This document shows positions 1-64,000 of a stretch of DNA of 64,000 bases, one piece after another. Position 1 is the stretch's first letter, and every line of letters begins with the position of its first letter. This stretch comes from Spirulina subsalsa PCC 9445. Lineage in GTDB: Bacteria; Cyanobacteriota; Cyanobacteriia; Cyanobacteriales; Spirulinaceae. The stretch lies in NCBI RefSeq assembly GCF_000314005.1, contig NZ_ALVR01000010.1, positions 1 to 64,000 of the forward strand, given 5' to 3'. Both the position numbers and the translations under genes were made by a program. Below the pieces are notes generated by a model, which saw only the letters and a program-made list of their open reading frames with translations, did no database searches and had not been told where the DNA came from.

Positions 1-465
1 CAGGTGGATTTGATGGATGCTGCGTCCCTACAAAACACTGCTGTAGGAGACGAATACTGTGATTCACTTTCCTGTTTACATACACTGGAGCATTTTGGGC
101 TTGGTCGCTACGGAGACCCAATCAATCCTCACGGATATATCAAGGGGATGCAGAATATGGCAAGGCTATTGAGGATAGGTGGCAAGTTATATCTATCCAC
201 ACCCATTGGCAAAGAACGGGTAGAGTTCAACGCCAACTGGGTGTTTGATCCAAGAACAATTTTGAATTCAGCCAAGAAATTTGGTTTGGAATTAAATTCA
301 CTAACAATTTTTCGTCCATCCCTTGGTGTAGAAATTTCCAGATTTGATGAAGCGACACTTGATGTGTTAGCACAGCAATCCTACAATTTGGGTATTTTTA
401 CTTTTACAAAGATAGCAAACTCAAAGTCCATTGGCTTATCATCTGGTGAACAGCCATCTCTATGA
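1..465 (+). CDS. DUF268-type methyltransferase-like protein, 5' end cut by window
   Basis: The reading frame is open from the first base, so the start lies outside the window and only about 154 C-terminal codons are visible. The segment around SCLHTLEHFGLGRYGDP, followed by ARLLRIGGKLYLSTPIG, is typical of DUF268 proteins, which resemble class I SAM-dependent methyltransferases: the first block corresponds to the post-motif acidic/H region and the second to the GG-hydrophobic strand. These proteins are usual in bacterial polysaccharide loci, but their substrates are unknown. The stop codon overlaps the next start (ATGA), so it is translationally coupled to the FkbM gene that follows. The SAM-binding N-terminal half cannot be inspected. 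Confidence 0.75.
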   Translation, partial: QVDLMDAASLQNTAVGDEYCDSLSCLHTLEHFGLGRYGDPINPHGYIKGMQNMARLLRIGGKLYLSTPIGKERVEFNANWVFDPRTILNSAKKFGLELNSLTIFRPSLGVEISRFDEATLDVLAQQSYNLGIFTFTKIANSKSIGLSSGEQPSL

Positions 466-1277
466 AAAAATTTATACTTTCCCTTGTCGAACAGTTCCCC
501 AAACTTGCCCAGTTTTATCGGAACAGCCGAGATCAATTAGATCGCAATCAGCCTGCTAAAGACACTCCTTGGGGCTTCAAGTTTGCTGGTCATGAAGAAA
601 TGGCTATAGGTACTTTTGAACCAAACGAAACTGGTCTAGTTCGGAATTTACTACAAGATGTTGACATCCTGGTGAATATAGGTGCTAATGTCGGCTACTA
701 CTGTTGCCATGCTCTCAGTCTGGGCAAGCCTGTCATAGCAGTAGAGCCCATCACCCGCAATCTACATTATTTAATGCGTAATATTGTGGAAAATGGTTGG
801 GCAAAGCAGGTCGAAATCTTTCCCGTAGCACTTGGGTCTCAGTCCGACATCCTGAAAATCTGGGGAGGGGGGACTGGTGCATCCCTTATTAAAGGTTGGG
901 CTAGCATACCGGAATCTTATGTTACTCAGGTGCCAGTGATGACACTTGATCGGATTCTTTGCACTTCCTTACAGGGTAAACAAGCGCTGATTCTAGCAGA
1001 TGTTGAGGGTGCAGAGTACGCAATGCTTCAAGGCGCATTAACTACATTGCAAAATAAGCCCAAGCCGATTTGGATGATTGAGATTGGATCGACTTCACAT
1101 CAACCAAAAGGTATTAAAGTTAATCCCCATTTAATTCCAACTTTTGAACTTTTTTTCAAGTATGGATATACTGCAAAAACTGCCGATTTAGAACAAATGG
1201 TAGTTGATATGCAAATGTTGCGTAGGGCGGCGAAAGGAGAATCAAAACTGCCATCTCACAATTTTTTATTTCAGTAA
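462..1277 (+). CDS. FkbM family SAM-dependent methyltransferase
   Basis: This 271-residue protein has a SAM-binding motif NIGANVGYY near residues 72-80, an acidic residue at the end of the next strand (VIAVEP), and the FkbM hallmark DVEGAE near 180-185. FkbM enzymes O-methylate hydroxyls, and in capsule and O-antigen loci they are taken to methylate sugars. The start overlaps the preceding stop by 4 bases and the next gene begins 8 bases downstream, which puts it in the same operon. The length is normal for the family and no key motif is missing. The actual sugar substrate cannot be told from sequence. A second FkbM protein lies at 4737-5522. Confidence 0.85.
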   Translation: MKKFILSLVEQFPKLAQFYRNSRDQLDRNQPAKDTPWGFKFAGHEEMAIGTFEPNETGLVRNLLQDVDILVNIGANVGYYCCHALSLGKPVIAVEPITRNLHYLMRNIVENGWAKQVEIFPVALGSQSDILKIWGGGTGASLIKGWASIPESYVTQVPVMTLDRILCTSLQGKQALILADVEGAEYAMLQGALTTLQNKPKPIWMIEIGSTSHQPKGIKVNPHLIPTFELFFKYGYTAKTADLEQMVVDMQMLRRAAKGESKLPSHNFLFQ

Positions 1278-1285
1278 GACATTAA

Positions 1286-2806
1286 ATGACTGTTATACAC
1301 CAATCACCCAGGAAAGCATCTCGAAACCGATTCAGTGCAACCTCATCCGCATTTTTAGTGCTGGGTATCTTTTCCATCGTTTCTTTTCATATAGACATCT
1401 ACTTTCCTATTGAGATTTCCATCGCTTCAATGACCTTGGTAATACTTTATTTTATCCGCCAATTCAAAACCAAGCGTCTGGGTATGTTGATGCTCGTATT
1501 ACTGCTAGTTTACTTACTTCCTTTTATCCATATTCCACCTTATCTATGGTTTGACTTCAATAGCAAACCTTTAATCTTGTGGGGTCTGGCTGTTAACTCA
1601 TACATGATCGATAGTTCAATTATTGAACTAACAGCAATGTTAGGTGCAGTAGGGGGATTGGGAATGGCTTTTGGTGTTTCCCTTCTTAGGAGCAGATTGA
1701 TTAGAGATACTGGATTGAACTCTGATGGAAGCCTGCGTTTATTTCGTAGTCTTGCAACGCCTATTTGGCTGACTTGGGTGTTCATTGGCGTAGGTTTATC
1801 CTGGCTCAGTGCTCCACAGGAAACCATTTTTACTGCGACATATGCGACATCTGATTCTCTCCTTGGTGGAATAAATTTCAGTTCAGCTTGGATGATGTCC
1901 TATGTTATTCTAACCTTTGCTTTCTGTGATAGTCTACTCGACAGAAACCCTATTCGCAAAGCCATAAAACGAAAAATCATTTGGAGTTCTATTGCTCTCG
2001 TGGTAGTTTTTCTACAGTTGCTTCGTGGCGATCGGGAGTCAGTATCTTGGGTATTTGCTTTGGCGATTGTTTATTTTTACTGGGCTTCGGCTTTCACCCA
2101 GCGGAAAGTCAATATAAAAGTACCTTGGCTTAAATTAGTTTTTTGGGTTTTTGTCCTAGTTTTTGTAAGCATGATCGTAGGTAGCGTACGTCATAGCTTG
2201 ACCGGAGCAGATTTAGGGCTTGCCACTGATACCATAGGGCAAATATTTACTTCCGATAACTTTGGATTCTCTAGCCTAGTTCACGGAACTTGGTCAGCGG
2301 TATTGCTCACTCCTTTGAGTGTAGCTGGAGATCACATCAACAACCTATTACCGCTCAAATGGGGGAAAGATTATCTAAATTTTTTCCTTTCCTTGCCCCC
2401 AGGTTTTCTTGCTGATGCATTTGGCTACGTGCGACCTATTGATAGTTTCGCTGGTCCCGCTTGGGAGATGCGCTATGGAATTGGTGGAACCCACGCATCT
2501 GTAGTACCTTTCATGAATTTTCGCATGGTGGGGGTTTTCCTGATTACTGCACTCTGGTCATATATTTTTGTCCGCTATGAAAGTTTCGCGATACGAAAGA
2601 TTTCTGTCATTAATCTAAGCCTGCTGGCAACCATTGTGATGGCTTCCCCACATTGGCTTTGGTACGGAGAAAAATATGGTATTAATGCTATTATCCTGTG
2701 GGTAATATTTTCTTTTGTATATAGAATTTCATTGGGATTGAGTCGTAAACCATTCGGCACTGTGACAGATATTCTCATTAATGCCAAGTATAAAGTAAGT
2801 GGCTAA
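1286..2806 (+). CDS. Polytopic membrane protein, candidate Wzy-type polysaccharide polymerase
   Basis: The 506-residue product is almost entirely hydrophobic, with about ten to twelve predicted membrane helices beginning near residue 18. It has a larger polar stretch around residues 315-400 that contains GGTHASVVPFMNFRMVG. This is the layout of O-antigen or oligosaccharide-repeat polymerases: many helices plus one big periplasmic loop with conserved Arg/His. No family signature is strong enough to be certain. It sits between methyltransferases and glycosyltransferases in a tight operon, and its last 8 bases overlap the next gene. If it is Wzy, it would join lipid-linked repeat units on the periplasmic side. 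A second candidate polymerase or ligase lies at 24596-26908. Confidence 0.55.
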   Translation: MTVIHQSPRKASRNRFSATSSAFLVLGIFSIVSFHIDIYFPIEISIASMTLVILYFIRQFKTKRLGMLMLVLLLVYLLPFIHIPPYLWFDFNSKPLILWGLAVNSYMIDSSIIELTAMLGAVGGLGMAFGVSLLRSRLIRDTGLNSDGSLRLFRSLATPIWLTWVFIGVGLSWLSAPQETIFTATYATSDSLLGGINFSSAWMMSYVILTFAFCDSLLDRNPIRKAIKRKIIWSSIALVVVFLQLLRGDRESVSWVFALAIVYFYWASAFTQRKVNIKVPWLKLVFWVFVLVFVSMIVGSVRHSLTGADLGLATDTIGQIFTSDNFGFSSLVHGTWSAVLLTPLSVAGDHINNLLPLKWGKDYLNFFLSLPPGFLADAFGYVRPIDSFAGPAWEMRYGIGGTHASVVPFMNFRMVGVFLITALWSYIFVRYESFAIRKISVINLSLLATIVMASPHWLWYGEKYGINAIILWVIFSFVYRISLGLSRKPFGTVTDILINAKYKVSG

Positions 2807-3686
2807 GATTATTGCCCGTATCCGTGGTGGCATTGGCAACCAGATATTTATTTATGCAGCAGCTCGTCGGTTGGAACTGATCAATAATGCAGAACTGGTT
2901 TTAGATAGTGTCAGTGGTTTCGTACATGACTTACAATATCGTCAGCACTATCAACTTGACCACTTTCATATTCCTTGCCGCAAAGCAACTCCAGCAGAAC
3001 GTTTTGAACCTTTTTCTAGAGTAAGGCGTTATCTGAAACGCCAATTGAACCAGCGATTGCCATTTGAGCAACGCCGCTATGTAATACAAGAAAGCATTGA
3101 CTTTGATCCGCGACTAATCGAGTTTAAGCCACGTGGCACAGTGCATCTGGAAGGCTATTGGCAAAGCGAAGATTATTTCAAGGATATCGAAGCAACGATT
3201 CGTCAGGATTTACAAATTCAGCCACCTACCGATCCAACCAACCTCGCCATAGTACAACATATTCACCAACACACTTCTGTTGCTGTACATATCCGCTTTT
3301 TTGACCAGCCAAATGCAGACACCATGAATAATGCCCCTAGCGATTACTACCACCGTGCGGTAGAGGCGATGGAAACCTTTGTCCCAGGTGCCCATTACTA
3401 CTTGTTTTCAGATCAACCTGAAGCAGCAAAATCACGTATTCCCCTTCCGGATGAGCGTGTGACACTGGTAAACCACAACCGTGGCAACAAATTGGCTTAC
3501 GCTGACCTGTGGCTAATGACTCAGTGTCAGCATTTTATTATTGCCAACAGCACATTTAGTTGGTGGGGGGCATGGCTAGCAGAAAATCAAAAAAAACAGG
3601 TGATCGCTCCAGGATTTGAGAAACGAGAAGGTGTAAGTTGGTGGGGGTTTAAAGGCTTGTTACCAAAGCAGTGGATAAAGTTGTGA
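2799..3686 (+). CDS. GT11 family alpha-1,2-fucosyltransferase-like protein
   Basis: The N-terminus (RIRGGIGNQIFIYAAARRL, residues 7-25) is the GT11 opening signature, and the C-terminal block with ANSTFSWWGAWL (residues 249-260) is the other family hallmark. GT11 enzymes transfer fucose from GDP-fucose to galactose-type acceptors. The start is GTG at 2799, overlapping the upstream stop by 8 bases, as expected for coupled translation. The usual HxRRGD nucleotide-sugar motif reads HIRFFD at residues 164-169, so the second Arg and the Gly are replaced. That may mean an altered donor or a weakened enzyme. At 295 residues the protein has normal length. No GDP-fucose synthesis genes are in the window. 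Confidence 0.85.
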   Translation: MAKIIARIRGGIGNQIFIYAAARRLELINNAELVLDSVSGFVHDLQYRQHYQLDHFHIPCRKATPAERFEPFSRVRRYLKRQLNQRLPFEQRRYVIQESIDFDPRLIEFKPRGTVHLEGYWQSEDYFKDIEATIRQDLQIQPPTDPTNLAIVQHIHQHTSVAVHIRFFDQPNADTMNNAPSDYYHRAVEAMETFVPGAHYYLFSDQPEAAKSRIPLPDERVTLVNHNRGNKLAYADLWLMTQCQHFIIANSTFSWWGAWLAENQKKQVIAPGFEKREGVSWWGFKGLLPKQWIKL

Positions 3687-4747
3687 AAATCATGATAGTT
3701 GGAGCTTGGCAATGGCTTCAATATGAGGACGCTTTTGCTAAGGGATTAAAAAAATATGGAGTAGAAGTTATTCCTTTCTCAACAAGTCATTTTTTTAATG
3801 GCTTGTTGGGTCATTATCAGTTAAAACTCCCTTTACGTGGACCAGCATTAAGTCAACTTAATCAATGCTTGACTAACGAAATTACAATAAAATCTCCGGA
3901 CTCAGTATTATTCTGGCGTCCTACTCATATTTTACCAGGCACCTTAAAAAAAATTCAAAACTTAGGTATATCCACTATTTCTTACAACAATGATGACCCA
4001 TTTTCTCAACGAGCAAGTGCTAAGTTTCCTTGGCATTACCACTGGCTTTGGTCACACTATCTAAAGTGTTTACCCTACTTTGATTTTAATTTTTTTTACC
4101 GATCAGTCAATTGTGATGAAGCGCGTGCCTATGGAGCACGCCACACAGAATTACTCATGCCATATTTTTTGCCCTGGCAAGATCAACCCGTTACTCTAAC
4201 GAAAACAGAATATGAGCAATTTGCTACCGATGTGGTCTTTGTTGGTCATTATGAGCCTGATGGTAGAGAATATAGTATTTACAAGTTAATCAAGTCTGGA
4301 ATACAGGTAAAAATATGGAGTGGATCTAATTGGGGTAGAGCTTTACCCCAAGAATATTACAAAAAAAATGGATCGATTTATCCAGCTTTAGGTGATAACT
4401 ATACCAAAGCTCTTTGTGGGGCTAAAATATGTTTAGCATTCTTGTCAAAGCTAAACCGTGATACCTATACTCGGCGATGTTTTGAGATTCCGGCTTGTGG
4501 TCAACTAATGCTAGCTGAACGCACCGATGACTTGCGTCGGCTCTTCCAAGAAGACAAAGAAGCCTGTTTTTTTTCCTCTGATGAAGAATTACTTAGCAAA
4601 GTGCAATGGCTGCTTGATAATCCTAAAATCCGCCATCAGATTGCTTGGGCTGGTCAAAAACGTGTATGGGCTGATGGTCATGATGTTTACTCTAGAGTAA
4701 AAGAGTTCTTGAATGTAATTCATAAAAAACAGAAAGATGGTTGCTGA
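3683..4747 (+). CDS. CgeB-like glycosyltransferase (GT-B, C-terminal group 1 fold)
   Basis: I place the start at GTG 3683, whose GTGA overlaps the previous stop; the frame is also open from GTG 3671. The protein opens with KIMIVGAWQWLQYEDAFAKG, a Rossmann-like strand. It contains NNDDPF near residue 110, VVFVGHYEPDGRE near 190, and a C-terminal part with RRCFEIPACGQLMLAERT that matches the CgeB/DUF3880 type of GT-B transferases, where the nucleotide sugar is held by a Glu in the second domain. Such proteins often act in polysaccharide clusters with unknown specificity. The end overlaps the next FkbM gene by 11 bases. Function beyond glycosyltransferase-like is an inference. Confidence 0.7.
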   Translation: MKIMIVGAWQWLQYEDAFAKGLKKYGVEVIPFSTSHFFNGLLGHYQLKLPLRGPALSQLNQCLTNEITIKSPDSVLFWRPTHILPGTLKKIQNLGISTISYNNDDPFSQRASAKFPWHYHWLWSHYLKCLPYFDFNFFYRSVNCDEARAYGARHTELLMPYFLPWQDQPVTLTKTEYEQFATDVVFVGHYEPDGREYSIYKLIKSGIQVKIWSGSNWGRALPQEYYKKNGSIYPALGDNYTKALCGAKICLAFLSKLNRDTYTRRCFEIPACGQLMLAERTDDLRRLFQEDKEACFFSSDEELLSKVQWLLDNPKIRHQIAWAGQKRVWADGHDVYSRVKEFLNVIHKKQKDGC

Positions 4748-5522
4748 ACCCATTCGATTCACTAAAGCTAAAAACTTGATTGCAAGTTTCATAACCTCTG
4801 ATTTAATAGGATGGATAATAGGTAATATATTTAGGGATAATATTCCATCTCATAACTTGCCAGTTAACATTCAATGGGCTTCTTCTAAAATCAAAGCATC
4901 TATCTTTTTTAGAATTTATGAAAGTGCAGAAATAAAATTCATAAAACAATACCTTCCGTATAATATTGATGTTATTGAGCTTGGTTCAAGTCTTGGAATT
5001 TTATCTTCTCATATAGCTACACAGATTACTGATAACCATCGATTAGTATGTGTTGAAGCTAATCCAAAACTTTTAGATAGCATTGAATCTAATCTCCAAC
5101 TCAATGCGAAACACTTGCTTACATACAACATAGTCAATGCGGCAATTGATTACAGAGGGAAAGATGAGATCGACTTTTTTCTTGGTGATCAAACTACAAC
5201 TTCTTCTACTACCCAAATAACCGAACAAAAACAGGCAATCAAGTCAACCACTCTTAGTCAAATCGTTAAAAATTTTAATTTTAAAAAATATGCTTTAGTA
5301 ATGGACATTGAAGGTGCAGAAATTGACCTCTTTCTCTATGAAACTGAAGTGCTTAAACAATGTGATTTAATCATTGCCGAATTACATGAAGGAAGATCGC
5401 TAGTCAGTGGTGTTTTCATGTCAGTTAATGATTTAATTCAATTAATTAGTACACGTGGATTTGCACTATCAAAACAACGTGGAAGTGTTGTTTTTTTTGA
5501 AAAATCAAAAATCATGATATGA
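4737..5522 (+). CDS. FkbM family methyltransferase
   Basis: This 261-residue protein has VIELGSSLGILSSHIA (from about residue 79) as SAM-binding motif I, VCVEANP as the acidic loop, and MDIEGAEID near residue 190 as the FkbM signature. The role is probably O-methylation of a sugar in the same repeat unit as its neighbours. It overlaps both flanking genes (11 bases upstream; 4 bases downstream as ATGA), so it is an internal operon gene. The coding sequence is AT-rich, with long A and T runs, compared with genes downstream of 10.9 kb; this fits acquisition from elsewhere but proves nothing. The N-terminal 70 residues are variable and of no recognised fold. Confidence 0.8.
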   Translation: MVAEPIRFTKAKNLIASFITSDLIGWIIGNIFRDNIPSHNLPVNIQWASSKIKASIFFRIYESAEIKFIKQYLPYNIDVIELGSSLGILSSHIATQITDNHRLVCVEANPKLLDSIESNLQLNAKHLLTYNIVNAAIDYRGKDEIDFFLGDQTTTSSTTQITEQKQAIKSTTLSQIVKNFNFKKYALVMDIEGAEIDLFLYETEVLKQCDLIIAELHEGRSLVSGVFMSVNDLIQLISTRGFALSKQRGSVVFFEKSKIMI

Positions 5523-6622
5523 TTAGTAGATATTCTTTTAAAAAAGTTCACTGGTTTGCTGTTCAACCCACTCCTTATAATGATTTTCTTTTTGAGACAA
5601 TAGATGTATCAAACATCTGTAATCTGATAGTTCACTATAGATTTAAACTTCTCTCGTCTCATCCGTGGATTTCAGAGCTTGCAAGAAAATATTCAGCTTT
5701 TTATTATTCAACTTGGTTAGGGATCGATTGGGCAAGTATCATGCTGCCCTTTCTAGAACCTACGGCAGTTTTTGTAATTGCTGGATGGGATCATCCTACT
5801 ACTATTATTTTACTTTCTTTATTAAATATTCTCAATCGCCAATATGTGATTTGGACGGATACCCCCGATCTTCAGAAATTTAGACCTTCTATCCAATCCT
5901 TCCTAAGAGAAACTTGGTTAAAGTGGGTTTTTTCCCATGCTCTACAGGTATGGGGAACTGGCGTGCCAGGAACACTTGCTCTAAAGCAAATGGGAGTCCC
6001 TGAAGACCTAATTAAAGTTTTTCCGTTCTGGGTCGATTTAAAGGCTTTCAACAATATTAAGAACGTTCAAACATCTAAAGATGTCATCCGATTCATTAGC
6101 TCAGGGAGGTTAATTAATCAGATTAAAGGACATGATTTAGCTTTGCGAGCTTTGGCTAAAGCAATGCAGGGAAAGTGTCAAAAATGGGAATATATTTTAG
6201 TGGGTAGCGGATCAGATGAAAATGCCATCAAAAAACTGGCAAGTGATTTAGAAATAACTAACTGTGTAACCTTTACTGGATGGCTAGAGCCTACTGACTT
6301 ACGCAATCAGTATCTTCGTTGTCACGTATTGATTCATCCTTCTCCCGTCCATGATCCGTTTCCCAATGCTGTTTTAGAAGCTATGGCTGCAAGCTTGGTT
6401 GTTATGGGTTCGGATGTATGTGGTTCAGTTATCGATAGGATTGAATCTGGAAAAAATGGATTTATTCATGAGGCTGGAAATTGGCTACAGTTAGCAGAAC
6501 AAATTGAATTTATCATCGATAACCCGGCTTTATTAACAGAGTTAAGTCATCAAGCTAGAGTTACAGCAGAGTGTTGGCCTGTTGAGCGTGGCTTGAAAAT
6601 AATTGAAGAACTTTTTAGTTAA
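5519..6622 (+). CDS. Glycosyltransferase family 4 (GT-B)
   Basis: This 367-residue GT-B enzyme has an N-terminal domain opening HWFAVQPTPYNDFLFETI and a C-terminal donor-binding domain with FISSGRLINQIKGHDLALRA near residue 195. It also has the E-x7-E type region HDPFPNAVLEAMAASLVVMGSD near 278-300, which holds the nucleotide-sugar phosphate. GT4 enzymes retain anomeric configuration; donor and acceptor cannot be read from the sequence. It is the last gene of the leading operon: a 76-base gap follows before the asparagine synthase gene, with AT-rich sequence that may hold a promoter. No truncation is evident. Confidence 0.85.
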   Translation: MISRYSFKKVHWFAVQPTPYNDFLFETIDVSNICNLIVHYRFKLLSSHPWISELARKYSAFYYSTWLGIDWASIMLPFLEPTAVFVIAGWDHPTTIILLSLLNILNRQYVIWTDTPDLQKFRPSIQSFLRETWLKWVFSHALQVWGTGVPGTLALKQMGVPEDLIKVFPFWVDLKAFNNIKNVQTSKDVIRFISSGRLINQIKGHDLALRALAKAMQGKCQKWEYILVGSGSDENAIKKLASDLEITNCVTFTGWLEPTDLRNQYLRCHVLIHPSPVHDPFPNAVLEAMAASLVVMGSDVCGSVIDRIESGKNGFIHEAGNWLQLAEQIEFIIDNPALLTELSHQARVTAECWPVERGLKIIEELFS

Positions 6623-6698
6623 TAGGATTAAAAGTTAGCCTAATGTTTAAAAACTATAGAGAAAGAAAGATATACATTAGCTTTTATATTAATAGTTT

Positions 6699-8561
6699 AT
6701 GTGTGGTCTAATCGGCATTGCTTCCTCCAGTCGCCAACCCAAGCACACTTGGCTCACTATTGCTCGTGACGCTCTGACCCACCGTGGTCCAGACGATGCT
6801 GGTGAGTGGTGGTCAAATGATGAACGGGTGGGTCTAGCACACCGACGTTTGTCCATTCTTGACCTGTCTCCTTTGGGTCATCAGCCTATGCACTTGGCTC
6901 AACAGGGACTCTCTATTGTTTTTAATGGTGAAATCTACAATTTCACTGAACTGCGGCAATATCTAGAGCAAAGGAGACATCGTTTCTGCTCTCAGAGCGA
7001 CACTGAGGTACTGTTGGCTGCCTATGCAGAATGGGATACAGATTGTCTCACAAGGCTTAATGGGATGTTCGCCTTCGCTCTTTACGATGCTCGTAAAGAG
7101 CGGATTTTTCTCGCTCGCGATCGCGCAGGAGAAAAACCCCTCTTCTATCGGCTAGAAGGTGACACACTTTATTTCGCCTCGGAGCTAAAGGCACTACTCG
7201 CCCACCCATCGCTACCCCGGCGTATTGACCCCGAAGCCCTAGATTGTTATCTAGCTATGGGCTTTGTACCAGGTGATCGCTGCATCCTACAGGGCTACCG
7301 CAAACTGCCGCCAGCCCATGCAATGACCTTCGATCTCCATCAAGGTAACATTAACATCTGGTGCTACTGGCAGTTACCAGAACTAGATCCTGATGCCTCA
7401 ACCATTGATCCAGTCCGACTTGTCGATGAACTAGAAACCCTCCTAGAAGATGCTGTCGGACGACAACTAATGGCGGATGTCCCAGTAGGCATTCTACTCA
7501 GTGGAGGGGTCGATTCTAGCCTGATAACCGCCATGGCAGTGCGCCAATCGAGTCAGGTGCGTACCTTTAGTATCAGCTTTCCTGGTCACGGCAAGCTGGA
7601 CGAAAGCTCCCACGCCCGATTAATCGCTCAGTATTTCAACACGGAACACACTGAACTGGTAGCCGAACCAACCACGGCTGATCTGTTACCCGTTCTAGCC
7701 CACCAGTTTGACGAGCCTATGGTAGATTCTTCTATGTTCCCAACCTGGCTAGTCAGTCATTTAGTCCGCCAACATTGTACTGTAGCACTGGGGGGAGATG
7801 GTGGAGACGAACTATTTGGCGGCTATGAGCATTATAGCCGTCTGTTGTGGATGCAGGATAAACTAGCTCACCTTCCGTACTTTGTACGACGGAACACTGC
7901 CCACATGGCCGAGAAACTGCTCCCCGTGGGAGTGAAGGGTCGAAACTACCTACAAGGGCTAGATGTAGATATTAACTCCAGCCTGCCGCTAATTGCTAGC
8001 TACTTCGATCGCACCACGCGCCGCAACCTTCTGCGTAGTTATGGAGAGGCTACCTTTGTAGCCGAGTCTATCCGTGAAGCACGTATCCCTGGGGAGACCG
8101 ATCTGCTGCAAAGGGCTACACGCATGGATTTTCATAACTACCTCGCCGAGGATATACTGGTCAAAGTAGACCGAGCTAGTATGCTTAATTCCCTAGAGGT
8201 ACGGGCACCATTCCTTGATTACCGATTGATCGAGTTCGCCTTTGGCAAAGTCCCCTCGCACTTGAAAGCTACAATCAGCGATAAGAAGATTCTCCTCAAA
8301 CACCTCACAAATCGGGTGTTACCACCAGAGTTTGACAAGCAGCGCAAACAAGGGTTTTCGATACCAATGGCTGAGTGGTTGAAGTCCGGACTATTTCGAG
8401 AACTGTTTTGGGATACCTTATCAAGTCCAGACTGCCTGTTTGATAAAAAAACAGTTCAAAATCTCTTGAAAGGACAAGATCAGGGGCGAAGCAACGGCGA
8501 GCGGTTATTTGCCTTAGTTCAATTTGAGCTTTGGAGAAAAACTTACAACACAAGTCTTTAA
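6699..8561 (+). CDS. asnB: Asparagine synthase (glutamine-hydrolysing)-type amidotransferase
   Basis: MCGLIGIASS puts the catalytic nucleophile Cys at position 2 after Met removal, the hallmark of class II glutamine amidotransferases. The N-terminal domain covers about residues 1-200. SGGVDSSL near 268-275 is the PP-loop of the ATP-pyrophosphatase synthetase domain, and GGDGGDELFGGYEHY near 365 is the usual synthetase motif. The length of 620 residues is normal. AsnB homologues are frequent in O-antigen and capsule loci, where they are thought to amidate uronic acids or similar sugar carboxylates rather than make free asparagine. With UDP-uronate enzymes at 10.9-18.7 kb that is a reasonable inference here. 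A paralogue lies at 13296-15308. Confidence 0.85.
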   Translation: MCGLIGIASSSRQPKHTWLTIARDALTHRGPDDAGEWWSNDERVGLAHRRLSILDLSPLGHQPMHLAQQGLSIVFNGEIYNFTELRQYLEQRRHRFCSQSDTEVLLAAYAEWDTDCLTRLNGMFAFALYDARKERIFLARDRAGEKPLFYRLEGDTLYFASELKALLAHPSLPRRIDPEALDCYLAMGFVPGDRCILQGYRKLPPAHAMTFDLHQGNINIWCYWQLPELDPDASTIDPVRLVDELETLLEDAVGRQLMADVPVGILLSGGVDSSLITAMAVRQSSQVRTFSISFPGHGKLDESSHARLIAQYFNTEHTELVAEPTTADLLPVLAHQFDEPMVDSSMFPTWLVSHLVRQHCTVALGGDGGDELFGGYEHYSRLLWMQDKLAHLPYFVRRNTAHMAEKLLPVGVKGRNYLQGLDVDINSSLPLIASYFDRTTRRNLLRSYGEATFVAESIREARIPGETDLLQRATRMDFHNYLAEDILVKVDRASMLNSLEVRAPFLDYRLIEFAFGKVPSHLKATISDKKILLKHLTNRVLPPEFDKQRKQGFSIPMAEWLKSGLFRELFWDTLSSPDCLFDKKTVQNLLKGQDQGRSNGERLFALVQFELWRKTYNTSL

Positions 8562-8595
8562 TCTTTGGATAATGATTGACTAAGAATACAACTAA

Positions 8596-9600
8596 ATGAA
8601 ACCAGAACTTTTACGATATTTACGCTGTCCACAAAGTGGTCAAATCCTTGTGCTGGAAACATCGGATACAATCACAACTCCCGATCTAGAGTCTTCAAGG
8701 GAAATCAAGGAAGGGTGGCTAGTCAGTGAAGATGGACAGCATCGTTACCCAATTCGTAACAGCATTCCTCGTTTTGTACCTGAATCAAACTATGCCGATA
8801 ACTTCGGTATGCAGTGGAATCACTTCGCTAAAACACAACTTGATAGCCACTCGGGACATCCGATTTCTGCCAAGCGGTTCTGGAAGGCTACCAACTGGAA
8901 TTCTGATGAAATGAAGAAGTGCTGGGTTCTAGATGTAGGTTGCGGATCTGGGAGGTTTGCAGAAATTGCTCTGGGTACTGGTGCACAAGTCGTAGCCCTA
9001 GACTATTCCAGTGCAGTCGATGCTTGTTACGCTAACCTGAAACACTATCCCAACTTACATGTAGTGCAAGGCGATATATACGCACTGCCCTTTGCTCCTG
9101 AATCTTTTACCTTTGTTTACTCATTGGGTGTCCTGCAACATACACCAGATGTTAGTAAGGCTTTCGCTGCCTTGCCCCCCTTATTAGCAGAGGAGGGACA
9201 AATTTGTGTGGATTACTATGAGAAGTCTTTAAAAAGCCAGCTATTACCAAAATATTGGTTACGTCCGTTAACTAAACAGATGGATAAGGAACGTTTGTTT
9301 TCCCTAGTCAGAAATGCTGTAACTGTTCTGTTACCAATCAGCCGAACATTAGGGCACATTCCCTTAACTGGTAACTTGTTGAAGCGACTAATACCAGTGG
9401 CAAACTACGAAGGGATCTTGCCTCTGACAGAAACCCAATTGCAAGAATGGGCATTGCTTGACACCTTCGACTGGCTCTCGCCCATCTATGACAATCCCCA
9501 AACTGCTTCAACCGTAAGGCTGTGGCTAGAACAGGCAGGATTAAAAGACATTGAGGTGTTGAAAGCTGGACATCTGGTGGGTCGTGGACGCAAATTTTGA
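8596..9600 (+). CDS. Class I SAM methyltransferase with N-terminal Trm112-like segment
   Basis: Residues 1-60 (LLRYLRCPQSGQILVLE through IRNSIPRFVP) look like the small Trm112/UPF0434 fold, though only one of the usual zinc cysteines remains. The methyltransferase core follows: VLDVGCGSGRFAEIAL near 112-127, an acidic VVALDYS loop, and VYSLGVLQHTPDVSKAF near 173-190. The likely role is methylation of a sugar or sugar nucleotide. It follows the asparagine synthase by 35 bases, and its end overlaps the next glycosyltransferase by 17 bases, so the three are probably cotranscribed. The substrate is unknown. Confidence 0.8.
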   Translation: MKPELLRYLRCPQSGQILVLETSDTITTPDLESSREIKEGWLVSEDGQHRYPIRNSIPRFVPESNYADNFGMQWNHFAKTQLDSHSGHPISAKRFWKATNWNSDEMKKCWVLDVGCGSGRFAEIALGTGAQVVALDYSSAVDACYANLKHYPNLHVVQGDIYALPFAPESFTFVYSLGVLQHTPDVSKAFAALPPLLAEEGQICVDYYEKSLKSQLLPKYWLRPLTKQMDKERLFSLVRNAVTVLLPISRTLGHIPLTGNLLKRLIPVANYEGILPLTETQLQEWALLDTFDWLSPIYDNPQTASTVRLWLEQAGLKDIEVLKAGHLVGRGRKF

Positions 9601-10789
9601 GGTCGTTACAGAAAACAAGAAATTAGTTGTTGGAATCGATGCAACTAATTTACGCCAAGGGGGTGGTCGTACCCATTTAATTGAACTTCTTCGTGCTGCA
9701 AATCCCCAAATACATCAAGTTTCAAAGGTGGTCGTATGGGGTAGTCAGTCAACACTTGCCCTCCTGGATAACACCCCTTGGCTTGAAAAAGTTAATCCAC
9801 CGGCTCAAGAAAGCGGCTTTCTAAAACGCACCCTATGGCAAAAATTTCATCTCTCAGATGCAGCGCATCAGACTGGCTGTGATGTACTATTTGTACCAGG
9901 AGGGAGTTATTCTGGGAATTTTCATCCAGTGGTAACGATGAGCCGTAACATACTCCCTTTTGAGTGGCAAGAATTGTGGCGTTACCGTTGGTCGCTAACG
10001 ACAGCAAGATTAATGCTTCTTCGCCTCACCCAATCACAGACCTATCGCTCGGCAGACGGTGTAATTTTCTTGACTGAGTATGGCAAATCTACTGTCGAAC
10101 AAATAACGGGACTTTTGCAAAACACCATTATCATTCCACATGGGTGCAGCAACCGTTTTTCTCGACCTCCCCAGACACAAAAACCTATTGATACCTACAC
10201 TACTGATCAACCCTTCCGGATTCTCTACGTCTCAATTATTGATCAATACAAACACCAATGGCATATTGTGGAGGGAGTCGCCAAGCTTCGCCAATGGACA
10301 GGATGGAATGTTGTATTAGAACTTATTGGATCAGCATATCCACCAGCACTGAAGCGCCTTAAGACTACTATTCAAAGGTACGACCCTGAAACACGCTGGG
10401 TACACTATAAGGGGGGAGTACCCTTTGACCAATTGCACGAAGTATACCAGCAAGCTGATCTAGGGATCTTCGCATCCAGTTGCGAAAATATGCCTAACAT
10501 TCTGCTAGAAATGATGGCAACTGGATTACCTGTTGCATCATCAAACCGCAGACCGATGCCGGAAATTTTAGGTAATGCAGGAGTCTATTTTGATCCAGAA
10601 GATCCCCACGATATTGCAAATGCCTTACTTAAGCTCATTGAATCCCCCCATTTGCGAACTGTTCTGTCAAATTCCAGTTTTACGGCTTCCCAACAATACA
10701 CATGGGCGCGTTGTGCGGACACAACCTTTGCATTTCTGACTGATGTTCATCAGAAATACGCCCAAAAGGAGAACCAAAACAGGAGATAA
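9584..10789 (+). CDS. Glycosyltransferase family 4 (GT-B)
   Basis: The product (401 residues from GTG 9584) has a GT-B layout. The N-terminal domain carries VGIDATNLRQGGGRTHLIEL, a donor domain begins near ILYVSIIDQYKHQWHIVEG, and the nucleotide-binding E-region CENMPNILLEMMATGLPVASSN lies near 300-325. The start lies inside the upstream gene; the sequence MDANFEVVTENKK before the first strand is poorly conserved in such enzymes, so the true start could be a later codon. Sugar specificity is not readable. A 96-base gap follows, which ends the operon that starts at 6699 or carries a secondary promoter for the sugar-nucleotide module. Confidence 0.85.
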   Translation: MDANFEVVTENKKLVVGIDATNLRQGGGRTHLIELLRAANPQIHQVSKVVVWGSQSTLALLDNTPWLEKVNPPAQESGFLKRTLWQKFHLSDAAHQTGCDVLFVPGGSYSGNFHPVVTMSRNILPFEWQELWRYRWSLTTARLMLLRLTQSQTYRSADGVIFLTEYGKSTVEQITGLLQNTIIIPHGCSNRFSRPPQTQKPIDTYTTDQPFRILYVSIIDQYKHQWHIVEGVAKLRQWTGWNVVLELIGSAYPPALKRLKTTIQRYDPETRWVHYKGGVPFDQLHEVYQQADLGIFASSCENMPNILLEMMATGLPVASSNRRPMPEILGNAGVYFDPEDPHDIANALLKLIESPHLRTVLSNSSFTASQQYTWARCADTTFAFLTDVHQKYAQKENQNRR

Positions 10790-10873
10790 ATAAATCGACA
10801 TTCATTATTGATTACTGATTAATTACTAAGTCGACATCCTCCACCCCAAAAAACACAAGGTAGAGGTTTTCAC

Positions 10874-10880
10874 AAGGAGA
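10874..10880 (+). promoter_or_regulatory. Shine-Dalgarno site deciding the epimerase start
   Basis: AAGGAGA lies 5 bases before ATG 10886. The frame is also open at TTG 10883, but that would leave only 2 bases between SD and start, so ATG 10886 is chosen. This is one of the few strong ribosome binding sites in the locus; most neighbouring genes rely on overlapping stop and start codons. Confidence 0.7.
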
Positions 10881-10885
10881 TTTTG

Positions 10886-11893
10886 ATGAAAGTTTTAGTT
10901 ACCGGATCTGCTGGGTTTATCGGATCTGCCTTAGTCTTACAACTACTGGATAGAGGTGATACAGTAGTTGGGATCGATAACCATAACGATTACTACGATC
11001 CAACCATTAAAGAAGCTAGACTCCGCCGCTTCGCTCAACACCCCGCTTATACCCATCTCCGCATTGATTTGTCCAATCAAGAAGCCATCAAGACCTGTTT
11101 CCGCGAACATCAGCCTCAAAGGGTAGTCAATTTGGCTGCTCAGGCAGGCGTGCGGTACTCAATCGAAAATCCCCTAGCTTATGTAGAAAGCAATATCGTT
11201 GGCTTTACCCATGTCCTTGAGGGCTGTCGCCACCACCACGTAGAGCATCTGGTCTATGCCAGCACCTCTAGTGTCTATGGTGCAAACACAGCGATGCCCT
11301 TCTCTATTCATCAGAACGTAGATCATCCTCTCAGTTTTTATGCCGCAACCAAAAAAGCCAATGAGTTAATGGCTCACACCTATAGCCATCTCTACCAATT
11401 GCCCACCACGGGTCTACGTTTTTTCACGGTCTATGGCCCATGGGGCAGACCAGATATGGCCTTATTCAAGTTCACCAAAGCTATCCTAGCAGGTGAACCC
11501 ATTCAAGTGTTTAATTACGGGAAACACCGACGCGACTTCACCTACATTGATGACCTCGTTGAGGGAATCATACGAGTGCTAGATTGTCCAGCTTCAAGTA
11601 ATTCCCATTGGAACGGGTCACAGCCGGATCCAGGTACAAGCAAAGCTCCATGGCGGGTTTACAATATTGGGAATAACAACCCAGTAGAGTTGATGCACTA
11701 CATCACGGCTTTAGAAAATGCTTTAGGTAGACAAGCAAAAATGGAACTTCTGCCCTTACAACCAGGTGACGTACCCGACACCTATGCAGATGTGCAAGAT
11801 TTAGTGGAACAGTTCAACTACCAACCATCTACACCAATTGAAGACGGTATTGCTAATTTTGTGGCCTGGTATCGAGACTATTTCAAGATTTAA
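10886..11893 (+). CDS. UDP-glucuronate 4-epimerase-like SDR enzyme
   Basis: The 335-residue extended SDR has the NAD-binding motif [15 protein letters not shown] at about residues 7-21, [17 protein letters not shown] (typical of the UDP-glucuronate epimerase branch), STSSVYG, and the catalytic YAATK near 152-156. It also has the family signature [21 protein letters not shown]. Such enzymes convert UDP-glucuronate to UDP-galacturonate. The next gene is a UDP-sugar 6-dehydrogenase, so the pair probably supplies uronic-acid donors. The product of that dehydrogenase may be a HexNAc-uronate, in which case this epimerase could instead act at C4 of UDP-GlcNAcA, as TviC/WbpP-like proteins do. Confidence 0.85.
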
Positions 11894-11902
11894 AGTAATC
11901 CA

Positions 11903-13204
11903 ATGATATTATCAGACATTCGGCTAGGCATCATTGGTTTAGGTTATGTGGGTCTTCCTTTAGCTGTTGAATTTGGGCGTAGACGTTTGGTAGTGGGTTT
12001 TGACATCAATCAAAGCCGTATCCAGCAACTTAAATCTGGTGATGATATTACATTGGAAACCACCCCAGACGAACTCAAATCCGCTACTTATCTCAGCTAC
12101 ACCACAAATCCTGATGATTTGCGAGGTTGTAACTGTTACATCATTACAGTCCCAACACCGATTGACCAATACAAACGCCCAGATATTACACCCCTCCTCA
12201 AAGCAAGCGAAACAGTGGGTAGGGTGCTGGAGCAAGGAAATATTGTTATTTATGAATCGACCGTCTATCCAGGCTGTACCGAAGAAGACTGTGTACCCGT
12301 CCTCGAAAAATACTCAGGCTTAATATTCAACCAAGACTTTTTCTGTGGTTACTCTCCTGAGCGTATCAACCCAGGGGATAAAACACACCGCCTCACCACC
12401 ATCAAGAAGGTCACGTCTGGATCCACGCCCGATATCGCCGATCTCATCGACGCTCTCTACAACGAAATCATTACAGCAGGCACGCATAAAGCAGAAAGCA
12501 TCAAAGTGGCTGAGGCCGCCAAGGTGATCGAAAATACCCAACGCGATCTCAACATTGCACTAATCAACGAATTAGCCCTAATTTTTAACAAACTAGGGAT
12601 CGACACTGAATCGGTACTAAACGCTGCTGGGAGTAAATGGAACTTTCTGCCTTTCCGCCCTGGACTGGTAGGTGGTCACTGCATTGGCGTGGATCCATAT
12701 TACCTGACCCATAAAGCCCAGTCCATTGGCTACCACCCAGAAATTATATTGGCCGGTCGTCGTCTCAATGACAACATGGGTAGTTATGTGGTCGGGCAGC
12801 TGATCAAAGCAATGACTCAAAGAGAGCTTCAAGTTAGTGGAGCTAGGGTTTTAGTTATGGGTCTTACCTTTAAAGAAAACTGCCCTGACTTACGCAACAT
12901 CCGAGTAGTTGATATAATCACGGAGTTAAAAGCCTATAACTGTAACGTCGATGTTTATGATCCATGGGCTTCTCATGAAGAGTCGTGGCGTGAATACGGC
13001 CTTACTCTTCTAGCTTCACTCCCCTCTTGTGCAGGAAAATATCCTAGGCATGAGAATATTTATGATGCTATCATCTTGGCAGTTGCACATAATGAGTTCA
13101 AGGAAATGGGTGCTACAGATATCCGCGCCCTCTGCAAGCCTAACGGTCTTCTATACGATCTCAAATATTTGCTGAATGCTGAAGAAGCTGACCTCAGACT
13201 GTGA
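11903..13204 (+). CDS. UDP-N-acetylglucosamine 6-dehydrogenase-type nucleotide-sugar dehydrogenase (TviB/VipA-like)
   Basis: The 433-residue enzyme opens with [18 protein letters not shown] (residues 8-25, NAD Rossmann motif). It has [18 protein letters not shown] near 117-134, characteristic of the TviB/WbpA/VipA group, and [13 protein letters not shown] near 257-269 with the catalytic Cys. The reaction is a four-electron oxidation of UDP-GlcNAc-type sugars at C6 to the uronic acid. It starts 9 bases after the epimerase stop. VipA/VipB (TviB/TviC) is a known gene pair for UDP-GalNAcA, which favours this reading over plain UDP-glucose dehydrogenase. Length and motifs are intact. Confidence 0.85.
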
Positions 13205-13295
13205 TGTGTTTTAACCAAAATCGCCAATTCATCGCCCACTCTAACTTTGGTTTAGTCGAGGAGATCCAGCGAGTAATTCTTCCCTACATGAACTC

Positions 13296-15308
13296 ATGTG
13301 TGGTATAGCTGGTTATTTCTTCACATCCAATAACTTACCCTTGGCTGCCGCATTGTTTTCCGCAAAGACAAACCTAGTTCACCGTGGACCGGATGATTCG
13401 GGTGTATTTGAGGATAATGAGCATGGGGTGGGTCTTGTCCACACACGACTGTCGATCCTTGACCTCTCGCCCCTAGGACATCAACCCATGACCAGTGGGG
13501 ATGGTCGGGTGGTGCTGGTGTTCAACGGAGAAATCTACAATTTTCAGGAATTACGAGTAGAACTGGAGACAGAAGGTTATAGCTTCCGAGGCCATTCAGA
13601 TACTGAGGTGTTGCTCAACTTTTATCTCTCTCAGAGAGAGTCTGTTGACGGGGTGAAGGGGATGCTACGGCGACTCAATGGCATCTTTGCTTTTGCAATA
13701 TGGGATGCTGATCATGAGGCACTGCTTTTAGTGCGGGACGCTCTGGGTGTCAAGCCCCTCTACTACAGTGCCACGCAGGAGGGTCTAGCATTCGCTAGTG
13801 AAATCAAGGCTTTGCTGCCTTTGCTGCCGAGGGGAAACAACCTGTCAGATAGCCCATTGGGAAACTTAGATGCTCCTGCAATTGATCGCTATCTCAGTTT
13901 CCTCTGGTGTCCAGGAGCAGGTACACCCACTCAAGCCATACGCCAACTCGGCACAGGTGAAGGAATGTGGGTAAAGAATGGCGCGATCGCCGCCCCCTTC
14001 ACTTGGTATCGTTTACCCGCGTTCCATCCTCACCCCTGGGAAGATAAAACAAGACCGCGATCGCCAGCCCAACTGACGGTAACAGAAGCAATCCATGGCA
14101 CTGAGCAACACCTCCGTCAGGCCGTACACCGCCAAATGGTCGCTGATGTCCCCGTGGGAGCTTTTCTCTCTGGTGGACTAGACTCCAGCAGTATCGTCAC
14201 CTTTGCCCGAGAGCATAATCCAAGCCTCCAGTGTTTCACGATTGAGGTCACAGGACTTCAAGAAGAGGGTATCACCGACGATCTCCCCTACGCCCGTCGG
14301 GTTGCTGAACATTTAAACGTGCCGCTAGAAGTTGTCCAAATCGATGCAGCACGCATGGCAGAGGATCTTCCTGCAATGGTAGCCCAACTAGATGAACCCC
14401 TCGCCGATCCAGCACCGCTCAATGTCCTGTACATCAGTCGCCTCGCCCGTGAACAGGGCATCAAAGTGCTACTATCCGGGGCCGGAGGCGATGACCTGTT
14501 TACTGGTTATCGTCGCCACCAAGCCCTCATGATGGAACGTTATTGGACTTGGCTCCCTCAATCTATCCGAGTACAGCTAGAACGCTTGACAGGTGGTTTA
14601 GATCAACGGAGATCGCTCACTCGGCGATTACGCAAGCTTTTTCACGGTGCAGCCCTAGAAGGCGATGCCCGACTGGTGAACTATTTTCGCTGGGTTGATC
14701 GAAAAGATTTAATTGCCCTTTATACCCCAGACTTTCGGGCTGCCTTGGGCAATTCTCAAGCGGAAGAACCTATGCTCGATTTCCTGTCTGAACTGCCCCC
14801 TGAGACTCATCCAGTGGAACGACTATTAGCCCTAGAACAACGTTTTTTTCTCACCGATCACAACCTCACCTACACCGATAAAATGTCAATGGCAGTGGGT
14901 GTTGAGGTGCGAGTCCCGTTCTTAGACCTCGACTTGGTTGAATTTGCTGCCCAAATTCCCCCCCGATATAAACAACGCGGTCGTGAAGGGAAATGGGTGC
15001 TGAAAAAAGCCATGGAACCCTATTTACCTCAAGATATTATCTATCGACCTAAATCAGGTTTTGGTGCGCCTCTACGACGCTGGATGCGCCATGAATTGCG
15101 CGAACTATTAGCTGATGTGCTGAGTGAACAAAGCCTGAAACATAGAGGCTTGTTTGATCCTGCGGCTGTACAGCGACTGATTGCTGACAATGACAAAGGA
15201 ACAATCGATGCTAGCTATACTTTGCTTTCCTTGATTTGTATTGAGCTTTGGTGTCGGCAATTTGTGGATCAAACAGAATCAAAATACAAGTCTTTCCAGT
15301 CTCCATGA
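13296..15308 (+). CDS. asnB: Asparagine synthase (glutamine-hydrolysing)-type amidotransferase, second copy
   Basis: MCGIAGYFF gives the class II amidotransferase nucleophile at Cys2. VHRGPDDSG and NGEIYNF are glutaminase-domain motifs, SGGLDSSS near 292-299 is the PP-loop, and SGAGGDDLFTGYRRH near 390 is the synthetase motif. At 670 residues it is 50 longer than the copy at 6699, with extra residues between the two domains (about 185-270). It is not a recent duplicate: the two share only family motifs. The stop overlaps the next gene as ATGA. In this setting, amidation of the HexNAc-uronates made by the flanking dehydrogenases is the most plausible job. Confidence 0.85.
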   Translation: MCGIAGYFFTSNNLPLAAALFSAKTNLVHRGPDDSGVFEDNEHGVGLVHTRLSILDLSPLGHQPMTSGDGRVVLVFNGEIYNFQELRVELETEGYSFRGHSDTEVLLNFYLSQRESVDGVKGMLRRLNGIFAFAIWDADHEALLLVRDALGVKPLYYSATQEGLAFASEIKALLPLLPRGNNLSDSPLGNLDAPAIDRYLSFLWCPGAGTPTQAIRQLGTGEGMWVKNGAIAAPFTWYRLPAFHPHPWEDKTRPRSPAQLTVTEAIHGTEQHLRQAVHRQMVADVPVGAFLSGGLDSSSIVTFAREHNPSLQCFTIEVTGLQEEGITDDLPYARRVAEHLNVPLEVVQIDAARMAEDLPAMVAQLDEPLADPAPLNVLYISRLAREQGIKVLLSGAGGDDLFTGYRRHQALMMERYWTWLPQSIRVQLERLTGGLDQRRSLTRRLRKLFHGAALEGDARLVNYFRWVDRKDLIALYTPDFRAALGNSQAEEPMLDFLSELPPETHPVERLLALEQRFFLTDHNLTYTDKMSMAVGVEVRVPFLDLDLVEFAAQIPPRYKQRGREGKWVLKKAMEPYLPQDIIYRPKSGFGAPLRRWMRHELRELLADVLSEQSLKHRGLFDPAAVQRLIADNDKGTIDASYTLLSLICIELWCRQFVDQTESKYKSFQSP

Positions 15309-17422
15309 AACAAATCCTCCAATCCCTCACCACTGGTCAAACTGAAATTCAGGACATCCCCGCCCCCGCCCTCCAACCCGGTAAACTCCTCATCCGTACC
15401 CATAACTCTTTAGTCTCCGCCGGAACCGAGCGGATGCTAGTAGAATTCAGCCAAGCCAACTGGCTCGACAAAGCCCGCCAACAACCGGATAAAGTTCGTC
15501 AAGTCCTCGATAAAGTCAGCAGCGATGGCCTCCTCACCACCCTCGATGCGGTTCAGAGCAAACTCGACCAACCTCTCCCCTTGGGCTACTGTAATGTGGG
15601 TACAGTCATCGGCGTAGGAACAGGCGTAACAAGCTTTCAGGTGGGCGATCGCGTCATCTCCAACGGCCCCCATGCCGAAATCGTTTGCGTCCCCCAAAAC
15701 CTCTGCGCCAAAATTCCCCAAGCCGTCACCAATGAAGCAGCCGTCTTTACCGTCGTCGCCGCCATCGGTTTACAAGGCATTCGCCTTGCCCAACCCACCC
15801 TAGGGGAATGCTTTGTTGTCACAGGTTTAGGGTTAATTGGTCTTCTCACCGCCCAACTCCTCAAAGCCCAAGGTTGCCGCGTGTTAGGCCTTGACTTTGC
15901 CCCCGATAAATTAGCCCTTGCTCAAAAACTGGGCATTGACACCCTTAACCTCAGCCAAAGCGACCCCATCGCCCTAGCCCGTGAATTTTCACGGGGGGCG
16001 GGAGTTGATGGCGTGCTGATCACCGCCGCCACCCAAAGCAGCGAACCCGTCCACCAAGCCGCCCGGATGTGCCGGAAGCGCGGTCGCATTGTTTTAGTGG
16101 GAGTCACAGGTCTAGAACTGTCGAGGGCCGACTTCTACGAAAAAGAACTCAGCTTTCAAGTCTCCTGTTCCTATGGCCCCGGTCGCTATGACTCCAACTA
16201 CGAGCAGAAGGGGCAAGACTACCCCATTGGCTTTGTCCGTTGGACAGAGCAACGGAACTTTGAAGCGGTACTCGATACCCTCGCCAGTGGTCAACTCCAG
16301 ACAGAGCCACTGATTTCCCATCGTTTTCCCATAGACCAAGCCGATCAAGCCTACGCCGTCCTCACGGGCAATCAACCCTACCTTGGCATTGTCCTCAACT
16401 ACCCCACCCCGACCGAACCTAACTCAACCGTCTCCCTCAAACCCGCCCCAGAGCAGTCCCCCTCTAGCCCCGCTCAGGTTATTGTCGGCTGCATTGGCGC
16501 GGGGAACTATGCCAGCCGTATCCTTCTTCCCGCCTTGGCCCAAACCTCAGCCCAACTGCATACCCTCGCCGCCACCTCTGGGGTCAATATCACCCACTAT
16601 GGCCGCAAATTGGGCTTTCAACAGGTCACAACCGAATCAGATTCCCTTTTCACCGACTCCACAATTAACACGGTGGTCATCGCCACCCGCCACGATAGCC
16701 ATGCTGAGTTAGTTTGTCGCGCCTTCGCTACGGGTAAGCACGTCTTTGTGGAAAAACCCTTAGCCCTGAATCAAACCGAACTAGAGCAAATTCAGCAGGC
16801 TTACCAAGCGGCCTTGGGTCAGGGTCAGCCCTGCCAGTTAATGGTCGGTTTTAACCGCCGCTTTGCCCCCCTCGTGCAACAGATGCACCGCCTTTTACAA
16901 ACCGTGACTGCCCCCAAGGCCTTGATCATGACCGTCAATGCAGGGGCTATTCCAGCCGACCACTGGACGCAAGATCCAGCAATGGGTGGAGGACGGATTA
17001 TCGGTGAAGCCTGCCACTTTGTTGATCTCCTGCGTTTTCTGGTTGGACAACCGATCCAAAGTTGGCACCGCACAGCCCTAGCAGACTCGAAACCCTGTCC
17101 AGATACCGTCACCCTCAGTCTGACCTTTACCGATGGCTCTATCGGCACGATTCACTATTTCGCCAATGGTGCCAAGTCTTTTCCCAAGGAACGATTAGAG
17201 GTGTTCTGTGGCGATCGCATTCTCCAGTTAGATAATTACCGCACTCTCAAAGGCTGGGGGTGGCCTCAATTTAAATACCAGAACCAATGGCGGCAGGATA
17301 AGGGACAAAAAGCCTGTCTCACGGCTTTTGTGAGTGCGATCGCCACAGGGACACCCACCCCCATTCCCGTAGAAGAACTAATTGAAGTCAGTCAGGCTAT
17401 TCTAGCGATGGCTGAACCTTGA
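15305..17422 (+). CDS. Bi-domain oxidoreductase: zinc-type alcohol dehydrogenase fused to Gfo/Idh/MocA
   Basis: I start the gene at ATG 15305 (MKQILQSLTTGQTEIQDIPA), which overlaps the upstream stop as ATGA; an earlier in-frame start at 15248 would lie inside the asparagine synthase gene. Residues 1-365 form a medium-chain dehydrogenase with VVTGLGLIGLLTAQLLKAQG near 170. Residues 390-705 form a Gfo/Idh/MocA oxidoreductase with GCIGAGNYASRILLPAL and FVEKPLAL near 480. This fused protein recurs in bacterial polysaccharide loci beside heparinase-like proteins and WecA/WbpL-like transferases, as it does here, but its substrate has not been settled to my knowledge. The gene is GC-rich, with three HIP1 sites. 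Confidence 0.85.
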   Translation: MKQILQSLTTGQTEIQDIPAPALQPGKLLIRTHNSLVSAGTERMLVEFSQANWLDKARQQPDKVRQVLDKVSSDGLLTTLDAVQSKLDQPLPLGYCNVGTVIGVGTGVTSFQVGDRVISNGPHAEIVCVPQNLCAKIPQAVTNEAAVFTVVAAIGLQGIRLAQPTLGECFVVTGLGLIGLLTAQLLKAQGCRVLGLDFAPDKLALAQKLGIDTLNLSQSDPIALAREFSRGAGVDGVLITAATQSSEPVHQAARMCRKRGRIVLVGVTGLELSRADFYEKELSFQVSCSYGPGRYDSNYEQKGQDYPIGFVRWTEQRNFEAVLDTLASGQLQTEPLISHRFPIDQADQAYAVLTGNQPYLGIVLNYPTPTEPNSTVSLKPAPEQSPSSPAQVIVGCIGAGNYASRILLPALAQTSAQLHTLAATSGVNITHYGRKLGFQQVTTESDSLFTDSTINTVVIATRHDSHAELVCRAFATGKHVFVEKPLALNQTELEQIQQAYQAALGQGQPCQLMVGFNRRFAPLVQQMHRLLQTVTAPKALIMTVNAGAIPADHWTQDPAMGGGRIIGEACHFVDLLRFLVGQPIQSWHRTALADSKPCPDTVTLSLTFTDGSIGTIHYFANGAKSFPKERLEVFCGDRILQLDNYRTLKGWGWPQFKYQNQWRQDKGQKACLTAFVSAIATGTPTPIPVEELIEVSQAILAMAEP

Positions 17423-17443
17423 TTCACAATAAAACTTTAACTC

Positions 17444-18679
17444 ATGGTCAATCCTGATCAAAATTTGCCCCGCGTCTGCATCCTCGGTTTAGGCTACATT
17501 GGTTTACCCACAGCAGCGATCCTCACCCAACATGGCTACTCAGTCCTAGGCGTTGATATCAACCCCAATGTGGTAGACACCATCAACCAGGGTTTAATTC
17601 ACATCGTTGAACCCGACCTTGATCAGGTGGTGGCGATCGCCGTCCAAACCCAAAAACTCCAAGCCAGCACCACCCCCACAGCCGCAGATATTTTTATCAT
17701 CTGTGTGCCTACCCCCTTTCACCCGACGACAGAAGGCTTACCCCAGCCCAATATTGACTATGTTCTTGCAGCGGCCGAGGCGATCGCCCCCATCCTACAA
17801 CCCGGCAATCTCATCATCCTAGAATCCACCTCACCCGTCGGCACAACCGAGCAAGTCGCGCAAACCCTCGCCCAAGCCAAAGCGCCCATCGAACATCTTC
17901 ATCTTGCCTACTGCCCAGAACGAGTCTTACCCGGAAACATTCTCCATGAACTCATCCATAATGACCGAGTGGTAGGGGGTTTGACCACAGAAGCAGCGAC
18001 AGCAGCCCAAGCTTTCTATCAGAGTTTTTGCCAAGGTCAAATTTTGACCACCGATGCCCGAACTGCTGAACTCTGTAAACTCACCGAAAATGCCTTTCGA
18101 GATGTCAACCTCGCCTTTGCCAATGAACTCTCCATGCTATGCCCTAACCTTGGGGTTGATGCGCGAGAACTCATTCGCCTCGCCAATCACCACCCCCGCG
18201 TCAACATTTTACAACCCGGTTGTGGCGTGGGGGGTCACTGTATTGCCGTAGATCCCTGGTTTATCGCTTCCGCCGCCCCCGATCACTCCCCCCTATTACA
18301 GACAGCACGACAGGTTAACAACCATAAACCCCAATGGGTCGTAGATCAAGTTGTTGCCGCGGCCCAAGAATTTGCAACAGTTCACGAACGCCAACCCATC
18401 ATCGGCTGCTTCGGATTAGCCTTTAAACCAAACGTTGACGACCTACGCGGCTCCCCTGCCCTAGAAATCACCCAAAATCTTCAAGCCCTGGGTTACACTA
18501 TCCTACCCGTAGAACCCAATTTAAAATCCCACCCCACCTTAGACTTAATGCCCTGGTCTTTAGCCCTAGACAAAGCCGATTTGCTCGTGTTTTTAGTCGC
18601 TCATCGTGAATTTCACAGATTAACCATTCAAAAACCTTACCTAGATTTTTGTGGAATCACTGACCAATCTACCCATTAA
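17444..18679 (+). CDS. wecC: UDP-N-acetyl-D-mannosamine dehydrogenase-like (WecC)
   Basis: This 411-residue nucleotide-sugar dehydrogenase has VCILGLGYIGLPTAAIL (residues 10-26) for NAD binding, ESTSPVGTTEQVAQTL near 127, and GVGGHCIAVDPWFI near 263-276 with the catalytic Cys. The ESTSPVGT and AVDPWF variants are those of the WecC branch, which oxidises UDP-ManNAc to UDP-ManNAcA. It is distinct from the TviB-like enzyme at 11903. No UDP-GlcNAc 2-epimerase (WecB) is in the window, so UDP-ManNAc would have to come from elsewhere or the substrate differs. A strong hairpin follows the stop codon. Confidence 0.8.
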   Translation: MVNPDQNLPRVCILGLGYIGLPTAAILTQHGYSVLGVDINPNVVDTINQGLIHIVEPDLDQVVAIAVQTQKLQASTTPTAADIFIICVPTPFHPTTEGLPQPNIDYVLAAAEAIAPILQPGNLIILESTSPVGTTEQVAQTLAQAKAPIEHLHLAYCPERVLPGNILHELIHNDRVVGGLTTEAATAAQAFYQSFCQGQILTTDARTAELCKLTENAFRDVNLAFANELSMLCPNLGVDARELIRLANHHPRVNILQPGCGVGGHCIAVDPWFIASAAPDHSPLLQTARQVNNHKPQWVVDQVVAAAQEFATVHERQPIIGCFGLAFKPNVDDLRGSPALEITQNLQALGYTILPVEPNLKSHPTLDLMPWSLALDKADLLVFLVAHREFHRLTIQKPYLDFCGITDQSTH

Positions 18680-18687
18680 AGAGTCCA

Positions 18688-18712
18688 TGGAGGCTTTTTT
18701 AATGAGCCTCCA
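18688..18712 (+). terminator. Hairpin after wecC
   Basis: TGGAGGCT and AGCCTCCA form a perfect 8-base-pair stem around a 9-base U-rich loop, starting 8 bases after the wecC stop. The U run is in the loop and not after the stem, so it is a poor intrinsic terminator. It may be an mRNA-processing or stabilising hairpin between wecC and the heparinase-like gene. Confidence 0.5.
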
Positions 18713-18730
18713 AGTTGCGAAAAAAATGCC

Positions 18731-20788
18731 ATGAATCTAGGTTTATGGTGGCGTACTATCCGCGATCTTCCTCCCCAACAAATTGCTGCCAGAATTAAAT
18801 TTGAGATCAAGCGGCGTTCTTTCCCTAAACTTCCCCTCTCTGTTCGTCATTACTGTACATTCGGCAGAATTTCACCCACACCCCCCCTTCATATCAACTA
18901 TCTCAACCCTCTTCAAATCAATGCAAAAGAACCAGTTACCACTGACTTTTTAACAAAAGTTCAATGTCCTTTTGTTACCCTCACTTTTTTAAACGAAACT
19001 CGTACCTTACCCCTACCTATTACTTGGAATACCTCTGAATACTCAAGACTTTGGCAATTTAACTTACATTACTTTGACTGGATTAGAGATAGGATTGTAA
19101 CGGCTTATCAAGAACCTGAACTTACAGAAAAGTCTTTTTTAGAAATTTATGCCGTTACGACAGACTGGATTCTTCACAATCCGTTTTATTCCTTCGATGG
19201 TTGGCATCCCTACACAACCTCACTCCGCATTGTGAATTGGACTTATGCCATCCACACCTTCCCTCAACTGAGAACATCAGAAATTCTCGAATCTTTGTGG
19301 AAACAAATCAATTACCTCTACCACAATAAAGAATATTTTGCAGGGGGAAACCACCTGCTAGAAAACCTGAGAGCCTTAATCATTGGCGGTTTAAACTTCA
19401 ATCACCCAAAAGCAAAAAAAATCGTTCAAACCTCCCTAAAAGAACTTGCTGAACAACTGAATCATCAAATATTACCTGACGGAGGACACTATGAGCGCAG
19501 TCCGATGTATCACCTGATTGTGATGAATCTAGTGGGAGAATCAATCGCCTGTTTATACAGTGCCAATCTCTCCATTCCTGCTTCCATTTTAGATTCCTTA
19601 AAAAAAATGCTCGAATTTGCCCAAGGAATCCGGTTACACAATGGCAATTACCCCCTCTGGAACGATGCAGCATACAAGATCACGTACTCCCTAGATGAAA
19701 CGAAAAACTGGATTCAAGAACTTCTGAGTTTTTCTTCTCCAATCCCTCCATCAGATTCCTTGTCTTCTTGCAATCCATTACATCTTCATTTACTGAACAA
19801 AAATCTAGAGTCTTGTTCTCAATCTTCTGACACTAAAAACCTTAACCAGAATCCTAATTTAATCCTTCAAAATCAAACCAAAAATCAAACCAATCCTGAC
19901 TCTAAACAGCATTCATCAAGTTATCACGCACCAGACACAGGCTATTCTATCCTACGCAATCCTCAAGGTCTTGAATTAGGATTTGACTATGGTAGTCCTT
20001 GCCCTCTAGAACTACCTCCCCATGCTCACGCAGATTGTTTAACTCTAGACTTGTACTACCAAGGTCAACCTATTATTGTTGATACCGGAACAAGTGAATA
20101 TAAAGCCGGATTGATTCGAGAATATGAGCGTAGTACAAAAGCTCACAACACTGTAGAAATTGGCGAACAAAATCAATCGGAAGTTTGGGGAAGTTTCCGA
20201 GTTGGGAGAAAAGCAAAACCCTTGAATATAAAATCGGGACTTTTCGATGAACTACAATGGATGAGTGCCGCTCACAACGGATATGATCACCCCCCCATTC
20301 AATCCATTCATCACCGTTGGATTGGTCTTGAACATACAAATGTTATTATTCTAGACATTGTTGAAAGCAATCCAAATAAAATTGCTCAATCGAACTTACA
20401 CAGTATTACCCGATTTCACTTTGCCCCTGAGATAGATCCCATTAAAAATTCATTAGCAAACACTTATTATTACTCATCTAAACATTTCAAGTTTCACGTT
20501 AAGAGCTTTAACTCAGTTCAACCCAATGATATTCAGTGGCGTAACTCCCAAAGCAGTTCATCTTGGTATGCTCCCGAATTTGGTCAACGCATTCCTAGGG
20601 GATGCTTAGAAATCAGCACCCCATTGAATCAACATTACCACGCTCTATTAACCTTAATCAGTCTAGACAGCTTACCTGAAGTTGAATGGAAGTACACTTC
20701 ATCCTCCTTCCAGTTAAATTTGAATCAAACAAGCTTTAATTGGAAAATCAATCAATCAGGTTTAGTTTTTGAACCTACCAAACTATAA
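18731..20788 (+). CDS. Heparinase II/III-fold (alginate-lyase-like) protein
   Basis: The 685-residue protein has an N-terminal alpha/alpha-toroid region with WQFNLHYFDWIRD near residue 110, GWHPYTTSLRIVNW near 160, and GGNHLLENLRALI near 200. The C-terminal heparinase II/III beta-sandwich contains PHAHADCLTLDLYYQGQPIIVDTGTS near 430-455. In the family the His/Tyr pair of these segments catalyses beta-elimination of uronic-acid glycans. No signal peptide is apparent: the start reads MNLGLWWRTIRDLPPQQ. That fits the cytoplasmic-looking heparinase-like proteins encoded in O-antigen loci beside a fused dehydrogenase/Gfo-Idh gene, which may modify or edit the polymer. A variable low-complexity insert rich in N, Q and S lies near 365-400. 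Confidence 0.8.
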   Translation: MNLGLWWRTIRDLPPQQIAARIKFEIKRRSFPKLPLSVRHYCTFGRISPTPPLHINYLNPLQINAKEPVTTDFLTKVQCPFVTLTFLNETRTLPLPITWNTSEYSRLWQFNLHYFDWIRDRIVTAYQEPELTEKSFLEIYAVTTDWILHNPFYSFDGWHPYTTSLRIVNWTYAIHTFPQLRTSEILESLWKQINYLYHNKEYFAGGNHLLENLRALIIGGLNFNHPKAKKIVQTSLKELAEQLNHQILPDGGHYERSPMYHLIVMNLVGESIACLYSANLSIPASILDSLKKMLEFAQGIRLHNGNYPLWNDAAYKITYSLDETKNWIQELLSFSSPIPPSDSLSSCNPLHLHLLNKNLESCSQSSDTKNLNQNPNLILQNQTKNQTNPDSKQHSSSYHAPDTGYSILRNPQGLELGFDYGSPCPLELPPHAHADCLTLDLYYQGQPIIVDTGTSEYKAGLIREYERSTKAHNTVEIGEQNQSEVWGSFRVGRKAKPLNIKSGLFDELQWMSAAHNGYDHPPIQSIHHRWIGLEHTNVIILDIVESNPNKIAQSNLHSITRFHFAPEIDPIKNSLANTYYYSSKHFKFHVKSFNSVQPNDIQWRNSQSSSSWYAPEFGQRIPRGCLEISTPLNQHYHALLTLISLDSLPEVEWKYTSSSFQLNLNQTSFNWKINQSGLVFEPTKL

Positions 20789-20803
20789 AACACACTTTAT
20801 TCA

Positions 20804-22054
20804 ATGCCAGCCAAAGTATGGATTATTAACCAATTTGCAAATACTCCCGATGTGCCTGGACACATTAGACAATATGAGCTAGGTCAATTTTTAAGCAGTC
20901 AAGACTATGAGGTTGAAATTTTCGCATCAGATTATAATTTAACTCAACGGAAATACAGAAAACTAAATTTTGCTCAATTTTATTTCAGCGAAAATTATCA
21001 CAAGCTCCAATGGAATTGGCTCTATGCCACTCCCTATAAAATCAACAATTGGCAACGATATGTTAATATGTTGTCTTTCTGTATTACCTTATTTATCGTT
21101 GGACTCACTAAACGAAAACCAGACATAATCATAGGGTCATCTCCTCAACTTTTAGCAACATTTACAGCATGGTTACTGGCAAAAATTCACGGTGCTTACT
21201 TTTATTTTGAAGTTCGGGATCTTTGGCCACAGGTATTGATAGAACTCGGTGGAAAATCTCCAACCAGTCTTTTAGTGAGAGGACTAGCTTGGATTGAGCA
21301 GTTGTTATACAAAAAGAGCGATCGCGTTATCGTCCTAGCCTCTGGTACAGTTGATTATGTCAAAAAACGGGGTGCAACAACCGTTCACTGGCTTCCCAAC
21401 GGTCCTAATTTAACAGAGTTTCAGAATAACATCACACCAGAAGAAGCCAAGCAACAATACAATATCCCTTCGGATTCAACTTGTCTGATGTATACGGGGG
21501 CGCATGGCACAGCCAATGCTCTCGAAACTATTGTAGAGGCTTGTCGTATTCTAGATGATGAGTATTCTGGCAAAATTTTGGTGATCTTACTGGGAGATGG
21601 TCCGGAGAAACAAGAGCTAATTGAGCAAGCTAAAGGCATTCAATGTCTTGAATTTAGAAATCCCCTACCTAAACAAGAAATACCACAATTTCTACAAGCT
21701 GCGGATGGATTCATTATCACCTTGAAAAATATCTCTCTTTTTCAGTATGGGGTCAGTCCGAATAAACTTTATGATTACTACGCATCGGAAAAGCCTGTTA
21801 TTGTCGCAGTAGGAGGTGCAGTTAATCAAGAAGTTAAAAGCCATCAATTAGGCTGGGCTGTTCCGCCAGAAAATCCACAAGATTTAGCCAAGGCAATCCT
21901 ATCATTTTATAAAACTTGTCCAGAGGACAGACAGGCAATGGGTGAACGAGCTAAACATTTAGTTGAGTCCACTTATTCCAGAACCACTATTTGTCAAAAA
22001 CTGGCCGCAATTATTCAAGAGGATATCAATTGTTTAGATAAAGGAAGAAATTAA
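20804..22054 (+). CDS. Glycosyltransferase family 4, WbuB-like
   Basis: The N-terminus KVWIINQFANTPDVPGHIRQ, the segment YFEVRDLWPQVLIELGG near 137-153, and the donor-site GVSPNKLYDYYASEKPVI near 315-332 match the WbuB group of GT4 enzymes. These transfer N-acetylfucosamine-type sugars onto the first lipid-linked sugar in O-antigen synthesis. With the WecA/WbpL-like transferase at 22933 it probably adds the second sugar of the repeat unit. The start lies 15 bases after the heparinase stop; the next gene follows after 9 bases. Length (416) is usual. Confidence 0.85.
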   Translation: MPAKVWIINQFANTPDVPGHIRQYELGQFLSSQDYEVEIFASDYNLTQRKYRKLNFAQFYFSENYHKLQWNWLYATPYKINNWQRYVNMLSFCITLFIVGLTKRKPDIIIGSSPQLLATFTAWLLAKIHGAYFYFEVRDLWPQVLIELGGKSPTSLLVRGLAWIEQLLYKKSDRVIVLASGTVDYVKKRGATTVHWLPNGPNLTEFQNNITPEEAKQQYNIPSDSTCLMYTGAHGTANALETIVEACRILDDEYSGKILVILLGDGPEKQELIEQAKGIQCLEFRNPLPKQEIPQFLQAADGFIITLKNISLFQYGVSPNKLYDYYASEKPVIVAVGGAVNQEVKSHQLGWAVPPENPQDLAKAILSFYKTCPEDRQAMGERAKHLVESTYSRTTICQKLAAIIQEDINCLDKGRN

Positions 22055-22063
22055 GATAACTAA

Positions 22064-22936
22064 ATGGCTCAATCAATACTCCTAACAGGTGCTACAGGTT
22101 TTACTGGAAAATTTGTTTGCCAGAAACTGCTTGAGCAAAAAATAAACTTTGATTGTCTAGTTCGCCCTTCATCTAATTCAAAAAGATTACTCGATTTAGG
22201 GCTAAATTGTGCCGAGGCTGACCTCAATGATTTAGAGTCTCTCAAGAAGACACTACCCAAGTATAAAATCTTAATCAATGTGGCATCCATTGGGTTTGGG
22301 GCAGCACCGACGATTGTTCAAGCTTGTGAAGAGTCTGGAATAGAACGGGCAATTTTTATCAGTACAACAGCAATTTTTACTCATCTCAATGCTTCCAGTA
22401 AAGCCATTCGACTAGCCGCAGAGCAGGCAATTAAAGAGAGCCAGTTAAATTATACAATTCTCCGACCCACCATGATCTATGGAACACCAGAAGATCGGAA
22501 TATGATTCGTCTTTTAAAATTTTTAGATAAATTTCCAATAATTCCGATTTTTGGTAACGGACAATTCCTTCAACAACCTGTTCATGTTGAAGATGTGGCA
22601 TGGGCTATTGTTAAGGTCATTGACTGTTCACAAACTTATCGAAAAGAGTATAACATTTCAGGGCAAGAACCTTTAACCTATAATCAAGTCATTGAAGGGG
22701 CTAGTAAAGCATTGGGGAAAAAACCGATTAAGCTACATATCCCAGTCGCTCTAGCAAGGTCTTTCATTAGAAAGATACAGTCCCTAGGGGTAAAGTTTCC
22801 TATTACAGAAGAACAAATTCTCAGACTTAATGAAAATAAAAACTTTGACCATTCTCTAGCCCATCAAGACTTTGGATATTCTCCTCGTTCCTTTGTCGAA
22901 GGTATTCACCAAGAAATTCAACTCCTAAAACAATGA
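22064..22936 (+). CDS. NAD(P)-dependent SDR epimerase/dehydratase-like protein (atypical)
   Basis: ILLTGATGFTGKFVCQKLL (residues 5-23) is an NAD(P)-binding Rossmann motif. SIGFGAAPTIVQACEESGIERAIFIS and NYTILRPTMIYG are extended-SDR segments. The usual catalytic YxxxK is not obvious: the equivalent region reads TTAIFTHLNASSKAIRLAAEQ, which resembles atypical SDR proteins. In many loci such a protein sits between a WbuB-like transferase and a WbpL-like prenol-phosphate transferase, as here, and is assigned to sugar-nucleotide 4-reduction or epimerisation. The stop overlaps the next gene (ATGA). Substrate is unassigned. Confidence 0.7.
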   Translation: MAQSILLTGATGFTGKFVCQKLLEQKINFDCLVRPSSNSKRLLDLGLNCAEADLNDLESLKKTLPKYKILINVASIGFGAAPTIVQACEESGIERAIFISTTAIFTHLNASSKAIRLAAEQAIKESQLNYTILRPTMIYGTPEDRNMIRLLKFLDKFPIIPIFGNGQFLQQPVHVEDVAWAIVKVIDCSQTYRKEYNISGQEPLTYNQVIEGASKALGKKPIKLHIPVALARSFIRKIQSLGVKFPITEEQILRLNENKNFDHSLAHQDFGYSPRSFVEGIHQEIQLLKQ

Positions 22937-23898
22937 ATACGAATTTTGATCTAGTATGGATAGGTCTAAGTGGTCTAATAAGCTTTTCGATTACTTATCT
23001 AATCAAAGAATATTTAAGCCAAAAACTCCTCGACATCCCCAACGATCGCAGTTCCCACACCCAACCCACCCCCAGAGGCGGCGGCCTGAGCTTTATTGTG
23101 GCTTTTTTGTTGACTTTTACATCAACACAACTATTCCCCAACCCCCCAACCCTTCAACCCCTCCCCCTCTGGCTCATCCTCACCCCCCTCGCCCTCATCG
23201 GCTTCATCGATGACCGCACCAACCTCCCCGCTTCCATTCGCTACCTCGTCCAATTGGCCACAGCCATCATAGCTATCTGGCATTTTGGCCCCTTACCCCT
23301 CCCCAGCTTAATCATCGCCATCCCCCTCACCCTCATCGCCTTCACCGCCCTGATCAACTTCTACAACTTCATGGACGGCCTCGACGGCCTCGTTGCCAGC
23401 CTCACCGCCCTCCAACTCGCCTTCCTTGCCCTCTACCTCCAGCAACCCCACTGGTGGCTCCTTGTCGCCGCCCTCCTCGGCTTCCTCTATTGGAACTGGT
23501 CCCCCGCCAAAATCTTCATGGGCGATGTGGGAAGTACCGTCTTGGGGGCTTGTATTGGAATTGCTCTCCTGAATAGTCCCACCCCCCTCCAACTCTGGTC
23601 AGCCCTCCCCATCACCTTCCCCCTCATCGGCGATGCCATCTACACCCTCATCCGTCGCCTCCTCAAAAAAGAAAACATCTTCCAAGCCCACCGCACCCAC
23701 CTCTACCAACGCCTCCAACAATCCGGCTGGAGTCATGGCAAAGTGGCGATCGCCTACCTCCTCCTCACCGCCCTTATTGCCCTCCTGATCAGCACCCTCG
23801 GCAGTTGGGGAAGTCTTTTGAGTGGGGGAATTGTGTTAGGGGCGATCGCATCAGGAGAAATCTATCTCGACAGCCAAAACTCAGACCCTAAATCCTAG
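22933..23898 (+). CDS. Undecaprenyl-phosphate sugar-1-phosphate transferase (MraY/WecA/WbpL family)
   Basis: The 321-residue membrane protein has about ten helices. It carries the family's cytoplasmic motifs: DIPNDRSSHTQPTPRGGG (about 32-49), the metal-binding GFIDDRT near 92, NFYNFMDGLDG near 137, IFMGDVGS near 193, and a C-terminal HRTHLYQRL loop. It transfers a HexNAc-1-phosphate from UDP to undecaprenyl phosphate, the first membrane step of repeat-unit synthesis. It ends the operon. Base usage changes sharply inside the gene: the first 90 bases are AT-rich and the remainder is strongly C-rich. Another, unrelated initiating transferase lies at 46643-47317. Confidence 0.85.
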   Translation: MNTNFDLVWIGLSGLISFSITYLIKEYLSQKLLDIPNDRSSHTQPTPRGGGLSFIVAFLLTFTSTQLFPNPPTLQPLPLWLILTPLALIGFIDDRTNLPASIRYLVQLATAIIAIWHFGPLPLPSLIIAIPLTLIAFTALINFYNFMDGLDGLVASLTALQLAFLALYLQQPHWWLLVAALLGFLYWNWSPAKIFMGDVGSTVLGACIGIALLNSPTPLQLWSALPITFPLIGDAIYTLIRRLLKKENIFQAHRTHLYQRLQQSGWSHGKVAIAYLLLTALIALLISTLGSWGSLLSGGIVLGAIASGEIYLDSQNSDPKS

Positions 23899-23917
23899 AT
23901 TTTGTACGGACAAAATC
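23898..23917 (+). terminator. Hairpin overlapping the stop codon
   Basis: GATTTTGT, loop ACGG, ACAAAATC: a perfect 8-base-pair stem whose first base is the last base of the TAG stop of the WecA-like gene. There is no U tract after it, so intrinsic termination is doubtful; an RNA-end-protecting or attenuating role is possible. Confidence 0.4.
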
Positions 23918-23940
23918 ACAACTTGCTACCGCCATTGAAG

Positions 23941-23956
23941 GGGTCATTTTTGACCC
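23941..23956. repeat. Short perfect hairpin GGGTCA-TTTT-TGACCC
   Basis: A 6-base-pair stem with a four-T loop lies in the gap between the WecA-like gene and the DUF29-like gene. It is the second of three dyads in 200 bases. No gene overlaps it. It could act as an RNA hairpin on either strand. Confidence 0.45.
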
Positions 23957-23994
23957 TGAAAATCGGCTATTTTGGCTACCGCTTCTCGGGATAT

Positions 23995-24098
23995 TGAGTA
24001 GAGTTGAGTAGACTTGAGTGATGTTCCTTGACTCCTTCACCCCCTAAAATCCACCTAATTTGACTCAACACTACTCAAATACTACTCAACTCTACTCA
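23995..24098. repeat. Phased TGAGTAG heptamers in a 17-bp inverted repeat
   Basis: The 17 bases at 23995-24011 are the exact reverse complement of 24082-24098, with 70 bases between them. Within the left arm the heptamer TGAGTAG (last copy TGAGTGA) starts at 23995, 24005 and 24015. The inverse CTACTCA recurs at about 10-base steps in the right arm (24071, 24082, 24092), with a partial copy at 24063. The block ends 57 bases before the DUF29-like gene. Steps of one helical turn suggest a protein-binding array, or a long imperfect RNA hairpin if transcribed. Confidence 0.6.
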
Positions 24099-24154
24099 TC
24101 ATTGGCGATCGCGCTAAACTAGCCTCAAACGCCATACCCCAAAGCCAGCAGATC

Positions 24155-24583
24155 ATGGAAGAATTACTCACCCTCAAAGAACGACTACTGCACGGCGATA
24201 TTGCTGGTGCATTAATGATTGTCGAACAACTCGAAGAAATGAGCAAAGACGACAAAATCAACAATATTCGGAGTTATGCCATTATCTTATTGATCCACCT
24301 CATCAAACAACAAGCGGAAAATCGCACCACTCGTTCCTGGGATGTCTCCATCCGCAACAGCACCAGAGAAATCCAAGAAAAAAACAAACGTCGCCAAGCC
24401 GGAGGATACTACCTAACAGTTGAAGAACTCCAAGAAATCCTAGAAGTCGCCTATCCAATGGCCTTAGACCGCGCCTCCCTAGAAGTTGCAGAAGGAATTT
24501 ATGAGACAACAACCCTAGAAACACTGGTTAACAAAGAAGCTATCTTAAAGCAAGCCCTCGCTTTAATTTCACCTGATCATTGA
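24155..24583 (+). CDS. DUF29-like small protein
   Basis: This 142-residue acidic helical protein contains EELLTLKERLLHGDIAGALM, an IRSYAIILLIHLIKQQAENR helix, and the segment RTTRSWDVSIRNSTREIQ. That segment matches the W-x-x-S-I-x-x-x-R pattern of DUF29, a family that is expanded in cyanobacteria and has no known function. It stands alone between two large polysaccharide genes and converges on the O-antigen-ligase-like gene, whose stop is 13 bases away. The phased repeat block lies just upstream and may contain its promoter. No partner gene is evident. Confidence 0.65.
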   Translation: MEELLTLKERLLHGDIAGALMIVEQLEEMSKDDKINNIRSYAIILLIHLIKQQAENRTTRSWDVSIRNSTREIQEKNKRRQAGGYYLTVEELQEILEVAYPMALDRASLEVAEGIYETTTLETLVNKEAILKQALALISPDH

Positions 24584-24595
24584 CACTTCCAAAAA

Positions 24596-26908
24596 CTAAC
24601 TACAATCCGGTTCAGCAATCAGAACCCCTAAATCCCGATTATCCGTTGAAAAGCCTTGAACCTGTGGATTAAAAATAGAACCCGTCTGAGCATGAACCAA
24701 ATACCATGCTGTCTCAGGAGTTCCCACCACTTCCACCGTTTGTCTTTCCTCCGGTGTCTTCAACAGTCGCTGTTCTTGCATCAAAGGTTGAGGCAAATCA
24801 TTCAACATTGAACTAGAAAACTCCCCCCCTACAGGCAGACTATAAGTAGAGAGATTCACAGATAAAGGCTGTGTTGGAGTCAAATCCGGTCTGGGTGAGA
24901 GAATCGAAAAGTCCAAGCGATTCTGCACCCCACAACTTTTTACCAAAAACCAACAATCCCCCGTACACCACCGCCCTAATCGTCCCCCCAAATTCTCCCA
25001 CCAATACATCCCCCTTGACCAACTAATTCCTAAATTAGATTGTAGGAATGGATAATAGACCATTGCACTAATCCAGCGTGAAGTATCTGGCATCCCTTCA
25101 GAAAAAGCAATCGGGTGCTTACGAGGAATCCAACGTCTACCATTCTCTAAAGCTAAAGATATTTGCTCATCTGGGTTGACTGTTATTTCAAAAGAAGACC
25201 TATCTTTTTTAATATCTATAGCCATTGGTGTTTTAAATGGAGTTAGTTGGGAGATAGAATAGGGTTTGCCTTCAGGTGTCTTAAAAACAGCCAACTCTAC
25301 AGACTGACCTAACCATCTAGATATTATCCCAGTCCGATTAGAAATATCTGCATCAAAAGCTGAACCATATTTTGTAAAGCTCAAAGCACAAAATAAAATT
25401 GCTACCAATGATAAACCAGTCAAACACCAAAGAAGATTAGGAAATATATTGAATTTACTTTTTTTAATTAATCGATTAAGTATTGGTTGACTAGGAGAAA
25501 AACTATTTTGTTTTTTGGGTAAATTAGTTACAGAAATACCCGAGACAGTTGAAAATAGAATAGTTTGAGTATAAAAAACTGGACGAATATCATCTAGATT
25601 ACCTAAGACAGAAGGGATCAAAAAGCTAAATAAACTCAATAAAATCAACAAATTTACTTTTTTACTACTGGAATAAGTGTTCTTTTGTAGAGAAAAAACA
25701 GTCAAAAAAGTAGTCAATACTAACCCTAACATCAAGAGAGTATGCAAAACACCAAACTCTACAAATAGCTGTACAAACCAGTTGTGCGTGCTATGGTAAG
25801 CCGTTACATCATAAAATTGACTATATTCAGAAACAAGCTGATACCAGCTTGCATAACCATGTCCAAATAGGGGAGAGTCTTGGAACATTTTCCAAGCGAC
25901 TGTCACTAATTTAAAACGAGCAGGATCTAGAAAAATATTCGCGGGTTTCCAATTATACCCCCAAGATTGAGTTAATTCATAGATCAATAGAGGATTTTTA
26001 AGCAACGACCAAAAAGTAACCCCCAGAATAGAAACAACCAATCCTCCAAACATTAATATGGGAATGTTTTTTTGCTTAATTCCTCTCAAAAAATTATACA
26101 ATCCACAAATACTTATGTAAGCAAAACATAAAACAAATCCCCCGCGTTGGGTCGTAGCAAAAATTCCGACAATCAGAAGACAAGAAAAAGCTGACCAGAT
26201 AAACTTTCTAATTAAATTAGCGTCAGAAAATGCTAACCATAAAACCACAGCCAAACCCGGTGCAATATAAGTCCACACAGGCCCAGGATTATCAAAGATC
26301 TGTGTCATAGAAGACAAACCGTAAGGATTATAGACCAAACTTTTAGGCAAAACCTGCGAAATCCCTAAAAATCGACCAACAAAACCTGTAACAACAACAA
26401 TACAAGCTCCAAAAACCACAGCACTTAACTGAATCTTCCAAGCATGGCGGACAGTACGAGCTAAGATAAACGATAAAGTTCCTAATGTAACGCCACAAAG
26501 CAGAATAAAAAAGTTCCTAATTCCATAATGTTGAGCGACAGAAGCTTGTAGCAAACACTCTATTTTTGTCGCAAAGCCAGGAATCTCTCGGCAAGGAATC
26601 CAAGCTTGATTAGGTGTTTTAAATAAAGAGATAATAGCCCGAGGAGCAATCAACACTAAAGTATTCAACCAAATTAAACCTAGCAATATAATTTCCTGCT
26701 TCAAAAAAAGAATTTTAGAAACCAGTAAATGTCTTTGATAGGTAAAAACAAAAGCTAACACTCCACTAAAGACAGCTACACCAAATAAATCTGGAATAGC
26801 GGGTAAGGTTAAAGCAGGATAAACTGGAACTAATAAATGAACACCAACAACACTCCCCAGCAAAATAGCAAGAGCGGGTAAGAAGTGAAAAAGTTTTAGC
26901 TTAATCAT
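24596..26908 (-). CDS. O-antigen ligase/polymerase (Wzy_C)-like membrane protein with large C-terminal domain
   Basis: The 770-residue product has about twelve membrane helices in its first 510 residues. A periplasmic loop carries LFGHGYASWYQLVSEYSQFYDVTAYHSTHNWFVQL: the HSTHN box is the conserved His region of WaaL/Wzy_C proteins. Residues about 515-770 are soluble and do not match a family I recognise. Such proteins polymerise or ligate lipid-linked glycans on the periplasmic side. It is read leftward, divergent from the Wzm gene and convergent with the DUF29-like gene, so it forms its own transcription unit. The soluble tail is unusual: most ligases end shortly after the last helix. Confidence 0.75.
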   Translation of the reverse strand: MIKLKLFHFLPALAILLGSVVGVHLLVPVYPALTLPAIPDLFGVAVFSGVLAFVFTYQRHLLVSKILFLKQEIILLGLIWLNTLVLIAPRAIISLFKTPNQAWIPCREIPGFATKIECLLQASVAQHYGIRNFFILLCGVTLGTLSFILARTVRHAWKIQLSAVVFGACIVVVTGFVGRFLGISQVLPKSLVYNPYGLSSMTQIFDNPGPVWTYIAPGLAVVLWLAFSDANLIRKFIWSAFSCLLIVGIFATTQRGGFVLCFAYISICGLYNFLRGIKQKNIPILMFGGLVVSILGVTFWSLLKNPLLIYELTQSWGYNWKPANIFLDPARFKLVTVAWKMFQDSPLFGHGYASWYQLVSEYSQFYDVTAYHSTHNWFVQLFVEFGVLHTLLMLGLVLTTFLTVFSLQKNTYSSSKKVNLLILLSLFSFLIPSVLGNLDDIRPVFYTQTILFSTVSGISVTNLPKKQNSFSPSQPILNRLIKKSKFNIFPNLLWCLTGLSLVAILFCALSFTKYGSAFDADISNRTGIISRWLGQSVELAVFKTPEGKPYSISQLTPFKTPMAIDIKKDRSSFEITVNPDEQISLALENGRRWIPRKHPIAFSEGMPDTSRWISAMVYYPFLQSNLGISWSRGMYWWENLGGRLGRWCTGDCWFLVKSCGVQNRLDFSILSPRPDLTPTQPLSVNLSTYSLPVGGEFSSSMLNDLPQPLMQEQRLLKTPEERQTVEVVGTPETAWYLVHAQTGSIFNPQVQGFSTDNRDLGVLIAEPDCS

Positions 26909-26987
26909 TCAATTAATGTTTTTTGAGATTTACTAAAAACTTGAAAAAACTAGCCACAATACATAAAAACTAGACAATCACATCGAA
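26909..26987. promoter_or_regulatory. Divergent promoter region with phased A-tracts
   Basis: This 79-base gap separates the leftward ligase-like gene from the rightward wzm gene and must carry promoters for both. A-tracts start at 26935, 26944 and 26965, roughly in phase with the helix, and the nonamer AAAAACTAG is repeated at 26945 and 26965. Such phasing gives intrinsically bent DNA. I did not find a convincing -35/-10 pair. Confidence 0.4.
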
Positions 26988-27890
26988 TTGAGTGTAAGGT
27001 TATTAGGCAAACGTATAAATAGACAATTAACAATAGGATTGACTAGATTGAAGGTGATTAGAAAACTACAAACATTAACCTATGCTTCACAGAACAGAAA
27101 AAACTATTTAAGTTGGATAGACCTACTCAAAGCACTGGTACAAAGAGACTTAGAAGCCCGATACAAAGGATCTATTATCGGCAACCTTTGGCCACTCCTC
27201 AACCAACTGTCCCAACTCCTCATCTACACCTACGTCTTCTCCGTTGTCCTACAAGTCAGGCTGAGTCTCAAAGAACTCCCTGCCAATAATATCAGCTATG
27301 GACTCTGGCTGTTTGCCGGACTTATCCCCTGGATTACTTTTATCAGTGGTATCACCCTAGCAGCCACTTCCGTCATTCGACAACCCAATTTAGTCAAAAA
27401 AGTGGTCTTCCCCTTAACACTCTTACCCCTCGTCCCCATCCTGTCCAGTTTTCTAGAAAGTACATTTGGACTCATTATTTTAATCCTATTTGTGGGAGTC
27501 TCCACCCAAACACTCCCCCCCACGCTACTCCTCCTCCCCCTGATATGGCTCCCCCAACTCCTCTTTACCATTGGACTGGGATATCTCACCGCAGGACTCA
27601 CCGTATTCCTCCGCGACATCCCCCAAACGTTAGGAGTCATTCTCAACTTGTGGTTTTATGCCACCCCCATTGTCTACCCCGCCTCCGCCATCCCAGAACA
27701 ACTCGGCAGAGTTGTATTATGGTTAAACCCCCTCGCAGTATTCGCGGAAATCTACCGGGACTTGATTTTACTAGGGGAAGTTCGGCACTGGGGAGAATGG
27801 GGAGTAACCACACTAATCGCTGTAGTGGTATTTATCGGAGGATACTGGGTCTATCGGCGGTTACAACCAGCATTTGCTGATGTACTCTAG
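26988..27890 (+). CDS. ABC-2 type polysaccharide export permease (Wzm-like)
   Basis: The product is about 300 residues from TTG 26988; the start is uncertain because no ATG precedes the conserved region. It has SWIDLLKALVQRDLEARYKGSIIGNLWPLLNQLSQLLIYTYVFS, the N-terminal amphipathic helix and first membrane segment of ABC-2 exporters. About six helices follow, ending NPLAVFAEIYRDLILLG and the last helix. Partnered with the Wzt-like ATPase 53 bases downstream, it forms the channel that moves finished undecaprenyl-linked glycan chains across the inner membrane. The first 40 residues, rich in R and K, could be a leader before a later start. Confidence 0.85.
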   Translation: MSVRLLGKRINRQLTIGLTRLKVIRKLQTLTYASQNRKNYLSWIDLLKALVQRDLEARYKGSIIGNLWPLLNQLSQLLIYTYVFSVVLQVRLSLKELPANNISYGLWLFAGLIPWITFISGITLAATSVIRQPNLVKKVVFPLTLLPLVPILSSFLESTFGLIILILFVGVSTQTLPPTLLLLPLIWLPQLLFTIGLGYLTAGLTVFLRDIPQTLGVILNLWFYATPIVYPASAIPEQLGRVVLWLNPLAVFAEIYRDLILLGEVRHWGEWGVTTLIAVVVFIGGYWVYRRLQPAFADVL

Positions 27891-27943
27891 AGATTGCGAC
27901 CATCCTAGACCAAGTGGATGGAGTTTCAGACCCAAAATTTCTG

Positions 27944-29239
27944 ATGAGTGAAACAATTATTGACTTGAACAATGTATCGAAGTGTTATAGGCGTTATCAT
28001 CGCCCCATTGACCGATTAAAGGAAATTTTACTGCCAGGAAAAAAGCATTCTCAGGAATTTTGGGCTTTACAAAATATTAATCTGGAAGTAGAGAAAGGAG
28101 AAACTCTTGGCATTATTGGTCAAAATGGTTCAGGGAAAAGTACCCTGCTACAAATCATTGCTGGAACACTTACCCCCACCACTGGAACGATTAACATACA
28201 AGGACGCATTGCCGCTTTATTAGAGTTAGGCAGTGGCTTTAATCCTGATTTCACGGGACGACAAAACGTATTTTTTAACGGTCAAATTTTAGGTTTAAGC
28301 AAAAAAGAAATTGAAGCTAAATTTGATACAATTGCCGCCTTTGCTGATATTGGAGATTTTTTAGATCAACCCCTCAATACCTATTCTAGCGGGATGGCTG
28401 TCCGTTTAGCCTTTGCCGTTGCTGCTCATACCGATGCCCAAATTGTGATTATAGATGAAGCGTTAGCTGTGGGGGATGCCAAGTTTCAAGCACGCTGCAT
28501 GAAAAAAATTCGCCAACTCCAATCAGATGGGGTGACACTGCTTTTTGTCTCTCATGATTTATCCAGTGTCAAGTTTTTATGTCAGAAGGCTATTTTAATC
28601 AATAAAGGACAAATTTTAGAACAAGGAACACCTAAATTTGTAGCCAATCGCTATATTGCGTTACTCAGTACAGATCATCAACCGGAGCACTCTCAGCCTC
28701 CAACACCCCATCCAGAAGTTCAAGATTCCATTGAATTAGAGAATACATCTGAAGAAAATACTGAATTATCAGAATATCACCGACATGGCAATGGGTGGGC
28801 TATCATCCAATCGGCAGTTATTACTGATTTAAATAATGTTGATTTAAAGGGTAAACTGGAAACAGGGTCAAGATTTAAACTGCAAGTTAACATACAATCC
28901 AAGGAGGAACTAGATGATATTGTGATTGGGTTTTCTCTGAGAACATTAACAGGAGTTATCTTATATGGGACTAACACCCGTTTGTTGAAGAGAACTATTC
29001 CCCGGTTAGAAAAGCACCAAGCTTTGACCGTTGCCTTTGAAGTTCCCTGTTATCTGAACAAAGGTTTATATTCTATTTCGATTGGGATTCATTCGTCAGA
29101 GGGAATCAGTTATGATTGGATTGATGATTTGGTTTTGTTAGAGGTCATCAATACTAACCTATGTGATGGTCTGGTTGATCTAGATGCTAATTTAAACCTT
29201 GAGTGTTCTACGGATAAAAGTTCAGCCGTTCCAAGATAG
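27944..29239 (+). CDS. ABC transporter ATPase with C-terminal glycan-binding domain (Wzt-like)
   Basis: I choose ATG 27944 (MSETIIDLNNVSKCYRRY); the frame is open from GTG 27914. Walker A GQNGSGKST lies near residues 58-66, the signature YSSGMAVRLAFAVA near 145-158, Walker B IVIIDEALAVGD near 166-177, and the switch VSHD near 203. After residue 285 comes a beta-rich C-terminal domain of about 140 residues. In O8/O9a-type Wzt proteins this part recognises the capped non-reducing end of the polymer and couples capping to export. Its presence implies that a terminal modifying enzyme exists; the methyltransferase 120 bases downstream is the obvious candidate. Confidence 0.88.
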   Translation: MSETIIDLNNVSKCYRRYHRPIDRLKEILLPGKKHSQEFWALQNINLEVEKGETLGIIGQNGSGKSTLLQIIAGTLTPTTGTINIQGRIAALLELGSGFNPDFTGRQNVFFNGQILGLSKKEIEAKFDTIAAFADIGDFLDQPLNTYSSGMAVRLAFAVAAHTDAQIVIIDEALAVGDAKFQARCMKKIRQLQSDGVTLLFVSHDLSSVKFLCQKAILINKGQILEQGTPKFVANRYIALLSTDHQPEHSQPPTPHPEVQDSIELENTSEENTELSEYHRHGNGWAIIQSAVITDLNNVDLKGKLETGSRFKLQVNIQSKEELDDIVIGFSLRTLTGVILYGTNTRLLKRTIPRLEKHQALTVAFEVPCYLNKGLYSISIGIHSSEGISYDWIDDLVLLEVINTNLCDGLVDLDANLNLECSTDKSSAVPR

Positions 29240-29276
29240 GGTTAAGGGTGAATGTATTGCCTTGTCATTTAAAATC

Positions 29277-29314
29277 GTCAACTGCCCACCCACAAGGGGA
29301 TTGGGTTTTCCCAG
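29277..29314 (-). mobile_element. Decayed IS200/IS605-type right end (solo), between wzt and methyltransferase
   Basis: The stretch CAACTGCCCACCCACAAGGG and the bases after it closely match the right-end hairpin of the tnpB element at 60823, which reads GAACTACCCCGCCCACAAGG. The flanking GGGG and CCC blocks lie in the same order. No tnpB is attached, so this looks like a relic left by excision or decay. It occupies most of the 120-base gap, in the orientation of a minus-strand tnpB. Confidence 0.5.
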
Positions 29315-29359
29315 CAACAATTCACTCAATTGCTCAATATCTATTGAAAAACTTTAAAG

Positions 29360-30754
29360 ATGATTGATCAGAACAACCCAGAAATTAATGTTGATGATTT
29401 AATGCAGAAAGTGAAGGAGGAAGTGGCAAAAAGAAGATTGGAAGTCACCCCAACATCTCACTCTAATCAGAGCATTATTGATATTATTCACTCAGACTTA
29501 AGTAGAACACATTCTCTGCTCATGAGTCGTTTTGAATCTTTGTTAAACGATGCTGAGTTTCAGGTACAAGATATTGATAAGCTACCGAATAAGCTCAATC
29601 GTTTTCCTTTTACACTAGAAATCATACAAAAAATATTACTTAAATTTTACAAACTACTCACTAAAAAGCAAAAAGTAATCAATGAAGATTTTATTGCGGC
29701 ATTCAAAGAACTTCGAGAAATAACGGAAGTTCAAATCAATCAAAAAAACGAAGAGCTAATCAATGAGTTTAATAAAAGATTTGAACATGAGAGAAATATA
29801 ACACAAGATTTTTATCATGCGCTTGAACAAAAACATCATGCGCTTGAACAAAAACATCATGCGCTTGAACAAAAACATCATGCGCTTGAACAAAAACATC
29901 ATGCGCTTGAACAAAAACACACTCAGCAGATTAAAGCATTACAACTTGAACTGACCTACAATAAACGGGCTTTTGCCAATTTACTTCAATCTTTGGAAAA
30001 CCGAACTGAATCTGTCCCCACTTCTCCGGCAATAAGCACACCAGAAACACCTTATGGAGGACAAGAAGAAGCTCATTTACTGGATGCTTTTTATGTGGCA
30101 TTTGAAGAACGATTTCGGGGCAGTTATGAAGAAATTGCTAAACGACTCACTATATACCTTCCCTTTATTGAAAAAGTACAGTTAGAAACGTCTGACACGA
30201 TTCTCGACGTAGGATGTGGACGGGGAGAATGGCTAGAGTTTTTACGGGAGAACGGGTATCAGGTTCAAGGGATTGACTTAAACCGGATGATGTTAGAAGA
30301 ATGTCAGAGTAAGAATTTAGAGGTTTATGAGGTAGACGCGATCGCACACCTCCAAACCCTACCCGACAACAGCCTCAGTGCAGTCACCGGATTCCACATC
30401 ATCGAACACCTCCCCTTCCCCGCCCTCCTCCAACTCCTACAAGAAACCATCCGCGTCCTCAAACCCGGAGGAGTCGCCATCTTTGAAACCCCCAACCCCC
30501 AAAACATCCTCGTCAGCACCCGCACCTTCTACCTCGACCCGACCCACCGCAATCCCTTGCCAAGTGACCTCATTCAGTTTTTACTAGACAACACAGGATT
30601 TGAACCCGTAGAAGTGCTACCCCTTCATCCCTATGAAGAAGCCCTACAGATCCAAGGTTCAGACAACCTGACCCAACGCTTTAACCAATACTTCTACGGC
30701 CCCCAAGATTACGCCGTCATTGGATACAAACCATGCAACCCATCGCCCTTGTAG
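29360..30754 (+). CDS. Methyltransferase with long N-terminal coiled coil and heptad tandem repeat
   Basis: This 464-residue protein has two parts. Residues 1-225 are largely helical and charged, and residues 154-188 are five copies of the heptad ALEQKHH encoded by a 21-base tandem repeat. Residues 230-464 are a class I SAM methyltransferase with ILDVGCGRGEWLEFL near 279-293, IDLNRMM, and TGFHIIEHLPFPALLQLL. It directly follows wzm-wzt. In the E. coli O8/O9a systems the chain terminator WbdD caps the polymer by methylation and uses a coiled coil as a length ruler, with domains in another order; a similar role is my inference. Codon use flips from AT/G-rich to C-rich at the HIP1 site 30338. 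Confidence 0.8.
   Translation: MIDQNNPEINVDDLMQKVKEEVAKRRLEVTPTSHSNQSIIDIIHSDLSRTHSLLMSRFESLLNDAEFQVQDIDKLPNKLNRFPFTLEIIQKILLKFYKLLTKKQKVINEDFIAAFKELREITEVQINQKNEELINEFNKRFEHERNITQDFYHALEQKHHALEQKHHALEQKHHALEQKHHALEQKHTQQIKALQLELTYNKRAFANLLQSLENRTESVPTSPAISTPETPYGGQEEAHLLDAFYVAFEERFRGSYEEIAKRLTIYLPFIEKVQLETSDTILDVGCGRGEWLEFLRENGYQVQGIDLNRMMLEECQSKNLEVYEVDAIAHLQTLPDNSLSAVTGFHIIEHLPFPALLQLLQETIRVLKPGGVAIFETPNPQNILVSTRTFYLDPTHRNPLPSDLIQFLLDNTGFEPVEVLPLHPYEEALQIQGSDNLTQRFNQYFYGPQDYAVIGYKPCNPSPL
29819..29923 (+). repeat. Five tandem 21-bp units coding a coiled-coil heptad
   Basis: The unit begins GCGCTTGAACAAAAACATCA and is 21 bases long. Copies start at 29819, 29840, 29861, 29882 and 29903; the first four are identical and the last diverges in its final six bases. 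The unit length of exactly seven codons means that gain or loss of copies lengthens or shortens the coiled coil by whole heptads without breaking frame or register. Confidence 0.95.
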
Positions 30755-33111
30755 TCCCCTGGTGGGGACAAGACCTCAAAGGAGGAGCCGAACAACAAGC
30801 CTATCAAGTCGCCACCCGACTACAAAAGCGAGGACACCCCGTTGAAGTCCTCACCACCTGTTGTCGTGCCTTCCAAGAAAACTGGGCAGTCAACCACTAT
30901 CCACCTGGCGTAAAAACCGAAGCTGGGCTGAAAGTTCGTCGTTTCCCCGTCAACCCCCGCAACGCCCAAGCCTTTGATCAAATCAACAGCGTCCTCCTCA
31001 AACTCCCCCCCGAACAACTCAAAATCGGAGTCTCCCCCCTGACCCCCAAAGACTCCGCCATTTTTGCCCAAGAAAACATCAACTCAGACCCCCTCCTCCA
31101 ATACCTCAAAAAACACCAACAGCACTACCACGCCTTCATCTTCCTGCCCTACCTCTACGGCATCATCCTGAACGGACTCCCCCTCGTCGCAGAACGCGCC
31201 TACCTCCAACCCTGTCTGCACAACGAAGTCTACGCCTACCTCCCCGAAGTCGCCCAGATTGTCCACCGCGCCAAAGGCCTCCTCTTCATCAGCGAAGGAG
31301 AAGCCCAACTCGCTCAACATCTCTACGGCCCCGGCATTCTTCCTAAAAGCATCGTCGCCGGAGCAGGTGTAGAAATCCCACTCCAGCGCGACACCACCCT
31401 TGAAAAAATCGGCAAATTTTCCCTCAAAACCCACCCCTTTGTCCTCTGTCTCGGTCGTCGTGACCCCACCAAAAACACCGACCTACTCATTGAAGCCTAT
31501 ACCACCTTCAAACAAAAACACCCTGATTCCCCCCTCAGACTCGTTATAGCAGGCCCCGGCAACCACTCCTATAGTGATTTGACCTGTGGCATCATTGACC
31601 TCGGCTTAGTCGAAGAAAACCAAAAGACCGCCCTCCTGAGCCACTGTCAAGCCCTCTTCCAACCCAGCCGGAATGAAAGTTACTCCCGCGTCATTATGGA
31701 AGCGTGGTTTGAACAACGCCCCGCCGCCGCCCATCGAGACTGTCTCGCCACCTCCCTCGCCGTCTCCACCGCCAAAGGGGGTTGGCTCGCCAGCACTGTC
31801 AACGAATGGGCAGAACTGTTTCACACCGTTGACCAAGCCTCTCCCGCAGAACTGACCCAATACGGCAAAAACGGCCAGCAGTACGCCCAAAATCATGCCG
31901 TGTGGGACAAAGTAATGGAACGGTATGAAATCGCCCTCGGACTGGTTCAGGAAGAGGCCAGGGGTGAGAAGCGAGAATTTTCCTCCACCCTCATGGGATG
32001 GAATCTCACCCCCCAACCGTCCCCCAGTCGAACTCGCCAACTCAAAGCCATTCACCAACTCCTCCCCAACTTTAGTTACGGGGATGCCATCTCCAACCAA
32101 GCCCTAGCCATTCGCAACTACCTCCGAAGTCAAGGGTATTCATCGGAAATTTTTACCCGTTATGTTGAAGAAAAAGTCATCAAAGCGGTTCAACTCCTCC
32201 CCGACAAAAAGCCCAACCCAAAAGCTGGACTGATTTATCACCACTCCATCGGGTCAGAAGTAACCCCCCTCGCCCTCGCTCACCCCGGGGCCAAATGTCT
32301 GATTTACCACAACATCACCCCCGCCGAATTCTTCCAACCCTTTGACCCCAAATTCGCTCAACTCCTCGCCCAAGGTCGCCAAGAACTCCCCACCCTTGCT
32401 CAAACCTTCCCCATCGCCGTGGGAGACTCCACCTACAACGCCTCAGAACTAACCGCTTGTGGCTTTAGCAACCCCTCCGTCCTCCCCATTATCATTAACC
32501 CCAGTCAGTGGGACATTTCCCCAGACCCCCAGTTAATGGCATCTCTCCAAGATGGTCAGAAAAACCTCCTGTTTGTCAGTCGAATTGCCCCCAACAAAAA
32601 ACAAGACGACCTCGTACAAGCCTTTGCCCATTACCTCACCCTAGACCCAGAAGCACGACTCATCCTCGTGGGGTGGGGGAACAAGAGCGAACCCTACTAC
32701 TGTCATCTGCTCAAAATCATCGCAGACCTAAACCTAAATGACCGAGTAATCATCACAGGCAAAGTCAATGAAACTCAACTTCTTGCTTTTTACCGCACCG
32801 CTCACCTGTTCTGGTCTATGAGCGAACATGAAGGCTTTGGCGTTCCCCTGATTGAGTCCATGTGGTTTGATATACCCGTCCTTGCCTACAAGAGTAGTGC
32901 TGTCCCAGAAACCCTACAAGCCGCAGGACTCATGTTTACCCACAAAGATGACCTGGTTTCGATTGCTGCCCTCGCCAAACTCCTGATCCATGATCTGGAC
33001 TTGCGTGATAAAGTCATCAGAGCGCAGCAGCAGCAGCGTCATCGATTTTTACCAACGAGCATTCAGCCCTATTTAGACACAATCATTCATCAATTAGAAC
33101 AAGTTTTCTAA
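30733..33111 (+). CDS. Double glycosyltransferase: two GT4 domains in one chain
   Basis: The 792-residue protein contains two complete GT-B enzymes. Domain 1 (about 1-405) opens ALVVPWWGQDLKGGAEQQAY and has GRRDPTKNTDLLIEAY near 253 and the donor-site PSRNESYSRVIMEAWFEQ near 314. Domain 2 (about 430-792) has NFSYGDAISNQALAIRNYL, VSRIAPNKKQDDLVQAF near 617 and EHEGFGVPLIESMWF near 697. Two-domain GT4 polymerases such as WbdA build repeating backbones in ABC-dependent O-antigen synthesis, so this may be the chain-extending enzyme paired with Wzm/Wzt. Its start overlaps the methyltransferase gene by 22 bases. The gene is strongly C-rich in its coding strand, unlike its neighbours. Confidence 0.88.
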   Translation: MQPIALVVPWWGQDLKGGAEQQAYQVATRLQKRGHPVEVLTTCCRAFQENWAVNHYPPGVKTEAGLKVRRFPVNPRNAQAFDQINSVLLKLPPEQLKIGVSPLTPKDSAIFAQENINSDPLLQYLKKHQQHYHAFIFLPYLYGIILNGLPLVAERAYLQPCLHNEVYAYLPEVAQIVHRAKGLLFISEGEAQLAQHLYGPGILPKSIVAGAGVEIPLQRDTTLEKIGKFSLKTHPFVLCLGRRDPTKNTDLLIEAYTTFKQKHPDSPLRLVIAGPGNHSYSDLTCGIIDLGLVEENQKTALLSHCQALFQPSRNESYSRVIMEAWFEQRPAAAHRDCLATSLAVSTAKGGWLASTVNEWAELFHTVDQASPAELTQYGKNGQQYAQNHAVWDKVMERYEIALGLVQEEARGEKREFSSTLMGWNLTPQPSPSRTRQLKAIHQLLPNFSYGDAISNQALAIRNYLRSQGYSSEIFTRYVEEKVIKAVQLLPDKKPNPKAGLIYHHSIGSEVTPLALAHPGAKCLIYHNITPAEFFQPFDPKFAQLLAQGRQELPTLAQTFPIAVGDSTYNASELTACGFSNPSVLPIIINPSQWDISPDPQLMASLQDGQKNLLFVSRIAPNKKQDDLVQAFAHYLTLDPEARLILVGWGNKSEPYYCHLLKIIADLNLNDRVIITGKVNETQLLAFYRTAHLFWSMSEHEGFGVPLIESMWFDIPVLAYKSSAVPETLQAAGLMFTHKDDLVSIAALAKLLIHDLDLRDKVIRAQQQQRHRFLPTSIQPYLDTIIHQLEQVF

Positions 33112-34064
33112 TGCCAAATCCTGCCCTCAACTTCCGACAAATCCTGAACAAAACTAAACGCAAACTCAGAGAAACTTTAGCCGAAAGTGCAGAAGACATT
33201 TTTCCGCTCTGTCCCCCCCTGCCCCTACCCCCAGGAGTGAGTGAGGAACAACTCTTTCAATATCTCAAAACCGTCCTAGTTGCAGATGCCCCACCGGAAG
33301 AAATGGCCAATTACTGTAGCCAAGACTTCCGCCGATTTGTCTATACCTATGGACTGACACAAAACTTAACGGGTGAATGTCTAGAACTGGGGGCAAATCC
33401 TTACTTTACAACGTTTCTGCTCCGAGAATTTACTCCCCTAAAACTGACATTAGCCAATTACTTCGGCACTGGATTTGAGCCAATTATTACCCAAACCGTT
33501 AATTTTGATCACTTTCAATCCAAGCAACCCGAATCTGTTGAGATTGAATCCTATCATTTTAATATTGAAGAAGACCGATTTCCTTTTCCAGATCAACAGT
33601 TTGATGTAGTCCTTTTTTGTGAAATTATTGAACACCTTTTACTTGACCCTGTTTCCGTCCTGCGAGAAATTAAACGCATTTTAAAACCCAACGGAACACT
33701 GATTTTAACCACTCCCAACGTCAGTCGCTTAGAAAACGTAGCTAAAATGATAGCGGGAGCGAATATTTATGACCCCTACTCTGGCTATGGTCCCTATGGC
33801 CGACACAACCGAGAATACAACAAGCATGAGCTTTATTTACTCCTCACCTACCTCGGTTTTGAAATTGATAGCTTATTTACCGCCGATGTCCATCAAAACA
33901 ATGGTGGAAACTATGCTTCCCTATCCCAACTCAAACCCTTCTTAAAAGCCAGAGAAAATGATCTGGGACAATATATCTTTGTCCGTGCCACTAACGCTAA
34001 AGAAGGTCATCCTAAAAAGCCATCATTCCTCTACCGAAGTTATCCCCCAGAGGAGTTAGAATGA
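33111..34064 (+). CDS. Class I SAM-dependent methyltransferase
   Basis: This 317-residue protein contains CLELGANPYFTTFLLREF near 90 as a divergent SAM motif I. The clear post-motif block FDVVLFCEIIEHLLLDPVSVLREIKRILKPNG is near 163-195, followed by LILTTPNVSRLENV. It overlaps both neighbours by 1 and 4 bases, so it belongs to the wzm-wzt operon. The substrate is unknown; methylation of a glycan residue is inferred from the setting. The region after 200 (YGPYGRHNREYNKHELYLLL) is found in methyltransferases of polysaccharide loci. Confidence 0.8.
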   Translation: MPNPALNFRQILNKTKRKLRETLAESAEDIFPLCPPLPLPPGVSEEQLFQYLKTVLVADAPPEEMANYCSQDFRRFVYTYGLTQNLTGECLELGANPYFTTFLLREFTPLKLTLANYFGTGFEPIITQTVNFDHFQSKQPESVEIESYHFNIEEDRFPFPDQQFDVVLFCEIIEHLLLDPVSVLREIKRILKPNGTLILTTPNVSRLENVAKMIAGANIYDPYSGYGPYGRHNREYNKHELYLLLTYLGFEIDSLFTADVHQNNGGNYASLSQLKPFLKARENDLGQYIFVRATNAKEGHPKKPSFLYRSYPPEELE

Positions 34065-35242
34065 AGCGGAAAGTAGCGTTTGTCGTGCAACGGTGCGGTG
34101 TAGAAGTCGGGGGAGGAGCAGAAAATCTCTGTCTCCAAATTGCTCAACACTTGGTTGACCATTGGGACATCGAAATCTTGACCACCTGCGCCCTCGATTA
34201 TATGACTTGGGAGAATCATTATCCCGTCGGGATTGAGGAGGTGGGAGGGGTCAAAATTCGGCGGTTTCGCGTTAGCCAAAAGCGGAACGTAAAAGCCTTC
34301 AATCGTCTATCCGAAAAGCTTGTACCTCGTCTTCAATCTGCCTCTTTGGAGGAGCAAGAAACTTGGATGAAAGCACAAGGTCCCATCTCCCAAGACCTGA
34401 TTCAGTATGTTAGTCAGCATCGTGATAATTACGACACTTTTATATTTTTTGGCTACCTTTACGCCACAACCTACTTTATTCTACCCCTAGTGGCAGATAA
34501 GGCTTATCTAGAACCCCTGGCTCATGATGAATGGACGATTTACATGACCCTGTGGGATGAGTTTTTCCAGAAACCTCGCGGATTCATCTTCAACACCCCA
34601 GAAGAGAAGAATTTTGTCCAGAAACGCTTTCCTCAACTCAATATCGAAGGCCCCGTGATTGGGATTGGAGTTGACCCGCCTGAAAATTACAGTGCAGAGC
34701 GTTTTCGTGAGCAGTACAATATCCAAGATCCTTTTTTGCTGTATATTGGCAGGATTGACCCCTCTAAGGGCTGTGATGAATTATTCCAATACTTCATCCA
34801 TCTCCGGAATCAGGAGTCTCAACCGAGAAAGTTGGTCTTGTTGGGGAAGTCAGTGATGACAATTCCGGAACATCCTGATATTATCCCGTTAGGTTTTGTG
34901 GAGGAACAGACGAAATGGGATGCTCTAGCGGCTTGTGACTTGTTGGTGATGCCTTCTCCCTATGAAAGTCTCTCGATTGTATTGTTGGAGGCTTGGACGA
35001 TGGGGAAAGCGGTATTAGTGAATGGAAGGTGTGATGTTTTAGTGGGGCAATGTAGACGTTCTAATGGAGGATTATGGTATGAGAATGTAGAAGAGTTTAC
35101 AGTTTGTTTAGAAAAAATAAATGACGACATTAAAGCAAAATTAGGAAAGCAAGGGAAAAACTTTATAGACTTAACCTGCACCTGGCTAAACATTCAAGAA
35201 AAATATGTAGACAAGGTGAATAATCAATCAACAAAAATTTGA
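34061..35242 (+). CDS. Glycosyltransferase family 4 (GT-B)
   Basis: The 393-residue enzyme opens AFVVQRCGVEVGGGAENLCL, closely similar to the start of domain 1 of the double transferase at 30733, so the two are probably paralogues. LLYIGRIDPSKGCDELFQYF near 226 and the donor-site PSPYESLSIVLLEAWTMGKA near 302 are GT4 motifs. It overlaps the methyltransferase upstream by 4 bases (ATGA). It is the last gene of this run; 108 bases follow before the next gene, and the 3' part of the gene becomes AT-rich. Confidence 0.85.
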   Translation: MKRKVAFVVQRCGVEVGGGAENLCLQIAQHLVDHWDIEILTTCALDYMTWENHYPVGIEEVGGVKIRRFRVSQKRNVKAFNRLSEKLVPRLQSASLEEQETWMKAQGPISQDLIQYVSQHRDNYDTFIFFGYLYATTYFILPLVADKAYLEPLAHDEWTIYMTLWDEFFQKPRGFIFNTPEEKNFVQKRFPQLNIEGPVIGIGVDPPENYSAERFREQYNIQDPFLLYIGRIDPSKGCDELFQYFIHLRNQESQPRKLVLLGKSVMTIPEHPDIIPLGFVEEQTKWDALAACDLLVMPSPYESLSIVLLEAWTMGKAVLVNGRCDVLVGQCRRSNGGLWYENVEEFTVCLEKINDDIKAKLGKQGKNFIDLTCTWLNIQEKYVDKVNNQSTKI

Positions 35243-35294
35243 CGCGAAATCATAAATTTACAATCAATTATTAGAAAAAATCAATACTGTTAAG

Positions 35295-35310
35295 AAACTC
35301 TTGCGAGTTT
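35295..35310 (+). terminator. Weak hairpin AAACTC-TTGC-GAGTTT
   Basis: A perfect 6-base-pair stem with a 4-base loop, 53 bases after the GT4 stop, followed by GTCTACATTT. It is too AT-rich to be a strong terminator. It is the only dyad in the 108-base gap, which may also hold the promoter of the next methyltransferase gene. Confidence 0.35.
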
Positions 35311-35350
35311 GTCTACATTTAAGTTGAGTTAAAATGCGAAAAGAACTTTC

Positions 35351-36529
35351 ATGATCAACCCAAAAGATATAATAAAAAATATTTCTGTAGAAGATTTGTG
35401 TAAAACAGCAGATTTATATTTTAAATCTATCCAGAATCCAATCCCACAAATGGGTAAACCATTCAGCAGCATTATTGAAGCACCTGAAATTTTGTACAAT
35501 ATGGCCAATATTTTGTCAGGACTACACCTAGGCAAAACCATGACCATCTTAGAATTTGCTGCTGGAACTTGCTGGTTTTCAAGATATTTGAATCAACTCC
35601 AATGTCAAACGATTTGTTGCGATGTTTCAGAAACAGCACTTGAAATTGGTAAAAAACTATTTTTAGAGTATCCGATTATTGGAGAATTAATTTCAGAACC
35701 TCAATTTTTACATTTTGATGGACATACAATAGACTTACCTACAGAATCTGTGGATAGGATCATTTGCCATGATGGATTTCACCATATCCCTAACCAAGAT
35801 GAAGTTCTTGCAGAGTTAGGCCGTGTACTAAAAAACGGGGGGATTGCTGGTTTCAGTGAACCGGGACCGATTCACTCACAATCACCTCAATCTCAGTATG
35901 AAATGAAAAATTACAAAGTTTTGGAAAATGATATCATTCTATCTGAAATATTTCCCATTGCTCTCAAACATGGTTTCACAGACATAAAATTACAACTTTT
36001 TAACCACTTTGAAATTTCATTAAGTGACTACGAATCATTAGGCAATTCTAATAAAGAACTAGAAAATAGAATCCTAGAAAATGTTAGACATATAATGTTA
36101 CATAGAACCATCTTTTTTTTGTATAAAGGAGATTTCGTACCAGATAGTAGAAGTCATATAGGACTTGCTCACCATATTACTCTTGAAACAAAACAACTCA
36201 ATCTAAGAAAAGGTGAACCAGCAAAGATTACTCTAAAAATTACTAACACAGGACAAGCAACATGGCTTCATCAAAATATCAGTGACATTGGTGTAGTTAA
36301 AATTGGAACCCACTTATACGACCAAGAAGGGAATCTAATTAATCTTGATTTTTCAAGACATTGCTTTAATCAAGATATTAAACCCAATGAAACAACTGAG
36401 AACAGAATTACAGTAACATTTGATAAAACTGGAGTTTTTCAGGTTGTAATAGAGTTAGTATCCGAATCCATCTGTTGGTTTGAAAACATAGGATCAAAAC
36501 CACAAACCATTACTATAACAGTCACATAA
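35351..36529 (+). CDS. Class I SAM methyltransferase with C-terminal Ig-like beta domain
   Basis: Residues 1-270 are a methyltransferase: ILEFAAGTCWFSRYL near 66, CDVSETALEIGKKL, and DRIICHDGFHHIPNQDEVLAELGRVLKNGG near 137-166. Residues about 280-392 form a separate beta-rich unit (HITLETKQLNLRKGEPAKIT, then LKITNTGQATWLHQN and ITVTFDKTGVFQVVIELVSE) that resembles Ig-like or CARDB-type modules. This fusion is unusual for a sugar methyltransferase; the extra module may bind the polymer or a partner, as the Wzt C-terminal domain does. The gene is AT-rich. Function of the fusion is unknown. Confidence 0.7.
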   Translation: MINPKDIIKNISVEDLCKTADLYFKSIQNPIPQMGKPFSSIIEAPEILYNMANILSGLHLGKTMTILEFAAGTCWFSRYLNQLQCQTICCDVSETALEIGKKLFLEYPIIGELISEPQFLHFDGHTIDLPTESVDRIICHDGFHHIPNQDEVLAELGRVLKNGGIAGFSEPGPIHSQSPQSQYEMKNYKVLENDIILSEIFPIALKHGFTDIKLQLFNHFEISLSDYESLGNSNKELENRILENVRHIMLHRTIFFLYKGDFVPDSRSHIGLAHHITLETKQLNLRKGEPAKITLKITNTGQATWLHQNISDIGVVKIGTHLYDQEGNLINLDFSRHCFNQDIKPNETTENRITVTFDKTGVFQVVIELVSESICWFENIGSKPQTITITVT

Positions 36530-36543
36530 TACTCAAACACATT

Positions 36544-36782
36544 ATGAAGCATAATGAACCAATACTAGAACCTATATTGCGAAATTTTCGTTTAAAAAAA
36601 GTAGTAAAAAATATTCCTAAAAATTGCAATCTTTTAGATATTGGATGTGGGACTACAGCAACTTTTCTGCAAATACAGAAGTCCAAATAGCATTACGCAA
36701 TCAAGGGTTCTCTTTTGTCTCCAAACAATATAACTGGGAAATCATTAAAGAGCAGCATCAAGCTATAGATTTTGTGAGCTAA
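36544..36782 (+). pseudogene. Remnant: methyltransferase N-terminus joined to a glycosyltransferase-like tail
   Basis: ATG 36544 opens a 48-codon frame ending at 36690 whose last part, NCNLLDIGCGTTATFLQIQK, is methyltransferase motif I and then stops. From about 36688 another frame gives ALRNQGFSFVSKQYNWEIIK and more, ending at 36782, which resembles the C-terminal helix of a GT4 transferase. The two parts do not belong together, so an internal deletion probably fused the ends of two former neighbours and shifted the frame. No functional product is expected. Confidence 0.6.
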
Positions 36783-36797
36783 AATTTTGGGTTAAAC

Positions 36798-37373
36798 ATG
36801 ACTGTCTTAATTCTTCAAACTCGTCCAGCCCTAGACATGACAGAAGAACAGTTTTTTGAATTCTGTCAAATCAACTCTAACTATCGCATTGAGCGAAATG
36901 CGAAAGGAGAATTGCTGGTTATGTCCCCGAGTGGCAGTGAAACAGGACATTGTAAGGCGAAATTAACCCAACAATTGGGGAACTGGTCAGATGAAGACGG
37001 GACAGGGATTGATTTTGATTCTTCTGCGGGTTTCAGACTGCCTAATGGTGCGGAGCGCTCGCCCGATGCGTCTTGGGTGAGAATAGAGAAATGGCAAGCC
37101 ATTCCGCCCCAGCAACGCCAACGATTTGCCCCCTTATGTCCTGATTTTGTGGTGGAATTGCGATCGCCTAGTGATAATCTTAAACCGTTACAAGAGAAGA
37201 TGGAGGAGTATCTAGAAAATGGAGCATCTTTGGGTTGGTTAATCGACCGCAAAAATCGCCGAGTTTATATCTATCGTCCCGAAAGCCCAGTAGAATGTTT
37301 ACAATCTCCTGAAACGCTCGAAGGAGATCCGCTTTTGTCTGGATTTGTTTTGAAGTTAGAAAAAATTTGGTAG
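36798..37373 (+). CDS. Uma2 family endonuclease (DUF820, PD-(D/E)XK fold)
   Basis: The 191-residue protein has MTEEQFFEFCQINSNYRIER, MSPSGSETGHCKAKLTQQL, RSPDASWVR near 90, PDFVVELRSPSDNLKPLQEKM near 115-135, and WLIDRKNRRVYIYRP. This is the standard Uma2/DUF820 pattern in which the D of PDASW and the E-x-R of VELRS form the nuclease core. The family is greatly expanded in cyanobacteria and often mobile; biological roles are unclear. It sits beside the degraded gene at 36544 and has nothing to do with glycan synthesis, so it marks a rearranged spot in the locus. Confidence 0.85.
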   Translation: MTVLILQTRPALDMTEEQFFEFCQINSNYRIERNAKGELLVMSPSGSETGHCKAKLTQQLGNWSDEDGTGIDFDSSAGFRLPNGAERSPDASWVRIEKWQAIPPQQRQRFAPLCPDFVVELRSPSDNLKPLQEKMEEYLENGASLGWLIDRKNRRVYIYRPESPVECLQSPETLEGDPLLSGFVLKLEKIW

Positions 37374-37425
37374 TTAACAAAAATTACTAGAATCATTCAC
37401 TGAAATCCCAGTAAAGTTACAGTTC

Positions 37426-39807
37426 ATGAAAATAGACAAACAACTAAAACAGCATTTTGTCAGCAATTTTACCATATTTTCCTTCTTTTGTTTATTACAT
37501 ATAGCCTTTTTTAGTCCGGTTTTATTCAGTAAAAAGTTATTTACCGTAGGTGATAGCTATGGTTTTTTTATTCCAGCATTCTTATCTAAACTGTCTTTAT
37601 GGAATCCTTTTGTGTTATCAGGTTATCCACTCTTAGGAGATCCACAATTTCAAACATGGTATCTTCCTAAAATTATATTTTCTATAGGCAATTTACAGCT
37701 ATGGAATGCTTATGTTATATTTGCTTATATAATAGCTAGTTACTGCACTTATGGCTATGTATACCAATTAACTAAATCACGCTTTGCAAGTTTTATTAGT
37801 GGAATTATTTATGGATTTAGTCCAGCCCTAATTGAACGTATTATTTTTATCAGTATGCCACATACAGTGGCGTGGCTTCCACTAATTTTATGGGGAATCG
37901 AAAATAGCAGAACTCTATCAAAAAAGAAACAGCATAAACCATATAGCTTATTAACTATTTTGGGGCTAACCCTCATGTTCTTAGCAGGACATCCACAAAG
38001 CTTTGTCTATTCAATGGGGATAGTTATTTGCTATGTCATCTGCTCTGTGATCTTAAATGAATCGAAAGAGAACAGAAAATCATCATTGTCTATATTCATC
38101 AATTCGTCCTTAATGTCAATAGGATTAGTATCTATATCATTAATACCACAAATTCAATTAGCTTCAAGGAGTAGCCGTTCCGATTTATCATTTTTACAAT
38201 TTGTTGAAGGGAGTCTTAATCCAAAAGAAATAATCAACTTCTTATTCCCGTGGATTTATGGAGGCTATTCAGCATCGGGAATATACAAAAGCTATTTTGG
38301 GCATATTTCACCTCATGAGGTTGCTAGTTATGCTGGAATATCATCGATTTTGATAATTTTTATTATTGCCACAAGAGTTAAGATAAAAAAAGAGTGGCAA
38401 TACTATTTTTGGATAGGCTGGATTTTTATTGCTATGATGCTGGCAATGGGTGGATATACACCTCTTGCCAAAATCGTATACCACATTCCTGGATATAATT
38501 TATTTAGAGTACCAGCAAGACATACTTTTGCAATGGCTCTAGGAGTTTCAGTTTTAACAGGCTTTAGCCTAAATTATTTACAAACCAATATTTTTTTTAT
38601 AAACGAGAAAACAAATACTCAGCCCAAAATCGGTATCCAGCATATCATATTTACCACAATACTATTTACTGTAATCTCAATATCTTTGTTAGCGATATCT
38701 TGGAAAGATGTTCAAGAAAAATACGGAGTTGATGCACTTCCCTTTTTACCATGGAAAAACCTATCCATAGGAATTCCCCTAGGACTTATTCTCATCAGTG
38801 GTAGTTTGTTTTTATTAATTCATCAAATTAGTGCCAAAAATTGGCGTAACAAGGTCGTCAAAGGTTTTATTATATTTTTATTTTTTGTTGATTTAAGTAG
38901 TGCTTCATGGTTCGGAATATGGAAATATTACAATGGGGATGATTCAGCATTCAATATTCCATCTTCACTCTATAGTTACTCTGAGGAAATACAATCTAAT
39001 TATCAGAGGATATTAACAAGCGATGGAATTTTTAACCCATTATTTACACCAAACTTAACGAGTCTTTGGAACATACCTAACGCAGGTGGATACAATCCTC
39101 TTATCATCAATAGATACCAAAAATTTCTAGAAATTTCACCATTTGGAGATGTTAGCTCTAACACATTTTCCAGCCAAAACCAAGCCATAAACCTACTGTC
39201 CTGTAGATATATTATTAGTCAAGCTGAAAGGATACAATCAGAAAATCCAATACATCTGAAGTTGATTGAAGACCTTAATTCTAGCAGCTTATATGAAAAT
39301 ACAAATGCTATGCCACGTGCTTGGTTAGTTGAAGAAACTATCCAATTAAAACCAGAAGAAATACTCCAAACAATCAAAACATCTAAATTGCCAGATGGAA
39401 CAACTTATAATCCAAGACAAACCGCATTAATAGAGAACACAATTGAGGAGAAAAATTCTACATTAAATCCAGAATCAGAAGTTAACATCAACCAGATAAG
39501 ACCAAGATCAATAGAAATTAATGTCAAAACCAACCACCCGTCATTTCTAGTTGTTAGTAATGTCTTTTATCCAGGTTGGAAAGCAACAATTAATGGACAA
39601 AACACAAAACTTTTTCTAACAAATTACACATTGCAAGGAGTCGCTATACCTACAGGAACTTCTTTAGTCAAACTAGAATTTAGACCCAATAGTTTCCACA
39701 TCGGTCTAGGAATTACTCTAGCAACATTTACATTAATTGGGTATTTAGAAACACATCAGTACAGAAGAAACTCAAAAAATGTTAAAGCGGTAAATTTAGA
39801 AACATAA
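37426..39807 (+). CDS. YfhO-type multi-pass membrane protein (GT-C-like)
   Basis: The 793-residue protein has about 12-14 membrane helices in its first 500 residues and a large extracytoplasmic C-terminal part ending with one more helix (IGLGITLATFTLIGYL). LFRVPARHTFAMALGVSVL near 365, NAGGYNPLIINRYQKFL near 555, and FYPGWKATINGQNTKL near 720 are characteristic of YfhO proteins. In Gram-positive bacteria YfhO is the GT-C transferase that takes a sugar from undecaprenyl phosphate made by the GT2 enzyme CsbB. A GT2 of that kind lies at 40634-41572, converging on this gene. The gene is markedly AT-rich. Confidence 0.82.
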   Translation: MKIDKQLKQHFVSNFTIFSFFCLLHIAFFSPVLFSKKLFTVGDSYGFFIPAFLSKLSLWNPFVLSGYPLLGDPQFQTWYLPKIIFSIGNLQLWNAYVIFAYIIASYCTYGYVYQLTKSRFASFISGIIYGFSPALIERIIFISMPHTVAWLPLILWGIENSRTLSKKKQHKPYSLLTILGLTLMFLAGHPQSFVYSMGIVICYVICSVILNESKENRKSSLSIFINSSLMSIGLVSISLIPQIQLASRSSRSDLSFLQFVEGSLNPKEIINFLFPWIYGGYSASGIYKSYFGHISPHEVASYAGISSILIIFIIATRVKIKKEWQYYFWIGWIFIAMMLAMGGYTPLAKIVYHIPGYNLFRVPARHTFAMALGVSVLTGFSLNYLQTNIFFINEKTNTQPKIGIQHIIFTTILFTVISISLLAISWKDVQEKYGVDALPFLPWKNLSIGIPLGLILISGSLFLLIHQISAKNWRNKVVKGFIIFLFFVDLSSASWFGIWKYYNGDDSAFNIPSSLYSYSEEIQSNYQRILTSDGIFNPLFTPNLTSLWNIPNAGGYNPLIINRYQKFLEISPFGDVSSNTFSSQNQAINLLSCRYIISQAERIQSENPIHLKLIEDLNSSSLYENTNAMPRAWLVEETIQLKPEEILQTIKTSKLPDGTTYNPRQTALIENTIEEKNSTLNPESEVNINQIRPRSIEINVKTNHPSFLVVSNVFYPGWKATINGQNTKLFLTNYTLQGVAIPTGTSLVKLEFRPNSFHIGLGITLATFTLIGYLETHQYRRNSKNVKAVNLET

Positions 39808-39829
39808 GGGGATTTTTTAAACATTTTCT

Positions 39830-40549
39830 TCATTTCCTAGCCAATAAGACCAAAGAAATACCAATAGGACTATAACAATTGGCTTCCCAAGAAAGAACTT
39901 TTTTTAGAATTTGAGTTAACCAAGATTTTTTCTTAGCCTGCTCTATTGGATAATCTTTTTTTAACAAACAACTGTATAAAATGACAACAGGAATCAAGGA
40001 AAAACCAAAATATCGAACTTTAGTCAATCGGAAGAAAAGACTCACTTTTGAAACTAACTCATATTTACTATAACGACGATAATGACCAAGCATTTTGTCA
40101 TGATATCCAAAGAGGAATTGGAAAGCCGGGACGGATAAACAAAGATAACCATTAGGTTTAAGTAATTTATTCAATTTTTCTAATGCTTGCTCATCATTTT
40201 CTATATGTTCCAACACATCATTAGAGACAATTACATCATAAGGTTGATTCGGTTCAAAATCTTCAATCGTTGAATGAAAAACATTAAGATTATTAAGCTC
40301 GGCTTGTTCTTTCAACTGTTTTGATAAAGCAACTGCGGTTTCATCAACATCAATAGCATCAATAGACCAAGACTTATTCTGAGCTAACATCAGATTCATT
40401 TCCCCAGAACCACATCCAGCATTTAAAATTCTCAAATGTTCCTGTTGAGGAATCCAAGAGAGAACAATTTTATATTTATTTAGGCTATAAAAATCATGGG
40501 AACGTGCTAAGTAATCAGCAACTTTATAGTTTTTATTCTCTTGCCGCAT
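39830..40549 (-). CDS. Class I SAM methyltransferase (UbiG-like fold)
   Basis: This 239-residue protein has ILNAGCGSGEMNLMLAQ near 39-55, IDAIDVDETAVALSKQL, and YDVIVSNDVLEHIENDEQALEKLNKLLKPNGYLCLSVPA near 108-146, all standard class I methyltransferase motifs. A hydrophobic stretch near 185-210 could be a membrane-associated helix. It is read leftward after the GT2 gene with an 84-base gap and converges on YfhO. A role in modifying the same sugar as the GT2/YfhO pair is a guess from position only. Confidence 0.8.
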   Translation of the reverse strand: MRQENKNYKVADYLARSHDFYSLNKYKIVLSWIPQQEHLRILNAGCGSGEMNLMLAQNKSWSIDAIDVDETAVALSKQLKEQAELNNLNVFHSTIEDFEPNQPYDVIVSNDVLEHIENDEQALEKLNKLLKPNGYLCLSVPAFQFLFGYHDKMLGHYRRYSKYELVSKVSLFFRLTKVRYFGFSLIPVVILYSCLLKKDYPIEQAKKKSWLTQILKKVLSWEANCYSPIGISLVLLARK

Positions 40550-40633
40550 ATTTTTTTAGTTGTGTTATCGATAGACTACTGAGATTGAATTCATCAAATC
40601 TTACAAGATTTTATCATGCTAATGTATTTTTTC

Positions 40634-41572
40634 TTAAAATCCATAAATATCTCGGACTAAATAGAGAGGGCGTTGTTTAACCTCATCATAAATTCTTCCT
40701 AAATATTCACCAATCACCCCCAAACTAATTAACTGAATCCCTCCTAAAAAGAGTACAGCAACTATCGTAGAAGCATAGCCAGGGACTTCAATTCCTATAA
40801 TCGAGATTCTAACAATCAAGAAAACAATGTATAGCAGAGCAAGACAAGAAATCAAAAGCCCCATATAACTCCACACTTTGAGAGGAATTGAACTAAACGT
40901 AAAAATGCCATCTAGTGCAAAATTCCAGAGTTTCCAGTAATTCCAAGTCGTTTTACCACTTAATCGAGGATCTCGATCAAATAAAACAGAGGTTTGTCGA
41001 TAACCCACCCAACTAAATAGTCCTTTCATAAAACGAGTCCGTTCTGGCATCAATTTAATAGCTTCTACAACCCGCCGATCTAAAAGTCTAAAATCTCCAG
41101 TGTTGGGAGGAATTGATATCTTACTCATTTTACCGATTACACGATAGAATAAAAAAGCCGTTAGCTTTTTCAGGGCGGTTTCTCCTTGACGAGATCGCCT
41201 TGTAGCATATACAACATCATAACCTTCTTTCCATTTAGCAACTAAGTCAAGAATTAGCTCAGGAGGATCTTGTAAATCTGAATCAATAGGAATAACAGCT
41301 TGACCTCTCGCATAATCAAGTCCTGCGGTTAAAGCAATTTCTTTACCAAAGTTACGAGATAAATTGATTATTTTAATGGCAGAATTGCGTTGATGATGCA
41401 CAATTAAATCTTGTAAACTATTATCTTGACTGCCATCATTTACACAAATAATTTCATAAGATAGATTTAAATTTTGAACAACTGACTCTAGGCGCTGAAA
41501 CAGATAATCTAAATTAGATTCTTCATTGTAAACTGGAACAATAATTGAAAGGACAACTGGGTTAGTAGACAT
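40634..41572 (-). CDS. GT2 prenol-phosphate glycosyltransferase (ArnC/GtrB/CsbB-like)
   Basis: The 312-residue enzyme opens LSIIVPVYNEESNLDYLF. It has NDGSQDNS for nucleotide binding, IPIDSDLQDPPELI near 95 with the metal-binding DxD, and NTGDFRLLDRRVV near 157. Two C-terminal membrane helices end near residue 275. This is the architecture of enzymes that make undecaprenyl-phosphate-linked single sugars for transfer outside the inner membrane. Together with YfhO (37426) it forms two parts of a three-component glycosylation system; the usual small GtrA flippase is not visible. It diverges from the GT4 gene at 41639 across 66 bases. Confidence 0.87.
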   Translation of the reverse strand: MSTNPVVLSIIVPVYNEESNLDYLFQRLESVVQNLNLSYEIICVNDGSQDNSLQDLIVHHQRNSAIKIINLSRNFGKEIALTAGLDYARGQAVIPIDSDLQDPPELILDLVAKWKEGYDVVYATRRSRQGETALKKLTAFLFYRVIGKMSKISIPPNTGDFRLLDRRVVEAIKLMPERTRFMKGLFSWVGYRQTSVLFDRDPRLSGKTTWNYWKLWNFALDGIFTFSSIPLKVWSYMGLLISCLALLYIVFLIVRISIIGIEVPGYASTIVAVLFLGGIQLISLGVIGEYLGRIYDEVKQRPLYLVRDIYGF

Positions 41573-41638
41573 GGAATTAAAAATAAACAGGATAGGGTTT
41601 TATCATCAAAGATCCAAAAAGACTGCATACTATAATAG

Positions 41639-42796
41639 ATGAAAAAAATTATTATTGATAGCACACCCATTCTAAATAACATGAGTGGAGTTGGCTTTTA
41701 CATTAAAAATTTAATACACGGCATCAGCAAATTGGGTCATAAAAACCATACAATAATTGTAAAAAGCTATCAACCTGGTCTCAAAAAATGGCTCAAATCT
41801 GTTCTCTGGACTAAGAAACAATCTATTCTAGAAGAAAACAATCAATATTACCTACCTTTACCAGTACGGTTTTCTAACCTGTTGCTAGACTACTACCCTC
41901 AGTTCTTCCCGAAATACTGGGAGCCGATTCTAGAAGCACCAGATATTGTACATGGGACGAACTACACTGTTTTCCCGTACAAGAACTGTCGGAAGGTGAT
42001 GACGATTTATGACCTCACTTTCCTGAAATACCCAGATTATATTGACTCCGTAGTGAAACAGTATGGGAGACGAGTCAAGAAGTGCCTTCAGTGGACGGAT
42101 TTGGTGCTGACCATTTCGGAAAGTTCAAAACGGGATATTGTGGAATATCTCAATTTTGACCCGGAACGTGTGGTTGTTACACCTTTAGCCAGTCGATATA
42201 CAGAACAGACTCTGGAGACACTCCCCAAACCCCCGGTTGACTTGGGTTATGACTTCAGGAAACCCTATCTTTTGTTCGTCAGCACCTTAGAACCGCGTAA
42301 GAATATTACCACCTTAATTGCTGCCTTTAATCGACTGAAAGAACAGTACAAAATTGACCATGAGTTGGTACTAATTGGTCAAAAGGGATGGCGATATGAG
42401 CCGATTTTTAAGGCGATCGCATCCTCCCCCTACCATCACCACATCCACCACCTCAACTACCTCCCAGACGAGCTTGTAGCCCTCTTCTATAGCCAAGCAG
42501 AAGCCTTCATCTACCCCTCCCACTACGAAGGATTTGGTTTACCCGTCCTAGAGGCCATGACCTTGGGCGCCCCCGTCATTACCTCCAACACTTCCTCCCT
42601 CCCCGAAGTCGCCGGAGAGGCCGCCATTCTCATTGACCCCAACGAAGTGGAAGACCTCACACAAGGGATTTTAAAAGTCATTAGTGACTCCCAATTGCGA
42701 ACAGACCTGATTCAGAAAGGGAAACACCGGGCTAAACTCTTTTCTTGGGAACGAACCGCCCAAGAAACCTTAGCCGCTTATCAGAAGATCCTGTAA
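41639..42796 (+). CDS. Glycosyltransferase family 4 (GT-B)
   Basis: The 385-residue enzyme has IIIDSTPILNNMSGVGFYIKN at the N-terminus, LLFVSTLEPRKNITTLIAAF near 216 opening the donor domain, and the E-x7-E region YPSHYEGFGLPVLEAMTLGAP near 300-320. These match the mannosyltransferase-like WbpZ/WbaZ group of GT4. The base composition changes inside the gene: G-rich before the HIP1 site at 42413, strongly C-rich after it. It is followed after 72 bases by the nucleotidyltransferase gene. Confidence 0.87.
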   Translation: MKKIIIDSTPILNNMSGVGFYIKNLIHGISKLGHKNHTIIVKSYQPGLKKWLKSVLWTKKQSILEENNQYYLPLPVRFSNLLLDYYPQFFPKYWEPILEAPDIVHGTNYTVFPYKNCRKVMTIYDLTFLKYPDYIDSVVKQYGRRVKKCLQWTDLVLTISESSKRDIVEYLNFDPERVVVTPLASRYTEQTLETLPKPPVDLGYDFRKPYLLFVSTLEPRKNITTLIAAFNRLKEQYKIDHELVLIGQKGWRYEPIFKAIASSPYHHHIHHLNYLPDELVALFYSQAEAFIYPSHYEGFGLPVLEAMTLGAPVITSNTSSLPEVAGEAAILIDPNEVEDLTQGILKVISDSQLRTDLIQKGKHRAKLFSWERTAQETLAAYQKIL

Positions 42797-42868
42797 CATT
42801 CTCCCGACAGAGAGTTCAGTCCCCCAGACCGCCTACAATAGCACGAACCTTAAAATCTCACCCCACCC

Positions 42869-43945
42869 ATGAAAGCTCTCATCCTCTCTGGCGGTAAAGG
42901 CACCCGATTACGACCCATCACTTACACCGGGGCAAAACAACTCGTTCCTGTGGCAAATAAGCCCGTCCTGTGGTACGGAATTGAGGCCATTGTCCAAGCG
43001 GGAATTACCGACCTGGGAATCATCATCAGTCCAGAAACCGGAGAAGAAGTCCAAGCCAAAACTGGGGATGGGAGTCAATTTGGAGCCCAGATTACCTACA
43101 TTTTGCAGGAACACCCCCTCGGTTTAGCTCATGCCGTCCAAGTCGCTCAACCTTTCCTCGGCCATGACCCCTTTTTGATGTACTTGGGAGATAACCTGAT
43201 TCAAGAGGATTTAGGAGAGTTCTGTAGTGAATTTACTCAACAAAATTTAGACGGTTTAGTGCTACTTCGCCAAGTTCCAGATCCAAGGGCCTTTGGTGTG
43301 GCTAAATTAGACCCAGAGGGGAATTTATTGGCAGTGGTGGAAAAACCGGAAATTCCCCCCTCTAACTTGGCACTGGTGGGGATTTTCTTTTTTACCGAGG
43401 GAGTGCATCAGGCGATCGCCAAAATCCAACCCAGCCAACGGGGAGAACTAGAAATTACCGATGCCATCCAGACCCTCATTAACCAACAATACAACATCCA
43501 AGCCCGAGAACTACAAGGTTGGTGGCTAGACACCGGGGGAAAAGACGACCTCCTAGAGGCCAATCGCATCATCCTCGACAGCTACCTCACCACCCACATT
43601 GAAGGCCAACTCGATGGACAATCCCGCATCATGGGACGAGTCCAAATCGGTCAAGGCACCACCCTAATAAACTGTACTGTGCGCGGCCCCGCCATCATTG
43701 GTCAAAACTGCCACCTCGAAAACTGCTTTGTCGGCCCCCATAGCAGTATTGGCGATGATGTCACCCTCATTGACACCGACATTGACCACAGCATGATCTT
43801 AGAAGGGGCGCAAATTACCAACATTCACCAGCGCATCATTGATAGCGTCATTGGACAACGCGCTCAACTCACCATCACCCCCCGACGACCCAAAGCACTC
43901 CGATTTCTCATTGGGGATGACTGCCGAATCGAACTGAATCCGTGA
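42869..43945 (+). CDS. Glucose-1-phosphate thymidylyltransferase, long form (RmlA-like) with left-handed beta-helix
   Basis: ALILSGGKGTRLRPITYTGAKQLVPVANKPV (residues 3-33) is the nucleotidyltransferase signature with the activating GGKGTRLRP and the Lys that binds phosphate. MYLGDNLIQED near 105 and VEKPEIPPSNLALVGIFFF follow. Hexapeptide repeats from about residue 250 (VQIGQGTTLINCTV, AIIGQNCHLENCFV) form a C-terminal beta-helix. It makes dTDP-glucose-like activated sugars. The family's usual length of about 355 residues is preserved. Its stop codon TGA lies inside GTGAAC, the terminal bases of a tnpB element, so the insertion supplies the end of the gene. Confidence 0.87.
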   Translation: MKALILSGGKGTRLRPITYTGAKQLVPVANKPVLWYGIEAIVQAGITDLGIIISPETGEEVQAKTGDGSQFGAQITYILQEHPLGLAHAVQVAQPFLGHDPFLMYLGDNLIQEDLGEFCSEFTQQNLDGLVLLRQVPDPRAFGVAKLDPEGNLLAVVEKPEIPPSNLALVGIFFFTEGVHQAIAKIQPSQRGELEITDAIQTLINQQYNIQARELQGWWLDTGGKDDLLEANRIILDSYLTTHIEGQLDGQSRIMGRVQIGQGTTLINCTVRGPAIIGQNCHLENCFVGPHSSIGDDVTLIDTDIDHSMILEGAQITNIHQRIIDSVIGQRAQLTITPRRPKALRFLIGDDCRIELNP

Positions 43946-44280
43946 ACTACCCCACCCTGCCGCGGATGGGGCTTCCTGATTCAATGGGAACAGCATCTAG
44001 CAAAACCGAAATCTTGCCAGGTTGTCTTACGTTCCCTCCCCAGGCCGTATCGCTGGTTCCCAACGACAATATCCGCAAGGCTTCATTTTTAATGTTTTGC
44101 GCTGCATTAATATCACGGTCGTGGTGAGTGCCACAATTTTGACATTCCCATTGCCGAATCTCTAACGCTAAACTATCTACTCGATTAAGGCAAACGTGAC
44201 AGGTTTTTGAAGACGCAAAATAGCGGTCAACTTCAATATAGGTTTTGCCTTCCCACTCGGCTTTGTATTTCAGCATTGTG
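43942..44280 (-). mobile_element. IS200/IS605-type fragment: right end plus C-terminal part of tnpB
   Basis: The fragment runs from the right-end terminus (GTGAAC on the plus strand at 43942) to the point where it meets the stop codon of the ABC transporter gene. A right-end hairpin CCCCA...TGGGG lies at about 43950-43970. The left end and most of tnpB are missing. Terminal bases match the ends at 57891 and 60823. Confidence 0.8.
43947..44280 (-). pseudogene. tnpB fragment, C-terminal third
   Basis: From MLKYKAEWEGKTYIEVDRYF the frame encodes the end of a TnpB protein: the zinc ribbon (CHVCLNRVDSL, then CQNCGTHHDRD) and the third RuvC motif DRDINAAQNI. The first two RuvC motifs (D and E) and the whole N-terminal recognition part are absent, so it cannot be an active RNA-guided nuclease. 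Its stop codon is 2 bases from the element's terminal GTTCAC. The right-end RNA scaffold of such elements overlaps this coding stretch, so a guide-RNA-like transcript could still come from here. Confidence 0.85.
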
Positions 44281-46095
44281 TTAAAGCAAATCCCCCTCCA
44301 CCACAATCTCCTGATAACTCCCCACCTTGAGAATACGACCCTTATCCATCACATAAACGCGATCGCAATGTTCCACCGTCGTCAAACGGTGAGCAATAAT
44401 AATCATCGTCTTACTGCCACTTAGAGAGCGAATCGACTCCGTAACCAACCCCTCCGTCTCATTATCCAAGGCCGCCGTCGCCTCATCCAAAACCAAAATA
44501 TCACGCTCATGATATAACGCCCGGGCAATGCCAATCCGTTGCCGTTGTCCCCCCGACAAACGCACCCCCCGTTCCCCCACCATTGTCTTTACCCCATCCG
44601 GTAAATCCGCCATCAACTCCCCCAATTGAGCCGAATAAATCGCCCGTTTTAAACGTTCCGAGTCAATATCATCTTCCCTCACCCCAAAAGCAATATTTTT
44701 CTCAATCGTATCATCCATTAAAAAAATAGATTGAGGAATATAACCAATTAAATTCTGCCAGTCCCGCAAACGTGGATAAATCGATTGACCATCTACTGTA
44801 ATATCCCCTGAGCTAGGAATTAACAACCCTAAAATCACATCCACCAGCGTTGTTTTACCCGCCCCAGACTTCCCAATTAAAGCAATAGACTCTCCCCGTT
44901 CAATGGACAAAGAAACCTCATCTAAAGCCAAACCTGCCGAATTCGGATAAGCATAAGAAACCCGATCCAAAACAATCAAGTTCTTAAAACTCAAAACTGG
45001 AGGAGAAGAATTCAAGGAATTCCCCCCAAGAGAACGAGCCGAGGCTAAAACAACCGGGGTGTCCTCAGAAACAGTATTTAAGGTTTCCAACTGCTTCAAA
45101 TCCCCATAAAGGCGCTCCAACGTATAACTTTGACTGCGTAACTTATATAAGCCCGAAGTCACTTGAGTCAGAGAAGGAACAAGACGAAGAGACGCTAAGG
45201 CAAAAACTCCTAAAACCGCAATTAAATCTGTAATATCTTGATAAATAATTAAAACAACAGACGTTGCCCCAATCAACAAAATAACCAAAACCGTTTCCAT
45301 AATCAATCGAGGCAAAAGAATCACACTAAAAACCCAACTAGAGGCCCGCTCATAGATATCCGCTTCCTCAGAAATTTGTTGCTCAAAATAGTTCGAGCAA
45401 CCAATCACCTTAGACTCCTTAATCCCCCCCAAACTATGATTAATAACTCGTACCATTTGTTCATTAGAACGAGTGGCTTTTTTACCCCAATAACGAATTT
45501 TTTGGCGGACAAAAATTAATAAAATAACTAAAGGCAAACAAATTAAAAGAATTGCTACAACCGTTAACAAACTATTAAAACACAATAAAATTATAATAGC
45601 GACTGCAATCATTAAACTCGAAGAAGTATTGAGTAACTCAATAACAATATCGATGGCAAAAAAGCGCGTATATTCCGTAATTTGTTGAATTAACTCTGCA
45701 CTATTGCGGGTCAAATGAAAATAATAGGGAGCGGCTAAATACTGGGAAATTAACTTACGACAAAGTTCTCCTCGTACCCAAAAACCAAACTTGAGAATAT
45801 AAACCCGAATTCGCCAAGCTAAAACCGACTTAACAATAAAAACGCCAATAATAATAAAGCCAATAGTAGCAACAAATAAGCCCTTAGATTGAAAAGAAAA
45901 CGACTGATAAAGTTGTTGAGCAATCTCATTCGTATCAATCAAGTCTGGTTCAGTGGCTAAACTGAGAAAAGGAGCGATTAAACCTAGACCAAAAACCTCA
46001 AGACAAGAAAGAAAAAGAAACAGGAAAAAAATCCAAATTAATCGAGTTTTACGCGATGGAATAATATAGAAAACTTTATTTAGATAATTGAACAT
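44281..46095 (-). CDS. ABC exporter (permease-ATPase fusion), PglK/MsbA-like, candidate lipid-linked glycan flippase
   Basis: The 604-residue protein has six N-terminal membrane helices (about 15-320) and a C-terminal ATPase. The ATPase has Walker A GKSGAGKTTL near 400, signature LSGGQRQRIGIARAL near 505, Walker B DILVLDEATAALD and H-loop IIAHR. PglK-type exporters flip undecaprenyl-diphosphate oligosaccharides. No Wzx-type flippase is visible in the window, and this protein sits in the same leftward group as the initiating transferase, so that role is plausible. Export of another lipid cannot be excluded. Its 3' end abuts the tnpB fragment with no gap. Confidence 0.82.
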   Translation of the reverse strand: MFNYLNKVFYIIPSRKTRLIWIFFLFLFLSCLEVFGLGLIAPFLSLATEPDLIDTNEIAQQLYQSFSFQSKGLFVATIGFIIIGVFIVKSVLAWRIRVYILKFGFWVRGELCRKLISQYLAAPYYFHLTRNSAELIQQITEYTRFFAIDIVIELLNTSSSLMIAVAIIILLCFNSLLTVVAILLICLPLVILLIFVRQKIRYWGKKATRSNEQMVRVINHSLGGIKESKVIGCSNYFEQQISEEADIYERASSWVFSVILLPRLIMETVLVILLIGATSVVLIIYQDITDLIAVLGVFALASLRLVPSLTQVTSGLYKLRSQSYTLERLYGDLKQLETLNTVSEDTPVVLASARSLGGNSLNSSPPVLSFKNLIVLDRVSYAYPNSAGLALDEVSLSIERGESIALIGKSGAGKTTLVDVILGLLIPSSGDITVDGQSIYPRLRDWQNLIGYIPQSIFLMDDTIEKNIAFGVREDDIDSERLKRAIYSAQLGELMADLPDGVKTMVGERGVRLSGGQRQRIGIARALYHERDILVLDEATAALDNETEGLVTESIRSLSGSKTMIIIAHRLTTVEHCDRVYVMDKGRILKVGSYQEIVVEGDLL

Positions 46096-46166
46096 GAGGA
46101 AACGGAATTATAGAGGATACACCCCGTCATCATATCAAATCAGAGACAAGTCCCCGACCTCAACAC

Positions 46167-46523
46167 TTAGGCAGTCCGCATCGGGTAGTTCACGAGAAAC
46201 TCACTCCCAGTCTCATAGGTTTCCAAAACTCGATCTAATTGAGTGAGTTCAAAAATCATACGAATAGAAGCGGAAACCGAACAACAGATTAAACGCTGTC
46301 CTAATCCCTTAGCAAACTTGACAATAGAGACTAAAACCATCAGTCCATCCCGGTCTAACGATTGAATGTCAGAAAAGTCTAGTAGGAGAACTGAAGTATT
46401 AGAACCAACCATAGTATGGTCTAACAGTTGACGTTGCACTTCAAAAGCATGGTTAGAATTCAGGGAGCCTTTGAGTTGTACAACCGTTAATTGTGAATCA
46501 TAAGGAAGCATTTGCCTAATCAT
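46167..46523 (-). CDS. STAS-domain protein without the phosphorylatable serine
   Basis: The 118-residue protein is a single STAS domain. It has LTVVQLKGSLNSNHAFEVQRQL, then VLLLDFSDIQSLDRDGLMVLVSIVKFA around residues 45-71, the strand-turn-helix that carries the regulatory Ser in anti-sigma-factor antagonists. Here the usual D-S-S/A-G reads D57-R58-D59-G60, so the phosphorylation site is lost. In partner-switching systems the unphosphorylated form is the active one, so this protein may be constitutively competent or act in another way. It lies between the ABC exporter and the initiating sugar transferase, which suggests a link with polysaccharide output. Confidence 0.85.
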   Translation of the reverse strand: MIRQMLPYDSQLTVVQLKGSLNSNHAFEVQRQLLDHTMVGSNTSVLLLDFSDIQSLDRDGLMVLVSIVKFAKGLGQRLICCSVSASIRMIFELTQLDRVLETYETGSEFLVNYPMRTA

Positions 46524-46642
46524 TGTTTAATTAATCCCTTCTCTAAATGATTTAACGGGAAAAATGTTGAGGAAACCTGTTCAATCACAGGTTACACATC
46601 ACAAAGAGCCCATATCTAGAACAACAGAAAAATTCTAAACCT

Positions 46643-47317
46643 CTAGCAAGCGCCAATACGAGCAAAAACTACATGAACGGTTTTGGCAATAATAATCAGG
46701 TCATAGAAGGGATACCAAGCATTTTGATAGCGCAAATCTAAAGCTACCACTTCCTCAAAGTCTTTAATACTTGAACGTCCATTCACTTGCCATTCCCCAG
46801 TCAAACCTGGTTTTACATTCAGCCGTTGCCAGTGATGAGTGCTATAACGAGAGACTTCATCTTCCGTTGGGGGACGAGTTCCCACTAAGCTCATATCTCC
46901 CCGTAAAACATTCCAGAATTGGGGAAATTCATCCAAACTAGAAGCACGCAAAAGACGACCCACACGGGTAATTCGGGGATCTGCGTCATTCTTAAAAATC
47001 AGACCTTGCGCTTGATTATTAACTTGTTCTTTGAGACGATCTGCGTCTACAACCATTGACCGGAATTTCCAAATAGTAAAGGGTTTACCATGGAGTCCGT
47101 AACGCTTCTGACTGTAAAGCACGGGACCGGGGGAATCAATTTGGATAGCCAGGGCAATGGGTATAAAAATCACCGCTAAAATAACCAAACCTACCAAACT
47201 GCCCAAAATATCTAAGAAACGCTTAAAGAGAGAGTTAGTTGAAGGGTGAAAAGTCGCACCGGGGAAATAAATCCCTTGGTTGATGTCTTGAAATAAGGCT
47301 GAATTAGACAAGTTCAT
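46643..47317 (-). CDS. Initiating polyprenyl-phosphate sugar transferase (WcaJ/WbaP C-terminal domain type)
   Basis: The 224-residue protein contains a single membrane re-entrant helix (LFKRFLDILGSLVGLVILAV, about 28-60). After it come PGPVLYSQKRYGLHGKPFTI, KFRSMVVDAD, and the C-terminal DLRYQNAWYPFYDLIIIAKTV. These define monotopic phosphoglycosyl transferases, which load hexose-1-phosphate on undecaprenyl phosphate. The catalytic Asp-Glu pair is at LDEFPQFWNVLRGDMSLVGTRP near 140. It is the short form without the N-terminal CoA-binding-like domain. It provides a second initiation route, mechanistically different from the WecA-like enzyme at 22933. Confidence 0.9.
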   Translation of the reverse strand: MNLSNSALFQDINQGIYFPGATFHPSTNSLFKRFLDILGSLVGLVILAVIFIPIALAIQIDSPGPVLYSQKRYGLHGKPFTIWKFRSMVVDADRLKEQVNNQAQGLIFKNDADPRITRVGRLLRASSLDEFPQFWNVLRGDMSLVGTRPPTEDEVSRYSTHHWQRLNVKPGLTGEWQVNGRSSIKDFEEVVALDLRYQNAWYPFYDLIIIAKTVHVVFARIGAC

Positions 47318-47356
47318 AAGGGCTGCACTCCGAATGAAGGAAAAAGTTGGACGAGA

Positions 47357-48598
47357 TTAAACGGTGACAGGGATAGATTCGGGAACAAGATAATCGAGGA
47401 AAAAATCTAGGGTTTCAGGTTTGAGCCAACCTTTCTGGACGGCCATTTCCCCAAAACGCTCACCCCGGTGGGATTGTTCCTGTAAGATGACTTTTATCTG
47501 TTCACTATCTAATAAAGCAGCCGATTTTAAGTAATACCCTAAAGGCTGTTTACAAGGAGCAACTACGACTTTAGGTAACTGTTCAACAAAAAAGTCTACA
47601 GTTTCCGGTCGTAACCATCCCTGCTGTACCAACAATTCTCCAAAACGGAGATGACGAGATTGAGCTTGTAAATGACAAATTCGGTTAATTTGATCTTCGG
47701 ATAATAAACCCGCTTGATAGAGTAGCTGACCAATGGGGATAGAAGTTTGGAACAGCAAGGAATCGACGGTTGGCAAAGGGAAGGGTTCAGCAACCGGACG
47801 AGTTTCTAAGTACAATTGCTTGGTAGCTAACCAAAGAAAGGGCGGAATGGTTTGTGCGTAGCGCTTCCAGAGGCGTTGAGGTTCTTGAACTAAGCGATAG
47901 AGCCATTCTAAACCCATTTGGCGTATTTGTTCGGGAGCGTGTTTAAGCAAACCCGCATAAACGGGGAAAACGCCACCTAAACCTACCATAACCGCTTGAA
48001 TTTTCCCTTTATGTTGTGCAATCCAACGTTCTTGTTTAGGGCATCCCAAGGAGACAAAAACTAGACCAGCACCACTTTGATTAATTTTTTTAATTAAGGC
48101 GGTATCTTCGGTAGGAGTTAATGCACGGAAGGGTAAGGGTTCCATCCCGGCAATGGTTAGCTGGGGAAATTGTTGTTCTAGCTTCTGCCTCATCTGGGCT
48201 AGAACTTCAGAATGTGACCCCACAAAATAAACACTGACACCACAATATTGGGCCAGTGTACAGGATTTGAGCAGAATGTCCATCCCAGCTACTCGGTCTT
48301 GAAAGCTTGCCCCCAGCAGACGTAACATCCAAACGAGGGGCATTCCATCGGGAGTCACGAGATCCGAAGCGTTGAGAATTTGGGCAAAGTCAGGATGCCA
48401 ATGGGCTTCCATGAGCATATGAACATTGGCAACACAGACGGATTTACTCTGGTGTTGCTGCGCCCAAGCGACCATGGTTTGAACTTGTTCTTCTAGACGT
48501 AAAGCGGTAACAGAAGAACTGATCAACCGTTTGGAAGGAATTGCAGGAAAGTCACCCAATCGAGATCGGGGGACAGTTTCACTGATTGATTGTGCCAT
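47357..48598 (-). CDS. WecG/TagA/CpsF (GT26) glycosyltransferase with two C-terminal GspE-N-like repeats
   Basis: Residues about 25-255 are a GT26 enzyme: VANVHMLMEAHWHPDFAQIL, LVTPDGMPLVWMLRLLGA with the catalytic Asp, FVSLGCPKQERWIAQH and MVGLGGVFPVYAG. GT26 transferases add the second sugar on a membrane carrier. Residues about 280-405 hold two similar helical segments (IGQLLYQAGLLSEDQINRIC and LGYYLKSAALLDSEQIKVIL, each followed by FGELLVQ/FGEMAVQ and GWL-x-PET-x-DFF). They resemble the small N-terminal domain of type II/IV pilus ATPases, which in some proteins binds c-di-GMP. This tail is not part of ordinary GT26 enzymes. Confidence 0.82.
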   Translation of the reverse strand: MAQSISETVPRSRLGDFPAIPSKRLISSSVTALRLEEQVQTMVAWAQQHQSKSVCVANVHMLMEAHWHPDFAQILNASDLVTPDGMPLVWMLRLLGASFQDRVAGMDILLKSCTLAQYCGVSVYFVGSHSEVLAQMRQKLEQQFPQLTIAGMEPLPFRALTPTEDTALIKKINQSGAGLVFVSLGCPKQERWIAQHKGKIQAVMVGLGGVFPVYAGLLKHAPEQIRQMGLEWLYRLVQEPQRLWKRYAQTIPPFLWLATKQLYLETRPVAEPFPLPTVDSLLFQTSIPIGQLLYQAGLLSEDQINRICHLQAQSRHLRFGELLVQQGWLRPETVDFFVEQLPKVVVAPCKQPLGYYLKSAALLDSEQIKVILQEQSHRGERFGEMAVQKGWLKPETLDFFLDYLVPESIPVTV

Positions 48599-48610
48599 AA
48601 TTAAACCCCG

Positions 48611-48626
48611 TCATCTTTAAAGATGA
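48611..48626. promoter_or_regulatory. 16-bp perfect palindrome before the GT26 start
   Basis: TCATCTTTAAAGATGA is a perfect palindrome ending 12 bases upstream of the GT26 start codon at 48598. It lies in the 5' leader of that transcript and could be an operator or a leader hairpin that hides the ribosome binding site. Confidence 0.55.
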
Positions 48627-48780
48627 TTCACTTAATGAAGACCCGTCGCCAGCCAAGCATTCCGTTAGGAGGTGCTTGAGATTGTCGGAAGCTGGAAAAA
48701 ATCTTCTGTTGACAGATGCCAGTACATACCCTGTAGAAGCTTTTCATCCAACGTAGAAAATAAGAAGCCTTACTTACGCT

Positions 48781-48809
48781 GTTATACTGAAAGTTGAGCG
48801 AAAGGTCAA
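48781..48809 (-). promoter_or_regulatory. Sigma-70-type promoter for the GT26 gene
   Basis: On the minus strand TTGACC (48809-48804) and TATAAC (48786-48781) are separated by exactly 17 bases. Transcription would begin near 48774 and run into the GT26, sugar transferase and STAS genes after a leader of about 175 bases. The match is good for both hexamers; no start-site data exist. Confidence 0.55.
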
Positions 48810-48855
48810 GGTAATCTAGTTGTTTTTACGGAGAAGCCAGAAGAGGTCAAGTGAA

Positions 48856-48947
48856 GAGAATCTTTAGATTCTTGGGGAAATCAGAGGGTAGCTTTACAGA
48901 ATCTTTACGTTATAGCCTGACTCAGCCGCTAGTTTTACAGAATCTTT
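48856..48947. repeat. Three AGAATCTTTA repeats at exact 41-bp spacing
   Basis: AGAATCTTTA starts at 48856, 48897 and 48938, spaced 41 and 41 bases. The second and third copies are preceded by TTTAC, so TTTAC-type pentamers recur there at 11-base spacing (CTTTACAGAATCTTTACG). The first copy is part of a perfect dyad AGAATC-TTTA-GATTCT. The array lies 47-138 bases upstream of the -35 box of the GT26 promoter. The 555-base gap 48599-49153 otherwise holds no gene. Confidence 0.7.
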
Positions 48948-49153
48948 ATATTTTGGGTCAAAAAGTTATCAGTTCTTTAAGGAAGGGGAACTGGACTTTA
49001 GGTCAGCTTTAATTTATCTGCTTAAAAGTTTCAGGAAAATTTAACAATTCGGGGGGATAATCTTAACAAAAGTTCATGACTGCGAGAAAATACTCAGATT
49101 TAGCTCATCGTCGGGAAGCCCCGCACTGTACAAATGTCAGTGTCGGAAGGATG

Positions 49154-51514
49154 TCACCGGAGATTTTTCCGAAATTTAGTGTCGTTGGCCAAGCGTCCTG
49201 TTGGGAAGGGAGAGGGGGCAGGATCAAAGGTTTTGACAGGAACAACGGCAGGGTCAGACTCCCTGGGCAGGTAATGAGCATAATCACTGGGAGCGCGACT
49301 CGGTAAAGTTTTGGAGCGATTGGCAATGACACCGAGCAAGGGATTACCAGAAACTCGTAGGTCGTAGAGGGCTTGCTCTAGGATGGAACGTTTTATCTGA
49401 CCTAGACCTGCAACGAGAATTACGCCGTCGGTGTGGGTGGCGACTAGATGACTATCGGCTAAACCGAGGACGGGGGGAGCGTCGTAAATGACTAAATCAA
49501 AGGCTTCGGAGAGTTGGTGCATGAGGTCTTCCATTTTTTGGGAGGCGATTAACCGAATGGGGTCGGGGGGCATAGACCCTGTGGTTAAAATGGAAAGGTT
49601 TTCTTCGAGGGGTGATCGCTGAATGGCGGCGTTTACCTCCAATTCCCCCGCCAAGACGTTGGTTAAGCCATAAGCATTGATCAATCCTAAATGGGTATGA
49701 ACCCGAGGACGGCGTAAATCAGTATCCACCAATAAGACCCGTTGATCCATAGCGGCCGCTGCGATCGCCAAATGAACCGCCACCGTCGATTTACCCTCCC
49801 CCGGTTCAGAAGAAGTAATCACCAAAGACCTTAACCAATGATCCGGCGAAAGCAGACGAATATTCGTACAGAGCGAACGAAACGCCTCCGCCAACATCAA
49901 AGCCTCATAACGGCGATTAGACCCCACCCCAGCCCCTTGGGAGGGACGCGAGACAAAAGGAATCGGCGGCAAAACCCCCTGTAGCCAAATCCACGCCTCC
50001 CGGAACTGCTGAACCAAAGACACCGACTCCTCTAACCCCCCTTCCAGACTCATCCCAAGAGAACGAGTCGGAGTAAAACTCCCCTCAGCCGGAGCAAGAT
50101 TAATCTCCTTCTGCCAAGGAATCACACCCAAAAGAGGTAGTTTGCTTGTCTTTTTAATCTCTTGATAACTATATAGAGTATCATTTAACTTATCAAACCC
50201 CAAGGCCAAACCACAACCGAGCATTAAACCCACAATTGCCCCTAAAGCCCCATTTTTCTTACCACTAGAGCGAGAGGGTTTAGGCTCCCCAGCCGGAGAA
50301 AGGAGTCGCCAAGGTTTTTCCCGTTGAGCGGCATCAATACGCAAGGCTTCTCGCTTCGAGAGAAACTGATTCAAATTATCCGTGGCAATCTGTAACTCCC
50401 GTTGAATATCCGTATATTCACGAGTAATAACCGATAACCGCTTAATTTGTTCAGCCAAGCGATTCGCCGACAGAGTAAGAGCATTATTCCGTTTTTCCAA
50501 CTCCCGAATTAACGCCAACATCTCCGACTGCACCCGCTCCGCCTCTCGATAGAGCAAAGGAATTAAACTCGCCCGTTGTTGCTGTAAAAGACGCATTTCA
50601 GGGCTATTCTCCAGATATAAAACCGACTGTTGAGCCATATCAGTATCAATCTGTTGCAGTTGGGCTAATAAACCCTGATAACGGGGATTATCCCTCAAAA
50701 CAGAAGCCGCCGCCTGTTCAGGGGATTTCGTCGTCAACTCATTCACTAAATCTTCATATAAAGCCCGTAATTCATCCAATTGTACCTGAGTCGTCAACTG
50801 CTGTTGTTCAACCGCACTAATTTGAGTAGAAAGCTGTTGTCCCGTCATTTCCGGGTTCACTAAATTATTACTTTGACGAATCTTTTGTAAACGTTCCTGT
50901 TGAGAATCCACTCGTTGACGCAAATGAGGCAGTTGGTCTTCAACAAACTGAATCCCTTGACGAATATCACTTTGACGTTCATCTAAACTATGCTGAAGAT
51001 ACGCTTCCGACACTCGTTGTAAAACATCCTCAACCAACTGAGGATTAGAACTGGTATAACCAACACTTAAAACATCCTTCACATCATTACGAATAACCAA
51101 TCCAGCATTCAAAATACCATAATGAAAACCGGGATACTTCAAAGATAGTTCTTCCGCAATAGGTCCCAATAAATCTGGACTCCGCAAGAGTTTCAGCCGA
51201 ACATCATCTACCTGAACCGCTACAATTTCCTCACGACTACTTAACGCTTCAGGACTAAGCGAGGAAATAATCTTGGTTTCCAAGGTAACAGGTTGGGTGA
51301 GAAGTTCAAAATTCGCTTGATAAACCGTCGGTTGATTTTTTGCTCTTAAATAACCCAAACTGCCCATCACAACAGTTAAGCCAATAATCAGCAGCACCTG
51401 ACGACGTAAAGCACCCACCAGCTGCCCTAACTGCATTCCACCCTCATCATCAGTTGGATAAGGGACAGAGAGTTGAACACGGGAGGAAGATGGAGAAGAA
51501 TTTCCAGTCTGCAT
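49154..51514 (-). CDS. Polysaccharide co-polymerase / tyrosine autokinase (Wzc-like)
   Basis: I start at ATG 51514 (MQTGNSSPSSSRVQLSVPYP); the frame is open 41 codons further up, but that stretch is not conserved-looking. Residues 30-70 carry the first membrane helix of a Wzz domain. A long coiled-coil periplasmic part follows (about 170-440), and a second helix near 450 (NGALGAIVGLMLGCGLALGF). The kinase domain has Walker A SSEPGEGKSTVAVHL near 590, Walker A' RVLLVDTDLRRPRVH and Walker B LVIYDAPPVLG. It controls chain length and assembly. The C-terminal tail has only two Tyr residues, far fewer than the tyrosine cluster of E. coli Wzc. Confidence 0.88.
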   Translation of the reverse strand: MQTGNSSPSSSRVQLSVPYPTDDEGGMQLGQLVGALRRQVLLIIGLTVVMGSLGYLRAKNQPTVYQANFELLTQPVTLETKIISSLSPEALSSREEIVAVQVDDVRLKLLRSPDLLGPIAEELSLKYPGFHYGILNAGLVIRNDVKDVLSVGYTSSNPQLVEDVLQRVSEAYLQHSLDERQSDIRQGIQFVEDQLPHLRQRVDSQQERLQKIRQSNNLVNPEMTGQQLSTQISAVEQQQLTTQVQLDELRALYEDLVNELTTKSPEQAAASVLRDNPRYQGLLAQLQQIDTDMAQQSVLYLENSPEMRLLQQQRASLIPLLYREAERVQSEMLALIRELEKRNNALTLSANRLAEQIKRLSVITREYTDIQRELQIATDNLNQFLSKREALRIDAAQREKPWRLLSPAGEPKPSRSSGKKNGALGAIVGLMLGCGLALGFDKLNDTLYSYQEIKKTSKLPLLGVIPWQKEINLAPAEGSFTPTRSLGMSLEGGLEESVSLVQQFREAWIWLQGVLPPIPFVSRPSQGAGVGSNRRYEALMLAEAFRSLCTNIRLLSPDHWLRSLVITSSEPGEGKSTVAVHLAIAAAAMDQRVLLVDTDLRRPRVHTHLGLINAYGLTNVLAGELEVNAAIQRSPLEENLSILTTGSMPPDPIRLIASQKMEDLMHQLSEAFDLVIYDAPPVLGLADSHLVATHTDGVILVAGLGQIKRSILEQALYDLRVSGNPLLGVIANRSKTLPSRAPSDYAHYLPRESDPAVVPVKTFDPAPSPFPTGRLANDTKFRKNLR

Positions 51515-51627
51515 GATTAACTTAGAGTTGGAGGTTGAAGAACAAGATACGAGAAAGACAGAACCACGCTTATAGAACCTCCCTACAATTATAGGTTTTC
51601 GGCTTCTGTGATTAGTCTTGTAACCTC

Positions 51628-51733
51628 CTCCCGACACCGACCCTACGGGTACGGTGCGGGCTTCCCCATATCACTATGAGGCTTTCCTGCTTCTACGGGA
51701 GGCTCTAGATGTCTTTTTAGGGACATCCCCGAT
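51628..51733 (-). mobile_element. Solo right end of a TnpB-type element
   Basis: These 106 bases match 57303-57408 at 100 of 106 positions by eye. Starting with CTCCCGAC, they contain the right-end hairpins and the end of the tnpB frame, but only a small tnpB piece remains attached. The flanking bases on the outer side differ from those at 57303, so CTCCCGAC marks the true terminus. Confidence 0.75.
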
Positions 51734-51735
51734 CA

Positions 51736-51807
51736 CATAGCTTTTAGATTCAAATCTTCAGCAAAAATGATATTGGCTTGGTCACAAAGATGATGAGCTA
51801 ACTCCAA
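51736..51807 (-). pseudogene. Internal tnpB scrap
   Basis: The frame encodes LELAHHLCDQANIIFAEDLN, equivalent to the second RuvC motif of TnpB (compare FKLAHQLCDGVGMVFVEDIN in the intact gene next door). It is cut on both sides and joined to the solo right end. The Glu-Asp of the motif is kept, but nothing functional can remain. Confidence 0.7.
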
Positions 51808-51862
51808 AGTAGAGGTTAATCCAGAAAATAGCATCAAGACTCCCAAAGAAAAACTCGCAACC

Positions 51863-51878
51863 CACCACTTAAGTGGTG
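51863..51878. repeat. Perfect palindrome CACCACTTAAGTGGTG
   Basis: A 16-base perfect palindrome lies 26 bases outside the right terminus of the tnpB element that begins at 51904. Its position between two insertion remnants suggests that it is an end hairpin of a further lost element or a hairpin used as insertion target. Confidence 0.55.
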
Positions 51879-51945
51879 AGCATCGGCAGTATGTCAATTG
51901 AACCTCCCATCGCTGAAAGCGAGGGATTCCCATATAGACTCTTAT

Positions 51946-53130
51946 CTAGACCGAAGTCCCCGACAGAACGCCATTACTGGGCTGTTTGACCACGGGCGCA
52001 CCGACCGCAGTTAATCCACGCTGTTTTACTATTATTGAAGCAGCAACATCCCGATCCACGGTGTAGCCACATTCAGAGCAAGAGTGAACCCTTTGAGAGA
52101 GTTCTTTCTTCCCTGTATGGGTTCCACATTCAGGACAAACTTGAGAGGTATAGTCTGGATTTACCTTGGCAAAATATGTATCCGTTTGAGAACAAACATA
52201 TTCCAAAATAGTAAAGAATTGACCTAAACCCATATCTAGAGACTGCTTACAGAATAGTCCTCTACTCCAAGCTGTGAAGTTAATATCTTCAACAAATACC
52301 ATCCCGACTCCATCACAGAGTTGATGGGCTAACTTGAAGTGGTAATCCTTTCTTCTGTTGGCTACAGCTTCATATAATAGAGCGATCCGATGCTGTAGTT
52401 TCTGCCATTTATTGGACCCTTTGTCTTTATTTTTAAGCCTTCTTTGTAGTAATTTAATCTTACGCCGTGCTTTATCTAAAAACTTCGGCCTAGGAAGAGT
52501 CAAACCATCGGAAGTTGCCAGCATACTTTGAATCCCAACATCAATCCCCAAAGCGTGACCATGAGGTATTGGGGTTGGGATATTAACATCAAGCTCAATT
52601 GCTAAGTTGACATAGTAACCCGATGCTTTCTTGATTACTTGAACTTGTTTGATCTTAAAACCCTCTGGAATATCCCGTGACTTGACAAACTTAACTTCCC
52701 CCAATAGAGGCATCTTTAGCTTGTTACCATTGACTTCAATTCTGCTACTAACTAAATTAAAAGACTTCATGTTCCTTTTGAAGCGAGGAAAACCTAGTCC
52801 CTTGCTTTTCATGTCGTTAAACGCCCGCTCTAATTTCCGCAATGTTTGCTGCATCGCTTGGGCATTACCAGACTTAAGGAAATCGTTAGTCTTTTTAGCT
52901 TGGGTTAAATTGGCAGATTGAGTAGGGTAGTTAGGATATTCAAAGGGAGCAACAATATATTCTGAACGAATAGAGCAAGCGTTGACCTGACAACTACGAC
53001 TGTTATACCAAAGCTTTCTTTGAACCAAAGCATAGTTCCAAACAGATTGGCAGACAGTTAAATTTAATTCGATCTTCTCTGTCTGCTCTTTGGTTGGAAT
53101 TATCTTATAGTTGTAAGTAAGGTTAAGCAC
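51946..53130 (-). CDS. tnpB: TnpB RNA-guided endonuclease (IS605 OrfB)
   Basis: The 394-residue protein opens NYKIIPTKEQTEKIELNLTV, the usual TnpB N-terminus. It keeps all three RuvC acidic motifs: GIDVGIQSM (Asp, about 195), VFVEDINF (Glu, about 280) and DRDVAASIIV (Asp, about 360). Between the last two lies a four-Cys zinc ribbon (CPECG, then CSECG). TnpB uses an omega RNA made from the element's right end plus adjacent flanking bases as guide. The first guide bases here would read GTTCAATTGACATACTGCCG. Length is normal and no damage is visible, so it may be active. It lies 199 bases downstream of the rep gene stop. Confidence 0.88.
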   Translation of the reverse strand: MLNLTYNYKIIPTKEQTEKIELNLTVCQSVWNYALVQRKLWYNSRSCQVNACSIRSEYIVAPFEYPNYPTQSANLTQAKKTNDFLKSGNAQAMQQTLRKLERAFNDMKSKGLGFPRFKRNMKSFNLVSSRIEVNGNKLKMPLLGEVKFVKSRDIPEGFKIKQVQVIKKASGYYVNLAIELDVNIPTPIPHGHALGIDVGIQSMLATSDGLTLPRPKFLDKARRKIKLLQRRLKNKDKGSNKWQKLQHRIALLYEAVANRRKDYHFKLAHQLCDGVGMVFVEDINFTAWSRGLFCKQSLDMGLGQFFTILEYVCSQTDTYFAKVNPDYTSQVCPECGTHTGKKELSQRVHSCSECGYTVDRDVAASIIVKQRGLTAVGAPVVKQPSNGVLSGTSV

Positions 53131-53166
53131 TCAATTCTTGCTCATTGTTGGCAAGATTATAGCAGG

Positions 53167-53253
53167 ATTTTACAATTTGGGGTATGCTGTTGTAATATGT
53201 CGTCATTCATCCCGTCGATAAAATCGAGGGTCTTCTTCCGACGATCAAGATAA
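53167..53253 (-). repeat. Left-end block of the tnpB element, also present at 57697-57783
   Basis: The 87 bases starting ATTTTACAATT and ending CGATCAAGATAA differ from 57697-57783 at three positions only. They contain a small hairpin CGAT-AAA-ATCG and lie just upstream of tnpB, as a left end should. Confidence 0.8.
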
Positions 53254-53328
53254 TAAGAATCTGTGAGAGGTCAGAAATTTCCCCTCTCAAGACTAAAAAA
53301 GTTATCAAATGGAACTCACCAAATGACA

Positions 53329-56300
53329 CTAACTTGTATTTAAAGACCTCAAAATTGTCTCAATACAATCCTGAACTTCCGTCATTGGGAAAAATAGCGG
53401 TGCAATTGTACCAAGAGTTTTCAATTGAGTGACAAGATCAAAACAGGTAAGCAGCACCAGAAAGCCCTTTGGACCACTTTTCTCAATCATATCCAGAGAT
53501 TGAGAGATCATATCAAGGGGTTCAAGTTCCAACCATTCCCGTAAAACCTTATCCTGTAAGGCTTTCGTGTGTTCTTGTAGAATATTGGCAGGGGTACTAG
53601 GATCGCGGAGTAGAGTCAATAGCTTGGCATAGAACGACTTCCAGCCCAATTGAGAGATTGTGGTTTGACTCTTGCCTATCAACTCAGCCAACTCCTTCTG
53701 GGTTACTTTCTGACCTGTCCGAATGAACTGTTCAACCACCTGCAACAGTTTCCATTTTTCCAGTTGTCGTTGAGTCCCCACTTCAGGAGTCACCTCAAAA
53801 CTATTACAATTCATCACTTTAATCCCTTCAGCCCTTAGAAACGATAAATCTAAGTTCGTACCAATCATATAAATGTAGAAGGACTGGCCAGGGTAGAGAT
53901 GCGCTCGTTGTCGTCCCACCAATTGGCGGATTTCCGCTTGAACCTTTTGTCGGTAGTAGTCCTGAAAACCCTCTAAAGAGCCTGTGAGGGTCAAATACTC
54001 ATCCTCGATAGATCCCACATTAGGATTAGGAGTTCCCAAGGTAATGAGTAGGGGAATCCCCTTAAACTCATTACTTGAACGGTTATGGTGATGCCAGTGG
54101 CCATCAATGGGTAGATACCGACAACTCTTTTTGCCAATGATGACCGCATTAATCCCCCGTTGACGTAAGGAGGGTTGGGCGGTAATCAGGTCTTCTGTCG
54201 GAGAGGAAAACTCAATCCCCTCAGTGTTATAGCCATGTCGTTGGAGAATCGCTTTCGTAAGTATCTGTTGATATTCCATACAACGGCTAGAATACTTACT
54301 CGACTTCATCCCCTCCATCTGCACATTGACCACCGTTAAGTTGTCCGACACCGGAGACTCTTCTTGAATTTGAATAATTTGGCTGGCTTCAACCTGTAAC
54401 TTACGCGCTAAATCTTCCTGCCCCGCCGTCGCATCTAACAAAACAAGGGTTTTAAAGTTCTTCAAAACATCAGGGTGACGTTCTTCTAAAGTGGTTAGGA
54501 TTAACTTTTCCCCCCTCACCCGTAAGCTGCCCGGTTGTAAGTGACCCCAAATCCGGACTAGATCCAACAGAATATCCGGGGGAAGTTTCCCTAATTTATG
54601 AACCGTTTTCTCCTTGGCTTCATGGCGGAAAATATCATTAGCGAGTGATGTCCCTCCAGGATAGTCTGGTAAGATGGGAACCGAGTCAGGTTCTTGTATC
54701 ACTTTTTGCCAAGGAAAATTAAATCTCTGGAGTGTTTGACAGATTTCCGCAATATTCTCAGGAGGAGTGGGCAAAATGTCCCTTAATTCTTGGTCATTAA
54801 ATCCCCAGCGTGATTGAGAGCGAACCCAACCCATTAAAATCTGCCATAAACTGGTTTTTAAAGGTTGGAGTTGACTATAAATCTGGGGAAGTTGTTGTTC
54901 AAGTTCGTTCCACAGAGTATTTAAATCCTCAAGTTTAACCTTTTGTTTTCTAGTTGCTTGTAAACACAAAGCGGCTTCCTCCACAATCCCAATAGCTTGA
55001 GAATAATTGAAAAGCTTGGTGTCAGGCAAGCTGTCAAGATGACAACGAATCCGACTCGACTGTAAGACTTCACTCAACTGGCCGAGATAGTTATATTGAC
55101 CTTTCCCCGCCCAACAACTGCCACTGTAATCACAACGACCACAGATTTCTCTTCCAACATCGCTATAACTCTTTTGATGAAGAAGAGTAAACCAAGAAGA
55201 ATAGTAACAATTGCTACGCTCTCCAATAATTTCCCCCTCTTTTCCCTTAGCACGACACAATTGGGGTTGACCCGAAGGAGTGTAGTGGTCAGGGATAATC
55301 GCTAAACCCTCATGGCGAGCGGGTAAGTCGGTGAAGTTCTGCTCAATGGGAAGGGTGGAGGGATTACGGTGATGGATATTGATATAGACGATAGGCCCGG
55401 ATGACTCCAACAGTCCAAAAGTATGGGACTTACCTAAACCGGGGGCGGAACAATCATGAATGAATTGCCAGCCTTGGGCTTGTAGGGTTTGGAAAACCTG
55501 AAGGCGTTGTCCGGGCTTAAAGATAATTTTGGGAGATCTTTGACCGGGTGTGGGGGGCGGAAAAACCATGCCCGGACGATACTCAAGAGTCGGCTGTTTT
55601 GGCTGGGATTCAACTAATCCTATGCTGGCTAGTTGAGTTTTCATCCAGTCCACCAAAGGCACGTTTTTCAAACGGTTTAACCAAGCTTGAGGTGTTACCA
55701 GTCTTGACTTCCGTTTGATATAGTCTTGGGGATCTGCCCAGTAAATCTGTTCTTCTAAGTCACTTTCCCAAGGATTTAGAACAGATGGACTCTTTAGGAG
55801 GAGTTCATCAAAATCAGGTTCGGATTTGTCGAACCACTGACCCCAATTGCCGACCTTAATATCAAGATTCCATGACATTATATGCTTTAAGGTTTGGCAG
55901 TTGGCTTGGTAGATGTGGCGATTGGGAAGGGAGCCGGCATCGGGGAGGAGACGGATTTGAATGGGGGAGTGGAGGGGGTGCTCATGGAGTCCCAGATAGG
56001 CTTTCAGGGTGTGGCGGTCGAAGCGGGCGGCGGTGGCGGTGCCGATGATGATGGCGTTAGGGTTGGTGCGCCAAATCATGAAGGCGGCAATGAGGGATTT
56101 TAAGGCCCCTTCTATGAGGTAAATGATTTGTACCTTGTCGTAGGGGGGTAAGGCGTAGTCCTGAGTCTCTCGGAGGTCTTGGGGGCATTGCCAGTAGAAG
56201 AGGGGGAGTTTGCCAGTGGGGAGATGGGGTGAATTCCCGCCTTGGGATTTACTGGAGAGCCAGAGGTATTTAGCTTTTGTCCGTTGGTCTGGGGCGAGTT

Positions 56301-56835
56301 GGAAGCCTGTGATTTCGTTTTGGGGATTCATGGCGGCGATCGCCAAACCCCTGGTTCCAGTTAAACAATGGGTTTTAGGATTGACCCCCGCCAACGCTGG
56401 AGAGGCGACGACGGATTTTCCCTGTTCCCAACTGGTAATCCAATTCTCCCGAAACGCGACATTGATCTCAGTATCGCTCAAACCCCGTCGCTGTAGGTTT
56501 TGGTGGTGTTTAAAGGAGAAATCAAGTTGCCGGATAATGTGGCGATATTCCTGATCCCGTTGTTCGGTCGAGAGAATTGGTAGATGAGACGGCACACTAA
56601 ACGTCTGAACCCGTTTTCGAGTCGTGTAGTGTTCTTCAGGAATTAAGACCGCGCCCATATCTTGCTGTAGCCAGCCCACTCGTTTCCATCCTGAAGCCAC
56701 CTCATAGTCCCCGAGAACTCGCAAACACCAGACTTTCTGGATTTGCTCGGCTCCGTCAAAAAAGGTCTTGCAACCCGAATCATGACCGCAGTGGGGGCAG
56801 GGATGGCGTTTGGTAGCGTGTTGGTGGTTGTTCAT
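53329..56835 (-). CDS. Plasmid replication protein, CyRepA1-like (DUF3854 / helicase)
   Basis: The 1168-residue protein begins with a CHC2-like zinc motif (HPCPHCGHDSGCKTFF, residues 12-27). A Toprim-like DUF3854 region follows (IYLIEGALKSLIAAF near 240; LLPDAGSLPN near 298). A P-loop helicase part has Walker A SAPGLGKSHT near 463, a Cys cluster CGRCDYSGSC near 565, LVLLDATAG near 798, and GRQRAHLYPGQSFYIY near 970. A helix-turn-helix (VTQKELAELIGKSQTTISQL) lies near 1050. This order matches the CyRepA1 family of cyanobacterial plasmid initiators. Iterons 206-351 bases upstream and an inverted iteron at its promoter support initiator function. Codon use is G- or C-skewed in blocks. Confidence 0.8.
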   Translation of the reverse strand: MNNHQHATKRHPCPHCGHDSGCKTFFDGAEQIQKVWCLRVLGDYEVASGWKRVGWLQQDMGAVLIPEEHYTTRKRVQTFSVPSHLPILSTEQRDQEYRHIIRQLDFSFKHHQNLQRRGLSDTEINVAFRENWITSWEQGKSVVASPALAGVNPKTHCLTGTRGLAIAAMNPQNEITGFQLAPDQRTKAKYLWLSSKSQGGNSPHLPTGKLPLFYWQCPQDLRETQDYALPPYDKVQIIYLIEGALKSLIAAFMIWRTNPNAIIIGTATAARFDRHTLKAYLGLHEHPLHSPIQIRLLPDAGSLPNRHIYQANCQTLKHIMSWNLDIKVGNWGQWFDKSEPDFDELLLKSPSVLNPWESDLEEQIYWADPQDYIKRKSRLVTPQAWLNRLKNVPLVDWMKTQLASIGLVESQPKQPTLEYRPGMVFPPPTPGQRSPKIIFKPGQRLQVFQTLQAQGWQFIHDCSAPGLGKSHTFGLLESSGPIVYINIHHRNPSTLPIEQNFTDLPARHEGLAIIPDHYTPSGQPQLCRAKGKEGEIIGERSNCYYSSWFTLLHQKSYSDVGREICGRCDYSGSCWAGKGQYNYLGQLSEVLQSSRIRCHLDSLPDTKLFNYSQAIGIVEEAALCLQATRKQKVKLEDLNTLWNELEQQLPQIYSQLQPLKTSLWQILMGWVRSQSRWGFNDQELRDILPTPPENIAEICQTLQRFNFPWQKVIQEPDSVPILPDYPGGTSLANDIFRHEAKEKTVHKLGKLPPDILLDLVRIWGHLQPGSLRVRGEKLILTTLEERHPDVLKNFKTLVLLDATAGQEDLARKLQVEASQIIQIQEESPVSDNLTVVNVQMEGMKSSKYSSRCMEYQQILTKAILQRHGYNTEGIEFSSPTEDLITAQPSLRQRGINAVIIGKKSCRYLPIDGHWHHHNRSSNEFKGIPLLITLGTPNPNVGSIEDEYLTLTGSLEGFQDYYRQKVQAEIRQLVGRQRAHLYPGQSFYIYMIGTNLDLSFLRAEGIKVMNCNSFEVTPEVGTQRQLEKWKLLQVVEQFIRTGQKVTQKELAELIGKSQTTISQLGWKSFYAKLLTLLRDPSTPANILQEHTKALQDKVLREWLELEPLDMISQSLDMIEKSGPKGFLVLLTCFDLVTQLKTLGTIAPLFFPMTEVQDCIETILRSLNTS

Positions 56836-56839
56836 GGTT

Positions 56840-56854
56840 TCCTCTTTTTGAGGA
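56840..56854 (-). promoter_or_regulatory. Hairpin that covers the rep Shine-Dalgarno
   Basis: On the minus strand TCCTC-AAAAA-GAGGA forms a 5-base-pair stem whose 3' arm GAGGA is the ribosome binding site, 4 bases before the ATG at 56835. Folding would block initiation and keep Rep levels low. Confidence 0.5.
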
Positions 56855-56891
56855 GTCCAGACCAGCCGTCTTAAGAAATAGTACCCGTGAG

Positions 56892-56910
56892 CCAGAAGTC
56901 TTGATAAATC
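56892..56910 (-). promoter_or_regulatory. Inverted iteron in the rep promoter region
   Basis: The 19 bases CCAGAAGTCTTGATAAATC are the exact reverse complement of 57141-57159 in the iteron array. They lie 57-75 bases upstream of the rep start, overlapping the expected -35/spacer of a promoter with -10 TACTAT (minus strand, 56883-56878). Iteron plasmids commonly place inverted iterons at the rep operator so that Rep represses its own gene. Confidence 0.7.
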
Positions 56911-56959
56911 TTAGATTGAAGGAATTTCTTGATGAAATCGCCTAAAGTGACCAAAACCT

Positions 56960-56975
56960 TGTTATCCTAATAACA
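56960..56975. repeat. Hairpin TGTTAT-CCTA-ATAACA
   Basis: A perfect 6-base-pair dyad between the inverted iteron and the iteron array. It may be part of the replication origin or of the rep control region. The rest of 56911-57040 is AT-rich, with no gene. Confidence 0.4.
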
Positions 56976-57040
56976 TAGATTTCTTTCTTTGTTTGTTTGG
57001 GTTTTGGTTCTTCGTGTCACCGTTGCTCTTGTAGACAATA

Positions 57041-57186
57041 GTTGTTGATTTATCATCAACTTCTGATTTATCAAGAGACTTCTGATGATTTATCACGACT
57101 TCTGGACTTGTCACGACTTCTGGACTTGTCAAGACTTCTGGATTTATCAAGACTTCTGGATTTATCAAGACTTCTGGACTTACTGG
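57041..57186. repeat. Iteron array, likely plasmid replication origin
   Basis: Seven direct repeats with consensus GACTTCTGGATTTATCAA lie at about 57058-57076, 57077-57096, 57097-57114, 57115-57132, 57133-57150, 57151-57168 and 57169-57186. A degenerate half copy (GTTGATTTATCATCAA) begins at about 57043. Five are 18 bases long and contiguous; the first two are longer, the second because of three extra bases. The copies at 57133 and 57151 are identical. The array is next to AT-rich DNA (57190-57290), upstream of a plasmid-type rep gene, which is the standard layout of an iteron origin. Confidence 0.85.
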
Positions 57187-57348
57187 GTTTCCTAAGTTTT
57201 CTAGATTTTTTTACTAGACACCTTGGATTTCCTTTATTTCTGTATTTCTTTCTTAAGACACGTTGATCCAAACTCCTTTTTTTTTGTGTAATGGTTGACA
57301 TTCTCCCGACACTGACCCTAGGGGTATGGTGCGGGCTTCCCCATATTA

Positions 57349-57678
57349 CTATGAGGCTTTCCTGTTTCTACGGGAGGCTCTAAATGTCTTTTTAGGGACA
57401 TCCCCGATAACCTCTTCCGACTCAGGCAGTTTGACCCCTAGTCCGTTCGCGAAGCGTGACCTAGGAAGGGCTGCAAGTCCACGCTGCTCAACTATCATCG
57501 CCGCAGCAACGTCCCTATCCGTTGCAAAGCACACCGTTCCGATATCTCCCCAGCCCGCCTGACTAATCGCTCTGGCTAGACAGCGCTTCTTCATTATCCC
57601 GACAACATTGAGATTTTTCAGTACATTGAGATTTTTCAGTACAATCGCACTCTTTTCTCTCATCAAACGGTCTGCCAA
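57349..57678 (-). pseudogene. Damaged tnpB with lost catalytic Glu and duplicated RuvC-II segment
   Basis: The frame reads ADRLMREKSAIVLKNLNVLK, then NLNVVGIMKKRCLARAISQA, then jumps to the last RuvC motif DRDVAAAMIVEQRGLAAL. The second RuvC motif has Lys in place of the catalytic Glu and is duplicated by an 18-base tandem repeat (57605-57622 and 57623-57640). The zinc ribbon is deleted. It cannot be active. The C-terminal part resembles the tnpB at 51946, while the middle resembles the other subfamily, so it may be a mosaic. Confidence 0.75.
57605..57640. repeat. 18-bp tandem duplication inside the tnpB remnant
   Basis: ACATTGAGATTTTTCAGT occurs twice in a row. It duplicates six codons of the RuvC-II motif and is in frame, a slippage product in a decaying gene. 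Confidence 0.9.
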
Positions 57679-57890
57679 CTTTTGGCTGGTATCCTTATTT
57701 TACAATTCGGGGTATGCTGTTGTAAAATGTCGTAATTCATCCCGTCGATAAAATCGAGGGTCTTCTTCCGACGATCAAGATAACAGATTTTCTGGAGAAT
57801 TTGCTGTCCCTCCGTGTGTTTGTACTGTCTATCCCCTCCCTCTCCTAGCGAGGAACGGAAATTTCGCAACCAACATTTTCGTTAAGTTTA

Positions 57891-59160
57891 GTGAACTACC
57901 CAGTGCTGACCGTGGGTACAGCGTGGGTTTCCGACTTCGTAGGCAGTTGCACAGTAGAAGACTTGCGCCCCCTATTGCGTCTGACACTCCCTCCATCGGC
58001 AGTTGCCCCCGTTCCAGAGGCGAGTACCCGTAACCCTTCGTTCCGAATGTTAATTGCCGCGTTTAGATCTCTATTGTGATGGGTATGGCACTTAGGACAT
58101 TCCCAACTTCGAGTATCCAGAGGCAGACTATCGACTATATTCAGGCAGTGATTACAGGTTTTGGCAGATGGGAACCACCTACTGAGCTCCAAATAGGTCT
58201 TTCCGTCTCTACTCGCTTTATACGCCAAGAAGTTTTGGAACATTCCCCAATCCGAGTCAGCTATGGATTTAGCTAGATTCTGGTTAGACATCATTCCCTT
58301 GACGCTTAAATCCTCAACGATTATGACTTGGTTCTCGTTCACAATTTTTCTAGACAGCTTGTGTAAGAAGTCCTGTCTAGCGTTGGAGACTTTTTCATAG
58401 GCTCTAGCAACTAACCGTCTGGCTTTATTACGGGAATTAGACCCCTTTTGCTTGCGAGATAGTTTCTGTTGCTTGCGCCTTAAATTCCGCTCGTGTTTGC
58501 GGAAGTGTTTAGGACTAGCAATTTTTTGCCCATCACTGGTGACAGCGAAGTGTTTAAGTCCTAGGTCAACCCCTACTGCCTTCCCCTCGGTCTTGGCTGT
58601 TAATTCCGGTTCGTTTGTCTCAAATAAGATGGAAGCAAAATACTTTCCAGTCTGGGTTCTTGACAATGTAACCGTCTTAACTTGTCCGTCACAGAGGCGA
58701 TGCAGATTCGCTTTGATAGCCCCCAGTTTAGGGAATTGCAAGCCGTTCTCCAATACTTTAACATTCTGTGGGTACTGGAGCGACTGTTTACCCTGTTTAG
58801 ACTTAAAACGAGGATATTTGGCCTGACCCTCAAAGAAATTAACGAAGGCTTGGGATAGATTTAAAACCGACTGTTGTAGACATTGAGAGTAGGTTTCTGA
58901 CAACCAAGCTGTCTCTTCCTGTTGTTTGAGGAGAGGTAACTGTTTCTTTAACTCCATACCGGAAACACCTTTCCCGGTTGCCTTGTAGGTTTCGTTGGTC
59001 AGAGCAAGGCAATAATTCCAAAGCCAGCGAACAGAGCCGAAAGCTTTTGTCAGCTTCAGCTTTTGTTCGCTAGTTGGATAGAGCCTAACTTTAACAACTT
59101 GTCTCATGAGCCTGATTAGAGTCAACGAGTTTGATTGTAAAGTAAAATGGATCAAATAAC
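57891..59160 (-). mobile_element. TnpB-only IS200/IS605-type element, intact tnpB
   Basis: The right terminus is GTGAAC (plus strand) at 57891, shared with the elements at 43942 and 60823. The left end lies near 59108-59160 but could not be fixed. No TnpA gene is present. The bases just outside the right terminus, which would serve as guide, read TAAACTTAACGAAAATGTTG on the minus strand. Confidence 0.75.
57896..59107 (-). CDS. tnpB: TnpB RNA-guided endonuclease (IS605 OrfB)
   Basis: I start at ATG 59107 (MRQVVKVRLYPTSEQKLKLT), where the conserved N-terminus begins; the frame is open 16 codons upstream. The 403-residue protein has all catalytic acids: GVDLGLKHF (Asp), IIVEDLSVKGM (Glu) and HNRDLNAAINI (Asp), plus a zinc ribbon (CNHCLNIVDSL, then CPKCHTHHNRD). 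An R/K-rich helix (RKQQKLSRKQKGSNSRNKAR) precedes RuvC-II. The stop codon sits 2 bases inside the element's right terminus. It lies immediately upstream of psbA, in the opposite orientation. Confidence 0.88.
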   Translation of the reverse strand: MRQVVKVRLYPTSEQKLKLTKAFGSVRWLWNYCLALTNETYKATGKGVSGMELKKQLPLLKQQEETAWLSETYSQCLQQSVLNLSQAFVNFFEGQAKYPRFKSKQGKQSLQYPQNVKVLENGLQFPKLGAIKANLHRLCDGQVKTVTLSRTQTGKYFASILFETNEPELTAKTEGKAVGVDLGLKHFAVTSDGQKIASPKHFRKHERNLRRKQQKLSRKQKGSNSRNKARRLVARAYEKVSNARQDFLHKLSRKIVNENQVIIVEDLSVKGMMSNQNLAKSIADSDWGMFQNFLAYKASRDGKTYLELSRWFPSAKTCNHCLNIVDSLPLDTRSWECPKCHTHHNRDLNAAINIRNEGLRVLASGTGATADGGSVRRNRGRKSSTVQLPTKSETHAVPTVSTG

Positions 59161-59172
59161 AACTTTTTTTTT

Positions 59173-59208
59173 ATTTACAAGCCCCATTTTTTTATTTACA
59201 AGCCCCAT
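59173..59208. repeat. 21-bp direct repeat ATTTACAAGCCCCAT
   Basis: ATTTACAAGCCCCAT starts at 59173 and again at 59194, each preceded by a run of T. It lies between the tnpB gene and the psbA promoter and is probably debris of element ends. The following bases (59209-59235) contain another GGGGC-AGTTAAC block resembling a degenerate right end. Confidence 0.6.
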
Positions 59209-59258
59209 CCCGCAAGTGGAGTGGGGCAGTTAACCTAAAACTTCCACAACTTCGCCAA

Positions 59259-59279
59259 CGGCAGGGTGGGGTAGTTCAC
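59259..59279 (+). mobile_element. Solo right terminus upstream of psbA
   Basis: These 21 bases, ending GGGTGGGGTAGTTCAC, are the exact reverse complement of 43942-43962, the right terminus of the element next to the RmlA-like gene. The orientation is plus and no tnpB is attached on that side. The terminus points at psbA; the adjacent 'guide' position reads TTGGCTATTTATAAGTAAAA. Confidence 0.7.
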
Positions 59280-59336
59280 TTGGCTATTTATAAGTAAAAA
59301 TTATGAATTACATAATTAATAAATATGTTAAGGAAC

Positions 59337-59354
59337 TTTACAAATTGTAACAAA
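59337..59354 (+). promoter_or_regulatory. HLR1-like element in the psbA promoter
   Basis: TTTACAAA-TT-GTAACAAA fits the cyanobacterial HLR1 pattern, (G/T)TTACA(A/T)(A/T) twice with two bases between, with one mismatch in the second half. HLR1 is bound by the response regulator RpaB at psbA promoters. A TATAAA sequence at 59365-59370 may be the -10 box. An AT-rich dyad AATTATG-AATTA-CATAATT lies upstream at 59299-59317. Confidence 0.55.
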
Positions 59355-59403
59355 GCAGGCAAGATATAAACATATTATCCACCTAATCGCAATTATTCAA
59401 ACC

Positions 59404-60486
59404 ATGACAACGACCATTCAACAGCGCGAGAGCGCCAACGTTTGGGAGCGGTTCTGTCAGTGGGTCACTAGCACCAATAACCGTCTTTATATCGGTTGGT
59501 TCGGTGTTCTCATGATCCCTACCCTCTTAACCGCCACCACCTGCTTCATCATCGCCTTCATCGCTGCTCCCCCCGTGGACATCGATGGGATTCGTGAACC
59601 CGTTGCAGGTTCTTTACTCTACGGCAATAACATCATCTCTGGTGCTGTTGTGCCTTCCTCCAACGCCATTGGTTTACACTTCTACCCCATCTGGGAAGCC
59701 GCTTCCCTTGATGAGTGGCTGTACAATGGTGGCCCCTACCAGTTAGTGATCTTCCATTTCCTGATCGGTGTGTTCTGCTACCTCGGTCGTCAGTGGGAAC
59801 TCAGCTACCGCTTAGGGATGCGCCCTTGGATCTGCGTGGCTTACTCTGCCCCCGTATCCGCCGCCACTGCTGTATTCCTGATCTACCCCATGGGTCAAGG
59901 TTCTTTCTCCGATGGGATGCCTTTAGGAATCAGTGGGACTTTCAACTTCATGTTAGTGTTCCAAGCTGAACACAATATCCTGATGCACCCCTTCCATATG
60001 TTGGGTGTTGCCGGGGTGTTCGGCGGTGCGTTATTCAGCGCTATGCACGGTTCTCTGGTGACTTCTTCCTTAGTGCGTGAAACCACCGAAACCGAATCTC
60101 AGAACTACGGTTACAAATTCGGTCAAGAAGAAGAAACCTACAACATCGTAGCGGCTCACGGCTACTTCGGTCGCTTAATCTTCCAATACGCTTCTTTCAA
60201 CAACTCCCGCGCCCTGCACTTCTTCTTAGCAGCTTGGCCGGTGGTTGGGATCTGGTTCACCGCTTTGGGTGTAAGCACCATGGCGTTCAACCTGAACGGT
60301 TTCAACTTCAACCAATCCATCTTAGACAGCCAAGGTCGCGTCATCAACACTTGGGCTGACATCCTGAACCGCGCTAACTTAGGGTTTGAAGTAATGCACG
60401 AGCGCAACGCTCACAACTTCCCCTTAGACTTAGCAAGTGGTGAAGCGGCTCCTGTAGCTTTAACGGCTCCCCAAATCAACGGGTAG
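59404..60486 (+). CDS. psbA: Photosystem II reaction-centre protein D1
   Basis: The 360-residue protein is a full D1. All functional residues are in place: Tyr161 (TyrZ), His190, His198 (P680 chlorophyll), His215 and His272 (non-haem iron), Ser264 (QB site), and the manganese-cluster ligands Asp170, Glu189, His332, Glu333, Asp342 and Ala344. The cleavable C-terminal extension is [16 protein letters not shown] (16 residues). Residue 130 is Gln, the form found in D1:1-type proteins expressed in low light. It acts in the thylakoid membrane, holding the electron-transfer chain of photosystem II. It has its own promoter region and terminator and is flanked on both sides by tnpB elements. Confidence 0.98.
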
Positions 60487-60538
60487 GTTCACTGGCCTAA
60501 CAGGTCTAAGCTAATCAAAAATTGAGAATTGGGTCTAA

Positions 60539-60565
60539 ACGCCTCCCAAGTTGGGGGGCGTTTTT
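60539..60565 (+). terminator. Intrinsic terminator of psbA
   Basis: ACGCCTCCC-AAGTT-GGGGGGCGT is a 9-base-pair GC-rich stem (one G-T pair), followed directly by TTTT. It lies 53 bases after the psbA stop. It is the clearest intrinsic terminator in the window. Confidence 0.9.
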
Positions 60566-60640
60566 CCGTGTGGAACAAATCACGGAATGCAGGTGGTGGA
60601 GCATTCAACAGTACAAAGTTAACAAAAATGTTGCGGAATT

Positions 60641-60768
60641 CCCCTTCCTAGCTTGCAGGGAGGGGAGGGATAGCAACCCAGTAATAAACTGAGCGACAGC
60701 GAATCCTTAGATAAAATTCTTACGGGAAAATAGCGGGAGCATGAAAGCCTCCATCTTTTAAGTGGGGG
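60641..60768. mobile_element. Probable remnant of another element end
   Basis: Between the psbA terminator and the tnpB terminus at 60823 there is no gene. Two GC hairpins are present: CCCCTTCC...GGGAGGGG (60641-60665) and CCTCCA...TGGGGG (60748-60768), the second within GCATGAAAGCCTCC and GGGGGATGAAATGCGAC. This hairpin style resembles right ends of IS605/IS1341-type elements, but I found no second copy in the window to confirm it. Confidence 0.4.
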
Positions 60769-60822
60769 ATGAAATGCGACACGAGCGGTTTTAATCGCCG
60801 TGATGTTAATTTCTTTCTGACA

Positions 60823-62100
60823 GTGAACTACCCCGCCCACAAGGGGACGGGGCTTCCCAACTCAACAGCAACCGCCTCTACGGATGACTTACGCCCCCGC
60901 TTTGGTCTTACATTGCCTCCTTGGGCAGTATCGCTGGTTCCCAACGATAATATTCGTAAGCCTTCATCTCGAATATTGATAGCTGCATTTACGTCTCTGT
61001 CATGTTGGGTTTTGCAATTGGGGCATTCCCAACTACGAACATCAAGAGGCAGACTATCAATCTGATTGAGGCATACATGACAAGTCTTACTGGACGGGAA
61101 AAACCGACCAATTTCTAGATAGGTTTTCCCGTCTTTTTCAGCCTTGTACTTTAACTGTCTGGTGAATTCTGACCATCCACAATCTGAAATCGCTTTGGCT
61201 AGATTGTGGTTTTCACCATGTTTTTGACTGACAGGTCTTCCACAACGATGACTTGATTTTCGTTCACCAATTTGCGGGAGAGTTTGTGCTGGAAGTCTTT
61301 GCGAGTGTTAGCAATCCGCTCATGCACTCGCGCTACAATACGTCTTGCTTTAGCCCGACGCTTTGAACCCTTCTGTTTACGAGATAACTTTTGCTGCTGC
61401 GTTTCAGGGTTTTTCTCTCTCTTCTTGAGCGGTTTGGGATTATCAAATTTAGAACCATCAGACGTAATGGCAAAATGGGCTAACCCTAGGTCAATCCCAA
61501 CCGCTTTACCTTGGCTGCTTATTTCAGGTTTAGGTAGTCCATCGTCAAAAAGCAAAGAGGCGGAGTATTTGCCCGTCCTACTCATGCTGACGGTAACGGT
61601 CTTCAGCTTACCATCGAAAACACGATGAAATTTTGCTTTGACATCACCGATTTTAGGCAATTTAATCGCTTTATCCAACAACTTGACGTGCTGCGGATAC
61701 TGAATTGACTGCTTACCATGCTTGCTCTTGAAGTTGGGATATTGAGCTCTTCCCTCAAAGAAGCTGATAAACGCCCGAGAAAGATTCAGGGATACAGACT
61801 GGAGAACTTGGGAATAACATTGGGCCAACCAAGGAAACTCCTTTTTGAGTGCTGGTAAGCGGTCGTTATACCCCTGTCTTGACAGTCCCTTCCCGGTTGC
61901 TTTGTAGGTTTCATTGTTCAGGTTTAGAGCGTAGTTCCACCACCACCTAGCACAGCCAAACGCCTTTGACAAGGCTACTTGCTGCTCAGTGGTTGGATAG
62001 ATTCTGACCTTAACAACATTTCTCATTTTCCAAGTTTAACACAAAAAGGATTAATGGCAAGACCGATAGATTATTGTCAATCTGCGCGGCATTGAACCGC
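60823..62100 (-). mobile_element. TnpB-only element with frameshifted tnpB
   Basis: The right terminus GTGAAC lies at 60823, with a hairpin CCCCGCCC-ACAAG-GGGACGGGG just inside. The left end is placed near 62100, where a dyad GCGG...CCGC (62086-62100) lies and the next element remnant begins. The tnpB within is broken by one missing base. The bases outside the right terminus read TGTCAGAAAGAAATTAACAT on the minus strand. Confidence 0.7.
60828..62026 (-). pseudogene. tnpB: tnpB split by a single-base frameshift
   Basis: The first 275 codons (MRNVVKVRIYPTTEQQVALS...) run to VIVVEDLSVKNMVK and then leave frame. The remaining third, from HNLAKAISD through the zinc ribbon (CHVCLNQIDSL, CPNCKTQHDRD) to RuvC-III DRDVNAAINI, continues in another frame to a stop at 60828. 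The break is at the T run 61210-61213: one additional base there would restore a normal TnpB of about 400 residues. RuvC-I (GIDLGLAHF) and RuvC-II are otherwise intact. It is closely related to the intact copy at 57896. Confidence 0.85.
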
Positions 62101-62116
62101 TTGATTGACTGGCCTT

Positions 62117-62153
62117 TCATCCCCACCCACGAGGGGATGGGGAGTTCCCGGCA
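62117..62153 (-). mobile_element. Solo right-end hairpin remnant
   Basis: CATCCCC-ACCCACGA-GGGGATG (62118-62139) followed by GGGAGTTCCCGG resembles the inside of the right end at 60823 in the same orientation. The terminal GTGAAC is missing. It abuts a tnpB fragment read in the opposite direction, so several insertions have been nested or deleted here. Confidence 0.5.
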
Positions 62154-62154
62154 A

Positions 62155-62549
62155 TCTTTTTAAAAGAGTGAGGCTGGTTAGACGGGCTGACGGTTATTAT
62201 TGTCAGTTTGTGCTTTCTTGTGAGGTTAAAGAAGAGGTTAAACCATCAGGTAAGTGTATCGGCTTAGATGTAGGTTTAGCTTCTTTCTATACAGACCATG
62301 AGGGTAATAAAGTTGAAAATCCTAAATTCTTGAGCAAGTCAGAGAAACGATTGAAACGACTTCAAAGACGATTATCTAAAAAGAAAAAAGGGAGTAGAAA
62401 TCGTCAAAAAGCACGAGCAAGATTAGCGAAGGCTCATCTTAAAATAAGTAGGCAACGTAAAGACTTTGCTGTGAAGTTAGCAAGGTGCGTAGTTCACTCT
62501 AACGATGTGATAGCCTACGAATATTTAAGAGTCAAGAACTTAGTCAACC
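62155..62549 (+). pseudogene. tnpB fragment of a third lineage, cut at both ends
   Basis: The plus-strand frame encodes FKRVRLVRRADGYYCQFVLS, then IGLDVGLASFYTDHEGNKV (RuvC-I with Asp), an R/K-rich helix (KRLQRRLSKKKKGSRNRQKA), and VIAYEYLRVKNLVNH (RuvC-II with Glu but Tyr in place of the usual Asp). After 62549 the frame runs on into antisense of the toxin gene. The N-terminus, zinc ribbon and RuvC-III are missing. It differs clearly from both other tnpB types in the window. Confidence 0.75.
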
Positions 62550-62642
62550 ATCAGCTTGTTGAGGATTGCGCTGTTTTAGCCATTCGTAATGGGTTTCAAT
62601 GTCTTGTTCAGCAGTACGAGCTAATCTAACCTGAAATACCAT
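62544..62642 (-). pseudogene. ParE/RelE-type toxin, truncated by the tnpB fragment
   Basis: ATG 62642, overlapping the antitoxin stop by 17 bases, opens MVFQVRLARTAEQDIETHYE, followed by WLKQRNPQQADG and a stop at 62544. This is the first third of a ParE/RelE-family toxin: the RTAEQDIE helix is typical, and the overlap with the antitoxin gene is the usual operon layout. The rest, including the core beta-sheet, is gone; the sequence joins the plus-strand tnpB fragment there. The product should be non-toxic. Confidence 0.75.
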
Positions 62643-62916
62643 GTTTTTCTGCCATAGCATTTTGGAATTCACTCAAATATCTTGTGTGTCCAGCCTCAAT
62701 ATCGGCAAGACCGGATTTAATCCCGGCAAGGGTTTCTAGATATTCAATTTTATCCAAGAGTTTTTGATAGGTTTCGGCGGTTTGAATGACTAATTCAGCG
62801 TTGCCATTAACGGTGAGAATAATGGGTTGGCCGGTTGCTTTCATCTGTTCTGTGAATTGGCTGGTGTTGCGTTTGAAGTTAGAGAGTGATTGAATGTCGC
62901 GGCTGAGGTTAAGCAT
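62626..62916 (-). CDS. Phd/YefM-type antitoxin
   Basis: The 96-residue protein has the Phd/YefM pattern: LSRDIQSLSNFKRNTSQFTEQMK (DNA-binding N-terminal part), GQPIILTVNGNAELVIQTAETYQKLL (dimer strand and helix), and a C-terminal helical tail that would wrap the toxin. It binds its own promoter and neutralises the partner toxin. Its partner is truncated to 32 codons, so this is now an orphan antitoxin. Such a gene may be kept for protection against a related toxin elsewhere, or may be decaying. Confidence 0.88.
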   Translation of the reverse strand: MLNLSRDIQSLSNFKRNTSQFTEQMKATGQPIILTVNGNAELVIQTAETYQKLLDKIEYLETLAGIKSGLADIEAGHTRYLSEFQNAMAEKHGISG

Positions 62917-62989
62917 GATTGCACTAAATTCAATGTTAATTTGATGTTAGCATAACGCCCATGGTTTGATCAATCCGGACGACAAACGC

Positions 62990-63014
62990 ACCGCTGCGGG
63001 GTGGGGTAGTTCAC
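62990..63014 (+). mobile_element. Solo right terminus supplying the stop codon of the next gene
   Basis: GCGGGGTGGGGTAGTTCAC (62996-63014) matches the right termini at 59279 and 43942. It is in plus orientation without its tnpB. The minus-strand gene that begins at 63457 ends with TGA formed by the terminal bases of this element (63011-63013). Confidence 0.7.
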
Positions 63015-63457
63015 GTTGATTCTTTGATAAGCATCGTCATTAAACGTCGTAGTTGACCTGCCTCTTTCCGTGAACGATATCGTTGTTGAGCTTCAACCAA
63101 AATGGCGTTCAGCAGTGAGGGGTTTTCGGCTGCCACCTGCCACGCGGCCTCAATGAATACTTCTAGGGTAATTTTGGAGTCTTTACAAAAATGAGTCAGT
63201 GCTTGGTCGATGGGGTCTTCTAAAACAACGGCAGAACGTCGCCGCATCTTGGGGAATCGGGCTAATTTGGCTTGGAGTTCGGCTAAGGTGTTCTCGGTTC
63301 GCAAAGTGTTCTGTTCGCCAAGTGTCTGGGAAGGAGGGGGAGAGATGGGGGCATTTGTGGGGGGAGGGGCGGTGTCTTGAATGAGGGTATCTTCCCGTTG
63401 GGGAACAATGGTTCGTTGACGTTTTTGGCGGAGTTCGTTCAGTAGATTATCAGACAT
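63011..63457 (-). CDS. Small partner of ParA (candidate centromere-binding protein), C-terminus altered by insertion
   Basis: The 148-residue protein has a low-complexity N-terminal half rich in P, Q and T (about 1-65) and a helical C-terminal half with RRRSAVVLEDPIDQALTHFC and ITLEVFIEAAWQVAAENPSLL. The latter is similar in style to small ribbon-helix-helix or helical ParB-like proteins. Its start overlaps the ParA stop by 8 bases, the usual arrangement of type Ib plasmid partition operons, so a centromere-binding role is inferred. Its stop codon comes from a solo element terminus, so the original C-terminus may have been longer. Confidence 0.6.
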   Translation of the reverse strand: MSDNLLNELRQKRQRTIVPQREDTLIQDTAPPPTNAPISPPPSQTLGEQNTLRTENTLAELQAKLARFPKMRRRSAVVLEDPIDQALTHFCKDSKITLEVFIEAAWQVAAENPSLLNAILVEAQQRYRSRKEAGQLRRLMTMLIKEST

Positions 63458-64000
63458 GGCTGGGTTCTCCTAGCTGTTGGACAAGGCTTTCAATTAAGAG
63501 ACTAAAGGGATATTCAAGGTCGCTATAGCCGAGGTCGGTTAAGGTTTGGCGGCGATTAATGGCCTGTTTATAGCGTTCAGATTCCCGAATGGAGGGCAAC
63601 ATCAGGTTTTTGCCGACTTCTTCGGTCATGGCTTCCACGGCCAGACGGCTTTCGGTGCTTTGATTGTTGCCAATCCAACGATCTCGGAAGGGTATAACGC
63701 CTAGGACTTGGGCTTGGGTGGCTCGTACATTCTGCATGGACTTTAAAAGGTCTAATGTCCGCACTAGGGAACCATAGCCTTTGAGGGAAGCTTCGGCGGG
63801 AATGATTAAACTATTGGCGGCACCGAGGACGGTTAGACAAATTTGGGAACGCTGGGGAGGAGAATCAATAACACAGACTTTAAAGGTGGAGGTCAGGGGT
63901 TCTAGACGGTGTTTGAGTAGGGTGGCTCCTACTCCACTACTGGCTAAATAGTCCACGACTCCATCGAGTTGGTCATCGGCGGGGATGAGAAACAGGTTGT
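63450..64000 (-). CDS. parA: ParA-family ATPase, N-terminal part outside the window
   Basis: The frame is open through the right edge, so the 5' end is missing (about 183 codons visible). The visible part begins NLFLIPADDQLDGVVDYLAS. It contains FKVCVIDSPPQRSQICLTVL (Walker B-like IDSPP region) and ANSLIIPAEASLKGYGSLVRTLDLL (the conserved V/IP segment after it), then LGVIPFRDRW, all typical of ParA/MinD-type ATPases for plasmid partition. The deviant Walker A lies beyond the window. It is followed by the small partner gene with an 8-base overlap. Together with the CyRepA1-like gene and iterons it marks a plasmid backbone. Confidence 0.8.
   Translation of the reverse strand, partial: NLFLIPADDQLDGVVDYLASSGVGATLLKHRLEPLTSTFKVCVIDSPPQRSQICLTVLGAANSLIIPAEASLKGYGSLVRTLDLLKSMQNVRATQAQVLGVIPFRDRWIGNNQSTESRLAVEAMTEEVGKNLMLPSIRESERYKQAINRRQTLTDLGYSDLEYPFSLLIESLVQQLGEPSHV

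Follow-up and report, generated by a model that had tools for sequence, protein, structure and literature searches.

The window analysed here, a 64,000-nucleotide stretch of Spirulina subsalsa PCC 9445 DNA, carries a glycan cluster in which a gene for an ABC-2 permease, Wzm (26988..27890, + strand; PF01061), is followed by one for a Wzt with both PF00005 and a C-terminal glycan-binding domain (27914..29239, + strand; PF14524, Wzt_C, E 8.2e-30). Behind them lies the methyltransferase gene studied in this work (29360..30754, + strand), whose end is overlapped by the start of a glycosyltransferase gene with two Glycos_transf_1 stretches in the domain search (30733..33111, + strand). On the other side of the exporter are genes for a PF00953-type transferase that is a possible chain initiator (22933..23898, + strand) and for an O-antigen ligase-like membrane protein (24596..26908, − strand; PF04932). 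The original prediction that the methyltransferase gene follows an ABC exporter whose Wzt carries a glycan-binding C-terminal domain was therefore borne out. A ParA-like gene at 63729-64000 of the window, continuing to 64232, lies on the same 105-kb contig as the glycan cluster, which may thus be carried by a plasmid. The genome also has a 5.2-Mb contig, on which three methyltransferase genes with open frames of 453-463 aa stand in a row (3272330-3275367), unmatched by our query at E 1e-8.

The open reading frame, the domain search and the family comparison together divided the 464-aa product into an N-terminal anchor-like part, a helical stalk and a C-terminal class I SAM methyltransferase. 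The protein begins with a conserved motif at residues 1-26 (MIDQNNPEINVDDLMQKVKEEVAKRR; 29360..29437, + strand), and a segment conserved in the family at residues 75-108 (29582..29683, + strand) is amphipathic and a putative membrane or partner anchor. Its hydrophobic moment, about 0.58 nearby, is a weak sign, a helix of the methyltransferase domain reaching 0.52, and the segment may act at the membrane. Residues 109-235 (29684..30064, + strand) form the stalk and linker, helical by hydrophobic periodicity to about residue 215 and then rich in Pro, Thr and Ser; the hydrophobic period of the stalk was 3.58, a value reached by none of 200 shuffles. The methyltransferase domain (30065..30733, + strand) was located by the domain search at approximately residues 239-458, C-terminal to the stalk, so the predicted order of coiled coil first and methyltransferase second was right. 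The same search found no kinase domain in the protein.

Inside the stalk, TRF reported an array of period 21 at 29814..29919 (+ strand; 5.0 copies, 100% matches, score 212), and reading the codons in frame gave YHALEQK followed by four copies of HHALEQK, residues 152-186. The five 21-base units described earlier are thus perfect copies that encode one heptad each, every copy adding about two turns of rod-like helix. The only large aliphatic residue in each heptad is Leu, and the array should therefore, judged by eye, make a weaker coil than the stalks of many relatives. Tandem arrays are in themselves common in this genome: TRF listed 59 rows scoring at least 100, many of them overlapping and three within the window, in 464 kb made up of the window and 20 sampled stretches. 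A further array, with an 18-bp unit in about seven copies at 85% matches, occupies 57047-57182 of the window, outside the listed frames of at least 190 aa.

We also considered a docking peptide common to other proteins of the cluster and rejected it. A search of the genome with residues 1-115 returned this gene alone, and an HMM of the N-terminal motif gave no convincing copy elsewhere among the ORFs searched (best E 0.34), although its sensitivity is limited, as it missed the look-alike N-termini of Pseudomonas relatives.

In a small pairwise comparison, the methyltransferase domain shared 52.9% identity over 157 aa (E 4.55e-51) with WbdD of E. coli IAI1 (O8), and the Wzt shared 42.8% identity over 409 aa with the O8 Wzt, reaching into its C-terminal part. 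An HMM built from 85 methyltransferase domains of the family matched the O8 WbdD domain nearly end to end (233 bits), and the gene order wzm-wzt-methyltransferase-glycosyltransferase is common to the window, E. coli HS (O9) and IAI1 (O8). The window thus has the O8-type context of a wzm-wzt cluster, a glycosyltransferase neighbour and a Wzt with a C-terminal glycan-binding domain. The domain order, in contrast, is reversed: O8 WbdD runs from methyltransferase through coil to a membrane or partner segment containing SWRITQPLR, whereas the window protein runs from anchor-like part through stalk to methyltransferase. The motif SWRxTxPL was present in O8 WbdD and in a Shinella protein but in 0/85 homologues. 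Despite the reversal, the putative anchor and the methyltransferase lie at opposite ends of the helix in both proteins. A tree built from 38 methyltransferase domains, whose bootstrap had not settled, placed the O8 and Shinella proteins, the only two included with the methyltransferase first, together (100/98) inside the wider family, suggesting that both domain orders occur in one family.

The added methyl group of O8 WbdD, which is described as a simple methyltransferase, stops further polymerisation (PMC3482155), and insertions into or truncations of the WbdD coil shift the modal O-antigen chain length (PMC5082667, a review). In E. coli O101 strains whose methyltransferase, which has a C-terminal coil, is naturally disrupted, terminal methylation is lost and chain length altered (PMC13168486). 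The comparison with WbdD held for the O8 terminator, whose methyltransferase is a sequence relative of the window domain, but close kinship with O9a WbdD was rejected, the similarity being marginal (HMM E 2e-5). The O9a enzyme, a kinase-methyltransferase ruler, has the gene order of the window and a coil that parts the terminator from the membrane end, as the stalk would here (PMC3482155, PMC5082667), and differs in its kinase and its domain order. In the proteins of Klebsiella O4, O7 and O12 and of E. coli O101, a coil bears the terminator module at one of its ends (PMC11231755, PMC13168486). Those of Klebsiella have other catalytic modules (PMC11231755), and in O7 and O101, unlike in the window protein, the methyltransferase is N-terminal to the coil (PMC11231755, PMC13168486). 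The text available from these two sources mentions no repeat-number variation in any of the four.

Among 45 loci, the window included, a Wzt gene lay directly upstream in 24, and the product had a window-like C-terminal domain in 16 of these and lacked it in eight. No Wzt occurred within about 5 kb in 15 loci, four of which have less than 4.5 kb of upstream sequence; of the remainder, three start less than 1 kb from a contig end and three have a Wzt elsewhere. A glycosyltransferase gene adjoins the methyltransferase gene in many relatives.

The stalk was compared across 85 genes, namely that of the window, 44 from a first search (44 of 388 genomes matched, its own included) and 40 further ones (51 of 217 genomes), with five duplicate loci dropped; the genome sets were assemblies, one genome per species. 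A hydrophobic period of 3.4-3.7 was found in 84/85 stalks and was reached by at most 10 of 200 shuffles, while proline made up 0.23% of stalk residues (the last 30 left out) as compared with 5.5% in the methyltransferase. By this periodicity the stalk is a putative coiled coil, which may be oligomeric. Unit composition varied widely among relatives (e.g. LQTVDTQLQTTHEH) while the periodicity was kept, suggesting that the helix rather than its charge is conserved. Including the linker, stalk length ranged from 75 to 262 aa.

Arrays scoring at least 100 in TRF were present in 46/85 stalks and in 0/85 N-terminal parts and 0/85 methyltransferase parts; at a score of at least 50, the counts were 52, 4 and 2. 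This confinement to the stalk led us to reject chance or an ordinary repeat as the explanation for the family. Taking for each gene the smallest period that scored at least 60% of the best, the periods were 21 bp (4 genes), 42 (28), 63 (1), 84 (3), 33 (1), 66 (7), 54 (1) and 30 (1), so that 44 of the 46 were multiples of 7 or 11 residues, both of them periods typical of coiled coils. The exceptions were one period of 18 residues and one of 10 residues with proline; the unit QEKVKPIDEL of L043 (G257), 10 residues long and containing proline, is odd among coil periods. In the cluster genes, TRF arrays of at least 100 occurred in 1/23 Wzm, 0/28 Wzt and 1/28 glycosyltransferase genes as compared with 26/45 methyltransferase genes. 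When the codons of the 85 stalks were shuffled, none reached this score in any of 10 replicates, and when synonymous codons were re-dealt with the protein unchanged, 32-37 of 85 still did. Protein composition alone was therefore rejected as the source of the signal, most of which is at the protein level, the rest being identity at the DNA level. The 85 genes are related by descent, so the 46 arrays are not 46 independent events, and the guarded figure is that from independent pairs given below.

The orthologue in the one other genome of the genus that was compared (L041) has two units where the window has five, a difference of 21 aa between proteins that are otherwise gap-free up to the linker. 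The units were identical within each species, except for the first codon of the first unit, and different between the two, a pattern that continuing turnover of the array would produce. Three Pseudomonas plasmid records had identical wzt genes (0/1239 differences) and an identical first 480 bases of the methyltransferase gene, and the stalk of one of them was 14 aa longer than that of the other two; in a fourth record, with 29/1239 wzt differences, it was 7 and 21 aa longer than in these three. One Pseudomonas allele had substitutions in and beyond the stalk, which suggests that recombination rather than simple slippage may explain it. The Pseudomonas plasmid genes L095, L096, L099 and L100 have an N-terminal part that looks DUF4214-like by eye, and several of them lie near genes for DUF4214 proteins.

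Differences of a single unit were seen at high identity: stalks differed by 14 aa where the DNA of the methyltransferase part was 99.0% identical and by 22 aa where it was 99.4% identical. The largest was that between L128 (G393) and L046 (G365), whose methyltransferases are 96% identical and whose stalks, built of a 14-aa double heptad, count 13 units in the former and 5 in the latter, a gap of 112 aa. This gap may be overstated, as L046 comes from a 140-contig assembly and short reads can collapse arrays; in the comparison of the window with L041 and in the plasmid cases, the arrays are short or the plasmids complete. The methyltransferases of L106 and L125 are also 96% identical, and their stalk sequences are by eye largely different, as if exchanged as a module. 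Leaving out L051 (masked stalk bases) and seven genes lacking the coil-end motif, including those of the 112-aa pair, we obtained 18 independent close pairs, of which five had equal stalks, eight differed by 7n or 11n residues and five differed otherwise (p 0.0025 against 22.1% expected). Of the 13 unequal pairs, eight are in keeping with the idea that a change in copy number keeps the coil in register, and the other five, which differ by other amounts, are not. All differences seen are fixed ones, between species or plasmids. The original prediction called for copy number to be compared among relatives and would have failed had it been invariant with no coil predicted; such a comparison gave five heptads against two within the genus and steps of 7, 14 and 21 aa among the Pseudomonas plasmids, and the stalks have coiled-coil periodicity. 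A series of Pseudosulfitobacter strains, in which 30/30 records matched at 99% or more, was set aside as uninformative, the matches listed being all full-length, near-clonal and shorter in the N-terminal part.

E. coli wbdD, with lengths obtained by subtracting coordinates in the matches listed, behaved otherwise. The O9 gene had one length in the full-length matches listed, also at 90% DNA identity (48 with full coverage among the best 60 of 263, the other 12 matching only the 3′ end of the query, 13% of it or less), and the O8 gene, which unlike the window gene has no TRF array, likewise had one length (nearly all of the 59 full-coverage matches among the best 60 of 303). Repeat variation is therefore not a general property of such rulers, the proven one included.

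Taken together, these comparisons lead us to favour, with moderate confidence, a reading in which the protein is a terminator of the O8 WbdD kind in reversed order, with a stalk that acts as a ruler of repeat-adjusted length for the glycan exported by Wzm/Wzt. The N-terminus would sit at the membrane or the polymerase, with the coiled-coil stalk rising from it and the methyltransferase at its far end. By analogy with WbdD, a chain would be capped only once its non-reducing end reached the methyltransferase, so that stalk length would set the minimum chain length; the C-terminal domain of Wzt would then recognise the capped end, and the chain would be exported. The stalk would be a hotspot for in-register gain and loss of units of 7, 14, 11 or 22 residues, and the ruler could thereby be lengthened or shortened by whole heptads without breaking the coil. 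One heptad measures about 1 nm (PMC5082667), and five units as compared with two would hence amount to some 3 nm. Against so simple a picture stand the 15/45 loci without a nearby Wzt, the relatives beside type I secretion genes, the five pairs that differ by amounts other than 7n or 11n, the NeuO heptads described below and the weak core of the window heptads. In Synechocystis, a mutant deleted for slr1610, a methyltransferase gene close to an ABC exporter, is similar to mutants lacking the exporter genes; its O antigen is unchanged and its exopolysaccharide altered (PMC3769361).

The main rival, which we regard as unlikely but serious, is that the stalk does no more than hold the methyltransferase close to the polymerase, its length changing by slippage or recombination, with selection removing only those changes that break frame or phase and the glycan remaining unaffected. 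The more than threefold spread of stalk lengths would suit such a spacer, the differences between close relatives could be drift, the largely different stalks of L106 and L125 fit it as well, and any link between length and phenotype is here a predicted one. Against it stand the effect of changes in WbdD coil length on chain length (PMC5082667) and the single length of E. coli wbdD in the full-length matches listed, those at 90% DNA identity included, a constancy that points to length being important there.

It is considerably less probable that the enzyme modifies monomers, internal residues or some other glycoconjugate instead of chain ends, with the coil as a docking scaffold. Such a role would accord with the relatives found beside genes for type I secretion or DUF4214 proteins and with the several loci that have no Wzt nearby, but it is at odds with the 53% identity to the methyltransferase of the O8 terminator and with the window-like C-terminal domain of the adjoining Wzt in 16/45 loci. 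Slightly less probable again is that His- and Lys-rich heptads bind the polymer or partner enzymes, as in NeuO, with copy number tuning efficiency or recruitment rather than distance, since the weak hydrophobic core of the window heptads, with two His each (one in the first), is set against a family in which unit composition varies widely while helical periodicity is kept in 84/85 stalks, and the units lie inside a continuous stalk and not at a free terminus.

NeuO, the polysialic acid O-acetyltransferase of E. coli K1, is nevertheless a precedent for the array itself. In this glycan-modifying enzyme, tandem repeats that encode heptads show natural variation in copy number, as they do among close relatives here, and this number tunes activity on the capsule polymer (PMC3046976). 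Activity grows linearly with the number of heptads; an earlier model of these as a coil proved wrong, a triple coil being excluded (PMC3046976). It differs from the window protein in its 7-bp unit, which gives on/off frameshifts as well as heptads, in an N-terminal array unresolved in the crystal, in the tuning of activity rather than length and in being an acyltransferase of another fold (PMC3046976). The repeats of CagY resemble those of the window in the in-frame gain and loss of helical repeats and differ in that CagY forms part of a secretion system, as a protein of its surface filament, rather than acting on glycans (PMC2581425).

A switch of polymer length by repeat number had been put forward as an unfamiliar idea, and in the openly licensed papers searched we found no repeat-number variation of coiled-coil glycan rulers. 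The notion is nonetheless preceded, in the text available, by the heptad copy-number tuning of NeuO (PMC3046976) and by the coil length of WbdD (PMC5082667). What is new here is the reversed domain order together with a stalk built of repeats that often varies in register; the WbdD ruler and the tuning of NeuO by heptads are known. Overall, the earlier interpretation is partly supported.

The WbdD ruler was studied with engineered insertions and truncations (PMC5082667), and in the present family nature supplies a graded series, with related clusters whose stalks lie 1, 2, 3 and perhaps 16 heptads apart. If glycan length follows, bacteria would be able to retune the thickness of their surface coat without new enzymes, and the ruler model would have been tested in the reversed order; a glycan length that does not follow would be informative as well, given that it has to under the ruler model. 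Copy-number units could in this way make sugar-chain length easy for evolution to adjust. More tentatively, and with some doubt on our part, we suggest that cyanobacteria and some proteobacterial plasmids may carry a self-adjusting coil ruler of surface-glycan length, encoded by arrays of whole heptads or hendecads, that moves in steps of about 1 nm by slippage or recombination and differs between near-identical replicons, perhaps also within populations under grazing or phage pressure.

Two observations concern individual relatives. The alphaproteobacterial genes L094 and L097, on Pseudosulfitobacter and Sulfitobacter plasmids, encode a shorter N-terminal part and lie beside type I secretion genes, with no Wzm or Wzt in the stretch listed, and they perhaps represent a different use of the same methyltransferase family. 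On the reverse strand of L061, a second open frame (2144-3401) matched the HMM of the amphipathic segment (E 1.4e-11) and may be an additional gene copy, whole or fragmentary.
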